DNA from: an uncultured Alistipes sp.
GTDB taxonomy: Bacteria > Bacteroidota > Bacteroidia > Bacteroidales > Rikenellaceae
Assembly (NCBI GenBank): GCA_944326035.1
Contig: CALVCS010000011.1
Span: 1-64,000, forward strand
Direction: 5' to 3'
DNA length: 64,000 bases
Part shown: positions 1 through 64,000 of the stretch, one piece after another
Layout of the letters: each line of letters begins with the position of its first letter
Numbering within the stretch: the first letter of the stretch is position 1
Position numbers and translations under genes: made by a program
Notes under the pieces: model-generated
Database searches by the model: none
The model's input: only the letters and a program-made list of their open reading frames with translations
What the model was told of the DNA's origin: nothing

Positions 1-1185
1 GGAGCCGTGCGCTACCTGATGGAGAAAAGCGGTCATGCCCGTATAATAGACAGCGACGGAGTGGAGTTGTCCGACATCCGTTCCCTAATCGGCAGTTTCA
101 ATTTCCAGCGCAAGGCCCGGCCGGAGAAGGCCGAGGTCGTGGGTCATATATCCCTTTCGTTCCACAAAGACGACAAGCCGAGGCTCACGGACGGATTTAT
201 GGCAGGCCTTGCACGCGAATATATGCAGCGTATGGGAATCACCGATACGCAGTATATCGTGGTGCGGCATACCGACACGGAGCATCCCCACTTGCATATC
301 CTTTACAACCGGGTAAGATACGATACGAAGTTGGTGCGGAGCCATAACGAAAGGATCCGGAGCGTAGCGGTATGCAAGGCAATGAAACAGAAATACGGCC
401 TTACCTTCTCCGAGGGAAAAGAGAGTGTAAAGATCGAGAAACTACATGATCCCGACAAATTAAAATACAGGATTTACGAGGCGGTAAAGGCGATACTGCC
501 GTATTGTGTCTCCTTGCCGGAACTCGCGGAACGGTTGCAGGACATAGGTATTGGAACGACGTTTATTCACCGAGGTGGTGATCCGGCCAAAGGAATACAA
601 GGCATAACCTTTACTAAAGAGAATTTAACTTTCAAGGCCTCGCAGGTAGATCGGAAATTCAGCTACGCCAACCTCTGTAAAGCCATCGAAGCGAACCGAG
701 CAGAACGGGAAAGGCAGGAAATAGAACGGCATAAACAGGAACATTCCACCCGAAATCCGATAATATTTGGTGTACGGCTTACAGATGAACAGGTAGAACA
801 AATAAAGGACGGGCAACCGGTTTATATCGAAGAGATGCAGTATGAAGGGAAAACGTTCGACGGTTATCTGGTCATGGATGACAATCTGACGAGAGGACGA
901 GCCTACATCGGACATGATCCGCGCGAGTGGGTCGAATACGGCAAATACACCATGCGGCGCATGGACAGGGACTTGATAAAAGGCGGTTTTGTCGTTCGTG
1001 CCCTCGTTCAATGGTGGGGAGGACACGGGCAAACCGCAAGGCCCTACCTCTGGAAAGAGAATCCCTCGGACGAAACGTATCAAGAAAGTTGGGACGATCC
1101 TCGCAAACCCCGAACGCTCCGACACGATACAAAACAAGGAAAGATCGTGTCATCCCCAAAGAAGTCTAAAGGTCCAAAGCTATAA
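1..1185 (+). CDS. Relaxase / mobilization nuclease (MobA/VirD2-type), 5' end outside window
   Basis: A relaxase nicks the origin of transfer of a mobilizable element and pilots the strand into a recipient. Reading from base 1 the frame is open and gives GAVRYLMEK, which matches the start region of this family (usually GGAVNYV...), so only about a dozen N-terminal residues appear to be missing. The GTG at base 7 is therefore probably not the start. The metal-binding triad HPHLH (H93, H95, H97 counted from base 7) followed by YNRV is intact, preceded by the family's typical GHISLSF and TQYIVVRH segments. The C-terminal third (about residue 250 on) has a charged region I do not recognise. No partner mobilization gene or integrase is visible, since the rest of the element lies upstream. 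Family call strong; the element type is unknown. Confidence 0.9.
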   Translation, partial: GAVRYLMEKSGHARIIDSDGVELSDIRSLIGSFNFQRKARPEKAEVVGHISLSFHKDDKPRLTDGFMAGLAREYMQRMGITDTQYIVVRHTDTEHPHLHILYNRVRYDTKLVRSHNERIRSVAVCKAMKQKYGLTFSEGKESVKIEKLHDPDKLKYRIYEAVKAILPYCVSLPELAERLQDIGIGTTFIHRGGDPAKGIQGITFTKENLTFKASQVDRKFSYANLCKAIEANRAERERQEIERHKQEHSTRNPIIFGVRLTDEQVEQIKDGQPVYIEEMQYEGKTFDGYLVMDDNLTRGRAYIGHDPREWVEYGKYTMRRMDRDLIKGGFVVRALVQWWGGHGQTARPYLWKENPSDETYQESWDDPRKPRTLRHDTKQGKIVSSPKKSKGPKL

Positions 1186-1243
1186 CGGAAGGCCGGAAAC
1201 GAAATCCCCATTCCACCCGAACGCAAAGGTATGGATCGAGTGA

Positions 1244-1296
1244 ATAAGCTGCAAGGCTATACAAAGCGGCCCTCACGGGCCGGCCTTGCAGCTTAT
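1244..1296. repeat. Nested palindrome downstream of relaxase
   Basis: A perfect 14-bp inverted repeat (ATAAGCTGCAAGGC at 1244-1257 and its complement at 1283-1296) encloses a second perfect 5-bp GC hairpin (GGCCC/GGGCC, 1268-1281). No T-run follows, so it is not a standard terminator. Its position right after a relaxase gene suggests an element-end or transfer-related structure, which is inference only. Confidence 0.7.
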
Positions 1297-1531
1297 CCCT
1301 CCGATCCCATGGGCTGGTCGCTAACGGATGAAATGGGGCAGTGTGTGGATTGAGTAAAGGATGGAAAGGTTTATATGAACGTCAAAAATAAGATGGTCAA
1401 CACAAGAAAAGGATCTTATCGATTGTTTCTGTCGTTTTTTATTACCTTTACAATTGTTATTTGAGGTTGTGATTACTAACGCAAGCAACGGAAAAGAGAA
1501 CCGTTCCCTTTTCGTTACCTTGTCCCAACAT

Positions 1532-1573
1532 AAAAAATGCAACAGCCCAATTTCTCAGACTGTTGCATTTTTT
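1532..1573. terminator. Bidirectional intrinsic terminator
   Basis: A perfect 14-bp inverted repeat (AAAAAATGCAACAG at 1532-1545; complement at 1560-1573) with a 14-nt loop and A/T tails on both sides. It could end transcripts from either direction. No gene immediately precedes it on either strand, so the transcript it serves is unknown. Confidence 0.8.
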
Positions 1574-1765
1574 CAAGGGTGCTCTTTAGAGGAGCGGCCT
1601 CTTTTTTTGTGCTTTGTTGCGGGTAGAGAGGACGAAGACACACTCCCGGTGAAGAACCCTTGAAAAGAAAAAAACGAGGGTGCAGCGGAGTGTCTTTTGC
1701 AGAGAATGGCCTCTTGCGAGGGTCGGAAGAGTTGGCGGAAGAGGTTTCGGTGGTAGGGATTGCAG

Positions 1766-1825
1766 CAGAATATGTTGCGGCGGAGGATGTTGTGACGGAG
1801 GATGTTGTGGCGGGGAAGGTTGCGG
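1766..1825. repeat. 15-bp tandem repeat, four degenerate units
   Basis: Units at 1766-1780, 1781-1795, 1796-1810 and 1811-1825; units two and three differ by one base (CGGAGGATGTTGTGA / ...GG). The surrounding 1680-1910 is G-rich and repetitive. The period would keep a reading frame, but no convincing start or homology supports coding. Confidence 0.65.
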
Positions 1826-1917
1826 CGGGAGGCAGCAGGAGGGCCCAGCGGAGGGAGAGCTCAGCGGCTGGTGAGATTGCAGCGGGAGATACTACCGGAT
1901 AAATCGTTGGTCCGGCG

Positions 1918-2211
1918 TTATTTGACGATCAGAACCCGAATGATGTCTTGTCCGGTTGCTTGATTGAGGGCTTGTCGCAAGGCTTCGCGACGCATGAAGA
2001 CTTCGTTGCGGACGACCGACGAGGCCAGATAGACCGTCATACGGCCCTTCCCGACTTCGATCTTGGTGGTGTACGAGGCGATCAGGGAGCCGACGAGTTG
2101 GGGCCACAATTCCGGAATGCGGGCTTCGGCGATCTTGCGGGCGATGGTGGGCGAAGAGGTGAAAAACTCTTCGATCACGGCCCCGATACGGATAGGATCT
2201 CGGCGTCTCAT
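1918..2211 (-). CDS. DciA-like protein (DUF721 family)
   Basis: The 97-residue product has the size and pattern of DUF721/DciA proteins: an N-terminal helical part, then a middle segment reading PELWPQLVG, a short strand-rich stretch with LASSVVRNEV, and a helical end. DciA is the replicative-helicase loader or partner in many bacteria that lack DnaC. The gene starts 2 nt after the recF stop, so the two are surely co-transcribed; recF with DUF721 is a common Bacteroidota pairing. The helicase-loading role is inferred from the family, as no catalytic motif is expected. Confidence 0.85.
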   Translation of the reverse strand: MRRRDPIRIGAVIEEFFTSSPTIARKIAEARIPELWPQLVGSLIASYTTKIEVGKGRMTVYLASSVVRNEVFMRREALRQALNQATGQDIIRVLIVK

Positions 2212-2213
2212 GG

Positions 2214-3407
2214 TCAGTCTGTAATAGGGGTAGGATTCGAAGGTTCAGCGGAAGGTGTCACTTCGAGGGGGCCAGAGGCTGGGTTTGACTCCGCAGTTTG
2301 AGGGGTTTCGGCCGGAAAAACCTGCCCCTGATGTACTTCGAATAGGGTATATTCGCAGCCGTTGCTTTGCAGGATCCCTTCCAGACGGACTTTGTTGCAG
2401 TCGGTGATGAAGATCTGGGAAAAGCGTTCGTCGGAGACCAGTTCGATGAGGCGTCGGACGCGGGCCATATCCAGTTTGTCGAAGATATCGTCCAGCAGTA
2501 AGATCGGACGGTGCTGGCCCTGAGCGGCGACCAGATCGTATTGGGCCAGTTTCAGGGCGACCAAAAACGACTTTTGCTGTCCCTGCGAGCCGTATTTGCG
2601 CAGGGGATAGCCGCCGATGGTCATGCGGATGTCGTCGCGGTGAACCCCTCCGGTCGTAAATTGGTTGATGCGGTCCCGTTGGTCATTCCGGCGGAGCAGC
2701 TCTTCGAAAGAGAGGTCGTTGAGTTCGGAACGGTACTGCAGCTCCACCGCTTCCCGGTCGTCGGCCAGGGTGGCGTAATAACGGGCTACGATCGGGGCCA
2801 GCTCTTCGATCAGCCGGGCCCGACGGGCATGGATCGCGGTGCCCAACATCGCCAGTTGCAGATTGAAAACCGAAAGCATCTCTTCGAAATGGGGACTCGA
2901 CGGATTTTTGAGCCATTTGTTGCGGTCGGCCAGAATCCGGTTGTATTTGATGAGCGTGGCCAGGTAGTCGCGGTCGAGTTGCGAGATCAGACTGTTGAGG
3001 TATTTGCGTCGTTCTTCGCCCGATTCGTTGATCAGGGCAGTGTCCGAAGGGGTCACCATCACCAGGGGAATCAGCCCGATGTGATCGGACAATTTCTCAT
3101 ACTCCTTGCCCCCGCGACAGAGCTTTTTGGGATGACCCTTGCTGCAGGAGCAGACGATGTTTTCGTTTCGTCCGTCGGGGGCGACGTACTGGCCGTTGAC
3201 CACGAAGGCCTCGGTTCCATGACGGGTACATTGTAAATCGGTGAGATTGAAGGCACTCTTGCACATCGACAGGTAGTGAATGGCATCCAACAGATTGGTC
3301 TTGCCCGTACCGTTTTCGCCCACAAAACAGTTGATGCGGGGGGAGAAGTCGATCTGAGCTTCTTCGATGTTCTTGAAATTCAGCAGAGAGAGCCGTTTGA
3401 GGTACAC
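2214..3407 (-). CDS. recF: DNA replication and repair protein RecF
   Basis: RecF is an SMC-like ATPase that works with RecO/RecR to load RecA at single-strand gaps. The Walker A motif GENGTGKT is at residues 30-37, an ABC-type signature (SQGQQKS) lies around residue 275, and the Walker B motif ILLLDDIFDKLD near residue 320. The start codon is GTG (3405-3407), followed by the typical YLKRLSLLNFKNI. At 397 residues it is about 30 longer than usual because of a Pro/Ser/Thr/Glu-rich tail after residue ~360 that looks disordered. It leads a two-gene unit with the DciA-like gene. Confidence 0.96.
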   Translation of the reverse strand: MYLKRLSLLNFKNIEEAQIDFSPRINCFVGENGTGKTNLLDAIHYLSMCKSAFNLTDLQCTRHGTEAFVVNGQYVAPDGRNENIVCSCSKGHPKKLCRGGKEYEKLSDHIGLIPLVMVTPSDTALINESGEERRKYLNSLISQLDRDYLATLIKYNRILADRNKWLKNPSSPHFEEMLSVFNLQLAMLGTAIHARRARLIEELAPIVARYYATLADDREAVELQYRSELNDLSFEELLRRNDQRDRINQFTTGGVHRDDIRMTIGGYPLRKYGSQGQQKSFLVALKLAQYDLVAAQGQHRPILLLDDIFDKLDMARVRRLIELVSDERFSQIFITDCNKVRLEGILQSNGCEYTLFEVHQGQVFPAETPQTAESNPASGPLEVTPSAEPSNPTPITD

Positions 3408-3429
3408 GTACAGAGGCGTTTGGTTTCTT

Positions 3430-3437
3430 CAAAGATA
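3430..3437 (-). promoter_or_regulatory. Bacteroidota -7 element for recF
   Basis: On the minus strand this reads TATCTTTG, a perfect TAnnTTTG box, about 23 bp before the recF GTG. The -33 element is weak (TTCGG at a suitable distance). Confidence 0.6.
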
Positions 3438-3589
3438 GGCTTTTTCCCTCGATTTTCCGAATCGGGTCTCCGTCTCGAGGGGGCGCTCAAATCCGGAAAG
3501 GGGCCTCAGACCGACCGATTTGTCGATAACTTTTTCGTAAATAAGGCGATATTTTGCGCAGGGACGCTGGCAAATTGGCGAAAAAAAAT

Positions 3590-3597
3590 TACTTTTG
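3590..3597 (+). promoter_or_regulatory. Bacteroidota -7 element for the TPR gene
   Basis: TACTTTTG fits TAnnTTTG, about 40 bp before the chosen ATG at 3638. This supports the downstream start over the longer open frame, whose first residues would lie upstream of the expected transcription start. Confidence 0.6.
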
Positions 3598-3637
3598 TGG
3601 ATCGAAAGTCCGTATATTCTTTAATTTTAGATACACT

Positions 3638-4333
3638 ATGGCAGACAAAATCAAACAGGGAGAAAAAGACCCTGAAGTTGCGATTCAGTCGGCGATCGGG
3701 AAGACCGAGAACTTTATTATGGAAAACGGCAAATCACTGTTGACCGCTTTGGTGGTGGTTGTAGTGGTGGTTTGCGGGTTTTTCGGTTACAAATACCTGG
3801 TAGCTGCGCCTCGGGCCGAAAAGGCTGCCGCCATGATGTTTGTGGCCCAGCAGCAGTTTGCAGTAGATTCGTTCGCCCTGGCGCTCAACGGGGACGGCAA
3901 CAACGCCGGCTTCCTGCAGGTGATTGACAAATATGGGTCGACTCCCGAAGGGAACTTGGCCAAACACTATGCCGGGATTTGCTACCTGCGCTTGGGGGAT
4001 CTGCAGAACGCACTCGATTACCTGAAACAGTACAAAGCCAGTGGCGAAATTCCGGGCGCTTTGGTGACGGCTCAGAATCTCGGTCTGCAGGGCGATGTGT
4101 TGAGTCAGCAGGGCAATTATAAAGAAGCGGTGGCGCTGTATGAAAAGGCGGTGAAAGCCAGCGATAACATTCTGACGGCGCCCTACTACCTGAAAAAAGC
4201 CGGGTTGACGTACGAAAAACTGGGCGATAACGCCAAAGCGCTGGACGCCTATAAGACGATTCAGACGGACTATGCCGTCAGCATGGAGGCCCGCGATATT
4301 CAGAAATTTATCGGTCGTCTGGAACAGCTTTAG
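3638..4333 (+). CDS. Membrane-anchored tetratricopeptide-repeat protein
   Basis: The 231-residue product has a short charged N-terminus, one hydrophobic segment at about residues 33-54 (LLTALVVVVVVVCGFFGYKY), then a soluble region of TPR-like helix pairs (motifs such as AKHYAGICYLRLGDLQNALDY and KEAVALYEKAV). This architecture resembles the YfgM-like tetratricopeptide family, whose members act at the inner membrane facing the periplasm, though that specific assignment is tentative. I chose ATG 3638 because the promoter box at 3590 falls inside any longer version. It is followed after about 108 bp by ribH. Confidence 0.85.
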   Translation: MADKIKQGEKDPEVAIQSAIGKTENFIMENGKSLLTALVVVVVVVCGFFGYKYLVAAPRAEKAAAMMFVAQQQFAVDSFALALNGDGNNAGFLQVIDKYGSTPEGNLAKHYAGICYLRLGDLQNALDYLKQYKASGEIPGALVTAQNLGLQGDVLSQQGNYKEAVALYEKAVKASDNILTAPYYLKKAGLTYEKLGDNAKALDAYKTIQTDYAVSMEARDIQKFIGRLEQL

Positions 4334-4441
4334 GGCGGTCGGCGATCGTGAGAATATGAAAGAAAGGTTGTCTCCTTACGGGGTGGCGGCCTTTCGTTCG
4401 TTTGAGACGATAAAATACGAACTCATTAAAACCCAATCAAT

Positions 4442-4984
4442 ATGGCAACGACGCTTAAAAATCTCTCGACGATTGAAGACAATCTGCCTTCGGCCGTGGA
4501 TATGAAATTCGGGATTGTGGTCGCACAATGGAATGCCCAGGTGACGATGGCTTTGAAAGACGGGGCTGTACGTACCTTGTTGAAGGCCGGATGCGAACAG
4601 CAGAATATCAGTGTGAAGTACGTTCCGGGAACGTTTGAACTGGCCCTGGGGGCTCAATTCTTTGCTGAATATACCGATGTGGATGCCGTGATTGTATTGG
4701 GGTGTGTGATTCAGGGCGATACGCGTCATTTCGACTTTGTGTGCCAAGGGGTGACCCAGGGAACGACCGAATTGATGTTGTCCTGGAATATGCCGGTGGC
4801 GTTCGGGGTACTGACGACCAATAATCTGCAGCAGGCGTTGGATCGTGCCGGAGGACGCTTGGGAAACAAAGGCGACGAAGCGGCTGCGACGGCCATTCAG
4901 ATGGTGGCGTTGCAACGGGAGATGGAGGCGGCCGATACCGCACCGGAAATTGATCGTAACGAACGTCGCAACAATGTGAATTAG
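4442..4984 (+). CDS. ribH: 6,7-dimethyl-8-ribityllumazine synthase
   Basis: RibH condenses 5-amino-6-ribitylamino-uracil with 3,4-dihydroxy-2-butanone 4-phosphate, the penultimate step of riboflavin synthesis. The family motifs are all present: VPGTFELAL, VLGCVIQGDTRHFDF (with the catalytic His) and PVAFGVLTTN. The 180 residues exceed the usual ~155 through a short N-terminal lead and a charged C-terminal tail rich in Glu, Asp and Asn. No other rib gene is nearby, and I see no FMN riboswitch upstream. A terminator follows closely. Confidence 0.96.
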   Translation: MATTLKNLSTIEDNLPSAVDMKFGIVVAQWNAQVTMALKDGAVRTLLKAGCEQQNISVKYVPGTFELALGAQFFAEYTDVDAVIVLGCVIQGDTRHFDFVCQGVTQGTTELMLSWNMPVAFGVLTTNNLQQALDRAGGRLGNKGDEAAATAIQMVALQREMEAADTAPEIDRNERRNNVN

Positions 4985-5020
4985 TCCTTTACACTCCTTG
5001 AGAGAAAGGAGATCGGAATC

Positions 5021-5062
5021 GAACGGGAAGAACGGAATATCCGCTTCTTCCCGTTCTTTTTT
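5021..5062 (+). terminator. Intrinsic terminator of ribH
   Basis: GAACGGGAAG (5021-5030) pairs with CTTCCCGTTC (5047-5056), with further inner pairing CGGA/TCCG, followed by six T residues. Confidence 0.85.
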
Positions 5063-5295
5063 GTGGAAGAGGGACCTATGGAGGGGATGTCGTGGAGCTG
5101 TTTGCGTAATGGCAGAGCCTCTTCGAAGGGCGTGGCTGCTTGATGGGTCTTGGGTCATAGCCGTGACCTTCCGCGTTCCCCGAAGCCGTTCAAACGGGGT
5201 TCATGCCGTGTGATGGAACGAAAAGATTTCGAAAGGGGAGAGTGGTTCGAACCGTTCCCAGTTGTGACTCGTTGAAGAAGGCGTTTGACAGCCAA

Positions 5296-5362
5296 AGTGC
5301 CATGAAGCGGTAGTGCCATGAAGCGGCAATGCCATGAATAGCGGCAATGACATGAACGGCTG
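5296..5362. repeat. Degenerate 16-18 bp tandem repeat, four units
   Basis: Units begin at 5296, 5312, 5329 and 5347 and share the core TGCCATGAAGCGG with small insertions. Unit lengths vary (16-18 bp), so the repeat is not in-frame coding. It sits just past the 3' end of the minus-strand gene at 5383. Confidence 0.7.
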
Positions 5363-5382
5363 CTTCGGTCGCTACTTCCAGG

Positions 5383-6192
5383 TTAGGGCATTTCCAGCGT
5401 GTTGAGCAGCGGAGCTAAGCGATGGGCCGTAAGGTTGTAGTAGCGGGCCTGTTCATAGCCCTCGAAGCTGATCAAGCCTTGCGGCGAGACACTGAACGCT
5501 TCATCGCAGGCCAGGAGCATCTCCCGTGTCAGGGGAATTTCCTGAAAGTCGAGTTTTTCCTGCCGGCAGGCGGCCTGAACCAGTCGGCTCATGACGCTAT
5601 CGACCGTTCCTTCTGCGATTGGTGACGTGAATACCTGATGGTCGTGCACCAAGAATAACGGCTCATCTTCTACCAGCGTCAACACTCCATTCATGTTTTC
5701 GATCACCGCCCGTTCGCATCCCGCCTGCTCTGCGACGGTACGGCTGTATCGGGCGATCTGGCGCGACACCCCCGTCGGATACCCCATAAACCAATATTCA
5801 CAAGGCATGACGGTCAGCATCAGGCGTTTGTGCCAGACGGTGTAGGAGGGGTAATAGAGTTGTCCGCTGCAGAAGAGCAGGTATTCCGGCGTTTGGTGCG
5901 TTTCGGAGGGATAGACACGCAGGGTGACACAATTGCCCTGCTTCGGATAGTGGTTGGCGACGAGGAGCTGTTGGGTCTGTTGTTGCAGCGAGGCGGGAGA
6001 GAGCGGAAGTGTCTGCCCGTAGGTAGTTTCTAATAGGTGGTTGAGAATCTCCAGATGGGTCTGAGGGTGCAACAACCGATGGGCACAGGTCGTCATGCGT
6101 TGGTAAAAGTAGGGCCTTTCGCCGAGGGAGGCGAAATCGGGGCCGTTATCCGGGGCCGCATACACGTTTCCGTTATAACAAAAAGTGTCCAT
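5383..6192 (-). CDS. Class-IV aminotransferase-like protein, apparently lacking the PLP lysine
   Basis: The 269-residue protein follows the fold-type IV plan (branched-chain aminotransferase / aminodeoxychorismate lyase): after a first half without clear motifs, a segment ERAVIENMNGVLT, then PLFLVHDHQVFTSPIAEGTVDSVMSRLV and the distal ACDEAFSVSPQGLISFEGY. In active members a lysine precedes the first of these segments and binds pyridoxal phosphate. Here the equivalent stretch reads SRQIARYSRTVAEQAG, with no lysine. The usual Asn of NLF is also replaced (EPLFLV). It is the last gene of the holA unit, 24 nt after the rhomboid gene. Probably catalytically changed or non-enzymatic; family call moderate. 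Confidence 0.65.
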   Translation of the reverse strand: MDTFCYNGNVYAAPDNGPDFASLGERPYFYQRMTTCAHRLLHPQTHLEILNHLLETTYGQTLPLSPASLQQQTQQLLVANHYPKQGNCVTLRVYPSETHQTPEYLLFCSGQLYYPSYTVWHKRLMLTVMPCEYWFMGYPTGVSRQIARYSRTVAEQAGCERAVIENMNGVLTLVEDEPLFLVHDHQVFTSPIAEGTVDSVMSRLVQAACRQEKLDFQEIPLTREMLLACDEAFSVSPQGLISFEGYEQARYYNLTAHRLAPLLNTLEMP

Positions 6193-6216
6193 AGAAGTGA
6201 ATCGGAAAGCGAGGCG

Positions 6217-6834
6217 TTAAAAATGGGTCAGATTGTTCCAGAAGACCGAGATCGAGTGCGGATCCATCAGCAACGGGAAAATAAAGCCGAACAGAGCCCC
6301 GTAGAGGTGGGCATGGTGGTTGATGTGATCACCGCCGCGCCGACCCATATATTGGGAGTAGAGCACGTAAAGAATGCCGAAGACGATCCCGGGAATGGGA
6401 ACTATGCCGAACAGATAGAGTTTGTTCCAGGGGTTGAAAAAGATGGTGGTGAAGATCACGGCTGACACCGCTCCCGAGGCCCCGATCGAGCGGTAAGCGG
6501 GATCGTCGCGATGAGTGATCAGGTCATGGATTGCTGCGGCGGCCGTCCCGCCGAAATAGAGCAAAAAGTAGGTGAGATAGCTATTGGAGATTTCGCCCAT
6601 TTGTTGATAGGCTTTCAGCAGGCGTTCGAGGTAGCCCCCGAAAGAGAGCAGCACGAACATATTGACCAACAGGTGGACATAATCACCGTGGACGAAGACA
6701 TGGCTCCAGATGCGGTATCCTTCCCGGTTGTGCACGACCCGATAGGGGATCAGGGCCAGTTTGTCGAAAAGGGCCGGGTTGCGGAAGCAGCTGGCCGAGA
6801 TGACGACCGTGATAAAGATCAGAATAAAGGTCAT
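6217..6834 (-). CDS. Rhomboid family intramembrane serine protease
   Basis: This 205-residue, multi-pass membrane protein has the rhomboid hallmarks: the oxyanion-supporting H54-x3-N58 (HLLVN), the catalytic serine in GASG (S120) and the partner histidine in HHAHLYG (H176). Rhomboids cleave substrate membrane segments within the bilayer; the substrate here is unknown. I start it at ATG 6834 (MTFILIFITVV). The frame continues open far upstream, but that part overlaps holA in another frame and reads as non-membrane Arg-rich sequence. It sits 20 nt after holA, implying co-transcription. Confidence 0.92.
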   Translation of the reverse strand: MTFILIFITVVISASCFRNPALFDKLALIPYRVVHNREGYRIWSHVFVHGDYVHLLVNMFVLLSFGGYLERLLKAYQQMGEISNSYLTYFLLYFGGTAAAAIHDLITHRDDPAYRSIGASGAVSAVIFTTIFFNPWNKLYLFGIVPIPGIVFGILYVLYSQYMGRRGGDHINHHAHLYGALFGFIFPLLMDPHSISVFWNNLTHF

Positions 6835-6854
6835 GGAGAGGTCCGGTTTTCGGG

Positions 6855-7931
6855 TTACAGCATCATGATTTTCAGCAACAACTCTTGGAGTAGTTCCCCG
6901 TCGCTGGCTTGTCCGGTGTTCATGCCTTTGCTTTTGAGGTCGTATTCGCGGAGGAGACCCAGGATGGTGAATACCTTGTGGTTGGGGTAGAGTGAGGCTG
7001 CCTGGACATATTCTTTCAGGAAAAAGGCGGTCGGCAATTTGAGCATGCGGGCCAGTTCCGGATCCGACGGCATGGGACGACCTTTTTTTCGCGACAACCA
7101 CCGTTGGTAGTTGAGGATAAAGATGCGTTGAAAATGGGTGAAAATGGCCGAAATCGTCAGCAATAACGGATTTTCTTTGGGGTTGCGGGCAAAGTGATCG
7201 GCGATCAGCATCGCTTTGGCCAGGTTCTTTTCGGACAGGGCGCGGGTCAGCTCGAAGTTGTTGAACTCTTTGCTGATGCCGATATTTTGTTCGATCTGGT
7301 CGGCGGTGATGGCTCGGGTTCCTTCGGGCAGGTAGGTAAGCAATTTGCTCAGCTCGTTGGTGATTTTGGCGATGTCGGCGCCCAGGTAGTCGGTCAACAT
7401 CGCGATCGCTTTGGGATCGATCGTACACCCCTGCGCCCGCACATAATCGGAAAGCCAGCCGGCGATCTCGTAATCGCGCGGACGTACCGACTCGAACACA
7501 ACCCCCGTCTTTTCGATCTGTTTGTAGAGCTGCCACCGTTTATCCATGTTTTTTTCCTTGTGGCAGAGGACTAAAATCGTGGTCGGCGAGAGGGCCTGAG
7601 TGTAGAGCGAGAGTTTTTCCAATCCACGAAGCTGTTGGGCCTCTTTGACGATAATCACTTGATAGGCCCCCATCATCGGCACCTGTCGACAGAAATTGAT
7701 GACCGAGCCGACATCGGTATCTTTGCCGTATACGATCAGTTGATTGAACGCCTTTTCCTCTTCGGAAAGGATGCTGTCGGCCAGTTGGTTCGAGAGCGAG
7801 TCGATGAAATAGGGCTCGTCGCCCATCAGCAGATAGACCGGAGCAAAGTGACGAGCTGCAATCTCTTTACGCAGTGCGTTATGGGCTTCGACCGAGTCCC
7901 GAAACGATTTTTTGCCGCTACTTTTGGCCAT
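6855..7931 (-). CDS. holA: DNA polymerase III subunit delta
   Basis: HolA is the delta subunit of the clamp-loader complex, which opens the beta sliding clamp. The 358 residues show the family's N-terminal region (PVYLLMGDEPYFID, then VIIVKEAQQL and TTILVLCHKEKNMDKR), a central helical part (LTDYLGADIAKITNELSKLL) and the C-terminal helical domain. Length is normal. It has a clear promoter 27 bp upstream and leads a three-gene unit with a rhomboid protease and an aminotransferase-like protein, neither of which has an obvious link to replication. Confidence 0.93.
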   Translation of the reverse strand: MAKSSGKKSFRDSVEAHNALRKEIAARHFAPVYLLMGDEPYFIDSLSNQLADSILSEEEKAFNQLIVYGKDTDVGSVINFCRQVPMMGAYQVIIVKEAQQLRGLEKLSLYTQALSPTTILVLCHKEKNMDKRWQLYKQIEKTGVVFESVRPRDYEIAGWLSDYVRAQGCTIDPKAIAMLTDYLGADIAKITNELSKLLTYLPEGTRAITADQIEQNIGISKEFNNFELTRALSEKNLAKAMLIADHFARNPKENPLLLTISAIFTHFQRIFILNYQRWLSRKKGRPMPSDPELARMLKLPTAFFLKEYVQAASLYPNHKVFTILGLLREYDLKSKGMNTGQASDGELLQELLLKIMML

Positions 7932-7957
7932 GGCTTCCAGAAAAATTCGATTGTTGA

Positions 7958-7988
7958 CAAAGGTACGAAAAAACGCGGGAGTCTACAA
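7958..7988 (-). promoter_or_regulatory. Promoter of the holA operon
   Basis: On the minus strand TTG (7988-7986), 20 nt, then TACCTTTG (7965-7958), 27 bp before the holA ATG. Both elements match the Bacteroidota consensus. Confidence 0.75.
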
Positions 7989-8069
7989 TCGGAAATAACG
8001 ATTGGACGGAAGGCGGGAAAGTGGATCGCGGAGGGGGCAAACGTGGGGGCCGGATCCGTACAAGGCATT

Positions 8070-8106
8070 AAAAAACGACGGATTGATACTCAATCCGTCG
8101 TTTTTT
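8070..8106 (-). terminator. Terminator of the V/A-ATPase operon
   Basis: A perfect 16-bp inverted repeat (8070-8085 and 8091-8106) with a 5-nt loop and A6/T6 tails. It lies just beyond the K subunit stop and is symmetrical, so it can act in both directions. Confidence 0.9.
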
Positions 8107-8143
8107 AATGATAGCGATCGGGAGGTCCGATCGGGCTATCGGA

Positions 8144-8632
<489 letters not shown>

Positions 8633-10492
8633 TTAATCTTTTTCGCTGTGTTTAAGCGGTTTAAAGGCTCGTTGTGTCGATTCGAATCCGGCGCTCTTGT
8701 AGAATTCCACGAAGGTCAGACGCATCGGGTGCACGAACGAGCTGAGGGTCGACATGAACAGATTGATGCCGTGTCCGATCAGCAGGATGATCAGGGTGAC
8801 GATGGCGCCTACGACCGGGATGTCGGGGCTCAAACCGAAAGCCAGTTGGTTGAATACCAGGGCCAGAATACCTCCTGACAGCCCGATGGCGAACAGACGG
8901 ATGTAACTGAGAACGTCGCCCAGGATACCGGTCACATCGTTGTAGGTGTTCCAGAGACCGGCTCCGAAGTTGACCAGCGGATTTTTACCCGGGGAGTTCA
9001 GGAACAGCATCATGAACAGTCCGATACCGGCGCACACCCAATAAGCGGGGCTCTGGAGGGCAAAGCCCTGTACACCCATATCGGGCAGCAGATAGGCGGC
9101 CAGCGAGGAGACGATCACGATCATCCATCCGAGGGTCGAGAAGGTATACTTGAATCCGAACTGACGGGTGATGGTAATGACTTTGAGGGTCATTCCGAAG
9201 AGTAGTTGGAAAATTCCCAAGGCGATGGCCAGGGTAAACAGATCGTCCGTAACGAGGAATTTATCCTTGATACCGGCGAAAATCGGCAAGGTTTTCAGGT
9301 CGATTCCGAAGAACGAACCCATCAGGAAGCCGAAGACGATGGTTGCTCCGCCGCACAACATGGTCAGTTTGGCGACGCTGTTGAGTTTCGGTCCCCCTTT
9401 GAGCAGCAGATAGAGTCCTCCGAGCGCCAGCAAGAGTCCATAACCGGCATCGGCCAGACAGAATCCGAAAAAGATCATATAGAACGGGCCGAAATAGCGA
9501 GTCAGGTCCATGGTGCCATATTTGGGCAGGGCGTAGAAGTTCCCGATCAGTTCAAAGAGCCGGGCGAATTTGCCATTTTTCAGCAAGACCGGTACATCGT
9601 CCTCCGGCGTGGGGCGTTCTTTGAGGTAGAACGCGCCCGTTTCCTCCAGAACGGCTTCGACTTCCTGCTGTTTTTCGGCGGGAGCCCATCCTTCGAGCAG
9701 AATCAGGATATCGTCGGCCTCTTTGTGGCCACTCTGCGAGACCTTTTCCAGGTGCAGTTGATCGGTCAGTCGGAGTCCTTCCTGCTCAAACGCCTCACGA
9801 TAGGGAATGCATCCGACCAGAATGGACCGTTGTTCCGCGATTTTGTCCCGAATCTGGTCGGCTTCAGCCTGTTTGCTGCGATAGTCGGCCGTCGGGGCCT
9901 TCATCGGTTGGGCATCGATCTCGGGTTCTTCCCTGCTGGGTGTTGCAACGATAAAGTAGGTACGCAGACTGTCCCGGCTGATTTCGCTCAGTGCGTACCG
10001 TTGCGACCATTCGTCTCGATGCGCTTCATACTCTTTGGTGAAGAGCGTGTAGAAGTAGAGGTCGATCCCCCCTTCACGCAGCGATTCGAGTTGCGAAGCG
10101 TCGAATGCCCCCCATGGTTGCAGCTCTTCGATCTCTTTGGTCAGTCGGTTCAACTCTCCGTTGAGCTCTTCCAAACGGGCCAAGGCCTGCCGGTAAGCTT
10201 CATAGGCGGTTTTCGAATCGGGATAGGTCGTGCTCTTTTGGGTCGAGGCAGGCGAAACCTGTTTCGTCCCCTTGTCGGAAGCCTGAGCGGCCTCTTCTTT
10301 TTCCAGCTCCCGCAGACGATTGCCCGCTTGGCGATAGGCTTCGATCTGGGTCATCAGGGCTCGTTGCGAGTCGGTGGTTTCCCAGTTCGTGATGGTAATG
10401 TCCACCAGCCCCAGATCTTGAAGACGGGTTAAAAATTCCTGATAATCGTTATGATAGAGTATCAGCGAATATTTCATCATGGGTGTGATCAT
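8633..10492 (-). CDS. ntpI: V/A-type ATPase subunit I (membrane stator, a-type)
   Basis: Subunit I supplies the ion half-channels and the static arm linking to the peripheral stalks. The 619 residues divide into a soluble N-terminal half with coiled-coil character (residues ~50-110, Glu/Ala/Lys-rich) and a C-terminal membrane half starting about residue 330 (FGPFYMIFFGFCLADAGYG). The conserved arginine needed for ion transfer is in LSYIRLFAIGLSGG. Its start overlaps the subunit D stop by 4 nt, so the two are translationally coupled. Confidence 0.94.
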   Translation of the reverse strand: MITPMMKYSLILYHNDYQEFLTRLQDLGLVDITITNWETTDSQRALMTQIEAYRQAGNRLRELEKEEAAQASDKGTKQVSPASTQKSTTYPDSKTAYEAYRQALARLEELNGELNRLTKEIEELQPWGAFDASQLESLREGGIDLYFYTLFTKEYEAHRDEWSQRYALSEISRDSLRTYFIVATPSREEPEIDAQPMKAPTADYRSKQAEADQIRDKIAEQRSILVGCIPYREAFEQEGLRLTDQLHLEKVSQSGHKEADDILILLEGWAPAEKQQEVEAVLEETGAFYLKERPTPEDDVPVLLKNGKFARLFELIGNFYALPKYGTMDLTRYFGPFYMIFFGFCLADAGYGLLLALGGLYLLLKGGPKLNSVAKLTMLCGGATIVFGFLMGSFFGIDLKTLPIFAGIKDKFLVTDDLFTLAIALGIFQLLFGMTLKVITITRQFGFKYTFSTLGWMIVIVSSLAAYLLPDMGVQGFALQSPAYWVCAGIGLFMMLFLNSPGKNPLVNFGAGLWNTYNDVTGILGDVLSYIRLFAIGLSGGILALVFNQLAFGLSPDIPVVGAIVTLIILLIGHGINLFMSTLSSFVHPMRLTFVEFYKSAGFESTQRAFKPLKHSEKD

Positions 10493-11103
10493 ACGGCAAT
10501 CCCCCTTTCTTGTTCTTCCTGCTGGTGACGGTCCTTGACGATCTTTTGAGACGATTTGGAGAGGTTTTCCTCATCTTCCAGGAAACGTTTGATCTTTCGG
10601 ATGGCGTCCTCGTAACCCGGAATCTGTACTTTTTCGTACAGGTTGACCTTTTGGGTGGTTTTTTTCCGGGCGCGGTCCAGCAGTTCCATTTTACGCAGGT
10701 AGAATTCGCGTTCCAGTCCCAGTCGCGCCAGATCCTTGAGCAGGGCGATGCCGTCGGTGATCCATAACGGCGCGCTGAACAGATTCAGCGGCTTCTGCTC
10801 GTAGACGATGTCGTTCAGCACCGGGATGCGCACGCCGGCGATCTTCTGGATCGAGAGTTTGACGTCTTTGACCTTCAGCAGTTCGGGATCGAACTCTCCC
10901 CACAGGGCGGTCATGTAGTCATACTCGTTCACCAGGGCGTCCAGCTTTTCGACATATTGGGTCGAGATGTCTTTGGCCTTCTTCACCTCCATGCGCAGGG
11001 CCGACTCCTTGCTCTTGATCGTGGGCAAGGCGCGGTTTCGCATCTTGAGCTGTTTGTCCAGTTCACCGAGCGACGTTTTGTTATATTGAAATTTGATAGC
11101 CAT
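10489..11103 (-). CDS. ntpD: V/A-type ATPase subunit D (central rotor shaft)
   Basis: Subunit D is the coiled-coil axle turning inside the A3B3 head. The 204-residue product is strongly helical at both ends (N-terminal FQYNKTSLGELDKQLKMRNR, C-terminal KRFLEDEENLSKSSQKIVKD), as in the family, with a characteristic TTQKVNLYEKVQIPGYEDAI segment near residue 160. It lies 78 nt after subunit B and overlaps subunit I by 4 nt. Confidence 0.92.
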   Translation of the reverse strand: MAIKFQYNKTSLGELDKQLKMRNRALPTIKSKESALRMEVKKAKDISTQYVEKLDALVNEYDYMTALWGEFDPELLKVKDVKLSIQKIAGVRIPVLNDIVYEQKPLNLFSAPLWITDGIALLKDLARLGLEREFYLRKMELLDRARKKTTQKVNLYEKVQIPGYEDAIRKIKRFLEDEENLSKSSQKIVKDRHQQEEQERGIAV

Positions 11104-11181
11104 AATTTTTCGGTTTTCGTTCCGGACCTCTCCTTGTGGAGGACCGGAAGCTCTTCCCTGACGGCTTGTCGGTGTGTCCGA

Positions 11182-12507
11182 TTACGCCTCTTTGGGCCAG
11201 TATTTTTCCATGAGTTCTTCCTTGATCGCCACTTCGGTTTTGGTGAAGTATTTGGCGAACAGTTCCCAAGCGCGGTCGAGCATCTCGGTGATATTGATGT
11301 TGATGTCGATGGCCAACAGATGTTCCGAGTACTCTTTGGCAAAGGCCAGGGTACGTTCATCGTAGTCCGAAAGGTCGAACCCGTTTTCGAGTTTGGTCTT
11401 GGCGTTGGCTGCATCGGCATACAGACGCACGGCGGCGTTCATCACCTGCGGATGGTCTTCGCGGGTCTTCTTGCCGATCACCAGCTGTTTCAGACGCGAT
11501 AGGCTTCGGAACGGGTCGATGATGGTTTTCCCGGTATCGGAGTCGTTGCGCAGGAACAGCTGTCCTTCGGTGATGTACCCCGTGTTATCGGGCACAGCGT
11601 GGGTGATATCCCCGCCCGAAAGGGTGGTGACGGCGATGATCGTGATCGACCCGCCGTTCGGCAGTTGAACGGCTTTTTCGTAGATCTTGGCCAGGTCGGA
11701 GTAGAGCGAACCGGGCATCGAGTCTTTCGACGGGATCTGGTCCATACGGTTGGAGACGATGGCCAGGGCGTCGGCGTAAAGGGTCATATCGGTCAACAGC
11801 ACCAGCACTTTTTCGCCTTTGTCCACGGCGAAATATTCGGCGGCCGTCAGGGCCATATCCGGAACCAACAGACGTTCCACAGGCGGATTTTCGGTCGTAT
11901 TCACGAAGCTGACGATACGGTCGAGGGCACCGGCGTTTTCGAAGACATTCTTAAAGAACAGAAAGTCGTCGTTGGTCAACCCCATCCCGCCCAGGATGAT
12001 CTTGTCGGCTTTGGCACGCAGGGCCACCATGGCCATCACCTGGTTGTAGGGCTGATCGGGGTCGGCGAAGAACGGGATCTTCTGACCCGACACGATGGTG
12101 TTGTTCAGGTCGATCCCGGCGATCCCCGTAGCGATCAGTTCCGAGGGTTGCAGACGTTTGAACGGGTTGACGGTTGGTCCGCCGATTTCGCGTTCTTCGC
12201 CTTCGGTCAGTTCGCCGCCTTCGAGCGGTTCGCCGTAGGCGTTGAAAAACCGTCCGGCCAATGCGTCGCTGACGCGCAATTTAGGCGGTTCGCCGTGGAA
12301 GATCACTTCCGAATCGGTCGCGATCCCCTCCGTGCCGGCAAACACCTGTAGGGTGACCAAGTCTCCGTTGAGTTTCACCACCTGGGCCAGCTTGCCGCCT
12401 ACCGTGGCCAGTTCATCGTTGCCGACCCCGCTGGCACGCAGACTCACCGTAGCTTTGGTGATGTTTTCGATTTTGGTATATATCTTTTGAAATGCTTTCG
12501 TTTCCAT
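11182..12507 (-). CDS. ntpB: V/A-type ATPase subunit B (regulatory head subunit)
   Basis: Subunit B alternates with A in the hexameric head and lacks a full P-loop. The 441 residues include the typical PFKRLQPSELIATGIAGID, SGQKIPFFADPDQPYN and LTDMTLYADALAIVSNRMDQIP segments and the arginine-containing region near LPNGGSITIIAV. Length is normal for bacterial and archaeal versions. It starts 13 nt after subunit A. Confidence 0.96.
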   Translation of the reverse strand: METKAFQKIYTKIENITKATVSLRASGVGNDELATVGGKLAQVVKLNGDLVTLQVFAGTEGIATDSEVIFHGEPPKLRVSDALAGRFFNAYGEPLEGGELTEGEEREIGGPTVNPFKRLQPSELIATGIAGIDLNNTIVSGQKIPFFADPDQPYNQVMAMVALRAKADKIILGGMGLTNDDFLFFKNVFENAGALDRIVSFVNTTENPPVERLLVPDMALTAAEYFAVDKGEKVLVLLTDMTLYADALAIVSNRMDQIPSKDSMPGSLYSDLAKIYEKAVQLPNGGSITIIAVTTLSGGDITHAVPDNTGYITEGQLFLRNDSDTGKTIIDPFRSLSRLKQLVIGKKTREDHPQVMNAAVRLYADAANAKTKLENGFDLSDYDERTLAFAKEYSEHLLAIDININITEMLDRAWELFAKYFTKTEVAIKEELMEKYWPKEA

Positions 12508-12520
12508 AATCTCGCGGCTG

Positions 12521-14287
12521 TTATAAGGTTTCGTGCGATTGTTGTTCCCGGATCGCGGTGTCGATCTCCTGGCGGTACTGTTTGAACTTATCGCTGCCGA
12601 ATTCGGCGTAGTTCATCTGTTTGAAGATGTTGATGAGTCGTTTGTAGAAAGCGACGCAGGCTTCGAAGTTTTCATGGGAGAACTCCTGCTGGCAGACGCT
12701 CAGTACCAGATCGTACATATATTTCTGGCGGTCGAGGGGGCAGTTGGCATCCACCTTGTCGAAGGCGTCTTGTTGCAGGATCACGAAGTCGATCAGTTCC
12801 GATTTCCAGAATCGGTCGTGGTATTCGACGGGCACCCCGTCGTCCCCCAGGATGTTGATCTGTTCGGAGGCCTCCTTACCGCGCTGTACGAGGGTTTTGC
12901 CGAGGCGTACGCGATCGACCCAACCCGGTTCGATCCGTTGGTCGAGGTATTGCACGATTTCGGGATATTCGAGGTATTTCGAGTAGCTGTCCAAGGGGTC
13001 GACGGCCGGATAACGTTTACTGTCGGCACGACCTTGGGCCAGGGCGTAGAAGCAACGGGCGACTTTCTTGGTCGATTCGGTCACCGGTTCCTTGAGGTTT
13101 CCCCCGGCGGGCGATACGGTTCCGATGAAGGTGACCGAACCGGTCTGGCCGTTGTTCAGGTAGACCTGTCCCGACCGGGCGTAGAAGTTGGCGATGATGG
13201 CGGAAAGGTCCATCGGGAAGGCGTCCTGACCGGGCAACTCTTCCAGACGGTTACTCATTTCACGCAGTGCCTGAGCCCAACGGGAGGTGGAGTCGGCCAG
13301 AATCAGCACCTTGAGACCCATGGCCCGGTAGTATTCCCCGATGGTCATCCCCGTATAGACCGAGGCTTCACGGGCGGCCACCGGCATATTGGAGGTATTA
13401 CAGATAATGGTCGTACGTTCCATCAGTTTGTGGCCGGTACGGGGGTCGTCCAGTTCGGGGAACTCCGTAAAGATTTCCACCACTTCGTTGGCACGTTCCC
13501 CGCAGGCGATCATGATAATGACATCGGCTTCGGCCTGTTTGGCGATGGCGTGCTGCAAGACGGTTTTCCCGGCTCCAAACGGTCCGGGGATAAAGCCCGT
13601 ACCCCCTTCGGCCATGGGGTTGAAGGTATCGATCACCCGCACGCCGGTTTCGAGAATTTGGAACGGACGCGGTTTGGAACGATATTGGGTGATGGCTTTT
13701 TTCACCGGCCAACGTTGGATCATGGTGACATTGTGATCGTTGCCTTCGCTATCGGTCAGCACGGCCACCGTATCGGTGATTTTGTAGTTTCCGGCAGCCA
13801 CGATGCTTTTCACGGTATATTCGCCCTGGAAGACGAACGGCACCATGATTTTGTGTTTGATCCATTTTTCGGTCACTTCACCCAGCCAGTCGGCGGCCTG
13901 AACCCGGTCGCCGACCTTGGCCAGCGGCGTAAAATCCCAGCTGCTGTTATAGTCCAGCGGATCGGTTTTCGAACCGCGTTCGATAAACAGGCTCTGCATG
14001 GCGGCCAGGTCGTTCTGCAGACCGTCGTAGTTGCGCGAGAGGATGCCAGGGCCGAGGGTGGCTTCCAGCATGTGGCCTTCGAATTCCACGTTATCTCCCA
14101 CGTGCAGTCCGCGGGTACTGTCGTACACTTGCACGAAGGCTTTGTCTCCAGTGACCTTGATGACTTCGGCCATCATCCGGGTATCTCCGAGTTCTACGTA
14201 ACAGATTTCGTTCTGGCCAACCGGGCCGTCGATCTGTGCCGTCACGATGTTGGAGATGATCCCTACTACTTTTCCGGTTGTTTTCAT
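12521..14287 (-). CDS. ntpA: V/A-type ATPase catalytic subunit A
   Basis: This is the ATP-hydrolysing or -synthesising subunit. The P-loop GPFGAGKT is at residues 235-242, followed by CGERANEVVE and LADSTSRWAQALRE, all diagnostic. The 588 residues include the ~80-residue 'non-homologous' insertion (about residues 115-190) that separates A-type catalytic subunits from F1-beta. Located 60 nt after the DUF2764 gene. Confidence 0.97.
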   Translation of the reverse strand: MKTTGKVVGIISNIVTAQIDGPVGQNEICYVELGDTRMMAEVIKVTGDKAFVQVYDSTRGLHVGDNVEFEGHMLEATLGPGILSRNYDGLQNDLAAMQSLFIERGSKTDPLDYNSSWDFTPLAKVGDRVQAADWLGEVTEKWIKHKIMVPFVFQGEYTVKSIVAAGNYKITDTVAVLTDSEGNDHNVTMIQRWPVKKAITQYRSKPRPFQILETGVRVIDTFNPMAEGGTGFIPGPFGAGKTVLQHAIAKQAEADVIIMIACGERANEVVEIFTEFPELDDPRTGHKLMERTTIICNTSNMPVAAREASVYTGMTIGEYYRAMGLKVLILADSTSRWAQALREMSNRLEELPGQDAFPMDLSAIIANFYARSGQVYLNNGQTGSVTFIGTVSPAGGNLKEPVTESTKKVARCFYALAQGRADSKRYPAVDPLDSYSKYLEYPEIVQYLDQRIEPGWVDRVRLGKTLVQRGKEASEQINILGDDGVPVEYHDRFWKSELIDFVILQQDAFDKVDANCPLDRQKYMYDLVLSVCQQEFSHENFEACVAFYKRLINIFKQMNYAEFGSDKFKQYRQEIDTAIREQQSHETL

Positions 14288-14347
14288 ATGTTTAGATCTC
14301 TTTTTTTATGGGTTGCGGGGTGCGGAGCGGCGAGCTTCGCACGGTAT

Positions 14348-15214
14348 TTATTGCTGGGCTTCGGCCCGTTGCAGAATCGATTTGTCGGACAGTTCGGCCA
14401 ACAGTCGGTTCAACATCGCTTCGCCCTGTTTACGGTCGAGCACCGTCCAGCGTTGGATGATGTTGGCTTTGGCCAGGTAGGCCAGCAGGGTGTTGAGGTT
14501 GAAGTAGTCGAAGGTGGTCAATTCGTCGGCTTTACTCCAGCGGATCTGGTCGAGACGTTGTTCTTTTTCCACCATATTGGGGGTGTCGAGCAGTGCGATG
14601 ATCGATTCGATGTAGTCGATTTCGCCGCGCAGGCCGAAATCTCCGGCGGAGCTTTGGCTCAGGGCTTTGACCAGATCGCCTTCACCGACCAGTTGTTCGG
14701 CGATGGGCCATTTGTGGCTACGGGCGATGTAGGCGGCCGAGATGTTCCGCAGGGTCTGATCGAAAGCGAACCACTCTCTGACGAAGCGGTTGGACGAGAC
14801 GGCACACTGGGTATAAAAAGCACTCCACAACGTGTTTTCGAGCTTTTTCGATGTATCGATATCGTCATCTGACCGTCCTTCGTCCTTGGCGTGATAGGCC
14901 TGCAACGTACGGGTGATCCATGGGGGTAGGAGACCATCGGCATCCGGTTGGGAGGAGCGGACGGCTTCGAGGGTGTCGGCGATCTGTTCGGCCGAATAGT
15001 TCCCCAGCGGATTGAACGTTTGTTTGCCGCTGAGCGCCGCGAGCACGTTTTCTACGTCGTAGAAGGCGTAGAAGGTCCGCAGCGCCCGGAGATCGCCCTT
15101 CGACAGCTCGGGGATGATCTCTTCGCGCAGGGCTACGGCGTCGAACCCTTTGTGGTCGGCTTCGAGGATCAGTTCTTCGAGTCCCGCTACTAAGCTATAA
15201 TACTGTTTTGCCAT
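14348..15214 (-). CDS. DUF2764 protein, probable subunit C equivalent of the V/A-ATPase
   Basis: A 288-residue, almost wholly helical protein beginning MAKQYYSLVAGLEEL, which matches the DUF2764 family found in Bacteroidota V/A-ATPase operons. Subunit C (AtpC/NtpC) is a helical funnel joining the rotor shaft to the membrane ring, and no other gene here can fill that role. Position (between E and A, as for ntpC in many operons) and helical content fit. The functional equation with subunit C is inference; I see no catalytic motif. Confidence 0.82.
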   Translation of the reverse strand: MAKQYYSLVAGLEELILEADHKGFDAVALREEIIPELSKGDLRALRTFYAFYDVENVLAALSGKQTFNPLGNYSAEQIADTLEAVRSSQPDADGLLPPWITRTLQAYHAKDEGRSDDDIDTSKKLENTLWSAFYTQCAVSSNRFVREWFAFDQTLRNISAAYIARSHKWPIAEQLVGEGDLVKALSQSSAGDFGLRGEIDYIESIIALLDTPNMVEKEQRLDQIRWSKADELTTFDYFNLNTLLAYLAKANIIQRWTVLDRKQGEAMLNRLLAELSDKSILQRAEAQQ

Positions 15215-15244
15215 GCTTGTTCGGTTTTCAGCGATCGGCTTGGA

Positions 15245-15871
15245 TTAGGATTTGGCGCCTTGGTCGAAGAGCAGTTCGGCTACTTTAGGCCGCAGGTATT
15301 CGTTCAGCAGGGCCTGAAAATCGGCATCGGTGAAGCTGACGTAATAACTGCCATCTTTGGGGCCGATTTTGAATCCCGATTTCACCTTGTTGTCGAAGGT
15401 GATTTCCAGTCCGGCGTTGAGGTTGTTCGTGGCGGCCGAGGCCAGTACCTGTTCGAATGCCGTCTGTTTGTCGGCGGGCAGCACCGCTTTCAGGTCGACC
15501 CGCGAAGCGGAGGCACCGTTCCAGTGGGAAGCGATCTCCAACAGCAGACTTTTGATGAATTCGGGATCGGCATTGGCGGCACTCACGGCCGGAGAGATGC
15601 TTTTATACACGATCAGCGATTCGATTTCGCTTTTGAGGGTGCCGATCATCTGACGGCCGGCCAGACTCAACTCCGTCAAGGTATTTTTTTTGAGGTCTTC
15701 CGCATTTTTTTCGGCCTGTTTACGGAGTTCGTCGGCCTGTTTGCGGGCGTCGGCGAGAATCTGATCGGCCTGTTTGCGGGCATCGGCTACCAGCTGCTCA
15801 GCTTCTTGCTTTCCTTTCGATAACCCTTCTTCATAGAGTTTCTGGGTTAATTCTTGCAATTTGTTTTCCAT
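15245..15871 (-). CDS. ntpE: V/A-type ATPase subunit E (peripheral stalk)
   Basis: Subunit E forms the peripheral stalk with subunit G/H. The 208 residues start with a long Lys/Glu/Ala/Gln coiled coil (to about residue 65, with repeated ADARKQADQI / ADARKQADEL) and end in a globular domain reading YVSFTDADFQALLNEYLRPKVAELLF, close to the family C-terminus. No G/H partner gene is seen in the operon. It begins 26 nt after the DUF4301 gene. Confidence 0.9.
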   Translation of the reverse strand: MENKLQELTQKLYEEGLSKGKQEAEQLVADARKQADQILADARKQADELRKQAEKNAEDLKKNTLTELSLAGRQMIGTLKSEIESLIVYKSISPAVSAANADPEFIKSLLLEIASHWNGASASRVDLKAVLPADKQTAFEQVLASAATNNLNAGLEITFDNKVKSGFKIGPKDGSYYVSFTDADFQALLNEYLRPKVAELLFDQGAKS

Positions 15872-15897
15872 GCTTGTGCTTATTTTGTCTTTTTAAC

Positions 15898-17376
15898 TTA
15901 TGCTTGGGGTTGGTGTTCGGGGCGCAGCAGGTCGTTGACCGTTTTGACCGGCGAAAAGACGGTGCTGGGCACTTCGACAAAGACCGTATTCCAATGGGCC
16001 ATCGAACCGTTCCACAACCCGGGTCGTTCCAACGCACGCAGGGGACGTCCGTTTTTGGATTTTTCGGAGATGAAACCCGTTTGGGGATCCACATAGCGAC
16101 TCAGGTCGAAGCGGTTGCCGTGGCGATCGCGGGTTGCGCAGACCAGATCCACCGGATTGAAATGGGTGGCGGCGGCCATCAATCCTTTTTGTTCCGGGGC
16201 GATCTGGGTCGATTCGGCAATTTGCAGCGATTGGCTGCCATCGGCTTCTTTTACCCAATAGGGACCGCCGCCCGGTTCTCCGTCGTTGCGTACCATGCCG
16301 CAGACCCGAATCGGGCGATGGAGACGATCGATCAACCACTGTCGTTTTCCTTCCGCATCGAGAGTGGCCAGTCGATCGGGCAGTTTCAGACAGAGATCCT
16401 GTTCGAGGAAGTGTTCGATCGTCTGAAGGGTCATTGCGTCGACGGGCGACTCTTCCAGCTGTTTCAGGTAGTCGAAACATTGGGCCTGCAGGGCAAGCAG
16501 CTGTCCGGCCAGAATCTCTTTATAGCGTACCGTATCCGCTTTGCGGGCGTCGGTGGTCACGTTGTCGATATTTTTGATAAAGATCAGGTCGGCCTCGATT
16601 TCGCCCAGATTTTCCAACAGGGCGCCATGACCGGCGGGGCGCAACAACAGTCGTCCGTCGTCTTCCCGAAACGGTTCATTATCCAGACCGACGGCCAGGG
16701 TGTCGGTTGAGGGCCGTTGGCAGGAGTAGCTGATCTGATAATGGACGCCATACCGTTGTTCGTAGCGGGGCAGGACCTCCTGTACGAGGGCTTCGAAAGC
16801 GGCCTGATGTTCGGGCGACACGGTAAAGTGGATGTTGACCTCTCCGTTGTGTCCGGCGGCGTAGAGGGCACCTTCACACAGATGTTCTTCCAGGGCCGTG
16901 CGGTTGCCGTCCGCATATCGATGGAACAGCACCAAGGCTTTCGGGGCGGATCCATAGCCCAATCCTTTCGGGGAGAGCATGGTGTCGATCAGTCGGTGGG
17001 CATCCGTTGTGTCGCCGGCGGCCTGTTTCAGCCGGGCGCCGAAAGCGAACCGATTGATATTGTCGACGACCTCTTGGACCGATGGGGTGGGTTTTCCATC
17101 CGCCAGGAAGGCGAACATCTCCTTAAACATGCGGGTCGCGGCCCCCGAGGCGGGTACGAATTTGACGATCTGCAACAGGTTCCGATGGGCGTTAAACAGC
17201 TCTCGGAAGGTTTGTTGTTCCTGGGGATTCAGTCGTCGGATTCCGTCGCCGACAACAGCGGCCCGATCGATATTCAAAAAGGGAAAACCCTGCCGAAAAC
17301 TTTCCAGCTGATGATGGATCGTATCAGCGTCGATTCCGTGGCTTTTGAGTTGTGCCAAGTCTTTGTCCGTGAACAT
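15898..17376 (-). CDS. DUF4301 family protein
   Basis: The 492-residue product matches the DUF4301 family, a Bacteroidota-specific group of unknown function. Visible features are a soluble composition with no signal peptide or membrane segment, a glycine-rich KFVPASGAATRMFKEM near residue 75-90 that resembles a nucleotidyltransferase-type loop, a PKALVLFH motif around residue 145, and GHGALLENLGEIEADLIFIKNIDN around 245-270. The combination suggests a sugar-nucleotide or phosphate-binding fold, but this is a guess. It is the first gene of the V/A-ATPase operon, 26 nt before subunit E, so its expression should follow the ATPase. Confidence 0.8.
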   Translation of the reverse strand: MFTDKDLAQLKSHGIDADTIHHQLESFRQGFPFLNIDRAAVVGDGIRRLNPQEQQTFRELFNAHRNLLQIVKFVPASGAATRMFKEMFAFLADGKPTPSVQEVVDNINRFAFGARLKQAAGDTTDAHRLIDTMLSPKGLGYGSAPKALVLFHRYADGNRTALEEHLCEGALYAAGHNGEVNIHFTVSPEHQAAFEALVQEVLPRYEQRYGVHYQISYSCQRPSTDTLAVGLDNEPFREDDGRLLLRPAGHGALLENLGEIEADLIFIKNIDNVTTDARKADTVRYKEILAGQLLALQAQCFDYLKQLEESPVDAMTLQTIEHFLEQDLCLKLPDRLATLDAEGKRQWLIDRLHRPIRVCGMVRNDGEPGGGPYWVKEADGSQSLQIAESTQIAPEQKGLMAAATHFNPVDLVCATRDRHGNRFDLSRYVDPQTGFISEKSKNGRPLRALERPGLWNGSMAHWNTVFVEVPSTVFSPVKTVNDLLRPEHQPQA

Positions 17377-17722
17377 ATTGTATAGTCTGTTTAGGGTGCT
17401 CGGCCGTAGTGGGCGTATAGGGAAAAATCCTTAGCAAGTTATGAAATTTATTTAAGAAAACAACTCTTTTCCGGGAAAGAAACGGTTAAATTCCTGCCAG
17501 CAGAACAGGAAATCGGAGATAATGAATAGGTTATGTTTTCCTTGTTATAAAGGTGTGAGGGAGGCCTTGCAAAAAGCGGTTGAGGGGGAGGTCGTCGAGC
17601 CGGAAACCGGCGAAAATGAAAAGAGTGAGTCCAGGTAATTTAAATTTTAGCTACCTTTGTTTTTTTCCTTCGGCTTTTGGTAGCCGATGCGGCAGTCGCA
17701 AACGAGCAAACGGAAAACCACC
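17377..17722. other. Divergent intergenic region (V/A-ATPase operon / murB)
   Basis: It contains the murB promoter near its right end and an AT-rich patch at about 17430-17475 that may hold the minus-strand operon promoter, although I could not find a clean TAnnTTTG box for that direction. No gene seen. Confidence 0.5.
17652..17659 (+). promoter_or_regulatory. Bacteroidota -7 element for murB-tilS
   Basis: TACCTTTG, 63 bp before the preferred murB start. No clear -33 element at the right spacing. Confidence 0.55.
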
Positions 17723-18736
17723 ATGTATACCCAGAGGGACCATCAGTCGCTGAAAACACGGAATAGCTTTGGCATCGAGGCCACGGCTCGTCACTATGTC
17801 GAGTTTGAAACGGCCGCCGATCTTCAGGCGTTTTTTGCCGCGCGACCTGACCCGCAGGAGCCCTATTACGTGCTCAGCGGCGGGAACAACGTATTGTTTA
17901 CCGAGGACTATCCGGGAACGATTCTCCATCCTGTTTCGCGGGGCATTACGCTGTTGGATCGGACGGACGATCGGGTAGTGGTTCGGGTGGCCGGCGGCGA
18001 GGAGTGGGATGATTTCGTCCACTGGGCCGTTGTCAACGGCTATGGGGGCGTGGAAAATCTCTCGTTGATTCCGGGTTATGTCGGCGCGGCACCGGTGCAG
18101 AATATTGGCGCCTACGGCGCAGAGGCTGCGCAAACGATCCGGGACGTGGAGGTCTATCTGCCCCAACGGAACGAGGTACAGCGGCTGGATCGTTCGGCGT
18201 GTCGGTTTGCCTATCGCGACAGCCTTTTCAAAGGCGAGTTGAAGGGCAAGGCGATCATTCTATCGGTGACGTTCGAGTTGTCGTTGCATCCCACGTTCAA
18301 TCTGGGATACGGCGATTTGAAAGCCCGGGTCGAAGCCTCCGGGGAGGTTACCTTGGCGCGGGTTCGCGAAGCGGTGATGGCGATTCGACGGGAAAAATTG
18401 CCCGATCCGGCGATCTTGGGCAATGCCGGTAGTTTTTTCAAGAATCCGGTGGTGCCGTTATCCGTGGCCGAGACGTTGCGCCAGACCTATCCCGATCTGC
18501 CGATTTACAGCGTCGATGCCACCCATGTCAAATTGGCGGCCGGATGGTTGATCGACCGTTGTGGCTGGAAGGGTCGGCGTCAGGGAGCGGTAGGGGTCCA
18601 TGATCGCCAGGCGCTGGTGTTGGTCAATTACGGCGGAGCGACCGGCCGTCAGGTGATGGAGCTGGCCCGGGCCATCCAACAGGACGTACGACAACGTTTC
18701 GGGGTCGAGATCGACACGGAGGTCAATGTGTTGTAG
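17723..18736 (+). CDS. murB: UDP-N-acetylenolpyruvoylglucosamine reductase
   Basis: MurB reduces the enolpyruvyl ether to UDP-N-acetylmuramate in peptidoglycan synthesis, using FAD and NADPH. The FAD domain starts TRNSFGIEATARHYVEF and continues YVLSGGNNVLF; GYVGAAPVQNIGAYGAE follows and the catalytic serine region is GNAGSFFKNP. The C-terminal LAAGWLIDRCGWKG and GATGRQVMELA are also typical. I start at ATG 17723 (337 aa); an ATG at 17687 would add twelve basic residues without family support. It is 45 nt ahead of tilS. Confidence 0.95.
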   Translation: MYTQRDHQSLKTRNSFGIEATARHYVEFETAADLQAFFAARPDPQEPYYVLSGGNNVLFTEDYPGTILHPVSRGITLLDRTDDRVVVRVAGGEEWDDFVHWAVVNGYGGVENLSLIPGYVGAAPVQNIGAYGAEAAQTIRDVEVYLPQRNEVQRLDRSACRFAYRDSLFKGELKGKAIILSVTFELSLHPTFNLGYGDLKARVEASGEVTLARVREAVMAIRREKLPDPAILGNAGSFFKNPVVPLSVAETLRQTYPDLPIYSVDATHVKLAAGWLIDRCGWKGRRQGAVGVHDRQALVLVNYGGATGRQVMELARAIQQDVRQRFGVEIDTEVNVL

Positions 18737-18781
18737 AAGGATGACGGGGTTAGGCAGAGAGAAAATCAAAGTATTCGCTAT

Positions 18782-20128
18782 ATGTTACTCAGTATGTTTC
18801 AGAAATATGTCGCCGAGCGGGATATGTTCTCGACGCAGGACCGGATTTTAGTCGCCGTCAGCGGGGGCGTGGATTCGATGGTCATGTTGGCGCTGTTTGC
18901 CGAATCGGGTTATCGGATCGGCGTGGCACACTGCAATTTCCAGTTGCGGGGGCCCGAAGCCGAGGAAGATGAGTTGCTGGTGGAAGAGATGGCCGGACGT
19001 TACGGTCTGCCTTTTTACAATCGTCGTTTTGATACGATGAGGGAAGTCGAGGCCACGGGAGAGTCGGTCCAGATGGCGGCTCGTCGGTTGCGCTATACGT
19101 GGTTCGACGCCCTGTGCGCTGAACATGGATATTCCCACATCGCCATCGCCCATCAGGCGGATGATTCGGCCGAAACCTTTTTTATCAACTTATTGCGAGG
19201 AACGGGGCTGCGGGGCTTGACCGGCATCCATGTGATCAACGGGAAGGTGGTCCGTCCGCTGTTGTTTGCGACGCGGAAAGATATCGTCGAATATGCCTTG
19301 AACCACAAGATTCCCTATCGCGAAGACTCTTCCAACTCCTCCACCAAGTATATTCGGAATAAGATCCGGTTGGGGATTATTCCGCGGATTCGCGAAATTT
19401 CTCCGCATTTCATGGCGACCATGACGGCGACGGTAGAACGGTTGACCGAAGCTCAGCGGTTTATTGATCGCGGCATGGATGTGATTCGTCACGAGGCGAT
19501 CCATCGGGAGGGCGATACCGAGGTGATCGACCTGTCGCGCATTGCGGAGGGCATGCCGATGAAGCTGGTGTTGTTTGAGTTGTTGCGGCCGTACGGGTTT
19601 CATGGCGAGGTGATCGACAAACTCTATTTGGCCTTGGAACGGGAGTCGACGGGCCGTCGGTTTTATGCCAAGGATCGGGTGGTGTATCTGGATCGGGGCC
19701 GCCTGGTGGTGACGCCCATTCCGGAAGATGACGAATGTGCGGTCGAAGTGTTACCCGATACGCAACGCAAATATGTCGGGGGCGGGGTCGTGTTGTTCGA
19801 ACACCTGACCATCGACGATATCGACTGTTTGCAGCAACCCGATAACGTCGCGCTGATCGATGAAGATAAATTGCACTATCCGATGGTGTTGCGTCGCTGG
19901 AAAGAGGGCGACAGCTTCCAGCCGTTCGGGATGGAGGGCCATAAAAAGGTGAGCGATTATCTGATCGATGCCAAGGTATCGTTACCGGATAAGAGTCGTC
20001 AATTTGTGTTGGTGTCGGGAGGGCAGATTGTATGGCTGGTCGGACGTCGGGTGGATGAACGGTTCCGGATCGACGCTTCCACCGAGAATGTGCTGAAATT
20101 GACGCGAGAAGCCGATTCGATGTTGTAA
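18782..20128 (+). CDS. tilS: tRNA(Ile)-lysidine synthetase
   Basis: TilS attaches lysine to the wobble cytidine of tRNA(Ile)-CAU so that it reads AUA. The PP-loop ATP-binding motif SGGVDS is at residues 27-32, followed by GVAHCNFQLRG, the AIAHQADDSAETFFINLLRGTG segment and PLLFATRKDIVEYA with IPYREDSSN. The C-terminal part (about residue 370 on, LRRWKEGDSFQPFGMEGHKKVSDYL) is the TilS C-terminal domain. Normal length at 448 residues; in line with murB. Confidence 0.95.
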   Translation: MLLSMFQKYVAERDMFSTQDRILVAVSGGVDSMVMLALFAESGYRIGVAHCNFQLRGPEAEEDELLVEEMAGRYGLPFYNRRFDTMREVEATGESVQMAARRLRYTWFDALCAEHGYSHIAIAHQADDSAETFFINLLRGTGLRGLTGIHVINGKVVRPLLFATRKDIVEYALNHKIPYREDSSNSSTKYIRNKIRLGIIPRIREISPHFMATMTATVERLTEAQRFIDRGMDVIRHEAIHREGDTEVIDLSRIAEGMPMKLVLFELLRPYGFHGEVIDKLYLALERESTGRRFYAKDRVVYLDRGRLVVTPIPEDDECAVEVLPDTQRKYVGGGVVLFEHLTIDDIDCLQQPDNVALIDEDKLHYPMVLRRWKEGDSFQPFGMEGHKKVSDYLIDAKVSLPDKSRQFVLVSGGQIVWLVGRRVDERFRIDASTENVLKLTREADSML

Positions 20129-20153
20129 CGTTACGAAATATTGTATAGATAGG

Positions 20154-20181
20154 AAAGGTCCCTCTGCAGGGGCCTTTTTTT
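20154..20181 (+). terminator. Intrinsic terminator of murB-tilS
   Basis: AAAGGTCCCT pairs with AGGGGCCTTT (one G-U), loop CTGC, followed by a run of seven T residues. Confidence 0.85.
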
Positions 20182-20514
20182 GAATGTGTCAGGGGGTACA
20201 CTGATCTTCGAATGTAGGGCTTTGAGGGGGCGATGGGAGGTGAAGGTAGGTGGTTTCTCCGGAGAGGATGTGAAACCTTTGGGAGAGAATGAGAGGGACC
20301 CTGAACGGGGAAAAAGACGGGGTGCCCATCCGGCGAGGGGACGATACGGATTGACCCATTGCCCGACGGGTCGTAGTCCGAAGGAAAACCGGAGGGAGCA
20401 TATGTACGTGATTGCAAGATTGGGCAGGTCGTCAGAAAAGGGCCAGGGTACAACGAACAGAAAGGGTGCCGAAAGTTCCACGGCGGTTCGAGGGAAATTC
20501 GGGAGCATGCCCTC

Positions 20515-20544
20515 TTGTGGGAAATCTTTTTTTTATTAAATTTG
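20515..20544 (+). promoter_or_regulatory. Promoter of transketolase
   Basis: TTG at 20515-20517, 19 nt, TAAATTTG at 20537-20544: both Bacteroidota elements at consensus spacing, giving a leader of about 65 nt. Confidence 0.75.
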
Positions 20545-20616
20545 TAAGATTCCCTTTGAGCGGGAAACCGTGGAAAATCTAAAACCTGAATAACACAACC
20601 TTTAAGAACAAGCCTC

Positions 20617-22644
20617 ATGAAAGATGTAACGACAATGGCTGCGGACAATATCCGAATCCTGGCGGCCTCAATGGTCGAACGTTCCAAGTCCGGCCACCCG
20701 GGTGGTGCGATGGGCGGCGCCGACTTCATCAACATTCTCTACAGCGAATACCTCCGTTACGATCCGGATAACCTGAAATATCCCTATCGGGACCGTTTCT
20801 TCCTCGATCCCGGTCATATGTCCCCCATGTTGTATTCGGTGCTGGCGCTGGCCGGTTATTTCAATATGGAAGAGTTGCAGCAGTTCCGGCAGTGGGGAAG
20901 TCCCACCCCGGGACATCCCGAACGCGATCTGGATCGCGGGATCGAAAATACGTCGGGGCCGCTGGGGCAAGGTCATGCCATGGCTTTGGGGGCGGCGATT
21001 GCCGAACGGATGATGGTTGCCCGGTTCGGGGAATGGATGGCCCATAAGACCTTTGCTTTTATCTCCGACGGGGGGATTCAGGAAGAGGTTTCGCAAGGGG
21101 TCGGCCGCATTGCCGGACATCTGGGATTGAGCAACTTCATTATGTTTTACGATTCGAACAACATCCAGCTGTCGACGCAGGTGGATGAGGTGTCGGACGA
21201 AGACATCGTGGCAAAATACGAAGCTTGGAACTGGAATGTGATTAGCATCGATGGCAATGATGCCGATCAGATTCGTCAGGCGTTGGATCGGGCCTTGGCC
21301 GAAACGAAAAAACCGACGCTGATCGTCGGTCATACGGTGATGGGCAAGGGCGCCATCGGGAAAAATGGCGAATGTTTTGAAAATAAGGTTTCGACTCACG
21401 GTCAGCCGCTGACGGCCGCCGGTGGGAGCATCGAAAAAACGGTGGCCAACCTGGGCGGCGATCCGGAAAATCCGTTTGTGATCTTCGATCCGGTGAAAAA
21501 GTTGTATGCCGATCGGGCCGATAAACTTCGTCAGGAGATGGCGGTTCGTCGGGAAGAGGAAGCTGCCTGGCGTAGTGCGAATCCCGAATTGGCGGTGAAG
21601 TTGGATCATTTCCTTTCCGGAAAATTGCCGGAGATCGATTATGCGAAAATCGCGGTCGGCGAAAATGTGGCGACTCGCGCAGCGTCGGCCGCCGTGTTGG
21701 GGGTATTCGGCGAGCTGTTGGATAATATGATCGTTTCGTCGGCCGACCTGAGTAACTCTGACAAGACGGACGGTTTCTTGAAGAAGACCCGCGCCCTGAC
21801 CAAAGAGGATTTCGGCGGACGGTTCCTGCAAGCGGGGGTGTGTGAATTCACCATGGCCTGCATCATGAACGGGATTGCCCTGCATGGCGGTTTGATTCCG
21901 GCTTGCGGGACTTTCTTCGTCTTCTCCGATTACATGAAACCGGTATTGCGTCTGTCGGCCTTGATGCGTCTGCCGGTGAAATTTATCTGGACGCACGACT
22001 CGTTCCGGGTAGGGGAAGACGGACCGACCCATCAGCCGGTGGAACACGAAGCCCAGTTGCGATTGATGGAGCAGCTCCGGAATCATCGTGGCGAGCGTTC
22101 GATGGTGGTGTTGCGTCCGGCCGACAGCTATGAAACGGCCGCCGCCTGGAAGATTGCCATGTCGGAAGAACGTCCGACGGCGTTGATTCTCTCCCGTCAG
22201 AACATCAAAACCTTGCCGACGTTGGGCGGCAATCGGGCCGAAGAAGCCATGCAGGCTGCCAAAGGGGCCTATGTGGTGATGGATAGCGAAGGAACGCCCG
22301 ATGTGATTCTGGTGGCCAGTGGATCGGAAGTGGCTACCCTGGTGGATGGAGCCGAAAAGCTCAAAGCCGAAGGGGTGAAAGTGCGGGTCGTTTCGGTTCC
22401 GTCGGAAGGGTTGTTCCGGGATCAGAGTCCGGAGTATCAGCAAAGTGTACTGCCGGCTGGGGTGCCCAAGTTCGGCTTGACGTCGGGGCTGCCCGTGACC
22501 TTGGCCGGTTTGGTCGGCGGGGACGGCGAAGTCTTTGGCCTGGATCATTTCGGTTATTCGGCTCCGGCAGGCGTGCTGGATCAGAAATTCGGCTTCTCCG
22601 GAGAGAATGTCTACAACCGGGTGAAAGCAATGTTGCATAAATAA
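20617..22644 (+). CDS. tkt: Transketolase
   Basis: Transketolase moves two-carbon units between sugar phosphates in the non-oxidative pentose phosphate pathway, using thiamine diphosphate. The N-terminal domain shows KSGHPGGAMGGADF and GPLGQGHAMALGAAIAERM; the cofactor-binding DGGIQEEVSQG is near residue 150. The pyrimidine domain has CEFTMACIMNGIALHGG with the catalytic glutamate context, and the phosphate-binding HDSFRVGEDGPTHQPVEH. 675 residues is the usual full length. It is a single-gene unit with its own promoter and terminator. Confidence 0.96.
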   Translation: MKDVTTMAADNIRILAASMVERSKSGHPGGAMGGADFINILYSEYLRYDPDNLKYPYRDRFFLDPGHMSPMLYSVLALAGYFNMEELQQFRQWGSPTPGHPERDLDRGIENTSGPLGQGHAMALGAAIAERMMVARFGEWMAHKTFAFISDGGIQEEVSQGVGRIAGHLGLSNFIMFYDSNNIQLSTQVDEVSDEDIVAKYEAWNWNVISIDGNDADQIRQALDRALAETKKPTLIVGHTVMGKGAIGKNGECFENKVSTHGQPLTAAGGSIEKTVANLGGDPENPFVIFDPVKKLYADRADKLRQEMAVRREEEAAWRSANPELAVKLDHFLSGKLPEIDYAKIAVGENVATRAASAAVLGVFGELLDNMIVSSADLSNSDKTDGFLKKTRALTKEDFGGRFLQAGVCEFTMACIMNGIALHGGLIPACGTFFVFSDYMKPVLRLSALMRLPVKFIWTHDSFRVGEDGPTHQPVEHEAQLRLMEQLRNHRGERSMVVLRPADSYETAAAWKIAMSEERPTALILSRQNIKTLPTLGGNRAEEAMQAAKGAYVVMDSEGTPDVILVASGSEVATLVDGAEKLKAEGVKVRVVSVPSEGLFRDQSPEYQQSVLPAGVPKFGLTSGLPVTLAGLVGGDGEVFGLDHFGYSAPAGVLDQKFGFSGENVYNRVKAMLHK

Positions 22645-22665
22645 TCGTTTGCGATAGAAAGTGAT

Positions 22666-22700
22666 GAGCCGACGGGGTATCCCGTCGGCTCGTTTTGTTT
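22666..22700 (+). terminator. Intrinsic terminator of transketolase
   Basis: GAGCCGACGGG (22666-22676) pairs perfectly with CCCGTCGGCTC (22681-22691), loop GTAT, followed by GTTTTGTTT. Confidence 0.85.
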
Positions 22701-22837
22701 CGGAGAGCTGGACGTGAAAAGACAGCATTGAATGAAAGAGTCCCTGTGGGACTGTTCGGGAGAGGAGTGCGAAAAGAGACCGGAGAACATCGATGCAGCA
22801 TTCTGCCCTCTCCTTCACTGACCCCTCTTTCAAAGAA

Positions 22838-22865
22838 AAGAAGCCCCTTGGCAAAGGGGGCTTCT
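22838..22865 (-). terminator. Intrinsic terminator of susCD
   Basis: On the minus strand GAAGCCCC and GGGGCTTC pair across a short loop and are followed by TTTTCTTT. It lies 25 bp after the SusD stop. Confidence 0.75.
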
Positions 22866-22889
22866 GGGATCGATCGATCCGAGGATCGT

Positions 22890-24377
22890 TTATTGACCGA
22901 CCGGTAAGTTGGCGGCCCAGTTGTCGGTCTGGGTGACGCCGGCGGCCGAGTTGATTTCGCGGTTCGGAATGGGGTAGCAGAACTTGGAGATGTCGAACGG
23001 TTGGAACGTCCGCATTTCGACGATGTCGCCCCAACGACGCAGGTCGGCGAAACGGTGTCCTTCCATCCACAGCTCACGTACACGTTCTGCCTTGATGAAC
23101 TCCAGCAACTCATCCTTGGAGCTCGGCAGGTCGGATACACTTTGGATGGCGTGGTTGCGGCGAGCCACTTCCAGCAAAGCGGTTTGCGCATCGCCCAGAT
23201 TTCCGTTGGCCCAGCGCACGTTGGCTTCGGCAATGATCAGGTATTGTTCCGGCAGACGCAACACGGGAATGTTGCAGACCGCTGCGTTTTCGGCGATCCC
23301 GATGTATTTGCCTCCCAGATACGAAGTCGTTCCATTACCGCCTTCGATCAGCAGCGGATACCGGATATCTTCGATGACCGGTTCTTCCCCTTCTACATAG
23401 TCGGCCGGATAGAAGTATTTGATGATGGCATTCTGATCCGGTGAGAGGCCATAGTTGGAGAACAGGGTCCCGATCGAATTGGCCGACAGGTTGTCGGTCA
23501 AGGTTTTGGAGATCGTGAAGATGTCTTCGCTATTGAGGGTGATGCTGGTGAACATGGCATTGTATTCATTGACCGAAGCGGTAATGATCGCCCCACCCCG
23601 TAAGGCAATGGCGGTTTGAGCTGCCGTGATCGCCGTTTCGAAGTCTTCTTCGTAGAGGGCCACACGAGCCTTTAGCGCATAGATAGCGGCCTGGTTCATG
23701 TAGAACTGATCGACAGTGCTGCCTCCGATGTTGTCGTAGTGCGTCAAAGCTTGTTCGATGTCGGCATTGATCTGTTGGTAGGTGCCGGCCACGGTGTTGC
23801 GGGAGACCTTGTCGGAGGGATTGATGACGGTTCCGGTGGCGACAATCCCCGGGGTCGATCCGTTATCGACCGTGCCGTTCACTTTGTACGGCAGGGCATA
23901 GATGTTCACCAGGTAGAGCTGTGCCAATGCCCGCAGCCCGTAAGCCTGCGCCATGATTTCCTCGAATTGGGCCTTATCGCTTTCCGTAGCGTTCTGATAG
24001 AGGCTGTTGCAAGCATCGATCAGGCGTGAAGCATTGTCGACCACTTTGTACCCATAGGCCCAGATCTCTTCCAGATAGGGGTCGGTGGCGGTGATGTTGT
24101 AGCGCCAGATGGTCAACATATGGGTTGTTCGGTTCATGTTGTCGATGATGTCGGTCGCCACATCCCCCAGGGCGATGACATCTCGTCCTCCGAAGGAGTA
24201 GTCGCCCAGCCGGGAATAGACACCGTTAAGGGCGGTTTGCGCGTCAACGGTGGTTTCGATGGCTTCGCTGCTTTCCTTCCCTTGGTAGTATTCGGGTTCC
24301 AGCGAGCAGGAGTTGAAGCCCAGGCCCAACAGAAGCGTTATTAAAATACAATATGCTGTGTTTTTCATAAATTCCAT
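22890..24377 (-). CDS. SusD/RagB-type outer-membrane nutrient-binding lipoprotein
   Basis: SusD-like proteins are surface lipoproteins that lid the SusC channel and bind the nutrient. The N-terminus is a lipoprotein signal (MKNTAYCILITLLLGLGFNSC) ending at Cys, and an in-frame ATG three codons upstream is an alternative start. The middle has the TPR-like helical core with the family segments LRALAQLYLVNIYALPY and IYALKARVALYEEDFETAI, and the C-terminus carries FIKAERVRELWMEGHRFADLRRWGDIV and the final YPIPNREI. 495 residues is normal. It follows SusC by about 27 nt. Substrate cannot be read from sequence. Confidence 0.95.
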   Translation of the reverse strand: MEFMKNTAYCILITLLLGLGFNSCSLEPEYYQGKESSEAIETTVDAQTALNGVYSRLGDYSFGGRDVIALGDVATDIIDNMNRTTHMLTIWRYNITATDPYLEEIWAYGYKVVDNASRLIDACNSLYQNATESDKAQFEEIMAQAYGLRALAQLYLVNIYALPYKVNGTVDNGSTPGIVATGTVINPSDKVSRNTVAGTYQQINADIEQALTHYDNIGGSTVDQFYMNQAAIYALKARVALYEEDFETAITAAQTAIALRGGAIITASVNEYNAMFTSITLNSEDIFTISKTLTDNLSANSIGTLFSNYGLSPDQNAIIKYFYPADYVEGEEPVIEDIRYPLLIEGGNGTTSYLGGKYIGIAENAAVCNIPVLRLPEQYLIIAEANVRWANGNLGDAQTALLEVARRNHAIQSVSDLPSSKDELLEFIKAERVRELWMEGHRFADLRRWGDIVEMRTFQPFDISKFCYPIPNREINSAAGVTQTDNWAANLPVGQ

Positions 24378-24404
24378 GTTTAATTAAAGGTAAAGGTTAG
24401 CGAA

Positions 24405-27400
24405 TTAGAAACCGAACGACAAACCGAAGATAAAGTTACGCGGCATGGGGTATACCCATTGTTGGAACCCGTTGGCTCGTGTTTCGGGGTCGAAACCGAT
24501 GTAGTCCGAGCTGCGTACGGTGAACAGGTTGTCGGCGCTGAAGAATATGCGCAGATTGCTGAGCATGAGTTTCTTGCAGATCTTTTCCGGGAAGGTGTAT
24601 CCCACTTGCAGCGAGCGGAGTTTCAGGTAGGAACCGTCCATGAGGAAGCGGCTCGAGGTGTTGCTGGCACCCGAGGGGTCGTCGGCGATGAACTGAGGTA
24701 CATCGGTGTAGCGATTTTCGGGCGTCCAGGCGTTTTCATACACGTAGTTGGTAACGGGGCCCAGGAAGTAGTCGCCCACCTGCATATCATAGCTGAAACC
24801 GCTGTTGTAGACTTTCCCGCCGTATTTGTAGCTGAAGGCAGCCGACAGGTCGATTCCTTTATAGCGGAACGTCGTGGAGAACCCGCCATAGAATTTCGGG
24901 TCGGCTTTTCCGACGATACGCTGTCCGGCTTCGTTGTAGTCGAAGGTGGTTTCGGTTCCTTCGGTGCCTTTGTACCACATCGGGCGTCCCGTTTCCGGAT
25001 CTACGCCGGCATATTCGGGCATGTAGAAGGTGTGGTAAGCTTCACCGACCTTCCGGATGGTGGTCGACGTTTCGATGGGCAGGTCGGTCGACAGAGCGAC
25101 GATCTCGTTGTGGTTGGCCGTGATATTGAACGACATGTCCCACGAGAAATCTTTGACGGTCAACAGACGGGCGTTCAACAGGGCTTCGATCCCACGATTC
25201 CGCATCTTACCCATGTTGCGCAGTTCGTAGGCCAGACCGGTGGTCAGGGAGATCGGCACCTCGAAGATCATATCCGACGTCAATTCGTTGTAGTAGTCGA
25301 CTTCGAGGGTGATGTTGTTGAGGAAGGTTGCATCCAGGCCGACATTGAATTTACCGCGGCGTTCCCATTTCAGATCGGGGTTGGCGAAGGTGATGGGAAC
25401 ACTACCCGGGTTTCCTTTGTAGCTGTAGCCGGTTTCGTAATAGGCGCGCGCATTGTACCAGCCGATTTCCTGGTTCCCTACGGTCCCGTAGCTGGCCCGG
25501 ATGGTCAAGTTGCTGAGCCAGTTTTTAGCGCCCTGCATGAAGTTTTCTTCGGAGATGCGGTATTTGGCCCCTACGGAGTAGAAGAGCCCCCATTGGGAGT
25601 TACTCCCGAAACGCGACGAACCGTCGTAACGCAAACTTCCGGAGAGATAGTATTTGTTGGCGTAGCTATACTGTCCGTTGAAGAAGATCGAATTAAGGGT
25701 CGATTTCTGGCGATAGGTACCGGCCATGGTCGGCGTCGCTGCCGTTCCCATTTCGGTCAGGTCTTCATAGGGGAAGTTCGAAGCTCCGGTAAGGGTTTGT
25801 TCGTCCATCAGACGTTGGGCTTCCTGGGCGAGCATCAGGTTGATGTCATGCTTGCCGTACTGTTTGATCCAGTTGAGGGAGTTGGTGATGGTCAGGTTCA
25901 ACAGCGTTTCGTTGTTCTGATCCGCATACATGTGCGATTCCATCCCCTGCGGGTTCATCATGCTGGAAAAGCTGTATTCGAGCAGGTTATAGACGTTGAT
26001 CCCGAAGTTGCTCTTGGCAAAGAAGCCTTTCCCGAAGTTGACCGTCACATAGGGGTTGATGTTGGCGGAAATGGTCCGTTGAGAGTTGATGTCCCCCAGT
26101 TTTTTGTCCCGGATAGCCACCGGGTTGTAGTAGGCGTTGAGGTTATACGAACCGTCTTCGTTATAGATCGGTTCGATCGGACGCAGGTCGTATACGGCCA
26201 CGAGGGGGTTGATATACTGTGACTGCGTCGGAACGTTGTTGTTCATGGCGTAGGCGGCCGACGAAAGCAACCCGAACGAGAAGATCTTCCCGTCATGTGT
26301 GATGTTCGAACGGAGGGTGTAACGTTTCATGTCGGTGCCGATCACGATCCCTTGGTTCCGGTAGTAGCCGGCGCTGAGGAAGTAGTTGGTGTTATTGGCC
26401 CCCCCGGTCACATCGACACTGTATTCGTCGACGCTCCCGTTGCGCAGAATGGCTTTCAGCCAGTCGGTATCGGGGGTCACGCCTTCCTGCCAGCCGTAAT
26501 AAGCGCTGGCATACTCTTTCGCCAGAGCCAATCCCTCACCCGGAGCGGCTTCGCCCGAATTTTCGAGACCACGGCCCCAGATATCCAGATAGCGTTCCGT
26601 ATTGACGATACGGTAGTTCCAGTCCAGATCGGCGATACGGGCGAACCCTTTCTTGGCCAGGAAGTTCACTTTCGGTTTTCCTTGGTGACCGCGTTTGGTG
26701 GTGATGACGATCACCCCGTTGGCTGCGCGGGCCCCGTAGATGGCCGTTGCCGTAGCGTCTTTCAAGACGGTCACGCTTTCGATATCGGAGGGGTTGATAT
26801 TGGCCAGCGGGCTGACTGCCATATCGCCGTTGTCATCGTCACTCAGGGCGGTCAGTTTATCGGAATAGATCGGCATCCCGTCCACCACGTAGAGGGGTTC
26901 CACGCCGGAGTTGATCGAACCGACCCCACGGATGTTGACGCTGGCGAATCCCCCGGGTTGACCGTTGACGTTGAACATCTGCAACCCGGCTACGCTACCT
27001 TGTAAGGTTTTCATGAAGTTGGCGTCGGTTTGGCTGGTCACGATATCGCTGTCGATCACCTGAGCGGCTCCGGTGAAGGCGGCTTTACGGGTGACGCCAT
27101 AGCCGGTTACCACGATTTCATCCACGGAGATGGCATCGGGTTCGAGGGTGACATTGATCGAGGTACGGTTTTGGACCGGTACTTCGAGGGACTTCATCCC
27201 GATATATGAGAAAGTCAGGGTTCCTTGAGTCGGAGCGTCGATCGTATAGTGTCCATTCACGTCGGTGCTGGTTCCGGTCGTTCCTCCTTTGACGAGGACG
27301 GTCACGCCGATCAGCGGATCGCCTTCGGGGGAGGTAACCGTACCGGCGACTTGCCTGTTTTGTGCAAGGACGGTTTGCAGTCCGGCCACTAAAAGGGCAC

Positions 27401-27425
27401 AAGATAAGAGTAAAAATTTTCTCAT
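24405..27425 (-). CDS. SusC/RagA-type TonB-dependent outer-membrane transporter
   Basis: A 1006-residue TonB-dependent transporter. After the signal peptide (MRKFLLLSCALLVAGLQTVLAQ) come a carboxypeptidase-regulatory-like domain (VAGTVTSPEGDPLIGVTVLV to about residue 90), the plug domain with the SusC marker segments NIRGVGSINSG, LYVVDGMPI and AIYGARAANGVIVITTKRG, and a long beta-barrel ending in the aromatic GLSFGF. I start at 27425 because the upstream extension of the frame has no signal-peptide form and the promoter box is at 27479. There is no anti-sigma (FecR-like) or STN domain and no hybrid two-component system nearby, so the regulator is not in this window. Confidence 0.96.
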   Translation of the reverse strand: MRKFLLLSCALLVAGLQTVLAQNRQVAGTVTSPEGDPLIGVTVLVKGGTTGTSTDVNGHYTIDAPTQGTLTFSYIGMKSLEVPVQNRTSINVTLEPDAISVDEIVVTGYGVTRKAAFTGAAQVIDSDIVTSQTDANFMKTLQGSVAGLQMFNVNGQPGGFASVNIRGVGSINSGVEPLYVVDGMPIYSDKLTALSDDDNGDMAVSPLANINPSDIESVTVLKDATATAIYGARAANGVIVITTKRGHQGKPKVNFLAKKGFARIADLDWNYRIVNTERYLDIWGRGLENSGEAAPGEGLALAKEYASAYYGWQEGVTPDTDWLKAILRNGSVDEYSVDVTGGANNTNYFLSAGYYRNQGIVIGTDMKRYTLRSNITHDGKIFSFGLLSSAAYAMNNNVPTQSQYINPLVAVYDLRPIEPIYNEDGSYNLNAYYNPVAIRDKKLGDINSQRTISANINPYVTVNFGKGFFAKSNFGINVYNLLEYSFSSMMNPQGMESHMYADQNNETLLNLTITNSLNWIKQYGKHDINLMLAQEAQRLMDEQTLTGASNFPYEDLTEMGTAATPTMAGTYRQKSTLNSIFFNGQYSYANKYYLSGSLRYDGSSRFGSNSQWGLFYSVGAKYRISEENFMQGAKNWLSNLTIRASYGTVGNQEIGWYNARAYYETGYSYKGNPGSVPITFANPDLKWERRGKFNVGLDATFLNNITLEVDYYNELTSDMIFEVPISLTTGLAYELRNMGKMRNRGIEALLNARLLTVKDFSWDMSFNITANHNEIVALSTDLPIETSTTIRKVGEAYHTFYMPEYAGVDPETGRPMWYKGTEGTETTFDYNEAGQRIVGKADPKFYGGFSTTFRYKGIDLSAAFSYKYGGKVYNSGFSYDMQVGDYFLGPVTNYVYENAWTPENRYTDVPQFIADDPSGASNTSSRFLMDGSYLKLRSLQVGYTFPEKICKKLMLSNLRIFFSADNLFTVRSSDYIGFDPETRANGFQQWVYPMPRNFIFGLSFGF

Positions 27426-27478
27426 AGACAATAGTTTAATTGTTCGAATAAAAAAGAGTATCTCAACATAATATGTGG

Positions 27479-27486
27479 CAAACATA
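27479..27486 (-). promoter_or_regulatory. Bacteroidota -7 element for susCD
   Basis: Minus strand reads TATGTTTG, 54 bp before the susC ATG. The -33 position is only a weak match (CTG). Confidence 0.55.
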
Positions 27487-27962
27487 CAATAATTAGCTTA
27501 AATTCCAGCATAAAATATACTTGAAATTCAGAATAATAACAGATTGCATTTAGATTGCTATATTTTCTTTTAATTTGTAAGTGGAGGGGAATTTCTGCTT
27601 GATGATTGGATGGGATGAAGGGGTTTGAGGACTCTTTGATGGGGAGAAGAGGAAAGAAGAGTGTCTTTTTTCGTTTTTATTTGTCGGATTGGTATGAGTA
27701 AGGTGTGATATCCGTAAAAAACGAACGTTTAATCATGAAAAATTGATGAAGATCGAGTTTTGTTGAGGGGGGTAAAAAACTTGAACCATAACTTGTTTAA
27801 TGAGGAGATATGAACTTTAGCTGCTTTCAGTAAACGGGAAGGGGAAAAGAAAGGGGGATTCCCGGAAAAATGGCGATCATGAAAGAGAAAATGATCAGAC
27901 CTACTTTCCGAAAGGGGTGATTCTCCGGGTAAGTAAGAAAGACGTATCGGAAAGATTTTTTC

Positions 27963-27998
27963 CAAAAAATAGGCTGTTCTGAGTCCAGAACAGCCTAT
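27963..27998 (-). terminator. Intrinsic terminator of the PHP gene
   Basis: A 13-bp inverted repeat (ATAGGCTGTTCTG at 27969-27981, complement at 27986-27998), followed on the minus strand by a TTTTTT run. Confidence 0.85.
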
Positions 27999-28024
27999 CG
28001 CTTACGAAAGAGAGATATCTCGCT

Positions 28025-29110
28025 TTAAATTTTAAGGGTGTATGGTAAGCCCCGATGGGGAGCGATCCATAAGTTGGTCACTTCGAAATTGACCTCGTTC
28101 GAGCGGACGCCTGATTCGAGATGGATGGTGAGGGTTTGTTGACTGTGAGGTTTGAGTGTGCAGGTGCGGAAATAGATGAGATGCGGATCGTGTTCGGTCT
28201 TTTCCAGATGAAAGACTAAGTCGGAACGGTTGAAGATCGTGAGGGTGACGGATTGGTCGGTTTGATGGACGGTTCGGATTTGCAGGGCGTTTTCGAACAG
28301 CTCTTTCAAATAGGCTTCTTCTCCGATCAGGTTCTCACCGAAATAAACGGCAGTTCGGCGATGAAGCAGTGCTTCGCGGATACCTTCGGCGGAACGTTCT
28401 TTAACGAATACCAGGGTCATGGGACGATGTTCTCCGTGGGAAAAGTCGATGTCGGATTGCATGGGTTGATGACTGTCGGAGTTGCCGAGCAGGGTGAGTT
28501 TTTTATCCAGACACCATTGATGGGCTTCCGGAGAGTAGGTATTGGCGTTCACCACTTCGATCCCTTGTAGACAGCCGTTTTTCCACAGTTCGGTGTGTTC
28601 GTCCCACCAGAGGGTGGTGTCGGGTTGTTGGGCTTCCCATCCGGGGTGATTCCAGAAAATGAAAGCGTTTTGTCGTTTGGCGGCGGCGAAGGCATCGCGG
28701 TATTCGGGACGATCCAGTGAATCGGCATCGGAGATAAACAGGGCGTTTGAGTGTCCGGGAGGCATCGATCGGGTGATTTCGCTACCGGGAATCAGAATAA
28801 TATTTCGGTTTTGAGCCGCTTTTTTTGCGATTTCGAAGGAACGGTTGTGGGAGGCTTGAATATCTTGTCGGTGCGGCCGGTATTCGATATGCTCGGTGAG
28901 GGCGATCGCATCGAGACCTTCCCGATAGGCTTCATCCACACGAACGGTGGGCCAGACGGTCCCGTCGGAGAAAACGGTGTGGAGGTGAAAGTCACATTTT
29001 AGCGTTTGATAATCTTTGAGGTCGGGAATAGCGATCTCCTGGCGGATTTGGGCTGATAGTGTTCCGCAACTCAGCATGAGAACCAGCAATGGTAATCTTA
29101 TGTTTTTCAT
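28025..29110 (-). CDS. Secreted PHP-domain metal-dependent phosphoesterase
   Basis: The PHP fold binds two or three metals and usually hydrolyses phosphoesters. A signal peptide (MKNIRLPLLVLMLSCGTLSAQ) sends it out of the cytoplasm. The PHP motifs appear in order: CDFHLHTVFSDG, ALTEHIEYRPH, IPGSEITR, GHSNALF, FWNHPGWE, then LGNSDSHQ near residue 215. The last ~100 residues look like a beta-sandwich appendage. It is a monocistronic unit upstream of, but separated by about 600 bp and a terminator from, the SusCD pair. Substrate unknown. Confidence 0.88.
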   Translation of the reverse strand: MKNIRLPLLVLMLSCGTLSAQIRQEIAIPDLKDYQTLKCDFHLHTVFSDGTVWPTVRVDEAYREGLDAIALTEHIEYRPHRQDIQASHNRSFEIAKKAAQNRNIILIPGSEITRSMPPGHSNALFISDADSLDRPEYRDAFAAAKRQNAFIFWNHPGWEAQQPDTTLWWDEHTELWKNGCLQGIEVVNANTYSPEAHQWCLDKKLTLLGNSDSHQPMQSDIDFSHGEHRPMTLVFVKERSAEGIREALLHRRTAVYFGENLIGEEAYLKELFENALQIRTVHQTDQSVTLTIFNRSDLVFHLEKTEHDPHLIYFRTCTLKPHSQQTLTIHLESGVRSNEVNFEVTNLWIAPHRGLPYTLKI

Positions 29111-29303
29111 AAATGGGAAATGAGATATAAATTCGGCGACAAAATAAGTCGGATCATTGGATCTGAGTTTTAAGAAAAGGTAATGTTTCTGTAAATTGTG
29201 GAATAGGAGAGAAAAAGGACAGAAAAACTCGGAGGATCCGGAAAATTGGAAAAGACCGGAAAGCGTTGAACAGACAAACAGTGGTTTGGAAACGGCGAAT
29301 GAT

Positions 29304-29335
29304 TAAAAATCCCCGGTCTCTGAGGAGACCGGGGG
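29304..29335 (-). terminator. Intrinsic terminator of manC-murF
   Basis: CCCCGGTCTC (29311-29320) pairs with GAGACCGGGG (29325-29334); on the minus strand it is followed by ATTTTTAATC. Confidence 0.85.
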
Positions 29336-29364
29336 AAAGTCGGAGAAAAGGAGTCGTTAGGTCG

Positions 29365-30684
29365 TTAGAGAAGATCGACTGCCTGTTCGAGTTGAATGCC
29401 TCGTGATCCCTTGATCAGAATCAATTGTCCGGTGAGGGGATGAGTCTGCAGGTAGAGGCACAAATCGGCAGTATTGGCAAAGGTCGGGAAGGCGGTATCC
29501 TGCGCCACCTGACAAAAGACCGGGCCGACCAGGAAGACGTGTTGAAGATCGGCCGTGCGCAGTCGTTCGACAATGGCCCGGTGGGCTTGAGGAGCCCATG
29601 CGCCCAGTTCCCGCATATCGCCCAGGATGACCGAACGCGGCAAGGTCTGGCCGGAGGCCGGATCGATGGCCGACTCTTCGCGCAGGAAATTATCCAATGC
29701 GGCGTTCATGCTCGATGGGTTGGCATTGTAGGCGTCCAGGATCAGCACGTTGCGGGAGGTAACCGCCCGTTGCGAGCGGTTGTTGTCCGGGATATAGCTT
29801 TCGATGGCGGCAACAATTTCGGTGGTCGGAATCTGGAAATAGTGGCCGATCGCCAGGGCGGCTGCGATGTTGTTGCGGTTATAATCGCCAGTCAGATGGG
29901 TTCGAATGGTGAGCCCGGCTTCATGGACTTCGAGGCCGGTATCGGTGTGGGTGCCGTGCAGGATGGAGGCCCGATAGGGGATGGCTTTCAGGGTCGGACG
30001 CTCTGTGATCATCGCTTGTAACGTGTCGTCGTCCTGGCGATAGAAGGCCGTTTTGCCCACCGAGGCCAAGTAGTCGAACAGCTCGCCTTTCCCTTGTTTG
30101 ACCCCGTCGGGTCCCCCGAATCCTTCGAGATGGGCCAGGCCGATGTTGGTGATCAACCCGAAATCCGGTTGGGCGATCTCACACAACCGGGCAATTTCTC
30201 CGCGGTGACTGGCGCCCATCTCTACGATACCGAATTCGGTTTGGCGGTTCATGGACAGGAGCGTCAACGGTACGCCGATGTGGTTGTTGAGGTTTCCTTG
30301 GGTAATCGAGGTGTGCCAACGACGGGACAGAACCCGTCCGATGAGCTCTTTGGTGGTTGTTTTCCCATTGCTGCCGGTGATGGCCAGGATAGGAATGCCC
30401 AAGGTTTGTCGATGCAGGGTGGCCAGGGCTTGCAGGGTCTCCAGCACATTGTCGACCGCGATATAACGTTCATAGGTGGCGTCGGAAGCGGGGGGGAGAA
30501 TCGTCGGATCATCCACGACGGCCCATGCGGCGCCGGCTTGCAAGGCCGCCGCGGCATAGCGGTTCCCGTTGAAATTTTCGCCTCGCAGGGCGAAGAACAA
30601 ACAGCCGGGATCGATTTTCCGGCTGTCCGTTGAGAGGCGAGGCTGTTGGGAGAACAGCTCGTATAAGCGGTGTAGGGTATCCAT
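29365..30684 (-). CDS. murF: UDP-N-acetylmuramoyl-tripeptide--D-alanyl-D-alanine ligase
   Basis: MurF adds D-Ala-D-Ala to complete the peptidoglycan pentapeptide precursor. The ATP-binding loop is ITGSNGKTTTKELIG, with the N-terminal LSTDSRKIDPGCLFFALRGENFNG typical of the family, then GIVEMGASHRGEIARL, LITNIGLAHLEGFG and ILDAYNANPSSMNAAL. I start at ATG 30684 (MDTLHRLYELF), giving 439 residues; the longer open frame overlaps manC and has no family similarity. It lies 26 nt after manC. Confidence 0.95.
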   Translation of the reverse strand: MDTLHRLYELFSQQPRLSTDSRKIDPGCLFFALRGENFNGNRYAAAALQAGAAWAVVDDPTILPPASDATYERYIAVDNVLETLQALATLHRQTLGIPILAITGSNGKTTTKELIGRVLSRRWHTSITQGNLNNHIGVPLTLLSMNRQTEFGIVEMGASHRGEIARLCEIAQPDFGLITNIGLAHLEGFGGPDGVKQGKGELFDYLASVGKTAFYRQDDDTLQAMITERPTLKAIPYRASILHGTHTDTGLEVHEAGLTIRTHLTGDYNRNNIAAALAIGHYFQIPTTEIVAAIESYIPDNNRSQRAVTSRNVLILDAYNANPSSMNAALDNFLREESAIDPASGQTLPRSVILGDMRELGAWAPQAHRAIVERLRTADLQHVFLVGPVFCQVAQDTAFPTFANTADLCLYLQTHPLTGQLILIKGSRGIQLEQAVDLL

Positions 30685-30710
30685 ACCGTGCAGTGTGTCA
30701 GAAGGGTCGA

Positions 30711-31796
30711 TTAGATGTATTCGTCCCCGAGTTTGAACTTGACGTCGTCTACGAAGACCTTGATGTTTTGTTCGTTGGCTTTCGGGCAGATCATCAGTAC
30801 GTCGGGGGTGTCCACGACGATATAATCGTCGAGAGAGTCGATAACGGTCAATTTGCCGGGAGCGCTGTTGATAATGCAATGCTGGGTGTCGTACGTCAGG
30901 GTTTTGCCATAGCAGACATTTCCGTGTTCGTCTTTGGGGGCATTTTGATAGAGGGAGCCCCACGTGCCGATATCCGACCAGCCGAAGTCACTGCGACGCA
31001 CATAGGCATCCCGTGTTTTTTCCATCACGCCGTAGTCGATCGAGATGCTGCGGCATTCGGCATAGACGGTATTGATGGCTTGTTGTTCTTCGGGGGTATT
31101 ATATAAAGGAGCGATCGAGGCGAACAGTTGTTGGGTTTCGGGCAGAAACTCGTTCAGGTTGGCCATGATGGTGCTGACTTTCCAGATAAAGATGCCGGCA
31201 TTCCAGAAAAACTCTCCGCTGTCGACAAATACCTTGGCCAATTCCAGGTTGGGTTTTTCGGTAAAGGTTTTGACGCGGCTGACGGCCGGGTGTGCGGGAT
31301 CGACTTCAGGTTCGATCTGGATGTATCCATAACCGGTATCCGGGCGACTGGGGCGGATGCCGATGGTCATCAAGGCCGGGCGTTGTTCCACGAATTCGGC
31401 CCCTTCGGTTATCACTTCACAGAATTCGGCTTCATTGAGGATCAGGTGGTCGGCCGGGGTGACGATCATGGTTGCCTGGGGATCCATGGCTTGCAATCTC
31501 CAGGCCGAATAGGCAACGGCCGGAGCCGTATTGCGGCCAATGGGTTCGCACAGGATCTGATTTTCCTGTAATTCGGGGAGGTGTTCCAACACTTGGTCTT
31601 TGTAGAGACTGTTGGTGATGACCAGAAAATTTTCGGGGGGGATGATGCGGGCGAATCGTTCATAGGTATGGCGGATGAAACTTTTGCCGGTACCCAGGAT
31701 GTCCAAAAACTGTTTGGGCATTGTACGGCGACTGATCGGCCAGAAACGACTGCCGACTCCACCGGCCATGATGACGCAATAACGCTGACGGTTCAT
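30711..31796 (-). CDS. manC: Mannose-1-phosphate guanylyltransferase (GDP-mannose synthesis)
   Basis: It makes GDP-mannose from mannose 1-phosphate and GTP, feeding capsule, O-antigen or fucose pathways. The nucleotide-binding start IMAGGVGSRFWPISR is at residues ~9-23, with the PKQFLDILG following, EPIGRNTAPAVAYSA, TPADHLI and the sugar-binding FTEKPNLELA. It is the short 361-residue form without the C-terminal isomerase domain. The start is ATG 31796; the open frame extends further upstream with unrelated sequence. Co-transcribed with murF. Confidence 0.94.
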   Translation of the reverse strand: MNRQRYCVIMAGGVGSRFWPISRRTMPKQFLDILGTGKSFIRHTYERFARIIPPENFLVITNSLYKDQVLEHLPELQENQILCEPIGRNTAPAVAYSAWRLQAMDPQATMIVTPADHLILNEAEFCEVITEGAEFVEQRPALMTIGIRPSRPDTGYGYIQIEPEVDPAHPAVSRVKTFTEKPNLELAKVFVDSGEFFWNAGIFIWKVSTIMANLNEFLPETQQLFASIAPLYNTPEEQQAINTVYAECRSISIDYGVMEKTRDAYVRRSDFGWSDIGTWGSLYQNAPKDEHGNVCYGKTLTYDTQHCIINSAPGKLTVIDSLDDYIVVDTPDVLMICPKANEQNIKVFVDDVKFKLGDEYI

Positions 31797-31923
31797 AAAT
31801 ATTAGGGGTTTTTGAGATTCGTTTGCTGAGACAATATTACCTTTTTTCGGGCAGATAAACAAACTTCCGAGGGCATCCTGCCACTTTTCCCGGAGGCAAG
31901 AGAAGGAACTGCCGGAATTTTCG

Positions 31924-31931
31924 TACCTTTG
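31924..31931 (+). promoter_or_regulatory. Bacteroidota -7 element upstream of pssA
   Basis: TACCTTTG, 160 bp before the pssA start; the implied long leader contains the 8-bp tandem repeat at 32044. No good -33 element. Confidence 0.5.
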
Positions 31932-32043
31932 GCCAGTTGAAGGGTTCCTTACTGGGCGTCCGGAAGGGTCGGAGCGCAGGCAAAGAGGGTGAGAAGAGGG
32001 GGACGAGACCTCGGGGCTGAAGGGCAGCAAAGAGGGAGAGCAG

Positions 32044-32080
32044 GGAAGAGAGGAAGAGAGGAAGAGAGGAAGAGAGGAAG
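32044..32080. repeat. 8-bp simple sequence repeat in the pssA leader
   Basis: Four perfect copies of GGAAGAGA (32044-32075) and a partial fifth, ending about 10 bp before the first pssA ATG. The purine-rich array overlaps the region where a ribosome would bind. Confidence 0.85.
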
Positions 32081-32089
32081 GAATCAGGT

Positions 32090-32833
32090 ATGATTAAGGA
32101 GGAGACGATGAAAAAAAAGACCTCACAGGAATCGCAGAAAATAACCTTGTTTACGATTCCGAATGTACTGACACTGTGTAATTTAATTTCCGGGTCATTG
32201 GCCGTGGTGTTTACGCTGCGGTACGATGGACTGCAGATGGCGTTTTTCATGATTGTGGCGGCGGCGGTATTCGATTTTCTGGATGGCTTTTCCGCACGGC
32301 TGTTTCACAGCAATTCGCAGCTGGGAGTGCAGCTGGACTCCCTGTCCGATGTGGTGAGCTTCGGGGTGGCTCCTTCGGCCATCTTGCTGAGTATGTTCGA
32401 AGCCTCAGGTGGGGTGGGTGAAATCGGTTACGGGGTCTTTCTGTTGGCCGCTTTTTCGGCTTTGCGGTTGGCCAAATTCAATATCGACGATCGGCAACAC
32501 GACCACTTCATCGGACTGCCGACACCGGCGGCCGCGCTGTTTGTGGCCTCGCTGGGGTATATGTTCGAGGCCCGGCTCTTTACGATTCATCCGGCGATCG
32601 TTTTGGCGATCGCACTGGTCCTGGCCCTCTTGCTGATTAGCGAAATCCCGATGTTCGCCCTGAAATTCAAACAATACGGATTTAAAGGAAACGAAATCCG
32701 CTATCTGTTTCTGGCCGTTTCGCTGGTGGCTCTGTTGATCGGAGGATTCGGGGCGGTGAGCGGCATTATTTTGCTCTATATCCTGATTTCGATCGTTTCG
32801 TGGGCGGTCGGAAAGCCCGTGCAGAAGGGGTGA
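32090..32833 (+). CDS. pssA: CDP-diacylglycerol--serine O-phosphatidyltransferase
   Basis: PssA makes phosphatidylserine, the precursor of phosphatidylethanolamine. The CDP-alcohol phosphotransferase signature D-x2-D-G-x2-A-R-x8-G-x3-D-x3-D is complete (DFLDGFSARLFHSNSQLGVQ then LDSLSD). About seven membrane segments follow. N-terminal TIPNVLTLCNLISGSLAVVF is typical. Two in-frame starts exist: 32090, and 32108 (MKKKTSQES), the latter resembling other family members. No psd gene is adjacent. Confidence 0.93.
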   Translation: MIKEETMKKKTSQESQKITLFTIPNVLTLCNLISGSLAVVFTLRYDGLQMAFFMIVAAAVFDFLDGFSARLFHSNSQLGVQLDSLSDVVSFGVAPSAILLSMFEASGGVGEIGYGVFLLAAFSALRLAKFNIDDRQHDHFIGLPTPAAALFVASLGYMFEARLFTIHPAIVLAIALVLALLLISEIPMFALKFKQYGFKGNEIRYLFLAVSLVALLIGGFGAVSGIILLYILISIVSWAVGKPVQKG

Positions 32834-32868
32834 GATCGCTCGCGGATAGGCATCTTTGAATTTTTTAC

Positions 32869-32876
32869 TACCTTTG
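32869..32876 (+). promoter_or_regulatory. Bacteroidota -7 element for the porin gene
   Basis: TACCTTTG, 88 bp before the porin ATG. The -33 element is unclear. Confidence 0.5.
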
Positions 32877-32964
32877 CCGTACTTTTTTGAGGCATTAAAC
32901 GTTATAGTTCAGGCTTTCAGAGGGGACGGAATCCGTCGCCGAAAGCCCAGATAAAGGCATCAGC

Positions 32965-35058
32965 GTGAATTTTCGTCGGGGTAGATACAAGGCCATGGCC
33001 TGGCTGTTCGGAGCGATGATTTGCTTCGGGACAGGCTCCTCGTCTGCTCAGACGACTGGTATCCGTTCACCGTTCGGAACGATCCAGGATCCGCAGACCC
33101 AGATGCAGTATGGTCCCCAGGCCGGGGTGGTCGACCATAATGCCGAACAGACCAAAGCCGATACGACCAAAAAAGAGGCGAAAATTCGTAAACCGCTGGA
33201 ATCGTATTTTTTCGGTGATTCGTTGCGGGCCCGCTTGAACTTTGCCTGGACGCCCAATCTGGAGGTCAACGAAGTCAAGTTTATCGATATCGACACGGCA
33301 CTGAACGGCTTTCAAAACGATTATCCCTTTTTGCAACATGGCGTGGGATCCATCTACACCGGGAATGTCGGCGGCCCCTCCATGCCGTTGGACTACTACG
33401 ATCGGCCCGATTATCGGAACTTTGCGTTTGCGCAGGTGGTGGACGATTATCTGTTTAGGCCCGATCGGGTTCGTTTTTTCAATGTTAAGAAGGCCTTTAC
33501 CCACTTTTCCTACTCCATGTCGGGGCAGGTGAAGCGTTTCGAAGAGGGTTTCCGGATCACCCATGCCCAAAATATCTCCCCCTCCAGCGGCTTCAATATC
33601 GACTACCGGACGTGGGGGATGCGCGGGATCTATACCAACCATAAGACCCGGGATAAAAACCTTTCGATGGCCTTCTCCCATACCGGGAAGAAATATACCC
33701 TGCAGGCGGGATACATCTATAATATGGTCCGTTTGAACGAAAACGGGGGGATTACCGAGGATCGCAGCATTCGTGATACGGTGTTCGAGATGCCGGAAGT
33801 GATTCCGGTTCATTTGCAGAATGCGCGCAATCTGTTGAAAAACAATACGTGGTATCTGTTTCAATCGTACGGGATCCCTTTGCGCAAACTCTCCGAAGAG
33901 GATTTTTCGATTGCCGACCGCTCTTCGTTTTTCATCGGTCATTCGATGGAGTACAGCCGCTTTTCCCGCAACTACACCGATAGCAAAGCCTCCTCGGGCG
34001 ACTATTTTGCCTCATGGTATATCGACCCGACACAGAGCCGTGATTCTACCTATGAACGCCTCTTTTCGAACAAGGTGTTCGTCCAGATCCAGCCCTGGGA
34101 TCGCGAAGGCGCCGTGGGGGTGATTAATGCGGGGATCGGGCACGACATGCATCTCTATTCGCAGTTCACGCCCGATGACTACCTGATGCGCTTTTCCACC
34201 GCGAAACGAAACGATACGTATATATACGGTTCCCTACGGGGAAAGATCAGCCGTTATGTGGATTGGGATGCCCACATGAAATACCATCCCTTCGGCGATT
34301 TCAGCCAGGATATGACCCTGGGAGGAGATATCGCCATGAGACTATTTATTCGACAACAACCTGTGACGCTCAGCGGGAGTATCACGTACGATCGTCGTAC
34401 GCCGAACTACTGGATGCAGCGTTATTTCTCTAACCACTTTGTGTGGTCAAACTCTTTTTTGAAAGAGACTGAGACCCGCTTCATGGTCAAGCTTTCGGCC
34501 CCGATCATCGGGCTGGAGCTCGGCGCAACCAACAGCATGACCCAGGATAAGATCTATTTTGGGTCGGATATGGTGCCCGCCCAATACAACGGGACCGTGA
34601 ATGTGCTGGGTCTGTACGGCCAAAAGGATTTCCGCCTCGGCGGACTTCACCTGAACCACCGGGTATTGCTCCAGTTTAGTAATGCCAAGGAGGTTGTCTC
34701 TGTGCCGCTGGCCGGGGTCTATCTGAGCTATTTTTACGAGTTCAATGTGGTGAAAAATGTGTTGCGTGTACAGATCGGTATCGATGGACGCTACAACACG
34801 AAATACGATGGTTATGGGTACAATCCGGCCATCATGCAGTTTTACACCTATCGGCTCGAGGGCGATGACAGACAAATCGGGGGCTATCCGATGTTGGACT
34901 TTTTCGTGACTGCGAAATGGAAACGCATGCGGATTCTAGCCAAACTGCAGCACCTGAACGAGGATCTGTTCGGAGAACGCAATTATTTCTCGGTACAGCA
35001 CTATCCGCTCAACAAGCGGATGTTCAGATTGGGCATCTCCTGGACGTTCTATGACTAG
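32965..35058 (+). CDS. Putative outer-membrane porin (Porin_10-like)
   Basis: A 697-residue beta-barrel type protein with a signal peptide ending at SSSAQ (about residue 29). It shows the alternating aromatic, strand-rich pattern of outer-membrane barrels and ends MFRLGISWTFYD, with a C-terminal aromatic residue near the end as recognised by the BAM machinery. Segments such as PLDYYDRPDYRNFAFAQ and FFNVKKAFTHFSYSMSGQ match the Bacteroidota 'putative porin' family as I remember it. A Lys/Thr/Glu-rich linker (residues ~55-75) precedes the barrel. The transported substrate is unknown. Confidence 0.85.
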   Translation: MNFRRGRYKAMAWLFGAMICFGTGSSSAQTTGIRSPFGTIQDPQTQMQYGPQAGVVDHNAEQTKADTTKKEAKIRKPLESYFFGDSLRARLNFAWTPNLEVNEVKFIDIDTALNGFQNDYPFLQHGVGSIYTGNVGGPSMPLDYYDRPDYRNFAFAQVVDDYLFRPDRVRFFNVKKAFTHFSYSMSGQVKRFEEGFRITHAQNISPSSGFNIDYRTWGMRGIYTNHKTRDKNLSMAFSHTGKKYTLQAGYIYNMVRLNENGGITEDRSIRDTVFEMPEVIPVHLQNARNLLKNNTWYLFQSYGIPLRKLSEEDFSIADRSSFFIGHSMEYSRFSRNYTDSKASSGDYFASWYIDPTQSRDSTYERLFSNKVFVQIQPWDREGAVGVINAGIGHDMHLYSQFTPDDYLMRFSTAKRNDTYIYGSLRGKISRYVDWDAHMKYHPFGDFSQDMTLGGDIAMRLFIRQQPVTLSGSITYDRRTPNYWMQRYFSNHFVWSNSFLKETETRFMVKLSAPIIGLELGATNSMTQDKIYFGSDMVPAQYNGTVNVLGLYGQKDFRLGGLHLNHRVLLQFSNAKEVVSVPLAGVYLSYFYEFNVVKNVLRVQIGIDGRYNTKYDGYGYNPAIMQFYTYRLEGDDRQIGGYPMLDFFVTAKWKRMRILAKLQHLNEDLFGERNYFSVQHYPLNKRMFRLGISWTFYD

Positions 35059-35096
35059 ACTGAGGGCAGGAAAGCAGCCCGACCAACCCAAAATGT

Positions 35097-36458
35097 ATGC
35101 TAAAACGAGTATGTCAAGTAGCTTTTCTAGCTTTAGCAATCAGTTCTTTAATCAGTTGTAATGTTCGAAAATCCGCTCCCGGCAACCGCAACGAATTGGT
35201 GGTGGTCATGGATGAACAGATGCCGGGCTATTTCGTGCTGAACGGCGAACGATACGGCTATCAGTACGATCTTTTCAAGGCGTATGCCGATGCCCGCGGG
35301 AAACAGTTGCGGGTGGTGGACGGTCAGAAACCGTCTGTCTACGCTCGGATGTTGGACAAAGGCGAGGTGGATGTCCTGACCACCCTGACCGACCATGTCG
35401 AAAAGGCGGATCGGCCGTTCGAAGTGCCGATTTATCAAACTTCGTATGTGTTGTTGTGCGGATCTCGCCAGGCGGCTCAGGTGCGCCGCGATCCCGCCTT
35501 TGCGTTGATTCCCTTTTTGAAACAGGGGAAAGTATTGGTCTCCTCGGGCTTCAAGGGGACGAAGGCTTACAGTACGTTGCTGGATTCGCTGCCGGCCAAT
35601 GTCTATGTCTCGTCCTGCAACAGCTTCGATTTGATCGAAAGCGTGGCCAATGGGACATACGATTATGTGATTTGCGAAATGAGCGAAGCCCAGTTGGGCT
35701 GTGCGATGATCCGTCAGGTCGAAGAGGTGTATCGATTTGCCGAACCCATTGCGCTCAGTGCGGTGGTGACCCCCCTCGATCCGGCGCTCAAGGCCGATTT
35801 CGAAAGTTGGCTGGAAGCCTACCGGGGTAGTTCGGAATACGCCGTGCTCAACGATCTCTATTTTGCAAAGGGCATTGTCGGCGCCTTGGTGAACAAGGGG
35901 GTGAATGGGTATCTCCCGGGGCGCATCTCTGCCTATGACGAAGTCTTTAAGCGGGTGTGTGAACGCGAAGGGTACGATTGGCGGTTCATCTCGGCCATTG
36001 CCTACAACGAATCGCGATTCAATCCGGATGTGGTTTCTCATAAAGGGGCTCAGGGCTTGATGCAGGTGATGCCTCGTGTGGCCCGTCAGTTCGGGGTGCA
36101 GGGCGATCTGAAAGATCCGGAACAGAATGTTTTGCTGGCCCTCAAGGTGTTGGGAAAAATTGAAAAATCGTTGAATTTTGCTCCGGAGACTTCGTGGACC
36201 GATCGCATGCAGATCGTGTTGGCCTGTTATAATGCCGGATTGGGCCATGTACTCGATGCCCGGAATCTGGCGCGCAAGCGAGGCGGCAATCCCGACAGTT
36301 GGAAAGATGTCTCGGCCTGTCTGAAAGCCAAGTCCGATCCGACCGTAGCCCAGGATGAAGTGGTGAAATGCGGCCCCTTCAACAGTCGGCAGACCTTGGC
36401 GTTTGTCGATCAGGTGTGGTCTCGTTACCACGTCTATTGCCACCATATCGAACGATAA
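35097..36458 (+). CDS. MltF-like lytic transglycosylase lipoprotein
   Basis: A two-domain lipoprotein that cleaves peptidoglycan. The signal peptide ends with a lipobox (SLISC, Cys21). Residues ~33-265 form a solute-binding-protein-like domain (YGYQYDLFKAYADARG, VDVLTTLT) as in MltF, where it regulates activity. The lytic transglycosylase (SLT) domain runs from about 285, with the catalytic glutamate E305 in AYNESRFNP and the family motifs GAQGLMQVMP and ACYNAGLGHV. It lies 38 nt after the porin gene and probably shares its transcript. Confidence 0.93.
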   Translation: MLKRVCQVAFLALAISSLISCNVRKSAPGNRNELVVVMDEQMPGYFVLNGERYGYQYDLFKAYADARGKQLRVVDGQKPSVYARMLDKGEVDVLTTLTDHVEKADRPFEVPIYQTSYVLLCGSRQAAQVRRDPAFALIPFLKQGKVLVSSGFKGTKAYSTLLDSLPANVYVSSCNSFDLIESVANGTYDYVICEMSEAQLGCAMIRQVEEVYRFAEPIALSAVVTPLDPALKADFESWLEAYRGSSEYAVLNDLYFAKGIVGALVNKGVNGYLPGRISAYDEVFKRVCEREGYDWRFISAIAYNESRFNPDVVSHKGAQGLMQVMPRVARQFGVQGDLKDPEQNVLLALKVLGKIEKSLNFAPETSWTDRMQIVLACYNAGLGHVLDARNLARKRGGNPDSWKDVSACLKAKSDPTVAQDEVVKCGPFNSRQTLAFVDQVWSRYHVYCHHIER

Positions 36459-36478
36459 CCGGATACGATTCCATATTC

Positions 36479-36515
36479 AGAGGGTGTCTTCTTGGTAAGG
36501 CACCCTCTTTTTTTT
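36479..36515 (+). terminator. Intrinsic terminator after the MltF-like gene
   Basis: AGAGGGTGTCTT pairs with AAGGCACCCTCT (one G-U), followed by eight T residues. Confidence 0.88.
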
Positions 36516-36740
36516 GTGGGTGAAGCAACGCGAAAAGGAAACGTTCCTGGTATAAAGTGAACGTTGGCAAGAATCGAGAAGAAAAGGGTGGCTGTGTGTC
36601 GGGGGCCTCATGTGTGAAGCCGTCTTTGAGAATGGAGAGAGAAAGATTGTAGGTTTTGGTTCGACACTTCGAACAGCGCTCGGGATTGACGGGAGTGGGT
36701 TTCAAAGAGCGTGTGGGGCGTGTTGCCGATAGAATTGGAT

Positions 36741-36772
36741 AAAAAAAGACAGACCCGATTATCGGGTCTGTC
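36741..36772 (-). terminator. Intrinsic terminator of ppdK
   Basis: GACAGACCCGAT (36748-36759) pairs with ATCGGGTCTGTC (36761-36772); the minus strand continues with TTTTTTT. Confidence 0.88.
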
Positions 36773-36825
36773 CGTTTAGTGCGAGGGAGTAGAGGTTTGG
36801 GCTCTACCTCCGGAAGCGTTTCCGG

Positions 36826-39552
36826 TTATTGCTGTTTCAGGGCGGCGTGAGCGGCGGCCAGACGGGCGATGGGCACCCGGAACGGCGAGCAGGAGACGTA
36901 GTTGAGGCCCGCATAGTGGCAGAACTCTACCGAGCTGGGTTCGCCCCCGTGTTCTCCGCAGATCCCGCATTTGAGGGTAGGTTTCACGCTGCGACCTTTG
37001 AAGACGGCTTCGCGAACGAGTTGTCCCACTCCGTTGACATCCAGAATCTGGAACGGGTCGTTTTTGAGAATCCCTTTTTCGAGGTAGGTCGGCAGAAACT
37101 TGGCCACGTCATCACGCGAGAAGCCGAGCGTCATCTGCGTCAGGTCGTTCGTTCCGAACGAGAAGAAGTCGGCCACTTCGGCGATCTGGTTGGCGGTCAC
37201 GGCGGCACGCGGAATTTCGATCATCGTACCGATCATGTATTCGATCACCTGATTGCGTTCTGCAAATACTTCGGCAGCCACGGCGTCGATTACCTTCTTC
37301 TGGTAGCGCAATTCTTTGTGGTTGCCCACCAGCGGAACCATAATTTCGACATGGACGTCGATACCTTTGGCTTTGGTGTTGAGCGCTGCTTCCAAGATGG
37401 CGCGAGCCTGCATTTCGGTGATTTCGGGATAGGTATTTCCCAAACGGCACCCACGGTGACCCAACATCGGGTTGACTTCGCTGAGGGCTTCCACCTTTTG
37501 TTTGATGACGTCGAACGAAACGCCCATTTCATCGGCCAGTTCTTGGATTTCGTGATCCTGATGCGGCACGAATTCGTGCAAAGGAGGATCGAGCAGACGT
37601 ACCGTTACGGGCAGGCCCTGCATGGTTTCGAACAGGCCTTCGAAGTCTCCGCGCTGCATGGGCAGCAGTTTGGCCAGGGCGGCGCGACGTCCGGCTTCGT
37701 CATCGGCCAGAATCATTTCGCGGACAGCCTTGATGCGGTCTCCTTCGAAGAACATGTGTTCCGTACGGCAGAGGCCGATCCCCTGGGCTCCGAAGCTGAA
37801 GGCCTGACGGGCATCGCGGGGCGTATCGGCGTTGGCGCGGACTTTCAGGTGGGCGAATTCATCGGCCAGTTCCATCAGTTTGGCGAAGTCGCCGCTCAGT
37901 TCGGCGTCTTTGGTGTCTACTTTTCCTTCGTAGATGATCCCGGTCGAACCGTTCATCGAGATCCAGTCGCCTTCTTTATAGGTTTTGTTGCCGACAGTGA
38001 CGGTGCGGTTTTTGTAGTCGATGATCAGATCGCCGGCCCCCGACACGCAGCATTTCCCCATCCCGCGGGCCACAACGGCTGCGTGAGAGGTCATCCCGCC
38101 CCGAGCGGTGAGGATCCCGTTCGATACATTCATCCCCTTGAGGTCTTCCGGAGAGGTTTCGATACGTACTAAGATGGTTTCCTTGCCTTGAGCGGCCCAT
38201 TTTTCGGCTTCTTCGGCGAAGAAGACGATCTGTCCGGTGGCAGCCCCCGGAGAGGCGGGCAACCCTTTGGTGATGATGTGGGCTTTCTTCAGGGAGGCGG
38301 CATCGAAGATCGGGTGCAGCAGTTCGTCCAGTTTGCCCGGTTCGACACGCAGTACGGCCGTTTTGGCATCGATCAATCCTTCCGAGAGCATATCCATGGC
38401 GATTTTGACCATGGCGGCACCGGTCCGTTTCCCGGTACGGGTCTGCAACATCCACAGTTTACCGTTCTGGATGGTAAACTCGATATCCTGCATATCGGTG
38501 AAATAGTCTTCCAGGTGTTGCTGGATTTCGTTCAGTTCGGCGAACGCAGCCGGCATGACTTCTTCGAGCGAAGGATATTTGGCCGAACGTTCGCTTTCGG
38601 AGATGCCCTGCAGTTCGGCCCAACGGCGCGAACCTTCGATGGTGATCTCCTGCGGTGTGCGGATCCCGGCCACGACGTCTTCGCCCTGGGCGTTCACCAG
38701 ATATTCGCCGTTGAAGAGGTTTTCGCCCGTTGCGGCATCCCGGGTGAAGGCTACCCCTGTTGCCGAGGTTTCGCCCATGTTCCCGAAGACCATGGCCTGT
38801 ACGTTGACGGCGGTACCCCAGTCAGCGGGGATATTGTTGAGTTTGCGGTAGAGGATGGCGCGTTCGTTCATCCAGCTGCTGAATACGGCGCAGATGGCCC
38901 CCCAAAGCTGTTCCCACGGATCGGTCGGGAAGTCCTGGCCGGTTACTTTTTTCACGGCGGCTTTGAAGCGAACGACCAGCTCTTTCAGATCGTCGGTCGT
39001 CAGTTCGGTGTCGTTTTTGACGCCTTTGGCTTTTTTGACTTCATCGATGATCTCTTCGAAGGGGTCTTCATCTTCTTTGCTTTGGGGTTTCATGTTCAAC
39101 ACCACATCTCCGTACATCTGTACAAAACGGCGGTATGAATCCCAAGCGAAACGAGGATTGCCGGTTTTTTGAGCCAGACCTTCGACGGCCTGGTCGTTGA
39201 GGCCCAGGTTGAGGATGGTATCCATCATCCCCGGCATCGAGGCGCGTGCGCCCGAACGAACCGACATCAACAACGGATTGGTGTTGCTGCCGAATTCCAT
39301 ACCCATAATCGCTTCCACCTGTTTCATGGCGGCTTCTACGTGCGGTTTGATCAGGCGGATCACCTCTTCGCGGCCATGACTGAAGTATTCGGCGCACACT
39401 TCGGTGGTGATGGTAAAGCCCGGGGGTACCGGAATGCCAATCAGGTTCATTTCGGCCAGATTGGCGCCTTTACCGCCCAGCAGTTCTCTCATTTTTCCAT
39501 TTCCTTCGGCTTGTTTGTTTCCGAAGGTGTAAACTCGTTTTTTGTTCGGCAT
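36826..39552 (-). CDS. ppdK: Pyruvate, phosphate dikinase
   Basis: PPDK interconverts pyruvate, ATP and phosphate with PEP, AMP and pyrophosphate, a common glycolytic/gluconeogenic step in anaerobic Bacteroidota. The N-terminal ATP-grasp domain has LLGGKGANLAEM and SVRSGARASMPGMMDTILNLG; the swivelling phosphohistidine domain carries GGMTSHAAVVARGMGK with the catalytic His; the C-terminal TIM barrel has GIGLCRTEHMFF, MIEIPRAA, FSFGTNDLTQMTLG and KCGICGEHGG with the catalytic Cys. 908 residues is the full normal length. Confidence 0.97.
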   Translation of the reverse strand: MPNKKRVYTFGNKQAEGNGKMRELLGGKGANLAEMNLIGIPVPPGFTITTEVCAEYFSHGREEVIRLIKPHVEAAMKQVEAIMGMEFGSNTNPLLMSVRSGARASMPGMMDTILNLGLNDQAVEGLAQKTGNPRFAWDSYRRFVQMYGDVVLNMKPQSKEDEDPFEEIIDEVKKAKGVKNDTELTTDDLKELVVRFKAAVKKVTGQDFPTDPWEQLWGAICAVFSSWMNERAILYRKLNNIPADWGTAVNVQAMVFGNMGETSATGVAFTRDAATGENLFNGEYLVNAQGEDVVAGIRTPQEITIEGSRRWAELQGISESERSAKYPSLEEVMPAAFAELNEIQQHLEDYFTDMQDIEFTIQNGKLWMLQTRTGKRTGAAMVKIAMDMLSEGLIDAKTAVLRVEPGKLDELLHPIFDAASLKKAHIITKGLPASPGAATGQIVFFAEEAEKWAAQGKETILVRIETSPEDLKGMNVSNGILTARGGMTSHAAVVARGMGKCCVSGAGDLIIDYKNRTVTVGNKTYKEGDWISMNGSTGIIYEGKVDTKDAELSGDFAKLMELADEFAHLKVRANADTPRDARQAFSFGAQGIGLCRTEHMFFEGDRIKAVREMILADDEAGRRAALAKLLPMQRGDFEGLFETMQGLPVTVRLLDPPLHEFVPHQDHEIQELADEMGVSFDVIKQKVEALSEVNPMLGHRGCRLGNTYPEITEMQARAILEAALNTKAKGIDVHVEIMVPLVGNHKELRYQKKVIDAVAAEVFAERNQVIEYMIGTMIEIPRAAVTANQIAEVADFFSFGTNDLTQMTLGFSRDDVAKFLPTYLEKGILKNDPFQILDVNGVGQLVREAVFKGRSVKPTLKCGICGEHGGEPSSVEFCHYAGLNYVSCSPFRVPIARLAAAHAALKQQ

Positions 39553-39634
39553 ATCGGTTTGCGTTTAAGAATGGTTGGCAAAAAGGAAAGGTTTGTTAAC
39601 GTCGATTTTTTAACAATTTCGGTTTATAGAGTCA

Positions 39635-39667
39635 CAAAGATAGCAAATTAATCGGGTTTCCCCAAAA
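39635..39667 (-). promoter_or_regulatory. Promoter of ppdK
   Basis: On the minus strand TTTTG (39667-39663), 20 nt, TATCTTTG (39642-39635): an excellent Bacteroidota promoter, giving an untranslated leader of roughly 75 nt. Confidence 0.78.
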
Positions 39668-39696
39668 CTAAAAGCAGGTAAATGGTTGCCGCTCTG

Positions 39697-40812
39697 TTAT
39701 TTTTCGAGGATGACCCACACCGGAAAATGATCGCTGAAGCCGCCGATGTAGCGTCCCCGGTCGAAGGTTCGTCGGGGGTATCCTCGTCGGGGCCCGGTCG
39801 GGTAGAACAGAAAATCGGGGGTGAAGAGGCCGTAATCGCCTTGAAACCGCCAGCCCTGGGGGTTGAACCAGGCGCGGTTGAAGAGAAAATAGTCGTACAC
39901 ATAACGTCGGTCACGGTAGATATAACTCCCTTCGCCGTGGCGTTCCAGGGCGATGAACGGGGTGAACAGCGCGTCGGATGCGGAGGAAGAGGGTGAAGAG
40001 GGGGGATCGGTTGTGGTTTCGGAGTTGGTTGCGGTATCGGGATCGGGAAGGGTTTCGGGCCAGGGTTGAATGCCTAAGGTTTTACGAGCCAAAGCGGAGC
40101 TGGGTGTCATATTCAGGTCGCCCATCAGGATGATTTTGGAGCGGGGATACCGGGCAGTGAGTTGTTGAAGCTGGTGCCTCAGGGTTTGGGCGGCCGCCTG
40201 ACGCCACGAAGAGCGATTCATCAACGAAGGCAGATGGGCGATCAACAGGGTGAGGGTGTCGTCTTGAAGACACCCCTGTACGCCGAGGATCGGACGGCTC
40301 AGCCCCGGCCCGGAGATATGGAACGTGCGTAACGGAAAGAATTGCGACCCCCGATACAATAAGGCGACGTTGATGCCGCGTGGGTCATTGCCCGGACGGA
40401 TCAGGTAGTTGTAACTGGTGTTCATCCGTGCCACCAGATCGCGTAAGACGGTCTCGTTTTCGATCTCGGCCAGACCGACCAGGTCGGCTTTCAGGCTGTC
40501 GAGCACCTGAGCGATATGGCGAACCTTTTGATGGTAACGTTCCGAGTTCCATCGATAGGGGCCGGTGGGGGTATAAAGGTCGTGAGAACGGGCGGTCGAA
40601 GGGAGGGTGTCAAAGAAATTTTCGGTGTTATAAAAGGCCAGGACGATGCGTTGAGGGGCGGGTTTTGGAGAATGGGTCAGGGGTTCCGTATCGGGATGGG
40701 CGGTTGCCAGGGCCGGGAAGCTCCCTATTAGACAGAGCAGAAGGATGACAAGCCTTCGGAGCCTGCGATACGGATATTGGAGGGAATTTATCGGATCAAC
40801 CCGGTGTTTCAT
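39697..40812 (-). CDS. Secreted endonuclease/exonuclease/phosphatase family protein
   Basis: EEP-fold hydrolases cleave phosphodiester or phosphoester bonds in nucleic acids, lipids or sugars. The motifs are present in order: FYNTENFFD, GLAEIEN (metal-binding Glu), LLIAHLPS, ILMGDLNMTP and, at the end, GGFSDHFPVWV with the catalytic Asp-His. A signal-like hydrophobic N-terminus (VILLLCLIGSFPALATA) indicates export. Residues ~255-285 are a Pro/Ser/Thr/Asp-rich insertion (TNSETTTDPPSSPSSSASD) absent from typical family members. The product is 371 residues long. Substrate unknown. Confidence 0.88.
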   Translation of the reverse strand: MKHRVDPINSLQYPYRRLRRLVILLLCLIGSFPALATAHPDTEPLTHSPKPAPQRIVLAFYNTENFFDTLPSTARSHDLYTPTGPYRWNSERYHQKVRHIAQVLDSLKADLVGLAEIENETVLRDLVARMNTSYNYLIRPGNDPRGINVALLYRGSQFFPLRTFHISGPGLSRPILGVQGCLQDDTLTLLIAHLPSLMNRSSWRQAAAQTLRHQLQQLTARYPRSKIILMGDLNMTPSSALARKTLGIQPWPETLPDPDTATNSETTTDPPSSPSSSASDALFTPFIALERHGEGSYIYRDRRYVYDYFLFNRAWFNPQGWRFQGDYGLFTPDFLFYPTGPRRGYPRRTFDRGRYIGGFSDHFPVWVILEK

Positions 40813-40846
40813 GCGTTTGAATATAGCGGAAAATCCCGGATTTCAC

Positions 40847-40854
40847 TACCTTTG
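40847..40854 (+). promoter_or_regulatory. Bacteroidota -7 element for the GT87-like gene
   Basis: TACCTTTG, 44 bp before the first ATG. A TTTG at 40816-40819 is further upstream than the optimal spacing. Confidence 0.5.
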
Positions 40855-40898
40855 AAGCGAAAAATGGGACGGAAAATACCGAACTTCCCGCAGATATA

Positions 40899-42077
40899 AT
40901 GCCAATCGACTACGCTATGCGCTCTTTTTTCACCGCCCTCGACCGTTTTTTCATGAATCGACGGAACCTCTATCTGTTGGGGTTTTTGTTGACATTCGGC
41001 CTCAGCTTCTCGGAGGTCATGCGCGGCAAGCAGTTCAATTTTATGATTTTCTCCGATGCGACGCTCGATTTCTGGCGGGGAATCGTCCCGTACGGAAGCG
41101 ATTGGGCCGCAGCTCATCACGACTACTATCTGTACGGTCCGCTGTTTAACCTGCTTTTTACGCCGTTCGCGCTTTTGCCGGCCTGGTTGGGCCCGTTCGT
41201 TTGGAATCTCTTCAACTATACGCTCTATTTTCTGGCGATCTTTACCCTGCCGGAACGCTATACGGTGCGCCAGAAACGGAATATGTACCTCTATACCATG
41301 CTGATTCTGGCAACGACCCAACTCTCGTTCCAGTATAATGTGGCGGTGGCGTATCTGTTTGTCTTTGCGTTCAGTCTGCTGGAACGTGGACGGGCCGGAT
41401 GGGCCATTGCCTTGATTCTGATTTCCGGATTTACCAAAGTATATGGGGTCTTTCAGTTGGGATTGTTGCTGTGTTATCCTCGTTTTTGGCGCAATATGGG
41501 GTATGTGTTGGGAATCGCCCTGCTCTATTTCCTGCTGCCGATGGTGAAGATCCCCGCCGAGTCGCTGTTGGATTACTATCGCGCCTGGATCGACGGACTG
41601 AATGTGCATTATGGAACCCGTGTCTTCGAAACCTTTTTCAATATACGGGTTCTCTTCCCGACCTTGCCCTCCTATATGCATTATGTGCAGGGTGGTATTC
41701 TGATCGTTCTGGCCGGATTGTTGGGCGCGTGTCGGCGCCGATGGAGCGATCCGGCCTTCCGGGCTCAAGCCCTCGGGATCCTGATGGGGTATGTCATCCT
41801 GTTCAGTAATTCCGTGGAAAAACATACCTATGTCATCGCCCTGTTGGGGTATCTGATTTGGTACGGCAGCCGAACCCCCCGTTTCTGGGATAAATGGCTC
41901 TATTGGGCCAACTTCGTGGTGTTGGTATGGATGCCGGTGGATCTGCTCTTCCCGGTAAGATGGATGCATTTTTTCTTCGATACCCTGGATCTGAATCAGT
42001 GGCTTTTCCTGGTGACCTGGCTGCGGATGGTGTGGATTACCCTCGGGCCTCGGCGGATCGCCTGGCGGGAAGGTTGA
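40899..42077 (+). CDS. Polytopic membrane protein, GT87/DUF2029-like mannosyltransferase family
   Basis: A 392-residue protein with about nine to ten hydrophobic helices. The pattern after the first helix, MIFSDATLDFWRGIVPYG then YGPLFNLLFTPFALLP, matches the GT87/DUF2029 family of polyprenyl-phosphate-dependent glycosyltransferases, where the acidic residue near the first loop is catalytic. AISLIKPY-type motifs of the family are represented by LILISGFTKVYGVFQ. Two starts are possible (40899 and 40917). Acceptor and sugar unknown. It precedes gyrA by 93 bp. Confidence 0.78.
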   Translation: MPIDYAMRSFFTALDRFFMNRRNLYLLGFLLTFGLSFSEVMRGKQFNFMIFSDATLDFWRGIVPYGSDWAAAHHDYYLYGPLFNLLFTPFALLPAWLGPFVWNLFNYTLYFLAIFTLPERYTVRQKRNMYLYTMLILATTQLSFQYNVAVAYLFVFAFSLLERGRAGWAIALILISGFTKVYGVFQLGLLLCYPRFWRNMGYVLGIALLYFLLPMVKIPAESLLDYYRAWIDGLNVHYGTRVFETFFNIRVLFPTLPSYMHYVQGGILIVLAGLLGACRRRWSDPAFRAQALGILMGYVILFSNSVEKHTYVIALLGYLIWYGSRTPRFWDKWLYWANFVVLVWMPVDLLFPVRWMHFFFDTLDLNQWLFLVTWLRMVWITLGPRRIAWREG

Positions 42078-42112
42078 ACCGCGGTGTCCGACGGGAAAAA
42101 GTGCCCTCGCCG

Positions 42113-42144
42113 TTTTGTGGTTATCTAAAAAATGAGTACTTTAG
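42113..42144 (+). promoter_or_regulatory. Promoter of gyrA
   Basis: TTTTG (42113-42117), 19 nt, TACTTTAG (42137-42144; one mismatch to TAnnTTTG), 27 bp before the ATG. Confidence 0.65.
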
Positions 42145-42170
42145 CGGGATGATTTTGAAGACCTGTATAT

Positions 42171-44729
42171 ATGGCTGAAGAAGAAAAAGGAGAAAGAATT
42201 ATTAAAATCAATATAGAGGAGGAGATGAAGACCGCCTACATCGACTATTCGATGTCGGTGATTGTGTCGCGTGCTCTGCCCGATGTGCGGGATGGCCTCA
42301 AACCGGTGCATCGCCGTATTTTGTACGATATGAGCAACGAACTGAATCTCTATTCCGACAGACCTCATCGTAAATCGGCTCGTATCGTCGGGGATGTGCT
42401 CGGGAAATTCCACCCGCACGGCGACTCTTCCGTCTATGAAGCCATGGTGCGTATGGCGCAGGAGTGGAATATGCGTTATATGCTGGTGGACGGTCAGGGT
42501 AACTTCGGGTCGGTGGACGGTGATGGCGCCGCTGCCATGCGTTACACCGAAGCCCGTATGCAGAAGATTGCCGACGAGGTGATGGCCGATATCGATAAGG
42601 ATACGGTCGACTTCCGTCCCAACTTCGACGAAACGTTGCGGGAACCGGAAGTGTTGCCGACCAAAATCCCCTTGTTGCTGGTCAATGGAGCCTCCGGGAT
42701 CGCCGTGGGGATGGCTACCAATATGCCGCCTCACAACCTTTCCGAAGTGTTGGACGCCACCTGCGCCTATATCGACAATCCGGATATCGAAATTTCGGAG
42801 CTGTTGCACTATGTGAAAGCCCCCGATTTCCCGACCGGCGGGATCGTCTATGGATATGAAGGGGTTCGCGAGGCGTATGAAACGGGTCGGGGACGGATTG
42901 TGATCCGCTCCAAGACCGAGATCGAACATACCTCGACAGGGCGCGAATGCATCGTGGTGACCGAAATTCCCTATATGGTCAACAAGGCCGAAATGATCCG
43001 TCGCATCGCCGATATGATCAACGAAAAGAAGATCGACGGGATTGCCTACATCAACGATGAAAGCGATCGTCAGGGGATGCGTATCGTGATGATCCTCAAG
43101 CACGATGCCGTGGCCAGCGTGGTGCTGAACAATCTGTACAAACATACCCAGTTGCAGAGTTCGTTCCCGGTGAACAACATCGCCTTGGTGGACGGACGCC
43201 CCATGTTGTTGAACCTGAAGGATCTGATCAAATACTTCGTACGTCACCGTCATGATGTGGTCGTGCGTCGTACGCGTTATGATCTGAACCAGGCCGAAAA
43301 ACGGGCCCATGTCCTGGAAGGGTTGCTCATCGCGGTGGACAATATCGACGAGGTGATCCGGATCATCCGGGCAGCGGAAAATCCCGATGCGGCGAAAGCC
43401 TCTTTGATGGAACGTTTCTCGTTGAGCGAAGCGCAGGCGGCCGCCATCATCGATATGCGATTGCGGGCGCTGACCGGTCTGGAACGGGACAAACTGAAAG
43501 CCGAATACGAAGAAGTATCCAAACTGATCGCTTATTTGCGGGAAGTGTTGGGAAGCGAAGCCCTGCAGATGAAAGTCGTGCGTGACGAACTGGTCGAAAT
43601 CAAGGAAAAATATGGGGATGCCCGTCGGACCGAAGTGGTGCTGAGCGCGGAAGAGTTCAACCCCGAAGATTTCTATGCTGACGACGAGATGGTGATCACC
43701 ATCTCCCATATGGGCTATATCAAACGGACCCCGCTGACCGAATACCGGACCCAAAACCGTGGAGGTGTCGGGATGAAGGGCAGTGCGACGCGTGACGAAG
43801 ATTTCATCGAACATATCTACGTGACGACCATGCACAACACCATGCTCTTCTTCACGGAAAAAGGGCGTTGCTACTGGTTGAAAGTGTACGATATTCCGGA
43901 AGGTGCCCGGGCCTCCAAAGGTCGGGCCATCCAGAATGTGATCCAGATCGAACCCGACGACAAGGTTCGGGCATACATCAATGTCCGTCGGCTGGATGAC
44001 AAAGACTACGTGAACAGCAACTATATCATTATGTGTACCAAGGAGGGGATCGTGAAGAAAACCTGCTTGGAAGCCTATTCTCGTCCTCGTCAGAATGGCG
44101 TGAATGCCATTACCATCAAAGAGGGTGACCAGTTGTTGGAAGCCAAGCTGACCAGCGGAAACTGTGAAGTGATCATTGCGGCCCGCGAAGGAAAGGCGAT
44201 TCGCTTCAATGAATCGCAGGTTCGTCCGATTGGTCGTACGGGCGCCGGTGTCAAAGGAATCACCATCGACGAAGGCGACGAAGTGGTCGGCATGGTTTGT
44301 ATCGAACCGGATAGCCAGGAAGATATTTTGGTGGTTTCGGAAAATGGATATGGGAAACGGACCAACCTGGAAGACTACCGGATTACCAATCGCGGTGGAA
44401 AAGGGGTCAAAACTTTGCAGATTACAGAAAAAACCGGTAAATTGATCGCCATAAAAGCTGTGTGTGACGACAACGACCTGATGATTATCAATCGGTCGGG
44501 GTTGACTATTCGTATTCCGGTGAGCGATGTTCGTCTGTCGGGACGTGCCACACAGGGTGTTAAGGTGATTAATCTGCGGTCGGGCGATTCGATCGCTTCG
44601 GTGATTCCGGTTCCTAAAAGTGAAGAAGATGAAGCCGTAACTGCCGGAGAAGGAACGGGAGAAGAGACCGGAGAATCGGCCCTCTCACAAACCCTAGAAA
44701 GTTCTACCACAACGGAAGAACAACCATAA
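42171..44729 (+). CDS. gyrA: DNA gyrase subunit A
   Basis: GyrA cuts and rejoins DNA while introducing negative supercoils. The breakage-reunion domain has [20 protein letters not shown], the quinolone-determining segment [17 protein letters not shown] and the catalytic tyrosine Y125 in AMRYTEARM. The C-terminal part contains the beta-pinwheel repeats, including the GyrA-box-type [10 protein letters not shown] around residue 525, which separates it from ParC. S86 (E. coli S83 position) is the wild-type serine; the residue equivalent to D87 is E90, a common natural variant. A Glu/Thr-rich tail closes the 852 residues. Confidence 0.96.
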
Positions 44730-44759
44730 ATCGAATGTTAATTTAAAAAGAACTCGAGT

Positions 44760-46070
44760 ATGAAACGTGTAGTTGTGTTGATAACGGTTGCTTTGCTGGG
44801 GAGCATGGGTCTCGCTCAGGCGCAAAAAGTCAACGAAGTCGCGCTGTCCAAAAAAATCGAAAAGTTGGAAGCCGACAGTAAGGATGCCAAGAAAAATGGC
44901 AAAGCCAGTCTGTGGTTGAATATGGGGAAAGCCTATTATGACGCTGGCGCTGCTATTACCTCTCAGGTATACCGCGGGATGGATGAAGTGTACACCATGT
45001 TGACGTTCGGTGCAGCATCTGTCGATACGGTAAAGACGGTGGAAGGCAAAGAATATAAAGTATCGAGCTTCCCGTATGTCGATCTCTATTTCGATAATGG
45101 ACTGCTGGCCTTCTGGGATATTACCAAACCGGTTTTTGAAGGCGACCTGGACAAATCGGCTGAAGCTTATCAAAAAGCGGCAGAACTGGATAAATCCAGG
45201 GGAACGATCACCAAAGCTTCGGAAGGTTTGCAGGCTGTCGTAAACACCTACAAGCAGATCGCCGACAATGAATACGCTCAGCGTCAGTTTAAAACGGCGG
45301 CTGCCTATTTTGCCAAGGCCTATGATTTGGCGAGCGGTTCGGTCTTGAACAAAATCGATACGCTGGCTGGATACAATGCCGGACTGTTGGCTACGGTGGT
45401 GATGGACTATCCGATGGGGGAAAAATATCTGAATGAAGCCGCTTCGCATGATTACACCATGGACGGCGATGTATATTATTACCTGTCGATCTGCTATAAC
45501 GGGGAAAACAAAACCGAAGAAGCTAAAAAGGTATTGCAGGACGCTTTGGCCAAATATCCGAAAAATACCAAGATCATCGAAGGGTTGCTGAATGTATATG
45601 CCAATACGGGCGAAGATCCGACGGCGATTATTCCGTTGGTAGAAACGGCCATTGCCGAAGATCCGACCAATGCGGAACTGTATGCCGGTCTGGGTCGTGT
45701 CAATGAAAAATTGGGCAAATTGCCGGAAGCGATTGCCGCCTTCCAGAAAGCCGTTGAATTGTTGCCCGATGATTTCAGCACCAACTTCAACCTGGGTCTG
45801 ACCGTGATTAAATATGCGGACGAACTGGCCAAGATTCTCAATGAACAGCGTTTCACCAGCCAGGAAGCCTATAATGCTGAATTGGCTAAGGTGTATGCCG
45901 CTTACGAAAAATCCATCGTTCCGCTGGAAAAGGCCCACTCGATCGATCCGAAAGATGTGGCCAGCGTGGAATTGCTGAAGAACGTCTTCTTCCGTCTGCG
46001 TGACGAAGCGCCCAGCATGATGGATAATTACAATAAATATAACGAACTGTTCCAGTCGATGCAGGAATAG
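44760..46070 (+). CDS. Exported tetratricopeptide-repeat protein
   Basis: A 436-residue protein with a clear signal peptide (MKRVVVLITVALLGSMGLAQAQ) and several TPR units, most obvious at NAELYAGLGRVNEKLGKLPEAIAAFQKAVELLPDD-like positions 300-335 and DVYYYLSICYNGENKTEEAKKVL near 240. TPR proteins are scaffolds for protein-protein contacts; the partner is unknown. It begins 30 nt after gyrA and shares its transcript, a link that is positional rather than functional. A strong terminator follows. Confidence 0.9.
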   Translation: MKRVVVLITVALLGSMGLAQAQKVNEVALSKKIEKLEADSKDAKKNGKASLWLNMGKAYYDAGAAITSQVYRGMDEVYTMLTFGAASVDTVKTVEGKEYKVSSFPYVDLYFDNGLLAFWDITKPVFEGDLDKSAEAYQKAAELDKSRGTITKASEGLQAVVNTYKQIADNEYAQRQFKTAAAYFAKAYDLASGSVLNKIDTLAGYNAGLLATVVMDYPMGEKYLNEAASHDYTMDGDVYYYLSICYNGENKTEEAKKVLQDALAKYPKNTKIIEGLLNVYANTGEDPTAIIPLVETAIAEDPTNAELYAGLGRVNEKLGKLPEAIAAFQKAVELLPDDFSTNFNLGLTVIKYADELAKILNEQRFTSQEAYNAELAKVYAAYEKSIVPLEKAHSIDPKDVASVELLKNVFFRLRDEAPSMMDNYNKYNELFQSMQE

Positions 46071-46090
46071 GCTGGATCGCGAACCAGAAT

Positions 46091-46125
46091 AAAAAAGAGG
46101 GCCCTAATGAAGGGCCCTCTTTTTT
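46091..46125 (+). terminator. Terminator of gyrA-TPR unit
   Basis: A perfect 15-bp inverted repeat including A6 and T6 tails around the core GAGGGCCCT / AGGGCCCTC, loop AATGA. Confidence 0.9.
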
Positions 46126-46350
46126 TGGGGGAGGGAGGGGAGGACGATAGGCTTTGATTCCGGATTGGCGCCAGGGGTAAGCTGGGAGGATTACCCCGCC
46201 CGAACCCGTTTTCTACCCAGAATCTTCGAACGTCGCGTTTTCGCATTCGCAGCCCCGGATGACCATACCTCCTGAGCCAGGAAAAGAGACTCTTCCGTGC
46301 CGTCATTTCTCACTCTCTTGTTGAAATCTCAGTCTTCGGCGTTTCTGGCT

Positions 46351-46496
46351 CGACTTCCAAGTCCCGACCTCCAAGCCCTGACCTCCAAGCCCTGACCTCC
46401 AAGCTACGATTTCCGAGCCCCGAGCCCCGACCTCCGAGCCCCGACCTCCGAGCCCCGACCTCCGAGTCCCGACCTCCGGCCTCGACTTCCGAGCCC
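46351..46496. repeat. 14-bp minisatellite, about ten units
   Basis: Consensus CGACCTCCGAGCCC. Units at 46351, 46365, 46379, 46393, 46407, then a half unit CGAGCCC (46421-46427), and 46428, 46442, 46456, 46470 (13 bp) and 46483. The first four carry CCAAG in place of CCGAG, so there are two sub-families. A 14-bp period breaks any reading frame, so the array is non-coding. Confidence 0.85.
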
Positions 46497-46732
46497 GGCC
46501 TTCTGGACCCCGCATCCTGACCTCTGTAGGCCAGCTCTTGTCCTCGCGCTCTACACGCCGAACGGTTAGTCGCGGGTTGCGGGACAATGAAACGGCGAGT
46601 TGTTTCGTTGTAAGGACGGGAGCAAACCAACGCCCCGAGAACGTCGACCGTTCCAGCACGTGGTGAAAACGTTCTCGGAAGGATTTGCACGGTAGTTCGG
46701 CCGGTAGGGAGACGTTGAATAGTGGTCGAAAA

Positions 46733-46764
46733 TTTTGCAGGTCCCTCCCGAAAGATTAACTTTG
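46733..46764 (+). promoter_or_regulatory. Promoter of the suf operon
   Basis: TTTTG (46733-46737), exactly 19 nt, TAACTTTG (46757-46764), about 39 bp before sufB: a near-ideal Bacteroidota promoter. I see no obvious iron- or redox-regulator palindrome around it. Confidence 0.8.
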
Positions 46765-46802
46765 TCGTTTGAATTGCTTATTAGATACGGAAGGAGATTC
46801 CG

Positions 46803-48245
46803 ATGGAAGAAAAAGATAAAATACTGGATGACTTGACCGGTTCGGAGTATAAATACGGTTTTGTCACCGATATCGATACCGAGGTCATTCCCAAAGGTCT
46901 CAATGAAGAGATCGTCCGGCTGATCTCGCAGAAAAAGGGCGAACCGGCATGGATGACCGAATTCCGATTGAAAGCCTATCGCCATTGGCAGACGATGAAG
47001 ATGCCCCGTTGGGCCCATCTCGATATTCCCGAAATCGATTTTCAGGCGATTAGTTACTATGCGGCCCCGCGTCCCAAGCCCAAGTATGAGAGCTTGGACG
47101 AAGTGGATCCGGAACTGTTGTCCACCTTCGAAAAATTGGGCGTGCCCATCGAAGAGCGGATGATGTTGGCCGGGGTGGCTGTGGATGCCGTGATGGATTC
47201 GGTGTCGGTCAAAACGACCTTCAAACAGACCTTGGCGGAAAAGGGTATCATCTTTTGTTCGATGTCCGAGGCGCTGCGGGATTATCCCGATCTGGTGCGG
47301 AAATACCTGGGCAGTGTGGTGCCTTATACCGATAATTTTTTCGCGGCCCTCAATGCGGCGGTCTTTTCAGATGGATCGTTTTGTTACATCCCCAAAGGGG
47401 TACGTTGCCCGATGGAGCTGTCGACCTATTTCCGCATCAATGCGGCGGGAACCGGTCAGTTCGAACGTACGTTGATCGTGGCCGACGAAGGGGCCTATGT
47501 CAGCTATATGGAGGGTTGTACCGCCCCCATGCGGGATGAAAACCAATTGCACGCTGCGGTGGTTGAGATCGTCGTGCTCAAGGACGCCGAAGTGAAATAT
47601 TCGACGGTGCAGAACTGGTATCCGGGGGATAAGCAAGGTCGTGGCGGGGTCTATAACTTCGTGACCAAGCGCGGCATGTGCCGTGAAAATGCCCGCTTGT
47701 CGTGGACTCAGGTGGAAACGGGATCAGCCATTACGTGGAAATACCCCAGTTGTATCTTGGCCGGAGACAATTCGGTCGGCGAGTTCTATTCGGTGGCGGT
47801 CACCAACAATTACCAACAGGCCGATACCGGAACGCGGATGATTCACCTGGGGCGAGGGACGCGTAGTCGGATCGTCTCGAAAGGGATTTCAGCCGGTCAG
47901 AGCCAGAACAGCTATCGCGGTTTGGTGCGGGTTTCCCGTAAAGCGGAAGGTGCCCGGAACTACTCGCAGTGTGATTCGCTGTTGATCGGCGATCGTTGCG
48001 GGGCGCATACCTTCCCGTATATTGAAGTGGATAATCCCTCGGCCATTGTCGAACACGAAGCAACCACCTCAAAGATCGGAGAAGATCAGCTTTTCTACTG
48101 CAACCAGCGGGGGCTGTCGACGGAAGATGCGGTGGGGTTGATCGTCAACGGATATGCCAAAGAGGTGCTCAATAAACTGCCGATGGAGTTTGCGGTCGAA
48201 GCCCAAAAACTGCTCTCCATTTCCTTGGAGGGGAGTGTCGGGTAG
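46803..48245 (+). CDS. sufB: Fe-S cluster assembly scaffold protein SufB
   Basis: SufB is the scaffold on which SufBC2D builds nascent iron-sulfur clusters. The 480 residues carry typical segments: [20 protein letters not shown] near the start, [49 protein letters not shown] and the C-terminal [20 protein letters not shown] with the cysteine proposed for cluster assembly. It is the first gene of sufB-C-D-S behind a strong promoter. 172 bp separate it from sufC, unusually long for this operon. Confidence 0.96.
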
Positions 48246-48283
48246 CCGGGTGAGGTGGTTCACCGAGTTCCTCGAAAAGTGGT

Positions 48284-48376
48284 TTGGAGATTGTGGCTCG
48301 GTTGAAAGATCGGGGTCGGTCCGAGGCGGAGAAGATCAAACTGCTTTTGCAGGAGAGCGACCCGAAGTGGAATTAG
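48284..48376 (+). CDS. Possible 30-residue ORF between sufB and sufC
   Basis: A frame from TTG 48284 to TAG 48374-48376 encodes a helical, charged peptide (MEIVARLKDRGRSEAEKIKL, then LLQESDPKWN). The composition (Lys/Glu/Arg-Leu periodicity) is more protein-like than random frames in this window, and it occupies the otherwise unexplained 172-bp sufB-sufC gap. Against it: no ATG, and no homolog known to me. It could be a small protein, a remnant of a longer gene, or chance. Confidence 0.3.
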   Translation: MEIVARLKDRGRSEAEKIKLLLQESDPKWN

Positions 48377-48417
48377 ATCGGAACCCTGAAATCGAAAAAT
48401 GTTAAAAAAGTAAATAT

Positions 48418-49167
48418 ATGTTAGAGGTTAAGAATTTGCATGCCACGGTCGATGGGAAAGAGATCCTGCGGGGTATTAATTTCTCGGTCAAGGCCGGCGA
48501 AGTGCATGCCATTATGGGCCCGAACGGGTCGGGGAAAAGTACGTTCGCGTCGGTATTGGCCGGGAATGAACGCTTTACGGTGACCGAGGGTGAAGTCCTG
48601 TATGAAGGGCATGACCTGTTGTCGATGAGTATCGAGGATCGGGCACGCGCCGGTATTTTCCTGGGTTTTCAGTATCCGGTAGAGATTCCGGGAGTGAGCA
48701 TGGCCAACTTTCTGAAGGTGGCGTTGCAGGAGAAACGCAAATATCAGGGGCTGGAACCGTTGTCGGCATCGGAATTTCTGCGTATGATGCGGGATCGGGC
48801 CTCGGTGGTCGAACTCGATAGCAAACTGACCTCGCGGGCGGTGAACGAAGGATTCTCCGGCGGGGAAAAGAAGAAAAACGAGATTTTCCAGATGGCGATG
48901 CTCGAACCGAAACTGGCCATTCTGGACGAAACCGATAGCGGTCTGGATATCGATGCTCTGCGGATCGTGGGAACGGGCGTAACCAAACTGAAACGTCCGG
49001 ATAACGCTACGATCGTCATTACCCACTATCAACGGTTGTTGGATTATATCGTGCCCGATTATGTACATGTCCTGTATAAGGGGCGCATTATCTACTCCGG
49101 GGATAAAGACCTTGCCCTGAAGCTGGAAAAAGAGGGCTATGACTGGCTCATCAACCAATATGAATAG
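48418..49167 (+). CDS. sufC: Fe-S assembly ATPase SufC
   Basis: SufC is the ABC-type ATPase of the SufBC2D complex. Walker A GPNGSGKST is at residues 34-42; the Q-loop GFQYPVEIPGVS follows at about 82; the signature motif is FSGGEKKKNEI, and Walker B is LAILDETDSGLDID, both with the SufC-specific residues. It has 249 residues, the normal length. Its stop overlaps potential starts of sufD, indicating translational coupling. Confidence 0.97.
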   Translation: MLEVKNLHATVDGKEILRGINFSVKAGEVHAIMGPNGSGKSTFASVLAGNERFTVTEGEVLYEGHDLLSMSIEDRARAGIFLGFQYPVEIPGVSMANFLKVALQEKRKYQGLEPLSASEFLRMMRDRASVVELDSKLTSRAVNEGFSGGEKKKNEIFQMAMLEPKLAILDETDSGLDIDALRIVGTGVTKLKRPDNATIVITHYQRLLDYIVPDYVHVLYKGRIIYSGDKDLALKLEKEGYDWLINQYE

Positions 49168-49171
49168 GGCT

Positions 49172-50476
49172 ATGGAACGTTCTCTTGAACAACAATGGAT
49201 CGATCGGTATCGGGCGGATCATGACGCGCTGGCGGCGGCTTCCGCTCCGGCGCTGAACGCGCCTCGAAAGGCGGCTCTGGAAGCCTTCGAGCGGTTGGGC
49301 ATCCCGGCTAAAGGGTCGGGCAACGGCGATCGTTACCACTATACCGATTTACGAGCCGCCTTTGCCGGCGAATATCGCCGGGCAACGGAAGCCGCCGCCC
49401 CGAAAGGCTCTTCAACGGGGCTGGATTGTCCGGGTCATCGGATCGAGTTGTCGAACGGTTTCTGCCGGGAGGCTCGTCTGTATCGTCTCGATAATGGGGT
49501 GATGTATGGCTCGTTGGCGGCAGCCGCCCAGGAAGAACCGCAGTTGGTGGCACGTTATTACGGAGAGTTGACGCAGTCGGAAGAGGATGCATTTTCCGCG
49601 TTGGCGGCAATGTGGGCCTTGGACGGTGTGTTTATCTATGTGCCGGCAGGGGTGAAGGAGCCGTTGCCGTTTGTGATCGAAAGCGAGCTGGGCGATGGCA
49701 GAGATCTTCTCAGTGTCTATGCCCGCCATTTATACATTTTTGAACGGGGAAGTGCGGCGCAGGTGGTGTTACATCATCGGAGTGACGGAGACGCCTCGTC
49801 GTTGAGTTGCCAGACCCGGGAGGTGGTGGTCGATGAAGAGGCCCATGCCGAAATGGTCGAAGTGTATCAACTGGGCCCGCAAGCGGTGAGCGTTTCGGGT
49901 AGTTATGTCCGGCAGGCGGGAAACAGCCGCTTTGAGTCGTTGTCCGTTTCGTTGAGTGGCTCGCTGTTGCGTCATAACCTGGTTGCGTCGCTCGATGGAC
50001 GAGGGGTTGAAAACCATATGAATGGGGTAATGTTGGCCGGAGGAACGGAGACATTCGATTACGCGACCGATATTCGTCATCGGGTTCCGGACGGCAGCTC
50101 GCATGAACAGTTCAAGAGCATTGCGGCTGGCGATGGGACCGCGGTCTTTAGTGGGCGAATCTACGTGGCGCCCGATGCCCAACGCACGAATGCATACCAG
50201 CAAAATAACGCTTTGCTGCTCACTCCGGGGGCTCATGTGGATACGAAACCGCAGTTGGAAATCTATGCCGACGATGTGAAATGTAGCCATGGCGCGACGG
50301 TGGGTCAGTTGGATCCCGAAGCGATCTACTATATGCGTCAGAGAGGGCTTTCGTTGGATGAGGCCCGTCGTTTGCAGATGTACGGTTTTGTCCGCGAGGT
50401 GTTGGATAAAACGCGTATCGAAGGGTTGGCCGAAACGTTGGATCGGCTGGCTGAAGACAAGATCGACCGTCTCTAA
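49172..50476 (+). CDS. sufD: Fe-S cluster assembly protein SufD
   Basis: SufD is the SufB paralogue that completes the SufBC2D complex. The right-handed beta-helix core shows ALDGVFIYVPAGVKEPLPFV, GSYVRQAGNSRFESLSVSLSG and the conserved C-terminal SHEQFKSIAAGDGTAVFSGRIYV ... QNNALLLTPGAHVDTKPQLEI ... CSHGATVGQLDPEAIYYMRQRG. I prefer ATG 49172 (434 aa); ATG 49160 overlaps the sufC stop and is an alternative. The N-terminal ~110 residues are Ala/Arg-rich and less conserved, as is usual. Confidence 0.94.
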   Translation: MERSLEQQWIDRYRADHDALAAASAPALNAPRKAALEAFERLGIPAKGSGNGDRYHYTDLRAAFAGEYRRATEAAAPKGSSTGLDCPGHRIELSNGFCREARLYRLDNGVMYGSLAAAAQEEPQLVARYYGELTQSEEDAFSALAAMWALDGVFIYVPAGVKEPLPFVIESELGDGRDLLSVYARHLYIFERGSAAQVVLHHRSDGDASSLSCQTREVVVDEEAHAEMVEVYQLGPQAVSVSGSYVRQAGNSRFESLSVSLSGSLLRHNLVASLDGRGVENHMNGVMLAGGTETFDYATDIRHRVPDGSSHEQFKSIAAGDGTAVFSGRIYVAPDAQRTNAYQQNNALLLTPGAHVDTKPQLEIYADDVKCSHGATVGQLDPEAIYYMRQRGLSLDEARRLQMYGFVREVLDKTRIEGLAETLDRLAEDKIDRL

Positions 50477-50583
50477 AGCTTTCGCACCGACGGACGGGTT
50501 CGGAAAGGGGGCCTGCAAGCGACCGCGTTCCGAAGGATGACCGAGCCGGCCCGATTGGCCGAGCAAAAGGTAAAAGGAAGAAA

Positions 50584-51801
50584 ATGTTTGACGTACAAAA
50601 AATACGGGAAGATTTCCCGATTCTCTCGCGGGAGGTGAACGGTAAGCCGTTGGTTTATCTCGATAGTGGGGCCACGGCGCAGAAACCGCAGGTCGTTATC
50701 GATAAGATCGACGAGTTGCATCGTTCCTGCAATGCGAATATCCATCGAGGTTTGCATCGGCTGAGCGAAGAGACGACCGAAGCGTATGAAGAGGCCCGGG
50801 AAGAGGTGCGCCGATTTATCGGGGCTGCCTCGACGCGGGAGATCGTCTTTACGGCGGGAGCGACTGCTTCGATCAATACGGTGGCTTACAGTTTTGCCGA
50901 ACGTTATCTGTATCAAGGGGATAACGTCATCGTGACCGAGATGGAACACCACTCCAACATCGTGCCCTGGCAGTTGGTTTGCGAACGAAAGGGGGCGACC
51001 CTGCGGGTGTTGCCTTTCGACGATGCGGGCCGATTGATGATCGAAAAATTGCCGGATTTGTTGGACGAACGGACCCGTATTGTTGCTGTCACTCAGGCCT
51101 CCAATGTCTTGGGAACTTGTCCTCCGCTGCCGGAAATCATCCGTATGGCCCATGCCGCCGGGGTTCCGGTTTTGGTCGATGGGTGTCAGGGCATTGTACA
51201 CGGCGGCGTGGATGTTACGACGTTGGATTGCGATTTTTACGCTTTTTCAGGGCATAAGTTGTATGGACCGACCGGCATAGGTGTCTTGTACGGTAAAGAA
51301 AAATGGCTGGCCGACATGCCTCCTTTTATGGGAGGAGGGGATATGGTAGCCACCGTATCGTTTGCCGGAACCACCTATGCGGAACTGCCGCTCAAATTCG
51401 AAGCCGGAACCGCCAACTATATTGGGGCGATCGGTTTGGGTGAGGCGATTCGGTATCTGCGTTCGTTGGATTTGGAGGGGGCAGCCCAGCATGAAGCGAC
51501 CTTGTTGAAACGAACTACCGACCGTTTGTCGGCGGTTGACGGACTTCGGATCTATGGATCCCAACCCGATAAATGCGGTATCGTTTCGTTTACGGTCGAT
51601 GGGACCCATCCCTATGACGTCGGAATGATTCTCGATAAGATGGGGGTGGCGGTCAGAACCGGCACCCATTGTGCCGAACCGGTGATGACCCATTATGGGT
51701 TGACGTCGATGGTTCGGGTGTCGCTGGCCCTGTATAATACCCTCGAAGAGATTGATGTGCTGGAGGCTGCGGTGCGTCGGGCCGTCCGCATGTTGCGCTG
51801 A
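50584..51801 (+). CDS. sufS: Cysteine desulfurase SufS
   Basis: SufS takes sulfur from cysteine as a persulfide for cluster assembly, using PLP. The PLP lysine is K225 in FSGHKLYGPTGIG; the cofactor-stacking histidine is H124 region (EMEHHSNIVPW) and the aspartate D199 in VLVDGCQG. The persulfide-carrying cysteine is C363 in RTGTHCAEPVM, the group II (SufS) form. 405 residues, typical. I do not see a sufE or sufU gene in the window. Confidence 0.96.
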   Translation: MFDVQKIREDFPILSREVNGKPLVYLDSGATAQKPQVVIDKIDELHRSCNANIHRGLHRLSEETTEAYEEAREEVRRFIGAASTREIVFTAGATASINTVAYSFAERYLYQGDNVIVTEMEHHSNIVPWQLVCERKGATLRVLPFDDAGRLMIEKLPDLLDERTRIVAVTQASNVLGTCPPLPEIIRMAHAAGVPVLVDGCQGIVHGGVDVTTLDCDFYAFSGHKLYGPTGIGVLYGKEKWLADMPPFMGGGDMVATVSFAGTTYAELPLKFEAGTANYIGAIGLGEAIRYLRSLDLEGAAQHEATLLKRTTDRLSAVDGLRIYGSQPDKCGIVSFTVDGTHPYDVGMILDKMGVAVRTGTHCAEPVMTHYGLTSMVRVSLALYNTLEEIDVLEAAVRRAVRMLR

Positions 51802-51890
51802 GCGAAACCTTTTTGATGCGTAGAGAGGTCCCGGTTTGGGAATGATTTTATTTGCAGGTTCGGCTCGAGGCCGAAGTATACTTCAGTGTT

Positions 51891-52571
51891 ATGCCGTTTA
51901 TCGTATTGGAAGGACTGGATGGGGCCGGAAAATCGACCCAGGTCAAATTGCTGCAACAACGACTCGCCGAAGCGGGTAAATCGTATGAATATCTCCATTT
52001 TCCTCGTTTCGATGCGCCGGTTTATGGCGATCTGGTAGCCCGTTTTCTGCGCGGGGAACTGGGCAGTGTCGAGAGTGTGAACCCCTATCTGGTGGCCTTG
52101 ATCTATGCCGGTGATCGGGCAGAGGCAGCCCCCCTGATTCGGGGGTGGTTGCAGGAAGGAAAGGTTGTGCTGGTCGACCGTTACGTCTATTCCAATGTCG
52201 GGTATCAATGCGCGAAAGTTGACGACGAAGCCGAACGAACCCGCCTGCGAAACTGGATCGTCGACCTCGAATATGGACATCATGCCATTCCCCGGCCCGA
52301 TATTTCGCTCTTTTTGGATGTGCCGTTTTCGTTTACCCGCCGTAAACTGGAAGAGAATCGCCAGGGCGAAGATCGTCAGTATTTGCAGGGAAAAACCGAT
52401 ATTCACGAGGCATCGCTCTCCCTGCAGGAGCGTGTACGCCAGGTCTATCTGGCTCAGGAAGCCCTGGATCCGACGTTTGGGGTGATCTCCTGCGCCGACG
52501 ATCAGGGAAATATGCTACCCCCCGAAGCGATCTTTGCGCGGATTCTGGAACGGCTTTCCGCCTGGATGTAA
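51891..52571 (+). CDS. tmk: Thymidylate kinase
   Basis: Tmk phosphorylates dTMP to dTDP. The P-loop GLDGAGKST is at residues 8-16 (EGLDGAGKSTQVKLL), the DRY motif is VDRYVYSNVGYQCAK, and the lid region reads ENRQGEDRQYLQGKTDIHE, matching the longer tmk variant seen in Bacteroidota. I start at ATG 51891 (226 aa); an upstream ATG adds 13 residues not typical of the family. It follows sufS by 89 bp, and may be read from its own weak promoter or through the suf transcript. Confidence 0.93.
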   Translation: MPFIVLEGLDGAGKSTQVKLLQQRLAEAGKSYEYLHFPRFDAPVYGDLVARFLRGELGSVESVNPYLVALIYAGDRAEAAPLIRGWLQEGKVVLVDRYVYSNVGYQCAKVDDEAERTRLRNWIVDLEYGHHAIPRPDISLFLDVPFSFTRRKLEENRQGEDRQYLQGKTDIHEASLSLQERVRQVYLAQEALDPTFGVISCADDQGNMLPPEAIFARILERLSAWM

Positions 52572-52626
52572 ACTCTTTCCCCCGAAAAGTGTCCGGGGAG
52601 AGGATGCTATCGTCGCGAAAAAATTG

Positions 52627-52634
52627 TATATTTG
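52627..52634 (+). promoter_or_regulatory. Bacteroidota -7 element for the DoxX/MauE-like gene
   Basis: TATATTTG, 24 bp before the first ATG. Confidence 0.55.
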
Positions 52635-52657
52635 TTTCCATCCGGATTTGATCTTGT

Positions 52658-53941
52658 ATGATGATGAAACGTTACTCGACTTTGCGCGGTGTCATCCGCC
52701 TGTTGTTGGCCCTGGTTTTTATCTTCTCTGGCTTTGTCAAAGGGGTCGATCCGTGGGGAACTGCCATCAAATTGGGGGAATATTTTCAGGCGTTTGGCTT
52801 GACGTTTTTGTCAGAAGGTAGCTATATCTTCTCGATTCTGCTTTCGACGGCCGAGATGATGTTGGGCTTTTGTCTGCTGTTTCGCTTGGGCGGACGGTGG
52901 ACCTCCCGGCTGATTCTGTGGGTGATGATCTTCTTTACGGCCTTGACCTTGCTGCTGGCGATATGGAATCCGGTCTCGGATTGCGGCTGCTTTGGCGACG
53001 CGGTGAAATTGACCAATTGGCAAACCTTCTATAAAAATCTGGTCCTGTTGCTCTTTGCTGTCGTGACGGTGCGTGCCGATCGCCCGTCCCAGGATGCTTG
53101 GTGCGCACCAGCCCAACCGGAGAACAATCAAATCCTGAGCTTTGCTTTAGGGTTCTGTTTTTTATTGTTCTCGTTAGGGGTGGGGCTCTATAGCCTGCGC
53201 CATTTGCCGATTATCGACTTTTTGCCCTATAAAGTCGGAGTGAAACTGTCGGCCGAGGCTCCCGCAGCGATGGCTCCGCGCGAAGCCATCCTGATCTACC
53301 GGGATCGTACGAATGGACAGTTGCAGGAATTTTCATTGCAAGATACGACATGGCAGGATTCGACCCGTTGGGAGTTTGTGGATACCCGTTTCGTCGAGGC
53401 TCCGCTGGCGGTGGAAACCCCTCAGACGGAAACGGTCGATTTTTCGGTCTTCGATGACCAGGGCGATGTGGCCGCTGGATGGCTGGCCTCGAAGGATCCT
53501 TGGTTTTTGATCACGTTAAGCGATCTCTCGCCGGTTGAGGGGAAATGTCAACAACGTTATGCCGATCTGTTGGCCTATGCCCATGCTCAGTCTATCCCGG
53601 TCTATGCTGCCACTGCCGTGGCCTTGCCGGAAGATAAAGTGTGGCGGGTGGGACAGGAGCAGGTTCCTCTGTTCAATATCGATGGAACGATGTTGAAAAC
53701 CTTAATCCGGGCTCATCGGGGCTTGGTGTTGTTCCAGGACGGCACGTTGTTGGCCAAATGGAATTGCCGGGATATTCCTCATTTTAGCGAACAATATGCC
53801 GGTCGTGGGGTATTGTCGCTCTTGGCGGAGGCTCCGGTCAAAGCGCGTCAATCGTGGTTGTTGGGCGTGATTGGCGGGATTTTGGTGGTGTTGTATGTGA
53901 TTTGGTGGAGGTATCGAGGATCCTCGCGTCGTCGTCGATAG
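52658..53941 (+). CDS. DoxX/MauE-like membrane protein with a C-terminal soluble domain
   Basis: A 427-residue protein. The first ~175 residues form about five hydrophobic helices like DoxX/MauE proteins (RLLLALVFIFSGFVKGVDP, then DCGCFGDAVKL, the MauE-type cysteine motif). Residues ~185-400 are a soluble, strand-rich domain reminiscent of a thioredoxin-like fold (PWFLITLSDLSPVEGKCQQRY), but there is no CxxC pair, only isolated cysteines. A last hydrophobic helix (LLGVIGGILVVLYVIWW) and a basic RGSSRRRR tail complete it. The family recurs in Bacteroidales; its role, perhaps in envelope redox, is not established here. Confidence 0.75.
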   Translation: MMMKRYSTLRGVIRLLLALVFIFSGFVKGVDPWGTAIKLGEYFQAFGLTFLSEGSYIFSILLSTAEMMLGFCLLFRLGGRWTSRLILWVMIFFTALTLLLAIWNPVSDCGCFGDAVKLTNWQTFYKNLVLLLFAVVTVRADRPSQDAWCAPAQPENNQILSFALGFCFLLFSLGVGLYSLRHLPIIDFLPYKVGVKLSAEAPAAMAPREAILIYRDRTNGQLQEFSLQDTTWQDSTRWEFVDTRFVEAPLAVETPQTETVDFSVFDDQGDVAAGWLASKDPWFLITLSDLSPVEGKCQQRYADLLAYAHAQSIPVYAATAVALPEDKVWRVGQEQVPLFNIDGTMLKTLIRAHRGLVLFQDGTLLAKWNCRDIPHFSEQYAGRGVLSLLAEAPVKARQSWLLGVIGGILVVLYVIWWRYRGSSRRRR

Positions 53942-53967
53942 CTTTCCTTTTTCCGATAGAATAAAAG

Positions 53968-53998
53968 TACGGGGTGTCCGTTAATCGGACACCCCGTA
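53968..53998. terminator. Bidirectional terminator between convergent genes
   Basis: TACGGGGTGTCCG (53968-53980) pairs perfectly with its complement at 53986-53998, loop TTAAT. T-rich stretches follow on both strands (GTATTTTC / CTTTTATTC). Confidence 0.8.
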
Positions 53999-54080
53999 GT
54001 ATTTTCGGGGCAGAACCCTCTGAAAGAGTCCCTCATTCTGGCCTTGGCCCGCCCATTTGCCCGCAAGCGAAGATCGTACG

Positions 54081-55421
54081 TTAGGCTTGTACGGTCGTTG
54101 ATGTGGGGGCTGATGCAGAGGTCGAGGTCTGCGTCGATGAGTCTGAGGTTGAGGCTGGCGTTGAGGCTGGAGTCGAAGCTGGCGTTGAGGCCGCCGGTCG
54201 GGCAGATGCGGTGGATGTCGGTTTTTTGACGCGCATCCGGGGAGCCCGATGGAACTCTTTGGTGCGATCGAACAGATAGCGGTAGGTCGTGAACATGCGA
54301 TACGGTTTTGCGATGACCATCGTTTCGACCATACGCATCATCACCGGATTGAAATCGCCGATCCATACCAGTTCCAACCCTCTGGAATAGCGTTTCAGGG
54401 TGCCGAGGGCCACTTCCTGTTCGAAGCGTTCGATCATGCCGGATTCGATTCCTTTTCCCTGAAATTCGGGAATTACGCCGAAAATCAGACCCATGATCCG
54501 ATCGGACTTATGGGTGACCTTGAGCCTCCATAAGAAACGCAATTTGTTGATCCATCCGAACTTGCCGTGAAACGGTGCAATAATGCCGTTCAGGTCGGGC
54601 ACCATCAGGAAAAAGCCGATCGGTTGCTCGTTATAATAGGCGAAGTACATCAGTTTCTCATCGATGATGGGCTTCATGGTTTTCAGCAGTGCCATCGTAT
54701 GTTCCCGGTCGATGGGTTTTACACCGTCGAACTTGGCCCAAGCACCATTGTAAATGGCCATGAAATCATCGACATAACGAAGCAGATGTTTTTTATGGAG
54801 GTGATCGAAGTGGTAAGCCGGTTCTTCTTTGAGGCGTTTGACGCGCTCGTAGACGTTCGGCGGGAAGAGCCCGGCTTTCAGTTCACGGGAGTAGGTGTGC
54901 TGATTGAAATAGTTTTGAAAGCCGTAGTTTTCGAACAGCGGGCGGTAATATTCCGGATTGTACGGACAGCCGTACATCGGCTTGTCGTCGAATCCTTTGA
55001 CCAGCAGACCCCACCACGAATCCCGATCGCCGAAGTTGATCGGTCCGTCCATGGCTTCGATGCCTCGGGCCTTCAGCCATTGTTGGCAGGCATCGAATAA
55101 GAGGTTGGCCACGGTCTGGTTGTCGATGCATTCGAAAAAGCCACATCCTCCGGTGGGTTGGCCTTCCGAGGCGGCGACCAGTTCCCGGTTATAGAACGCG
55201 GCAATGCGACCGACGACTTCACCCTGGGCGTTGCGGGCGATCCAGCGGATGGCCTCGCCGTCCTGCAGCAATTCGTTGACCTGCGGATCGAAACGGCCCC
55301 GAATGTCGTTATCGAGGGGGCATACCCAATAAGGATTGTTTTTATAAATGCGTTTAGGAAGGTCGAGGAACTCCCGCTCCAGACGAGCGGAAGTTACCTC
55401 TTCCAGGGAATATTCGTTCAT
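54081..55421 (-). CDS. GNAT-superfamily-like protein (YghO-type) with low-complexity tail
   Basis: A 446-residue protein resembling the YghO-like Bacteroidota family. Two acyltransferase-like stretches can be seen: an N-terminal one with GEVVGRIAAFYNREL, FECIDNQTVANLLFDACQQWLKARG and MDGPINFGDRDSWWG, and a C-terminal one with FGVIPEFQGKGIESGMIERFE, the GNAT acetyl-CoA loop pattern (Q-x-x-G-x-G/A), then GLELVWIGDFNPVMMRM. The last ~55 residues are a Ser/Thr/Ala/Pro/Lys tail with repeated ASTP units, atypical of the family. Substrate unknown. Confidence 0.75.
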   Translation of the reverse strand: MNEYSLEEVTSARLEREFLDLPKRIYKNNPYWVCPLDNDIRGRFDPQVNELLQDGEAIRWIARNAQGEVVGRIAAFYNRELVAASEGQPTGGCGFFECIDNQTVANLLFDACQQWLKARGIEAMDGPINFGDRDSWWGLLVKGFDDKPMYGCPYNPEYYRPLFENYGFQNYFNQHTYSRELKAGLFPPNVYERVKRLKEEPAYHFDHLHKKHLLRYVDDFMAIYNGAWAKFDGVKPIDREHTMALLKTMKPIIDEKLMYFAYYNEQPIGFFLMVPDLNGIIAPFHGKFGWINKLRFLWRLKVTHKSDRIMGLIFGVIPEFQGKGIESGMIERFEQEVALGTLKRYSRGLELVWIGDFNPVMMRMVETMVIAKPYRMFTTYRYLFDRTKEFHRAPRMRVKKPTSTASARPAASTPASTPASTPASTSDSSTQTSTSASAPTSTTVQA

Positions 55422-55470
55422 GTGTTAGATTTCGTTACAGGGTTGTGAGCCTCAAAGGCTGAGAAGGGGG

Positions 55471-57567
55471 TTAGGGAATGCTTTCGGTGTAGGTTTTCCC
55501 TTGGTAGATGGCTTGGGCGCCGGCCGGAATTTTCACCGAAAGCTGTCCTTCGGTCAGGGTTGCTTCGATGTCGCCCTGCGGCGTGGGAATGATGGCATGC
55601 ATGTTTTTCACGGAGGTGATCTTCGGATCGACGGAGAAGACCTTCCACCCATCGGCCAACGGACGAATGCCCAGCAATTCGCCCGGAATCAGAGCGGCCG
55701 GACCGCTGCTCCATCCGTGGCACAGGCTTTTGCCGTAGGGACGTTTGTAGAACGTGTACATCTTGTCCGGACCTTCTTTGGGATCGTAGCCTTCCCAGAA
55801 GCTGGTTGCTCCTTTCTCGATCATTCCGCCCCAATAATCTTTCATTTGGCGCAGCATCTCTTCGCCTTGACCCAGCCGAGCCAGGGCCATGTATTCGAAT
55901 GCCATCATATAGGGCGTTCCGACCTGTTGCACCGTGGTGTCACTTAACGTGCGGATGATGGACTCGTATTGACTTTCGGGGGCCAGACCTGAGATCACGG
56001 CCAGGAAGTTGGCATGACGGTTGGGACCGGATTCTTCGGTCAGCTTACCGCGCCAGGCCCCACGTTGGGCGTCATAGCCTCTTTCGAGCAAAACGGCTTT
56101 CAGTTTGTCCGATTTATCGCGCCAGTAGGCTGCCATTTCCGGTTCTTTCATGCGGTCGGCCAGGTTGGCGACGCTTTGTTGGGCCCACCACCACAGAACT
56201 TGCAGGGCGCCCTCTTTTTCTACGTCGACCCAGTCGAGGAAGAGCCAGGCATTCCCCGGCAGCAACAACCCGTCTTTGTCACTGCGTTGTTCCAGCACCG
56301 TCATCATCTCTTTGATGCGTTTCCATTCGCGTTTCAGGTGTAACGTGTCGCCGAAATAGAGTTGGTAGTTATCTTGGGAGATCAGCCACCAGAGCGAATA
56401 GTCGACGATGTTATTGATGTTGGTTTCGGCGATGCCTTCGCGGCCCAGCACGGCGATCGAACGACGGACGATTTCCGGATCGGCAAAGGTATAGGCGTTC
56501 ACCATCAGACTCGTTGCGATATCGCCGGCCCAGGGCAAACGGTCGCGTTTGACGCCGTCCAGGTGGAATTCATGCATGCACAGACGCAAGGTGTAGGCGC
56601 TGTTCATCCAGATCTGGTCCAGCAGCGGATCGCTCGAGGTGAACTCGCCCCGATATTGGGCCGGATAGGTGTAGGCGTCGCAGATGACGTCTTTGATGCC
56701 TTTGCCCTGGAGCGTCAGGTAACGGAAACCCAGGGCGTGAGCGGTACGCCAACGATTGGGACCGACTTGTACCAGGTCGAAACTCTGTTCCCGATGTTTG
56801 AGCACGGTGTCTTGGGCTTCGGCCACGGATTCGCCGGCATAGAGTTCGGGTTTTTCGGCGGCGGTCAGCGACACGAAGCCGAACAGTTCCCGACCGAAAT
56901 CGTAGATGTTGCCGTCGATCTGCTCCGGCTGCAACGTGAGGGTCGGGGTTTCCATACGGTGAGGCAGGCTATCGCCCTGCAACGGAGCGTAGGCGCAGGG
57001 GTAGTTCCAATCGGTGCCGTCGGAGCAGGCTCGCCAACCGGCATCCCGGGTCGAGCAGAAGCCGTTTTCGATCCGCAGTGCAGGGGGTTCGTTTGGGGCC
57101 TGCAGTTTGATGAGCAGGGTTTTGTGAGGGTCGAGCGTCACCCGGTGGGGGGTCCGCTGATTTTGACCCTTATAGATCTCTTTCCAGTCCTGGGTAATGG
57201 AGATGTCCCCGAAGGCGTAGATATCGACGATGGCCGAGGGGTCGGCCGGTTGATTGCTTTCCTGTTCGGGGGTCCATTGGAACCAGGCGGTATCTTTGTA
57301 GGCGTAGTATTTGCCGGGATAGGAGACCCGGAGTTTCGCCTCTTTCATCCGTTTGAAGAGTAAGGCGTGGCGATAGGCTTCCAACTCGGTATCGGCATAC
57401 AGCCAAGGTGCCCCGTCCACTTCGGTGGTTTGCGGCACGACTTGCGTACGGGAGTAAGCCGGGTCGATGGAGGTAATGGCATCGCGTTCGGTTTGTTGGG
57501 AAGAGTTGCAGGCTGTTTGAGTCACAGTCAGGGCGCAGAGCCCGATCCAAAAAAGATGTCTTTTCAT
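55471..57567 (-). CDS. GH78-like alpha-L-rhamnosidase lipoprotein
   Basis: A 698-residue glycoside hydrolase of the bacterial alpha-L-rhamnosidase group. The N-terminus is a lipoprotein signal (MKRHLFWIGLCALTVTQTAC). A beta-domain region is followed from about residue 310 by the six-hairpin barrel, with the family motif HLDGVKRDRLPWAGD holding acidic residues and a second glutamate in SFWEGYDPKEG. The C-terminal part (VDPKITSVKNMHAIIPTPQG) is the small beta-sandwich seen in GH78. It is likely surface or periplasmic, releasing L-rhamnose from glycans. It has its own promoter. Confidence 0.85.
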   Translation of the reverse strand: MKRHLFWIGLCALTVTQTACNSSQQTERDAITSIDPAYSRTQVVPQTTEVDGAPWLYADTELEAYRHALLFKRMKEAKLRVSYPGKYYAYKDTAWFQWTPEQESNQPADPSAIVDIYAFGDISITQDWKEIYKGQNQRTPHRVTLDPHKTLLIKLQAPNEPPALRIENGFCSTRDAGWRACSDGTDWNYPCAYAPLQGDSLPHRMETPTLTLQPEQIDGNIYDFGRELFGFVSLTAAEKPELYAGESVAEAQDTVLKHREQSFDLVQVGPNRWRTAHALGFRYLTLQGKGIKDVICDAYTYPAQYRGEFTSSDPLLDQIWMNSAYTLRLCMHEFHLDGVKRDRLPWAGDIATSLMVNAYTFADPEIVRRSIAVLGREGIAETNINNIVDYSLWWLISQDNYQLYFGDTLHLKREWKRIKEMMTVLEQRSDKDGLLLPGNAWLFLDWVDVEKEGALQVLWWWAQQSVANLADRMKEPEMAAYWRDKSDKLKAVLLERGYDAQRGAWRGKLTEESGPNRHANFLAVISGLAPESQYESIIRTLSDTTVQQVGTPYMMAFEYMALARLGQGEEMLRQMKDYWGGMIEKGATSFWEGYDPKEGPDKMYTFYKRPYGKSLCHGWSSGPAALIPGELLGIRPLADGWKVFSVDPKITSVKNMHAIIPTPQGDIEATLTEGQLSVKIPAGAQAIYQGKTYTESIP

Positions 57568-57589
57568 AAAACGTATTATTGAGGCCCAA

Positions 57590-57619
57590 CAAAGATAATC
57601 ATTCCGTTTGAAATACGAA
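57590..57619 (-). promoter_or_regulatory. Promoter of the rhamnosidase gene
   Basis: Minus strand TATCTTTG (57597-57590), 23 bp before the ATG, with TTCG at 57619-57616 as a partial -33 element. Confidence 0.6.
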
Positions 57620-57634
57620 ACTGAAAGATTCTCA

Positions 57635-57661
57635 GAAAAAAAAGAGGAGGCCCTAGCCTCC
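57635..57661 (-). terminator. Minus-strand terminator upstream of rhamnosidase gene
   Basis: GGAGGC (57646-57651) pairs with GCCTCC (57656-57661); on the minus strand it is followed by CTCTTTTTTTTC. It would end any transcript begun at the riboswitch before it reached the rhamnosidase gene. Confidence 0.7.
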
Positions 57662-57952
57662 GTTCCTTGCTTATGACGATCCTGACAGTCACCAAATACA
57701 AACCTAAACTCTTTTTATCTGCCGGAACGATTCCGAAAACCCGATGCCTCACGGCGTCTGCGGGGCTTCTCCTCTTTTTTTGTCGGACCGCGGGAGGGGA
57801 ACTCCGTACGGTTCGGTAGGGGTGGGCGTAGGGAACGATGTTGATCGTTCGGAACGCTCGTCGATTTTGCTGGTTTTGAGAATTCGCAGACCCCGACAGA
57901 CATTCCTTCCGCATTTGAACGGTTGGCTGTTTGGCAGAAGCTGTCGCAGGGA

Positions 57953-57973
57953 GAAAAAGATCGGCCTTGGCCG
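57953..57973 (-). terminator. Possible riboswitch-linked hairpin terminator
   Basis: On the minus strand CGGCCAAGGCCG (57973-57962) is followed by ATCTTTTTCT. It lies about 45 nt after the aptamer 3' end, a suitable place for an expression platform. The stem is short (4-5 bp). Confidence 0.45.
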
Positions 57974-58020
57974 GACAGTTTCTTACTAACCCATATCACC
58001 GTAGGTCGTAGAATTCACAC

Positions 58021-58240
58021 GCAGATGGCAGGTCTTCTGACTTGTTCCACTTTTGAAGTCTTCCCGTCCGCAGGGCGGACAGTGACGTGTAGGGACCGGG
58101 GAGGTCGGATGGTTCAAAAGCGAGGATCTTCACCGGAGGGAAGATCGGAACTTACAGCAGCGGGAACTGTTGCCGATTTGCACGGCATTCCCTTTTACAT
58201 TCCGTTCCCGGAGCGATGCCGGGTCGGGAAACCATTGCAG
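58021..58240 (-). ncRNA. Cobalamin (vitamin B12) riboswitch aptamer, no B12 gene downstream
   Basis: Read on the minus strand, the conserved cobalamin aptamer elements appear in order: TGGTTTCCC, GTAAAAGGGAA, GTGCAAATC, CAGTTCCCGCTGCTGTAAG, the B12-box half GTCACTG with a following hairpin and GGGAAGAC, and AGTCAGAAGACCTGCC. The ends GCAATGG (58239-58233) and CCATCTGC (58028-58021) can close P1. This is the RF00174-type architecture (established knowledge). Normally a btuB or cobalamin synthesis gene follows; here the next minus-strand gene is the rhamnosidase, 450 bp away, beyond a terminator and with its own promoter. Confidence 0.9.
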
Positions 58241-58242
58241 GA

Positions 58243-58273
58243 CAAAGATGGAATTATTTTTCGAGAAATGCAA
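58243..58273 (-). promoter_or_regulatory. Promoter of the cobalamin riboswitch
   Basis: Minus strand TTG (58273-58271), 20 nt, CATCTTTG (58250-58243; one mismatch to TAnnTTTG). The expected transcription start coincides with the aptamer's 5' end. Confidence 0.65.
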
Positions 58274-58311
58274 GAGCCTCCCTCTTTTTTGTGAGGGGGG
58301 AGGGAGCGCAC

Positions 58312-58344
58312 GAAAAAAGGGATACCTCCACAGGGGTATCCCTT
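58312..58344 (-). terminator. Intrinsic terminator of tpx
   Basis: AAGGGATACC (58317-58326) pairs with GGTATCCCTT (58335-58344); the minus strand continues TTTTTTCG. Confidence 0.88.
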
Positions 58345-58367
58345 CGATGGTAGGAGAGTCGGCTGGG

Positions 58368-58877
58368 TTACAGCAACGATTTGACCACTTTGAGGGCGGC
58401 TTCGTAATCGGGTTCATGGGTGATTTCCGGGACATATTCGATGTGGCGGATCATCCCTTTGGGATCGATGACGACAACCCCGCGACCCAATAGACGCAAT
58501 TCGCGGATGACGAATCCGTATTTCATCCCAAAATCCAGGTCGCGGTAGTCCGAATAGACATGTACCCGGTCGATGCCTTCTGCCGCACAGAAGCGTTGTT
58601 GGGCGAAGGGCAGGTCGACGGAGATCGACCCCACTTCCACCCGGTCGTTCAGACGGGTGGCTTCCTGGTTGAATCGTTTGTTCTGGAGGGCGCAGACGGA
58701 GGTGTCGACCGATGGAAATACGCTTAAGATCAATATTTTGTCTTTCCAGAGATCGGAGCTGACACTTTGCAGATTGCTGTCCAGAACGGAAAATCGGGGG
58801 GCTTTGTCGCCGACCTGGAGGTGGGTGCCGATCAAGGTGACGGGCTGACCTCCGAACGTGATAGGATAATTGTCCAT
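58368..58877 (-). CDS. tpx: Thiol peroxidase
   Basis: Tpx reduces hydroperoxides using thioredoxin. The 169 residues align well with the family: LSVFPSVDTSVCALQNKRFN with the peroxidatic C62, VDLPFAQQRFCAAEG with the resolving C97, and the C-terminal EITHEPDYEAALKVVKSLL. Both cysteines of the atypical 2-Cys mechanism are present. It is monocistronic, followed by a terminator and then the promoter of the riboswitch on the same strand. It is divergent from ybaK. Confidence 0.96.
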   Translation of the reverse strand: MDNYPITFGGQPVTLIGTHLQVGDKAPRFSVLDSNLQSVSSDLWKDKILILSVFPSVDTSVCALQNKRFNQEATRLNDRVEVGSISVDLPFAQQRFCAAEGIDRVHVYSDYRDLDFGMKYGFVIRELRLLGRGVVVIDPKGMIRHIEYVPEITHEPDYEAALKVVKSLL

Positions 58878-59010
58878 AGTTATCGAGATATAAAATTGGC
58901 ACTTCGATCCGGTACAAGTTTAATACCAAATCGCTCTTTTGAAGAAAACGGAATTTTCGGCTTTTTATTTTCGAACGAATCCGTTATCTTCGCTCGACGG
59001 AGTTGACAGT

Positions 59011-59487
59011 ATGATGAAGATCAATAAAACCAATGCGGCCCGTCTGCTCGATCGGGCGGGAATTGCGTATGAGTTGATACCTTACGAGGTGGATGAACAG
59101 AATCTGGCCGCCTCCCATGTGGCGGAGCAGTTGGGTGAAAAGATCGACCAGGTGTTTAAGACGCTGGTGCTGCGAGGCGACAAAACCGGCTTGTTGGTAT
59201 GTGTCGTACCCGGTAACGGCGAGGTCGATCTGAAAAAAGCCGCCCGGGCCTCGGGAAACAAAAACGTGGCGATGATTCATCTCAAGGAGTTGTTGCCGGC
59301 TACCGGCTATATTCGGGGCGGCTGTTCGCCCATCGGCATGAAAAAGAGTTATCCGACCTATATTCACCGGAGTTGTCTCGATTTCGATGCAATTTATGTG
59401 AGTGCCGGGGTTCGGGGTTTGCAGATTCGGATCGCTCCAGCGGATCTGGTCCGTTTTACCGGAGCGGACGTAACCGATCTGATATGA
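59011..59487 (+). CDS. ybaK: Cys-tRNA(Pro)/Cys-tRNA(Cys) deacylase YbaK/EbsC
   Basis: YbaK removes cysteine wrongly attached to tRNA(Pro). The family core is clear: KTNAARLLDRAGIAYELIPYEV at the start, VFKTLVLRGDKTGLLVCVVPG with the catalytic lysine context, and TGYIRGGCSPIGMKKSYPTYI. I choose ATG 59011 (158 aa), next to a second ATG; the frame upstream reaches back past the likely promoter box (TATCTTCG at 58985-58992). Its stop overlaps the mutY start (ATGA). Confidence 0.93.
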   Translation: MMKINKTNAARLLDRAGIAYELIPYEVDEQNLAASHVAEQLGEKIDQVFKTLVLRGDKTGLLVCVVPGNGEVDLKKAARASGNKNVAMIHLKELLPATGYIRGGCSPIGMKKSYPTYIHRSCLDFDAIYVSAGVRGLQIRIAPADLVRFTGADVTDLI

Positions 59488-60584
59488 GTCGGGATTCGAT
59501 CAGCGAGCTGTTGTTGGCCTGGTACGAAACGCATCGACGGGATTTACCCTGGCGACAGACCCGGGATCCCTATCGGATCTGGATCTCAGAGGTGATTCTC
59601 CAGCAAACGAGAGTCGCACAGGGCCTGGCCTATTATCTGCGCTTTACGGAGCGTTTCCCCGATGTGAAAGCGCTGGCGGAAGCCGATATCGATGAGGTGC
59701 TGAAGTATTGGCAGGGGTTGGGATATTACAGCCGGGCGCGTAGTCTGCATACCGCGGCTCGGGAGATTATGGACCGTTTCGGCGGACGGTTTCCTGAACG
59801 TTATGAGGAGGTCCGTTCCCTGAAGGGGGTAGGCGATTATACGGCGGCAGCGGTTTGTTCGATCGCGTATGGCCAGCCCTATGCAACGGTGGATGGCAAT
59901 GTTTATCGGGTGTTATCCCGGGTGTTCGATCTCGATCTGCCGATCGACACCACCGAAGGACGCAAACAGTTTGCTGCACTGGCAAACGAATTGCTCGATC
60001 GGACGGAGCCGGGACGCTATAATCAGGCGATCATGGAGTTGGGGGCGTTGCAATGTCTGCCCCGTCATCCGGATTGTCGGCAGTGTCCGTTGGCCGAACG
60101 GTGTTTGGCTTGGGCGGCCGGGAGCGATCGGGTGGAAAAATTACCGGTCAAAGCCCCTAAAAAGGCGGTCAGACCTCGCTATTTTCACTATTTTCGGGTG
60201 CATTGCGCCGGACAGACGCTGTTGGCGCGACGAGAAAAGAAAGATATCTGGCAAAACCTGTATGAGTTTCCGTTGATCGAAACCGAAGCCCCGGTGACCT
60301 ATGAACAGTTGCGGGAGGGAGAGGCCTATGGAGCGTTGTTTGCCGGAAGTGAGGAACGGGTGTTGCGGATCACCGATATGCCGCCGCATGTGTTGTCGCA
60401 TCAGGTCATTCATGCCCGTTTTTATGAGGTGGAGGTTCCGGGGTTTACGGCAGCCATGGCCTCTTATTTGCAGATCGGGGAGGCCTCGTTGGGCGATTAT
60501 GCAGTCAGTCGTTTGATCGATGCCTATTTGCAACGGGACCAAACGCCCCGATTACCCTTTCCGGAGGGTCCCGGAGGACACTAA
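59484..60584 (+). CDS. mutY: Adenine DNA glycosylase
   Basis: MutY removes adenine paired with 8-oxoguanine. The catalytic residues E36 (SEVILQQTRV) and D137 (ATVDGNVYRV) are present, the helix-hairpin-helix is LKGVGDYTA (113-121), and the iron-sulfur cluster motif C-x6-C-x2-C-x5-C is complete in CLPRHPDCRQCPLAERC. The C-terminal NUDIX-like domain (WQNLYEFPLIE, PPHVLSHQVIHARFYEV) recognises the oxidised base. ATG 59484 overlaps the ybaK stop by 4 nt; 366 residues. Confidence 0.96.
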   Translation: MSRDSISELLLAWYETHRRDLPWRQTRDPYRIWISEVILQQTRVAQGLAYYLRFTERFPDVKALAEADIDEVLKYWQGLGYYSRARSLHTAAREIMDRFGGRFPERYEEVRSLKGVGDYTAAAVCSIAYGQPYATVDGNVYRVLSRVFDLDLPIDTTEGRKQFAALANELLDRTEPGRYNQAIMELGALQCLPRHPDCRQCPLAERCLAWAAGSDRVEKLPVKAPKKAVRPRYFHYFRVHCAGQTLLARREKKDIWQNLYEFPLIETEAPVTYEQLREGEAYGALFAGSEERVLRITDMPPHVLSHQVIHARFYEVEVPGFTAAMASYLQIGEASLGDYAVSRLIDAYLQRDQTPRLPFPEGPGGH

Positions 60585-60670
60585 AACGCCCGCCAACGGA
60601 AGGTGTCGAAACCCGATAACCGGTCGGGAATAGTTCTTAAAAGTAAGTTTTAAGTTTAAAAGATACAACG

Positions 60671-61177
60671 ATGATGAAAAAAGTGGATTCGCGCGAGATC
60701 GAACGGAGTGTGATTCGCCTGATCGGCGACGAATGGATGTTGGTAAGTGCCGGCACCGCTGAAAAGTTCAATACCATGACGGCCAGTTGGGGCGGCATGG
60801 GCGTTTTGTGGGGCAAACCGGTGGCTTTTGTTTTCATACGGCCGCAGCGTTACACCTTTGAGTTCACCGAACGTTGCGATACGATGACCCTGTCGTTTTT
60901 TGAGGAAACGTATCGTCCGGCGCTGAAATTTTGCGGGTCGCATTCGGGACGAGACATGGATAAAGTGGCCCAAGCTGGACTGACGCCCTGGTATACGCCC
61001 TCCGGGAATGTCTCCTTCGAAGAGGCCTCGTTGGTGTTTGAAGGGCGGAAGCTCTATGCCGAATGGATCGATCCGGCTCATTTCCTCGATCCGTCGATTG
61101 CGGAGAAATGGTATCCGACGAAAGATTTTCACAAGATGTATATCGTTGAGATTACCGATGCCTGGAAAAAGGAGTAG
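60671..61177 (+). CDS. Flavin reductase-like FMN-binding protein
   Basis: A 168-residue protein of the flavin-reductase-like family. Typical parts are the start VIRLIGDEWMLVSAGTAEKFNTMTASWGGMGVLWGKPVAFVFIRPQRYT with the split-barrel FMN site, and FTERCDTMTLSFF. The C-terminal half (KFCGSHSGRDMDKVAQAGLTP, then YAEWIDPAHFLDP) is the form common in Bacteroidota proteins of unknown electron acceptor. An ATG repeated at the start leaves a one-residue choice. It is 86 bp after mutY, with AT-rich sequence resembling a promoter between. Confidence 0.9.
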   Translation: MMKKVDSREIERSVIRLIGDEWMLVSAGTAEKFNTMTASWGGMGVLWGKPVAFVFIRPQRYTFEFTERCDTMTLSFFEETYRPALKFCGSHSGRDMDKVAQAGLTPWYTPSGNVSFEEASLVFEGRKLYAEWIDPAHFLDPSIAEKWYPTKDFHKMYIVEITDAWKKE

Positions 61178-61224
61178 ACCTGGGATAGAAATTTCAGGGT
61201 AGACTTCCCCTTGCTAAAAACGTA

Positions 61225-61258
61225 CAAGCCGCTGTCCCCTAACGGGCAGCGGCTTGTG
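61225..61258 (-). terminator. Terminator of the AraC-family gene
   Basis: ACAAGCCGCTG (61225-61235) pairs perfectly with CAGCGGCTTGT (61248-61258); the minus strand continues ACGTTTTTAG. It may also end the flavin reductase transcript, though the plus strand lacks a T-run. Confidence 0.8.
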
Positions 61259-61275
61259 TGTGAAGAGACGTGGGG

Positions 61276-62160
61276 TTAGCCTTGCAGTTGGTACTCTTTG
61301 GGGGTGATGCCGGTGTGTTTCTTGAAGTATTGCCCGAAAAAGGAGGGATTCGGGAAGTTCAACTCCTGGGCAATTTGTTGAACGGTCATCGAAGCGTTGT
61401 GGAGCATGGTTTTGGCGTTGAGGATCACGGTATGGGCGATCCATTCCGAGGCGCTGCGTCCGGAAACCTGTTTGATGACCGACGAGAGATATTTCGGCGT
61501 CAGAAACATCTGTTGAGCGTAAAATTCCAGGCGGCGTTCGTTTTTGCAGTGTTGGGTCACCAGGAACAGGAATCGTTCGAACAGTTCTTGATTGCGTTTT
61601 CGGCTGCGTTGGATGAGCGGTTGGCCGCGTTGATAGATGGCGCTGATTTCATAGAGCAGGGCAATCATCAAATGGCTGGCGATCTCTTTTCGATAGGGGT
61701 GGTCCAGACGACGAACCTTTTCTTTAATCATATCGCCCAATTTTACCAGCATGTGGACGTCGTCGTCCGCCAGCGTAATACAGGGATTTTCCCGGATATG
61801 AAAATAGAGCGGTAAGGCGGCGGCATAGTCGATCTCTTCGGAGGGAGCGCTGTCGGCATTTCCGTTCAGGATGTAGCCGATGAAATCTTCGCTGCGGGTG
61901 ACGGGTTGATAGACCGCTTGCGGAAAGAGCACGAACATGTCGTTTTTGTGGAAGGAATAGGCTTTATGGTCGATCACGACCTCGCCTTCGCCTTGCAGAC
62001 AGATGCAGACGGAGCTGCCCTGCATTCTGCGCGGATAGATCATGGCTTCGGGGGGCAGCGGGTGTTCTTTTCCGGACAGGGTGAAGATCCGGAAGACCAA
62101 ATCTTCCTGTTCGGCGTCCCAGGGGATGTGAGGTAATTCGAGAGGAGGAGTGTGGTTCAT
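61276..62160 (-). CDS. AraC-family transcriptional regulator
   Basis: A 294-residue regulator with an N-terminal cupin-like sensing domain (residues ~45-110, VCICLQGEGEVVIDHKAYSFHKNDMFVLFPQAVYQPV) and a C-terminal double helix-turn-helix of the AraC/XylS type (AQQMFLTPKYLSSVIKQVSGRSASEWI, then QQIAQELNFPNPSFFGQYFKKHTGITPKEY). It probably binds a small ligand and activates a target gene; neighbouring genes on the same strand are the copper genes, separated by a candidate RNA locus. A TATCCTTG box (62185-62178, minus) precedes it. Confidence 0.93.
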   Translation of the reverse strand: MNHTPPLELPHIPWDAEQEDLVFRIFTLSGKEHPLPPEAMIYPRRMQGSSVCICLQGEGEVVIDHKAYSFHKNDMFVLFPQAVYQPVTRSEDFIGYILNGNADSAPSEEIDYAAALPLYFHIRENPCITLADDDVHMLVKLGDMIKEKVRRLDHPYRKEIASHLMIALLYEISAIYQRGQPLIQRSRKRNQELFERFLFLVTQHCKNERRLEFYAQQMFLTPKYLSSVIKQVSGRSASEWIAHTVILNAKTMLHNASMTVQQIAQELNFPNPSFFGQYFKKHTGITPKEYQLQG

Positions 62161-62294
62161 AGCCTTGAATTTTAAGACAAGGATACTAAATATCCCTCGG
62201 GTTTCCGTCGAGGGAACGCCGAACCGGTACGCTTTTCCTACTTATCGAACATTTTTGAGGGGAAAAAGAGAGAATGTGACCGCTCGAAGAGCTC

Positions 62295-62302
62295 TATCTT
62301 TG
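62295..62302 (+). promoter_or_regulatory. Bacteroidota -7 element of the candidate RNA gene
   Basis: TATCTTTG on the plus strand, where no protein gene follows. The -33 region is weak. Confidence 0.55.
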
Positions 62303-62308
62303 TTTGCT

Positions 62309-62495
62309 GTCAGATAAGGGTAAACGGAGAGCGAAACGGTCGGCGTAATCAGACCGATACGATCGGTTACGGGTTGAGAGTGACCCCGTTGGGGCGAATG
62401 AATCCGCTGGATTGGGATACGGATTCGACGTCGGATCGTTTCCTCTTCGTTCGGGATCAAAAAGCGATGCTTCTGCATAGAGAAGCATCGCTTTT
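62309..62495 (+). ncRNA. Candidate structured small RNA, about 190 nt
   Basis: No protein frame is present, but there is a promoter box, a long closing stem and a terminator. Bases 62324-62331 pair with 62443-62450 (one G-U), then after a single bulged C, 62333-62341 pair with 62434-62442 (one G-U): 17 bp in all. Inside are hairpins ACCGAT/ATCGGT (62353-62367), CCCC/GGGG (62384-62394) and GAATCCG/CGGATTC (62400-62426). The terminator follows at 62460. Size and overall shape recall 6S-type RNAs, but I could not confirm a family. It is convergent with the copper-protein gene. Confidence 0.5.
62460..62495. terminator. Bidirectional terminator (candidate RNA / HMA gene)
   Basis: A perfect 15-bp inverted repeat, AAAAGCGATGCTTCT (62460-62474) with its complement at 62481-62495, loop of 6 nt. 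A and T tails on both sides. Confidence 0.88.
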
Positions 62496-62516
62496 GTGTG
62501 TCGACCGGATCGGGGA

Positions 62517-62726
62517 CTATAATTTCCGAGCCACGAAACCGGCCCGCGAAACGGCGTCCAGGATGGCGTCGTCGGAGAGATCGCTTTTTACCGACAGCGT
62601 TTTATCCGGCGACGACAGATCGATGCTCCAGTTTTCGGCCGGCATGAGCTTGTTGAGTTCGGCGCCGATGGCAGCGACACAGCCGCCGCATTTGGCATTC
62701 GTCTTAAATTTTCGTGTTTCTTCCAT
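62517..62726 (-). CDS. Heavy-metal-associated (HMA) domain protein, CopZ-like
   Basis: A 69-residue single HMA domain: FKTNAKCGGCVAAIGAEL with the metal-binding CxxC (C13, C16), then LSSPDKTLSVKSDLSDDAILDAVSRAGF. Such domains are copper chaperones delivering Cu(I) to P-type ATPases. It is 57 nt after the CopA-type gene in the same direction, so the partnership is likely. Size and motif support the call well; metal specificity is inferred from the neighbour. Confidence 0.88.
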   Translation of the reverse strand: MEETRKFKTNAKCGGCVAAIGAELNKLMPAENWSIDLSSPDKTLSVKSDLSDDAILDAVSRAGFVARKL

Positions 62727-62730
62727 AGGG

Positions 62731-62770
62731 GATGAGGTTAAGAATGGTTACAAATGGTTACAAATGGTTA
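62731..62770. repeat. 10-bp direct repeat between the CopA and HMA genes
   Basis: CAAATGGTTA occurs at 62751-62760 and 62761-62770, preceded by near-copies AGAATGGTTA (62741-62750) and GATGAGGTTA (62731-62740). It fills most of the 57-bp gap between the two genes. Confidence 0.75.
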
Positions 62771-62783
62771 TTTCAAGATCGCC

Positions 62784-64000
62784 TTACTTCCATTTCAGGC
62801 GTAGACTGTTCAGAACTACTGATACAGAGCTGAAGGCCATGGCTGCACTGGCGACCATGGGGTTCAGCAGGATACCCCACAGCGGGTAGAGTACCCCGGC
62901 AGCGATCGGAATCCCGATCAGGTTGTAGATGAAGGCCCAAAAGAGGTTTTGCCGAATAGCTCGTACCGTGTCCCGGGAGAGGGTGTAGGCGCGGGGCAGA
63001 GCTCTCAGGTCGGAGTTCATCAAAGTGATGGCCGCTACCTCCATGGCGATATCGGTACCGCCGCCCATCGCGATGCCGACATCGGCACGGGCGAGGGCCT
63101 GCGAGTCGTTGATGCCATCGCCGACCATGGCGACTTTGCGTCCTTCGGCTTGCAGACGGGCGATGAACTCTTCCTTCCCGGCCGGCAGCACTTCGGCGGC
63201 ATACCGGGTGATGCCCAGCGTGTGCGCGAGGGAGGAGGCGGTCTGTTGACTGTCTCCGGTCAACATGCAGACGTCGAGGCCCAGTTTGCGGAGGCGTTCG
63301 AGTACCTCGGGGGTGGAGGGCTTGAGGGGATCGCTGATGACGATGACTGCAATGACTTGTGTTTCACGACCGAAGAAAATGGTGCTTTTCCCTTCAGCCT
63401 GCCAGGCTTCGGTCAGGGAGGTGATATCCGGACTGAGCGATCCGCCCCGTTCCTGCATCAGGTGCCGGTTCCCGGCCCAGTACGAACGACCCTCGGCGGT
63501 AAATGAAACGCCTTGTCCGGTCAGACTTTCGAAATGACCGATTTCGGTGCCGCCGAACCCCTCTTCCTGCAGAAAATGGACGATGGAAGCGCCCAGCGGA
63601 TGTTCGGAGCGAGCCTCGGCCGAATAGAGTAGGCTTTTGTATTGGGCCTCTTCCGGGGCGATCCACAACCATTCGGTGACGGTCGGACGGCCTTGGGTGA
63701 GGGTGCCGGTTTTGTCGAGTACGATGGTATCCACACGGCACATATTTTCCAAGGCGGTGGCATCCCGGATGAGAATCTGTTGTTGGGCCCCTCGTCCGAT
63801 GCCGACCATCAGGGCGGTGGGCGTAGCCAGCCCCAGGGCACAGGGACAGGCGATCACCAGCACGGACACCATGGAGAGCAGAGCGTAGGAGAAGGCATCG
63901 CTACCACCCAGCAACATCCATACGATAAACGTTACGAGGGAGATAGCCATTACCGTAGGTACAAAGATGGAGGCGATTCGGTCAGCGATTCGTTGGACGG
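62784..64000 (-). CDS. copA: Copper-translocating P1B-type ATPase, 5' part outside window
   Basis: The open frame continues to the window edge (VQRIADRIASIFVPTV before the M at 63950), so only the C-terminal ~405 residues are seen. The features identify a Cu(I) exporter: CPC in the transmembrane helix (IACPCALG), DKTGTLTQG with the phosphorylated Asp, the SEHPLG motif of P1B pumps, GDGINDSQAL, and the last membrane helices with YN (FIYNLIG) and MxxSS (MAFSSVS), typical of P1B-1. It would pump Cu(I)/Ag(I) out of the cytoplasm. N-terminal metal-binding domains are not visible. Confidence 0.93.
   Translation of the reverse strand, partial: VQRIADRIASIFVPTVMAISLVTFIVWMLLGGSDAFSYALLSMVSVLVIACPCALGLATPTALMVGIGRGAQQQILIRDATALENMCRVDTIVLDKTGTLTQGRPTVTEWLWIAPEEAQYKSLLYSAEARSEHPLGASIVHFLQEEGFGGTEIGHFESLTGQGVSFTAEGRSYWAGNRHLMQERGGSLSPDITSLTEAWQAEGKSTIFFGRETQVIAVIVISDPLKPSTPEVLERLRKLGLDVCMLTGDSQQTASSLAHTLGITRYAAEVLPAGKEEFIARLQAEGRKVAMVGDGINDSQALARADVGIAMGGGTDIAMEVAAITLMNSDLRALPRAYTLSRDTVRAIRQNLFWAFIYNLIGIPIAAGVLYPLWGILLNPMVASAAMAFSSVSVVLNSLRLKWK

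Follow-up and report, generated by a model that had tools for sequence, protein, structure and literature searches.

The riboswitch locus

The window, that is, the whole 64 kb stretch of DNA analysed here, comes from a gut bacterium of the Rikenellaceae related to Alistipes and contains a single Rfam match, a cobalamin riboswitch aptamer (RF00174) lying on the minus strand between two genes of that same strand.

58368 to 58877, minus strand: tpx (thiol peroxidase), the upstream gene (NF001808, 192 bits)
58243 to 58273, minus strand: predicted riboswitch promoter of the Bacteroidota -33/-7 type, by consensus match (TTG, then CATCTTTG 23 nt on)
58010 to 58251, minus strand: cobalamin riboswitch aptamer (RF00174)
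57590 to 57597, minus strand: -7 box of the rhamnosidase promoter, TATCTTTG, conserved in the sister genome G003
55471 to 57567, minus strand: GH78-type rhamnosidase, the next gene (PF17389, E = 1.9e-24)

The first-pass annotation had recognized all conserved blocks of the aptamer, and the covariance-model search bears this out: the match (58251-58010) covers model positions 1-189 of 189 and scores 76.7 bits (E = 3.9e-17), far above the gathering score of 31.5 bits. The B12 box AAGUCAGAAGACCUGCC and the conserved core are intact here and in G003, and the stretch AAGTCAGAAGACC is identical in the window, in G003 and in gene-bearing congeners. A promoter-like box had likewise been noted at the 5' side of the aptamer; the predicted promoter (58273-58243) does overlap this side and recurs in G003 as TTTG...AATCTTTG, with the same spacing of 23. 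A terminator hairpin after tpx (about 58342-58313) is also conserved in G003. Together with its pattern of divergence from G003 and its compensatory base-pair changes (see below), the aptamer match identifies the element, as judged from its sequence, as a genuine cobalamin riboswitch that presumably binds cobamides.

In place of the B12-related gene that directly follows a classical cis-acting riboswitch, the next gene is the rhamnosidase, which has its own promoter, is 90% identical to that of the closest named relative (an uncultured Alistipes sp. assembly) and has its ATG 442 nt past the end of the aptamer. Counting ORFs of at least 150 aa, the orphan and its G003 orthologue have the longest aptamer-to-ORF distance among 45 family aptamers, the rest showing a median of 133 and a maximum of 421. 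The earlier description of some 450 nt that hold no convincing reading frame is thus accurate, and G003 does not preserve the small ORFs of this gap as coding frames. The gap begins with what appears to be the expression platform.

58011 to 58016, minus strand: 5' arm of the platform stem, GAATTC, pairing with 57885-57880
57989 to 58006, minus strand: regulatory (L13-type) hairpin, CCTACGGTGATATGGGT
57941 to 57978, minus strand: platform hairpin, CTGTC(CGGC..GCCG-ATCTTTTT)..GACAG, with CTGTC and GACAG kept in G003 and the loop changed
57880 to 57885, minus strand: 3' arm of the platform stem, GAATTC
57779 to 57879, minus strand: unconserved spacer, at the presumed former start of the lost operon

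The 40 nt around the regulatory hairpin (58009-57970) are identical in G003, and the hairpin motif recurs in the gene-bearing riboswitches of six congeners (G006, G001, G002, G005, G007 and G008). The long-range platform stem retains both arms (GAATTC/GAATTC, GACC/GGTC), and these still pair in G003, where one G-C pair has become G-U; at the corresponding position the gene-bearing homologues carry GATTTTAC...GTAAAATC. In these relatives the 3' arm ends directly before the start codon, and the riboswitches look translational. No terminator of clear strength directly follows the orphan aptamer. The short hairpin with a T-run that the first-pass annotation had placed 3' of the aptamer is present inside the platform hairpin (CGGC-CAAG-GCCG then ATCTTTTT, about 57973-57955), but its stem has only 4 bp and is absent from the list returned by the terminator scan, which makes it weak as a terminator.

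Origin of the orphan

The comparison set consisted of nine congeneric genomes, among them that of the window (G000). In G006 the orthologous riboswitch is directly followed by an uptake operon, which comprises genes for a DUF5074 lipoprotein, a PKD lipoprotein, a second DUF5074 protein and a TonB receptor and sits exactly between the riboswitch and the orthologues of the GH78 and GNAT genes (56% and 67%). The comparison with related genomes thus supplies the kind of gene whose absence had been remarked upon in the window. Nor does G006 show the window's spacing with a conserved reading frame in it, its first gene lying 113 nt after the riboswitch and about 6 kb of operon separating the riboswitch from the rhamnosidase. 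DUF5074 proteins, which we take to be the BtuG-type family from what is generally known of BtuG and from their constant place beside cobalamin riboswitches in the genus, occur in seven of the nine genomes and are absent only from G000 and G003. In G003 the gene order (tpx, riboswitch, GH78, GNAT) is the same as in the window, and in a tree of the aptamers (n = 45) the two orphans join the operon riboswitch of G006 with a support of 0.95.

Taken together, these findings make it very probable that the riboswitch formerly headed a DUF5074 (BtuG-type)/TonB-receptor operon for cobamide uptake and was orphaned by loss of that operon. The common ancestor of the window species and G003 would have lost the whole operon, the promoter, the aptamer, the regulatory hairpin and both arms of the platform stem staying in place. 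Coding remnants of the operon were found neither in the window, by tblastn, nor in G003. The equal length of the spacers, the identical elements on either side and the lack of DUF5074 proteins in both genomes favour a single old loss. Two independent losses, or a fast turnover of the spacer, may instead have occurred, since the spacers of the two species (102 versus 101 nt) lack detectable homology in a test with a power of about 67-97%.

The operon-bearing form also bears on the question of whether the riboswitch has since captured the rhamnosidase as a new target that it controls by read-through. The first-pass annotation had listed this beside the loss of a btuB-like gene and the control of a small RNA, and in both species GH78 is indeed the gene that follows on this strand. 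We nevertheless regard it as improbable and as the weakest of these three options because, as had also been observed at the time, a further terminator (57661-57646) and the separate rhamnosidase promoter (57597-57590) intervene, both of which prove to be conserved. Moreover, the GH78 gene of G006 also has its own TTTATCTTTG box after the operon, and we know of no link between GH78 and B12.

Conservation of the riboswitch and of a downstream non-coding block

Why would a riboswitch persist once its operon is gone? It might be a passive leftover of an operon whose loss was recent or took place separately in the two species, its conservation reflecting its former job. The presence of the operon at the same place in G006, its disappearance from the window genome and the missing homology between the two spacers are all in keeping with such a relic, whereas the lack of coding remnants in both genomes is not, and the matching spacer lengths and flanking elements point to one old loss. 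The degree of conservation speaks against it as well. Between G000 and G003 the aptamer differs by 13% (8% in its core, outside the variable insert), the region of the regulatory hairpin at 0 of 40 positions, and a second conserved block further downstream (block 2, described below) by 6%. The neutral yardsticks for the same pair are 43% at fourfold sites (41-47% in two neighbouring genes), 53% in the spacer and 50% in the tpx 3' region, and the conserved parts depart from them with Fisher p values of 1e-9 to 1e-20. A decaying relic would have diverged at the neutral rate, and the values found are 8-13% versus 43%, a comparison to be read with the date of the loss having no independent estimate.

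The best control is an internal one, provided by the two riboswitches with genes in G000 and G003, whose aptamers differ by 14% and 23% and whose first 45 nt after the aptamer differ by 24% and 31%; in the same script the orphan gives 16% and 7%, respectively. The orphan is therefore conserved to about the same degree as its gene-bearing counterparts. In addition, compensatory changes between G000 and G003 (columns 23-51, U-A to C-G; columns 139-195, A-U to G-C) lend support to apparent selection at the RNA level, and in the 132-202 helix pairing is kept through five double changes with respect to G006. The orphan is carried by just two genomes, and G003 is a metagenome assembly. On balance, we think it likely that the orphan riboswitch has been retained by selection, and a mere relic appears rather unlikely to us. 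The suggestion that the element remains after loss of a btuB-like gene is hence upheld as regards its origin, but because of the apparent purifying selection in two species the orphan does not seem to be simply a leftover.

The second conserved segment lies beyond the spacer and was covered by the first-pass annotation in its terminator alone.

57638 to 57778, minus strand: conserved non-coding block 2 (141 nt), candidate RNA domain or sRNA, 94-95% identical in G003 and ending in the terminator 57661-57646 plus T-run
57699 to 57706, minus strand: TAGGTTTG box inside block 2, a possible separate promoter, conserved in G003, having no -33 element

The terminator, a strong one with a T8 tail, is conserved and is the only one on the minus strand that the scan listed downstream of the aptamer. 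By blastn, block 2 was not found outside G000 and G003 in 61 relatives, 268 family genomes and about 390 order genomes, and a covariance model detected it nowhere else among 150 family genomes; short matches in other family genomes (E 0.003-0.008) were taken as chance. It matches no known RNA in Rfam at E<=5, and it does not look like a mobile or repeated element, being present in a single copy with no phage match and no exact viral-contig match to its core. A 6S RNA would be expected in every congener, whereas block 2 was found in two of them only, which disfavours its being a 6S-type RNA; the Bacteroidales 6S-type model RF01693 found no match in any of the nine congeneric genomes and so neither identifies nor excludes it. 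The complementary ends of block 2 (AAAAGAGGAG / CTCCTCTTTT) would allow a closed rod to form from either strand. Base pairing of the platform with block 2 was considered and proved inconsistent between the two species.

Does block 2 then belong to a protein? A 112-codon frame (57914-57576) runs open downstream of the aptamer and is partly open in G003, as a gene for a small protein might be. However, its start region and the spacer are unconserved, and where the frame passes through block 2, the 32 codons compared contain no synonymous change and all 13 fourfold sites are identical, although 43% would be expected to differ. The constraint thus acts on nucleotides rather than codons, and a small protein is highly improbable.

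A putative B12-gated RNA and other cobalamin riboswitches

Preserved after its genes were lost, the switch probably controls, or itself is, a non-coding RNA. Small-RNA control, one of the options put forward before, becomes the leading functional reading because the orphan is apparently under purifying selection, and the conserved non-coding block ending in a terminator strengthens it; the regulated product is for now a predicted one. The best explanation in our view, to which we assign a probability of about 0.5, is that of an operon-loss orphan kept by selection and now controlling a non-coding transcript of ~600 nt. Transcription would start near 58238 and end at the terminator at 57646, giving what may be one continuous RNA. 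With cobalamin bound, the closed platform would be favoured and early termination or decay would follow, the sign of regulation being presumed; with cobalamin absent, transcription would continue into block 2, whose RNA would act in trans on a putative target. For the component of this scheme that joins the riboswitch functionally to block 2 in a non-coding RNA, we see about even odds.

Most Gram-negative taxa examined in one RNA-seq survey are reported to have transcriptionally active cobalamin riboswitches (PMC12121620), and premature termination has been proposed for the uptake riboswitches of B. thetaiotaomicron (PMC12751083). Termination is therefore plausible for the orphan too, its direction and mechanism here being conjectural.

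Alternatively, riboswitch and block 2 may be two separate features, the former giving a short leader RNA, with or without a role in trans, and the latter being an independent sRNA gene. The conserved TAGGTTTG box within block 2, which could serve as its own promoter, and the unexceptional RNA stability of the block (z about -0.9) allow for this, as do its own terminator and the non-conserved spacer that sets it apart from the riboswitch. The box, however, is without the -33 element that the riboswitch promoter has, no terminator of scan strength separates riboswitch and block, and block 2 is found only in the two operon-less genomes. We accordingly hold two separate features to be unlikely, and retain a single transcript as the preferred reading.

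How does such a transcript compare with known systems? With the riboswitches of the Bacteroidota btuB/btuG operons (B. thetaiotaomicron operons 1-3, PMC12751083) the orphan shares aptamer, regulatory hairpin and platform stem, but it lacks the whole operon and is followed instead by a non-coding stretch of 442 nt that includes a conserved block and a terminator. In layout (aptamer, then a same-strand non-coding domain and terminator, no gene) it resembles EutX/Rli55 of Enterococcus and Listeria, a cobalamin-riboswitch-containing sRNA that sequesters EutV and that adenosylcobalamin shortens, removing the regulator-binding 3' part (PMC5821096, PMC6317780). The orphan differs from EutX/Rli55 in that it belongs to Bacteroidota and arose, as we propose, by loss of a transporter operon, and in that block 2 has no Rfam match; in the part of the window that was read, neither eut genes nor an EutV-binding dual hairpin were seen. 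A non-coding output, as proposed for the orphan, is also that of the antisense cobalamin riboswitch of pocR in Listeria (PMC9943018). In contrast to the latter, the orphan is without an antisense target in cis because its nearest genes, on either side, lie on the riboswitch's own strand. Tentatively, and with somewhat less than even confidence, we suggest that a Bacteroidota cobalamin riboswitch was recruited after operon loss for a trans-acting RNA, an EutX-like B12-gated regulator that would have evolved independently outside Firmicutes.

If true, this would mean that gut Bacteroidota, in which cobamide competition matters, have a further regulator made of RNA and dependent on B12; control of non-coding RNAs by riboswitches is known in very few instances. 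Moreover, since the riboswitch with its operon, the disappearance of the operon and the conserved riboswitch without genes can all be seen within one genus, the path by which a cis-regulator may turn into an RNA regulator is opened to testing.

The window genome has three cobalamin riboswitches, which precede an nrdD-like ribonucleotide reductase, a TonB receptor followed by a lipoprotein and CbiK, and, in the orphan, no such gene; cobalamin-binding-domain proteins and the riboswitch-led TonB receptor/CbiK cluster are still present. G003 shows the same arrangement. A cobalamin riboswitch before an nrdD-like class III ribonucleotide reductase was seen in several congeners (L087, at G000:C12, L094, L096, L098 and L109); this enzyme is B12-independent, and a need for it is expected when B12 is scarce. 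Three genomes (G001, G005 and G008; L076, L077 and L075) contain a pair of facing cobalamin riboswitches separated by ~7 kb, with each heading one half of a DUF5074/TonB-receptor uptake cluster. In G013 two cobalamin aptamers are arranged in tandem on one strand, about 190 nt apart (G013:C165:2209-2398 and 2590-2772, plus strand). Finally, in G004 (L101) and G006 (L108) a cobalamin riboswitch stands before a biotin-carboxylase-like gene (protein start like MIRKILVANRGEIA), which is unusual as a target and possibly connected with propionyl/methylmalonyl-CoA metabolism.
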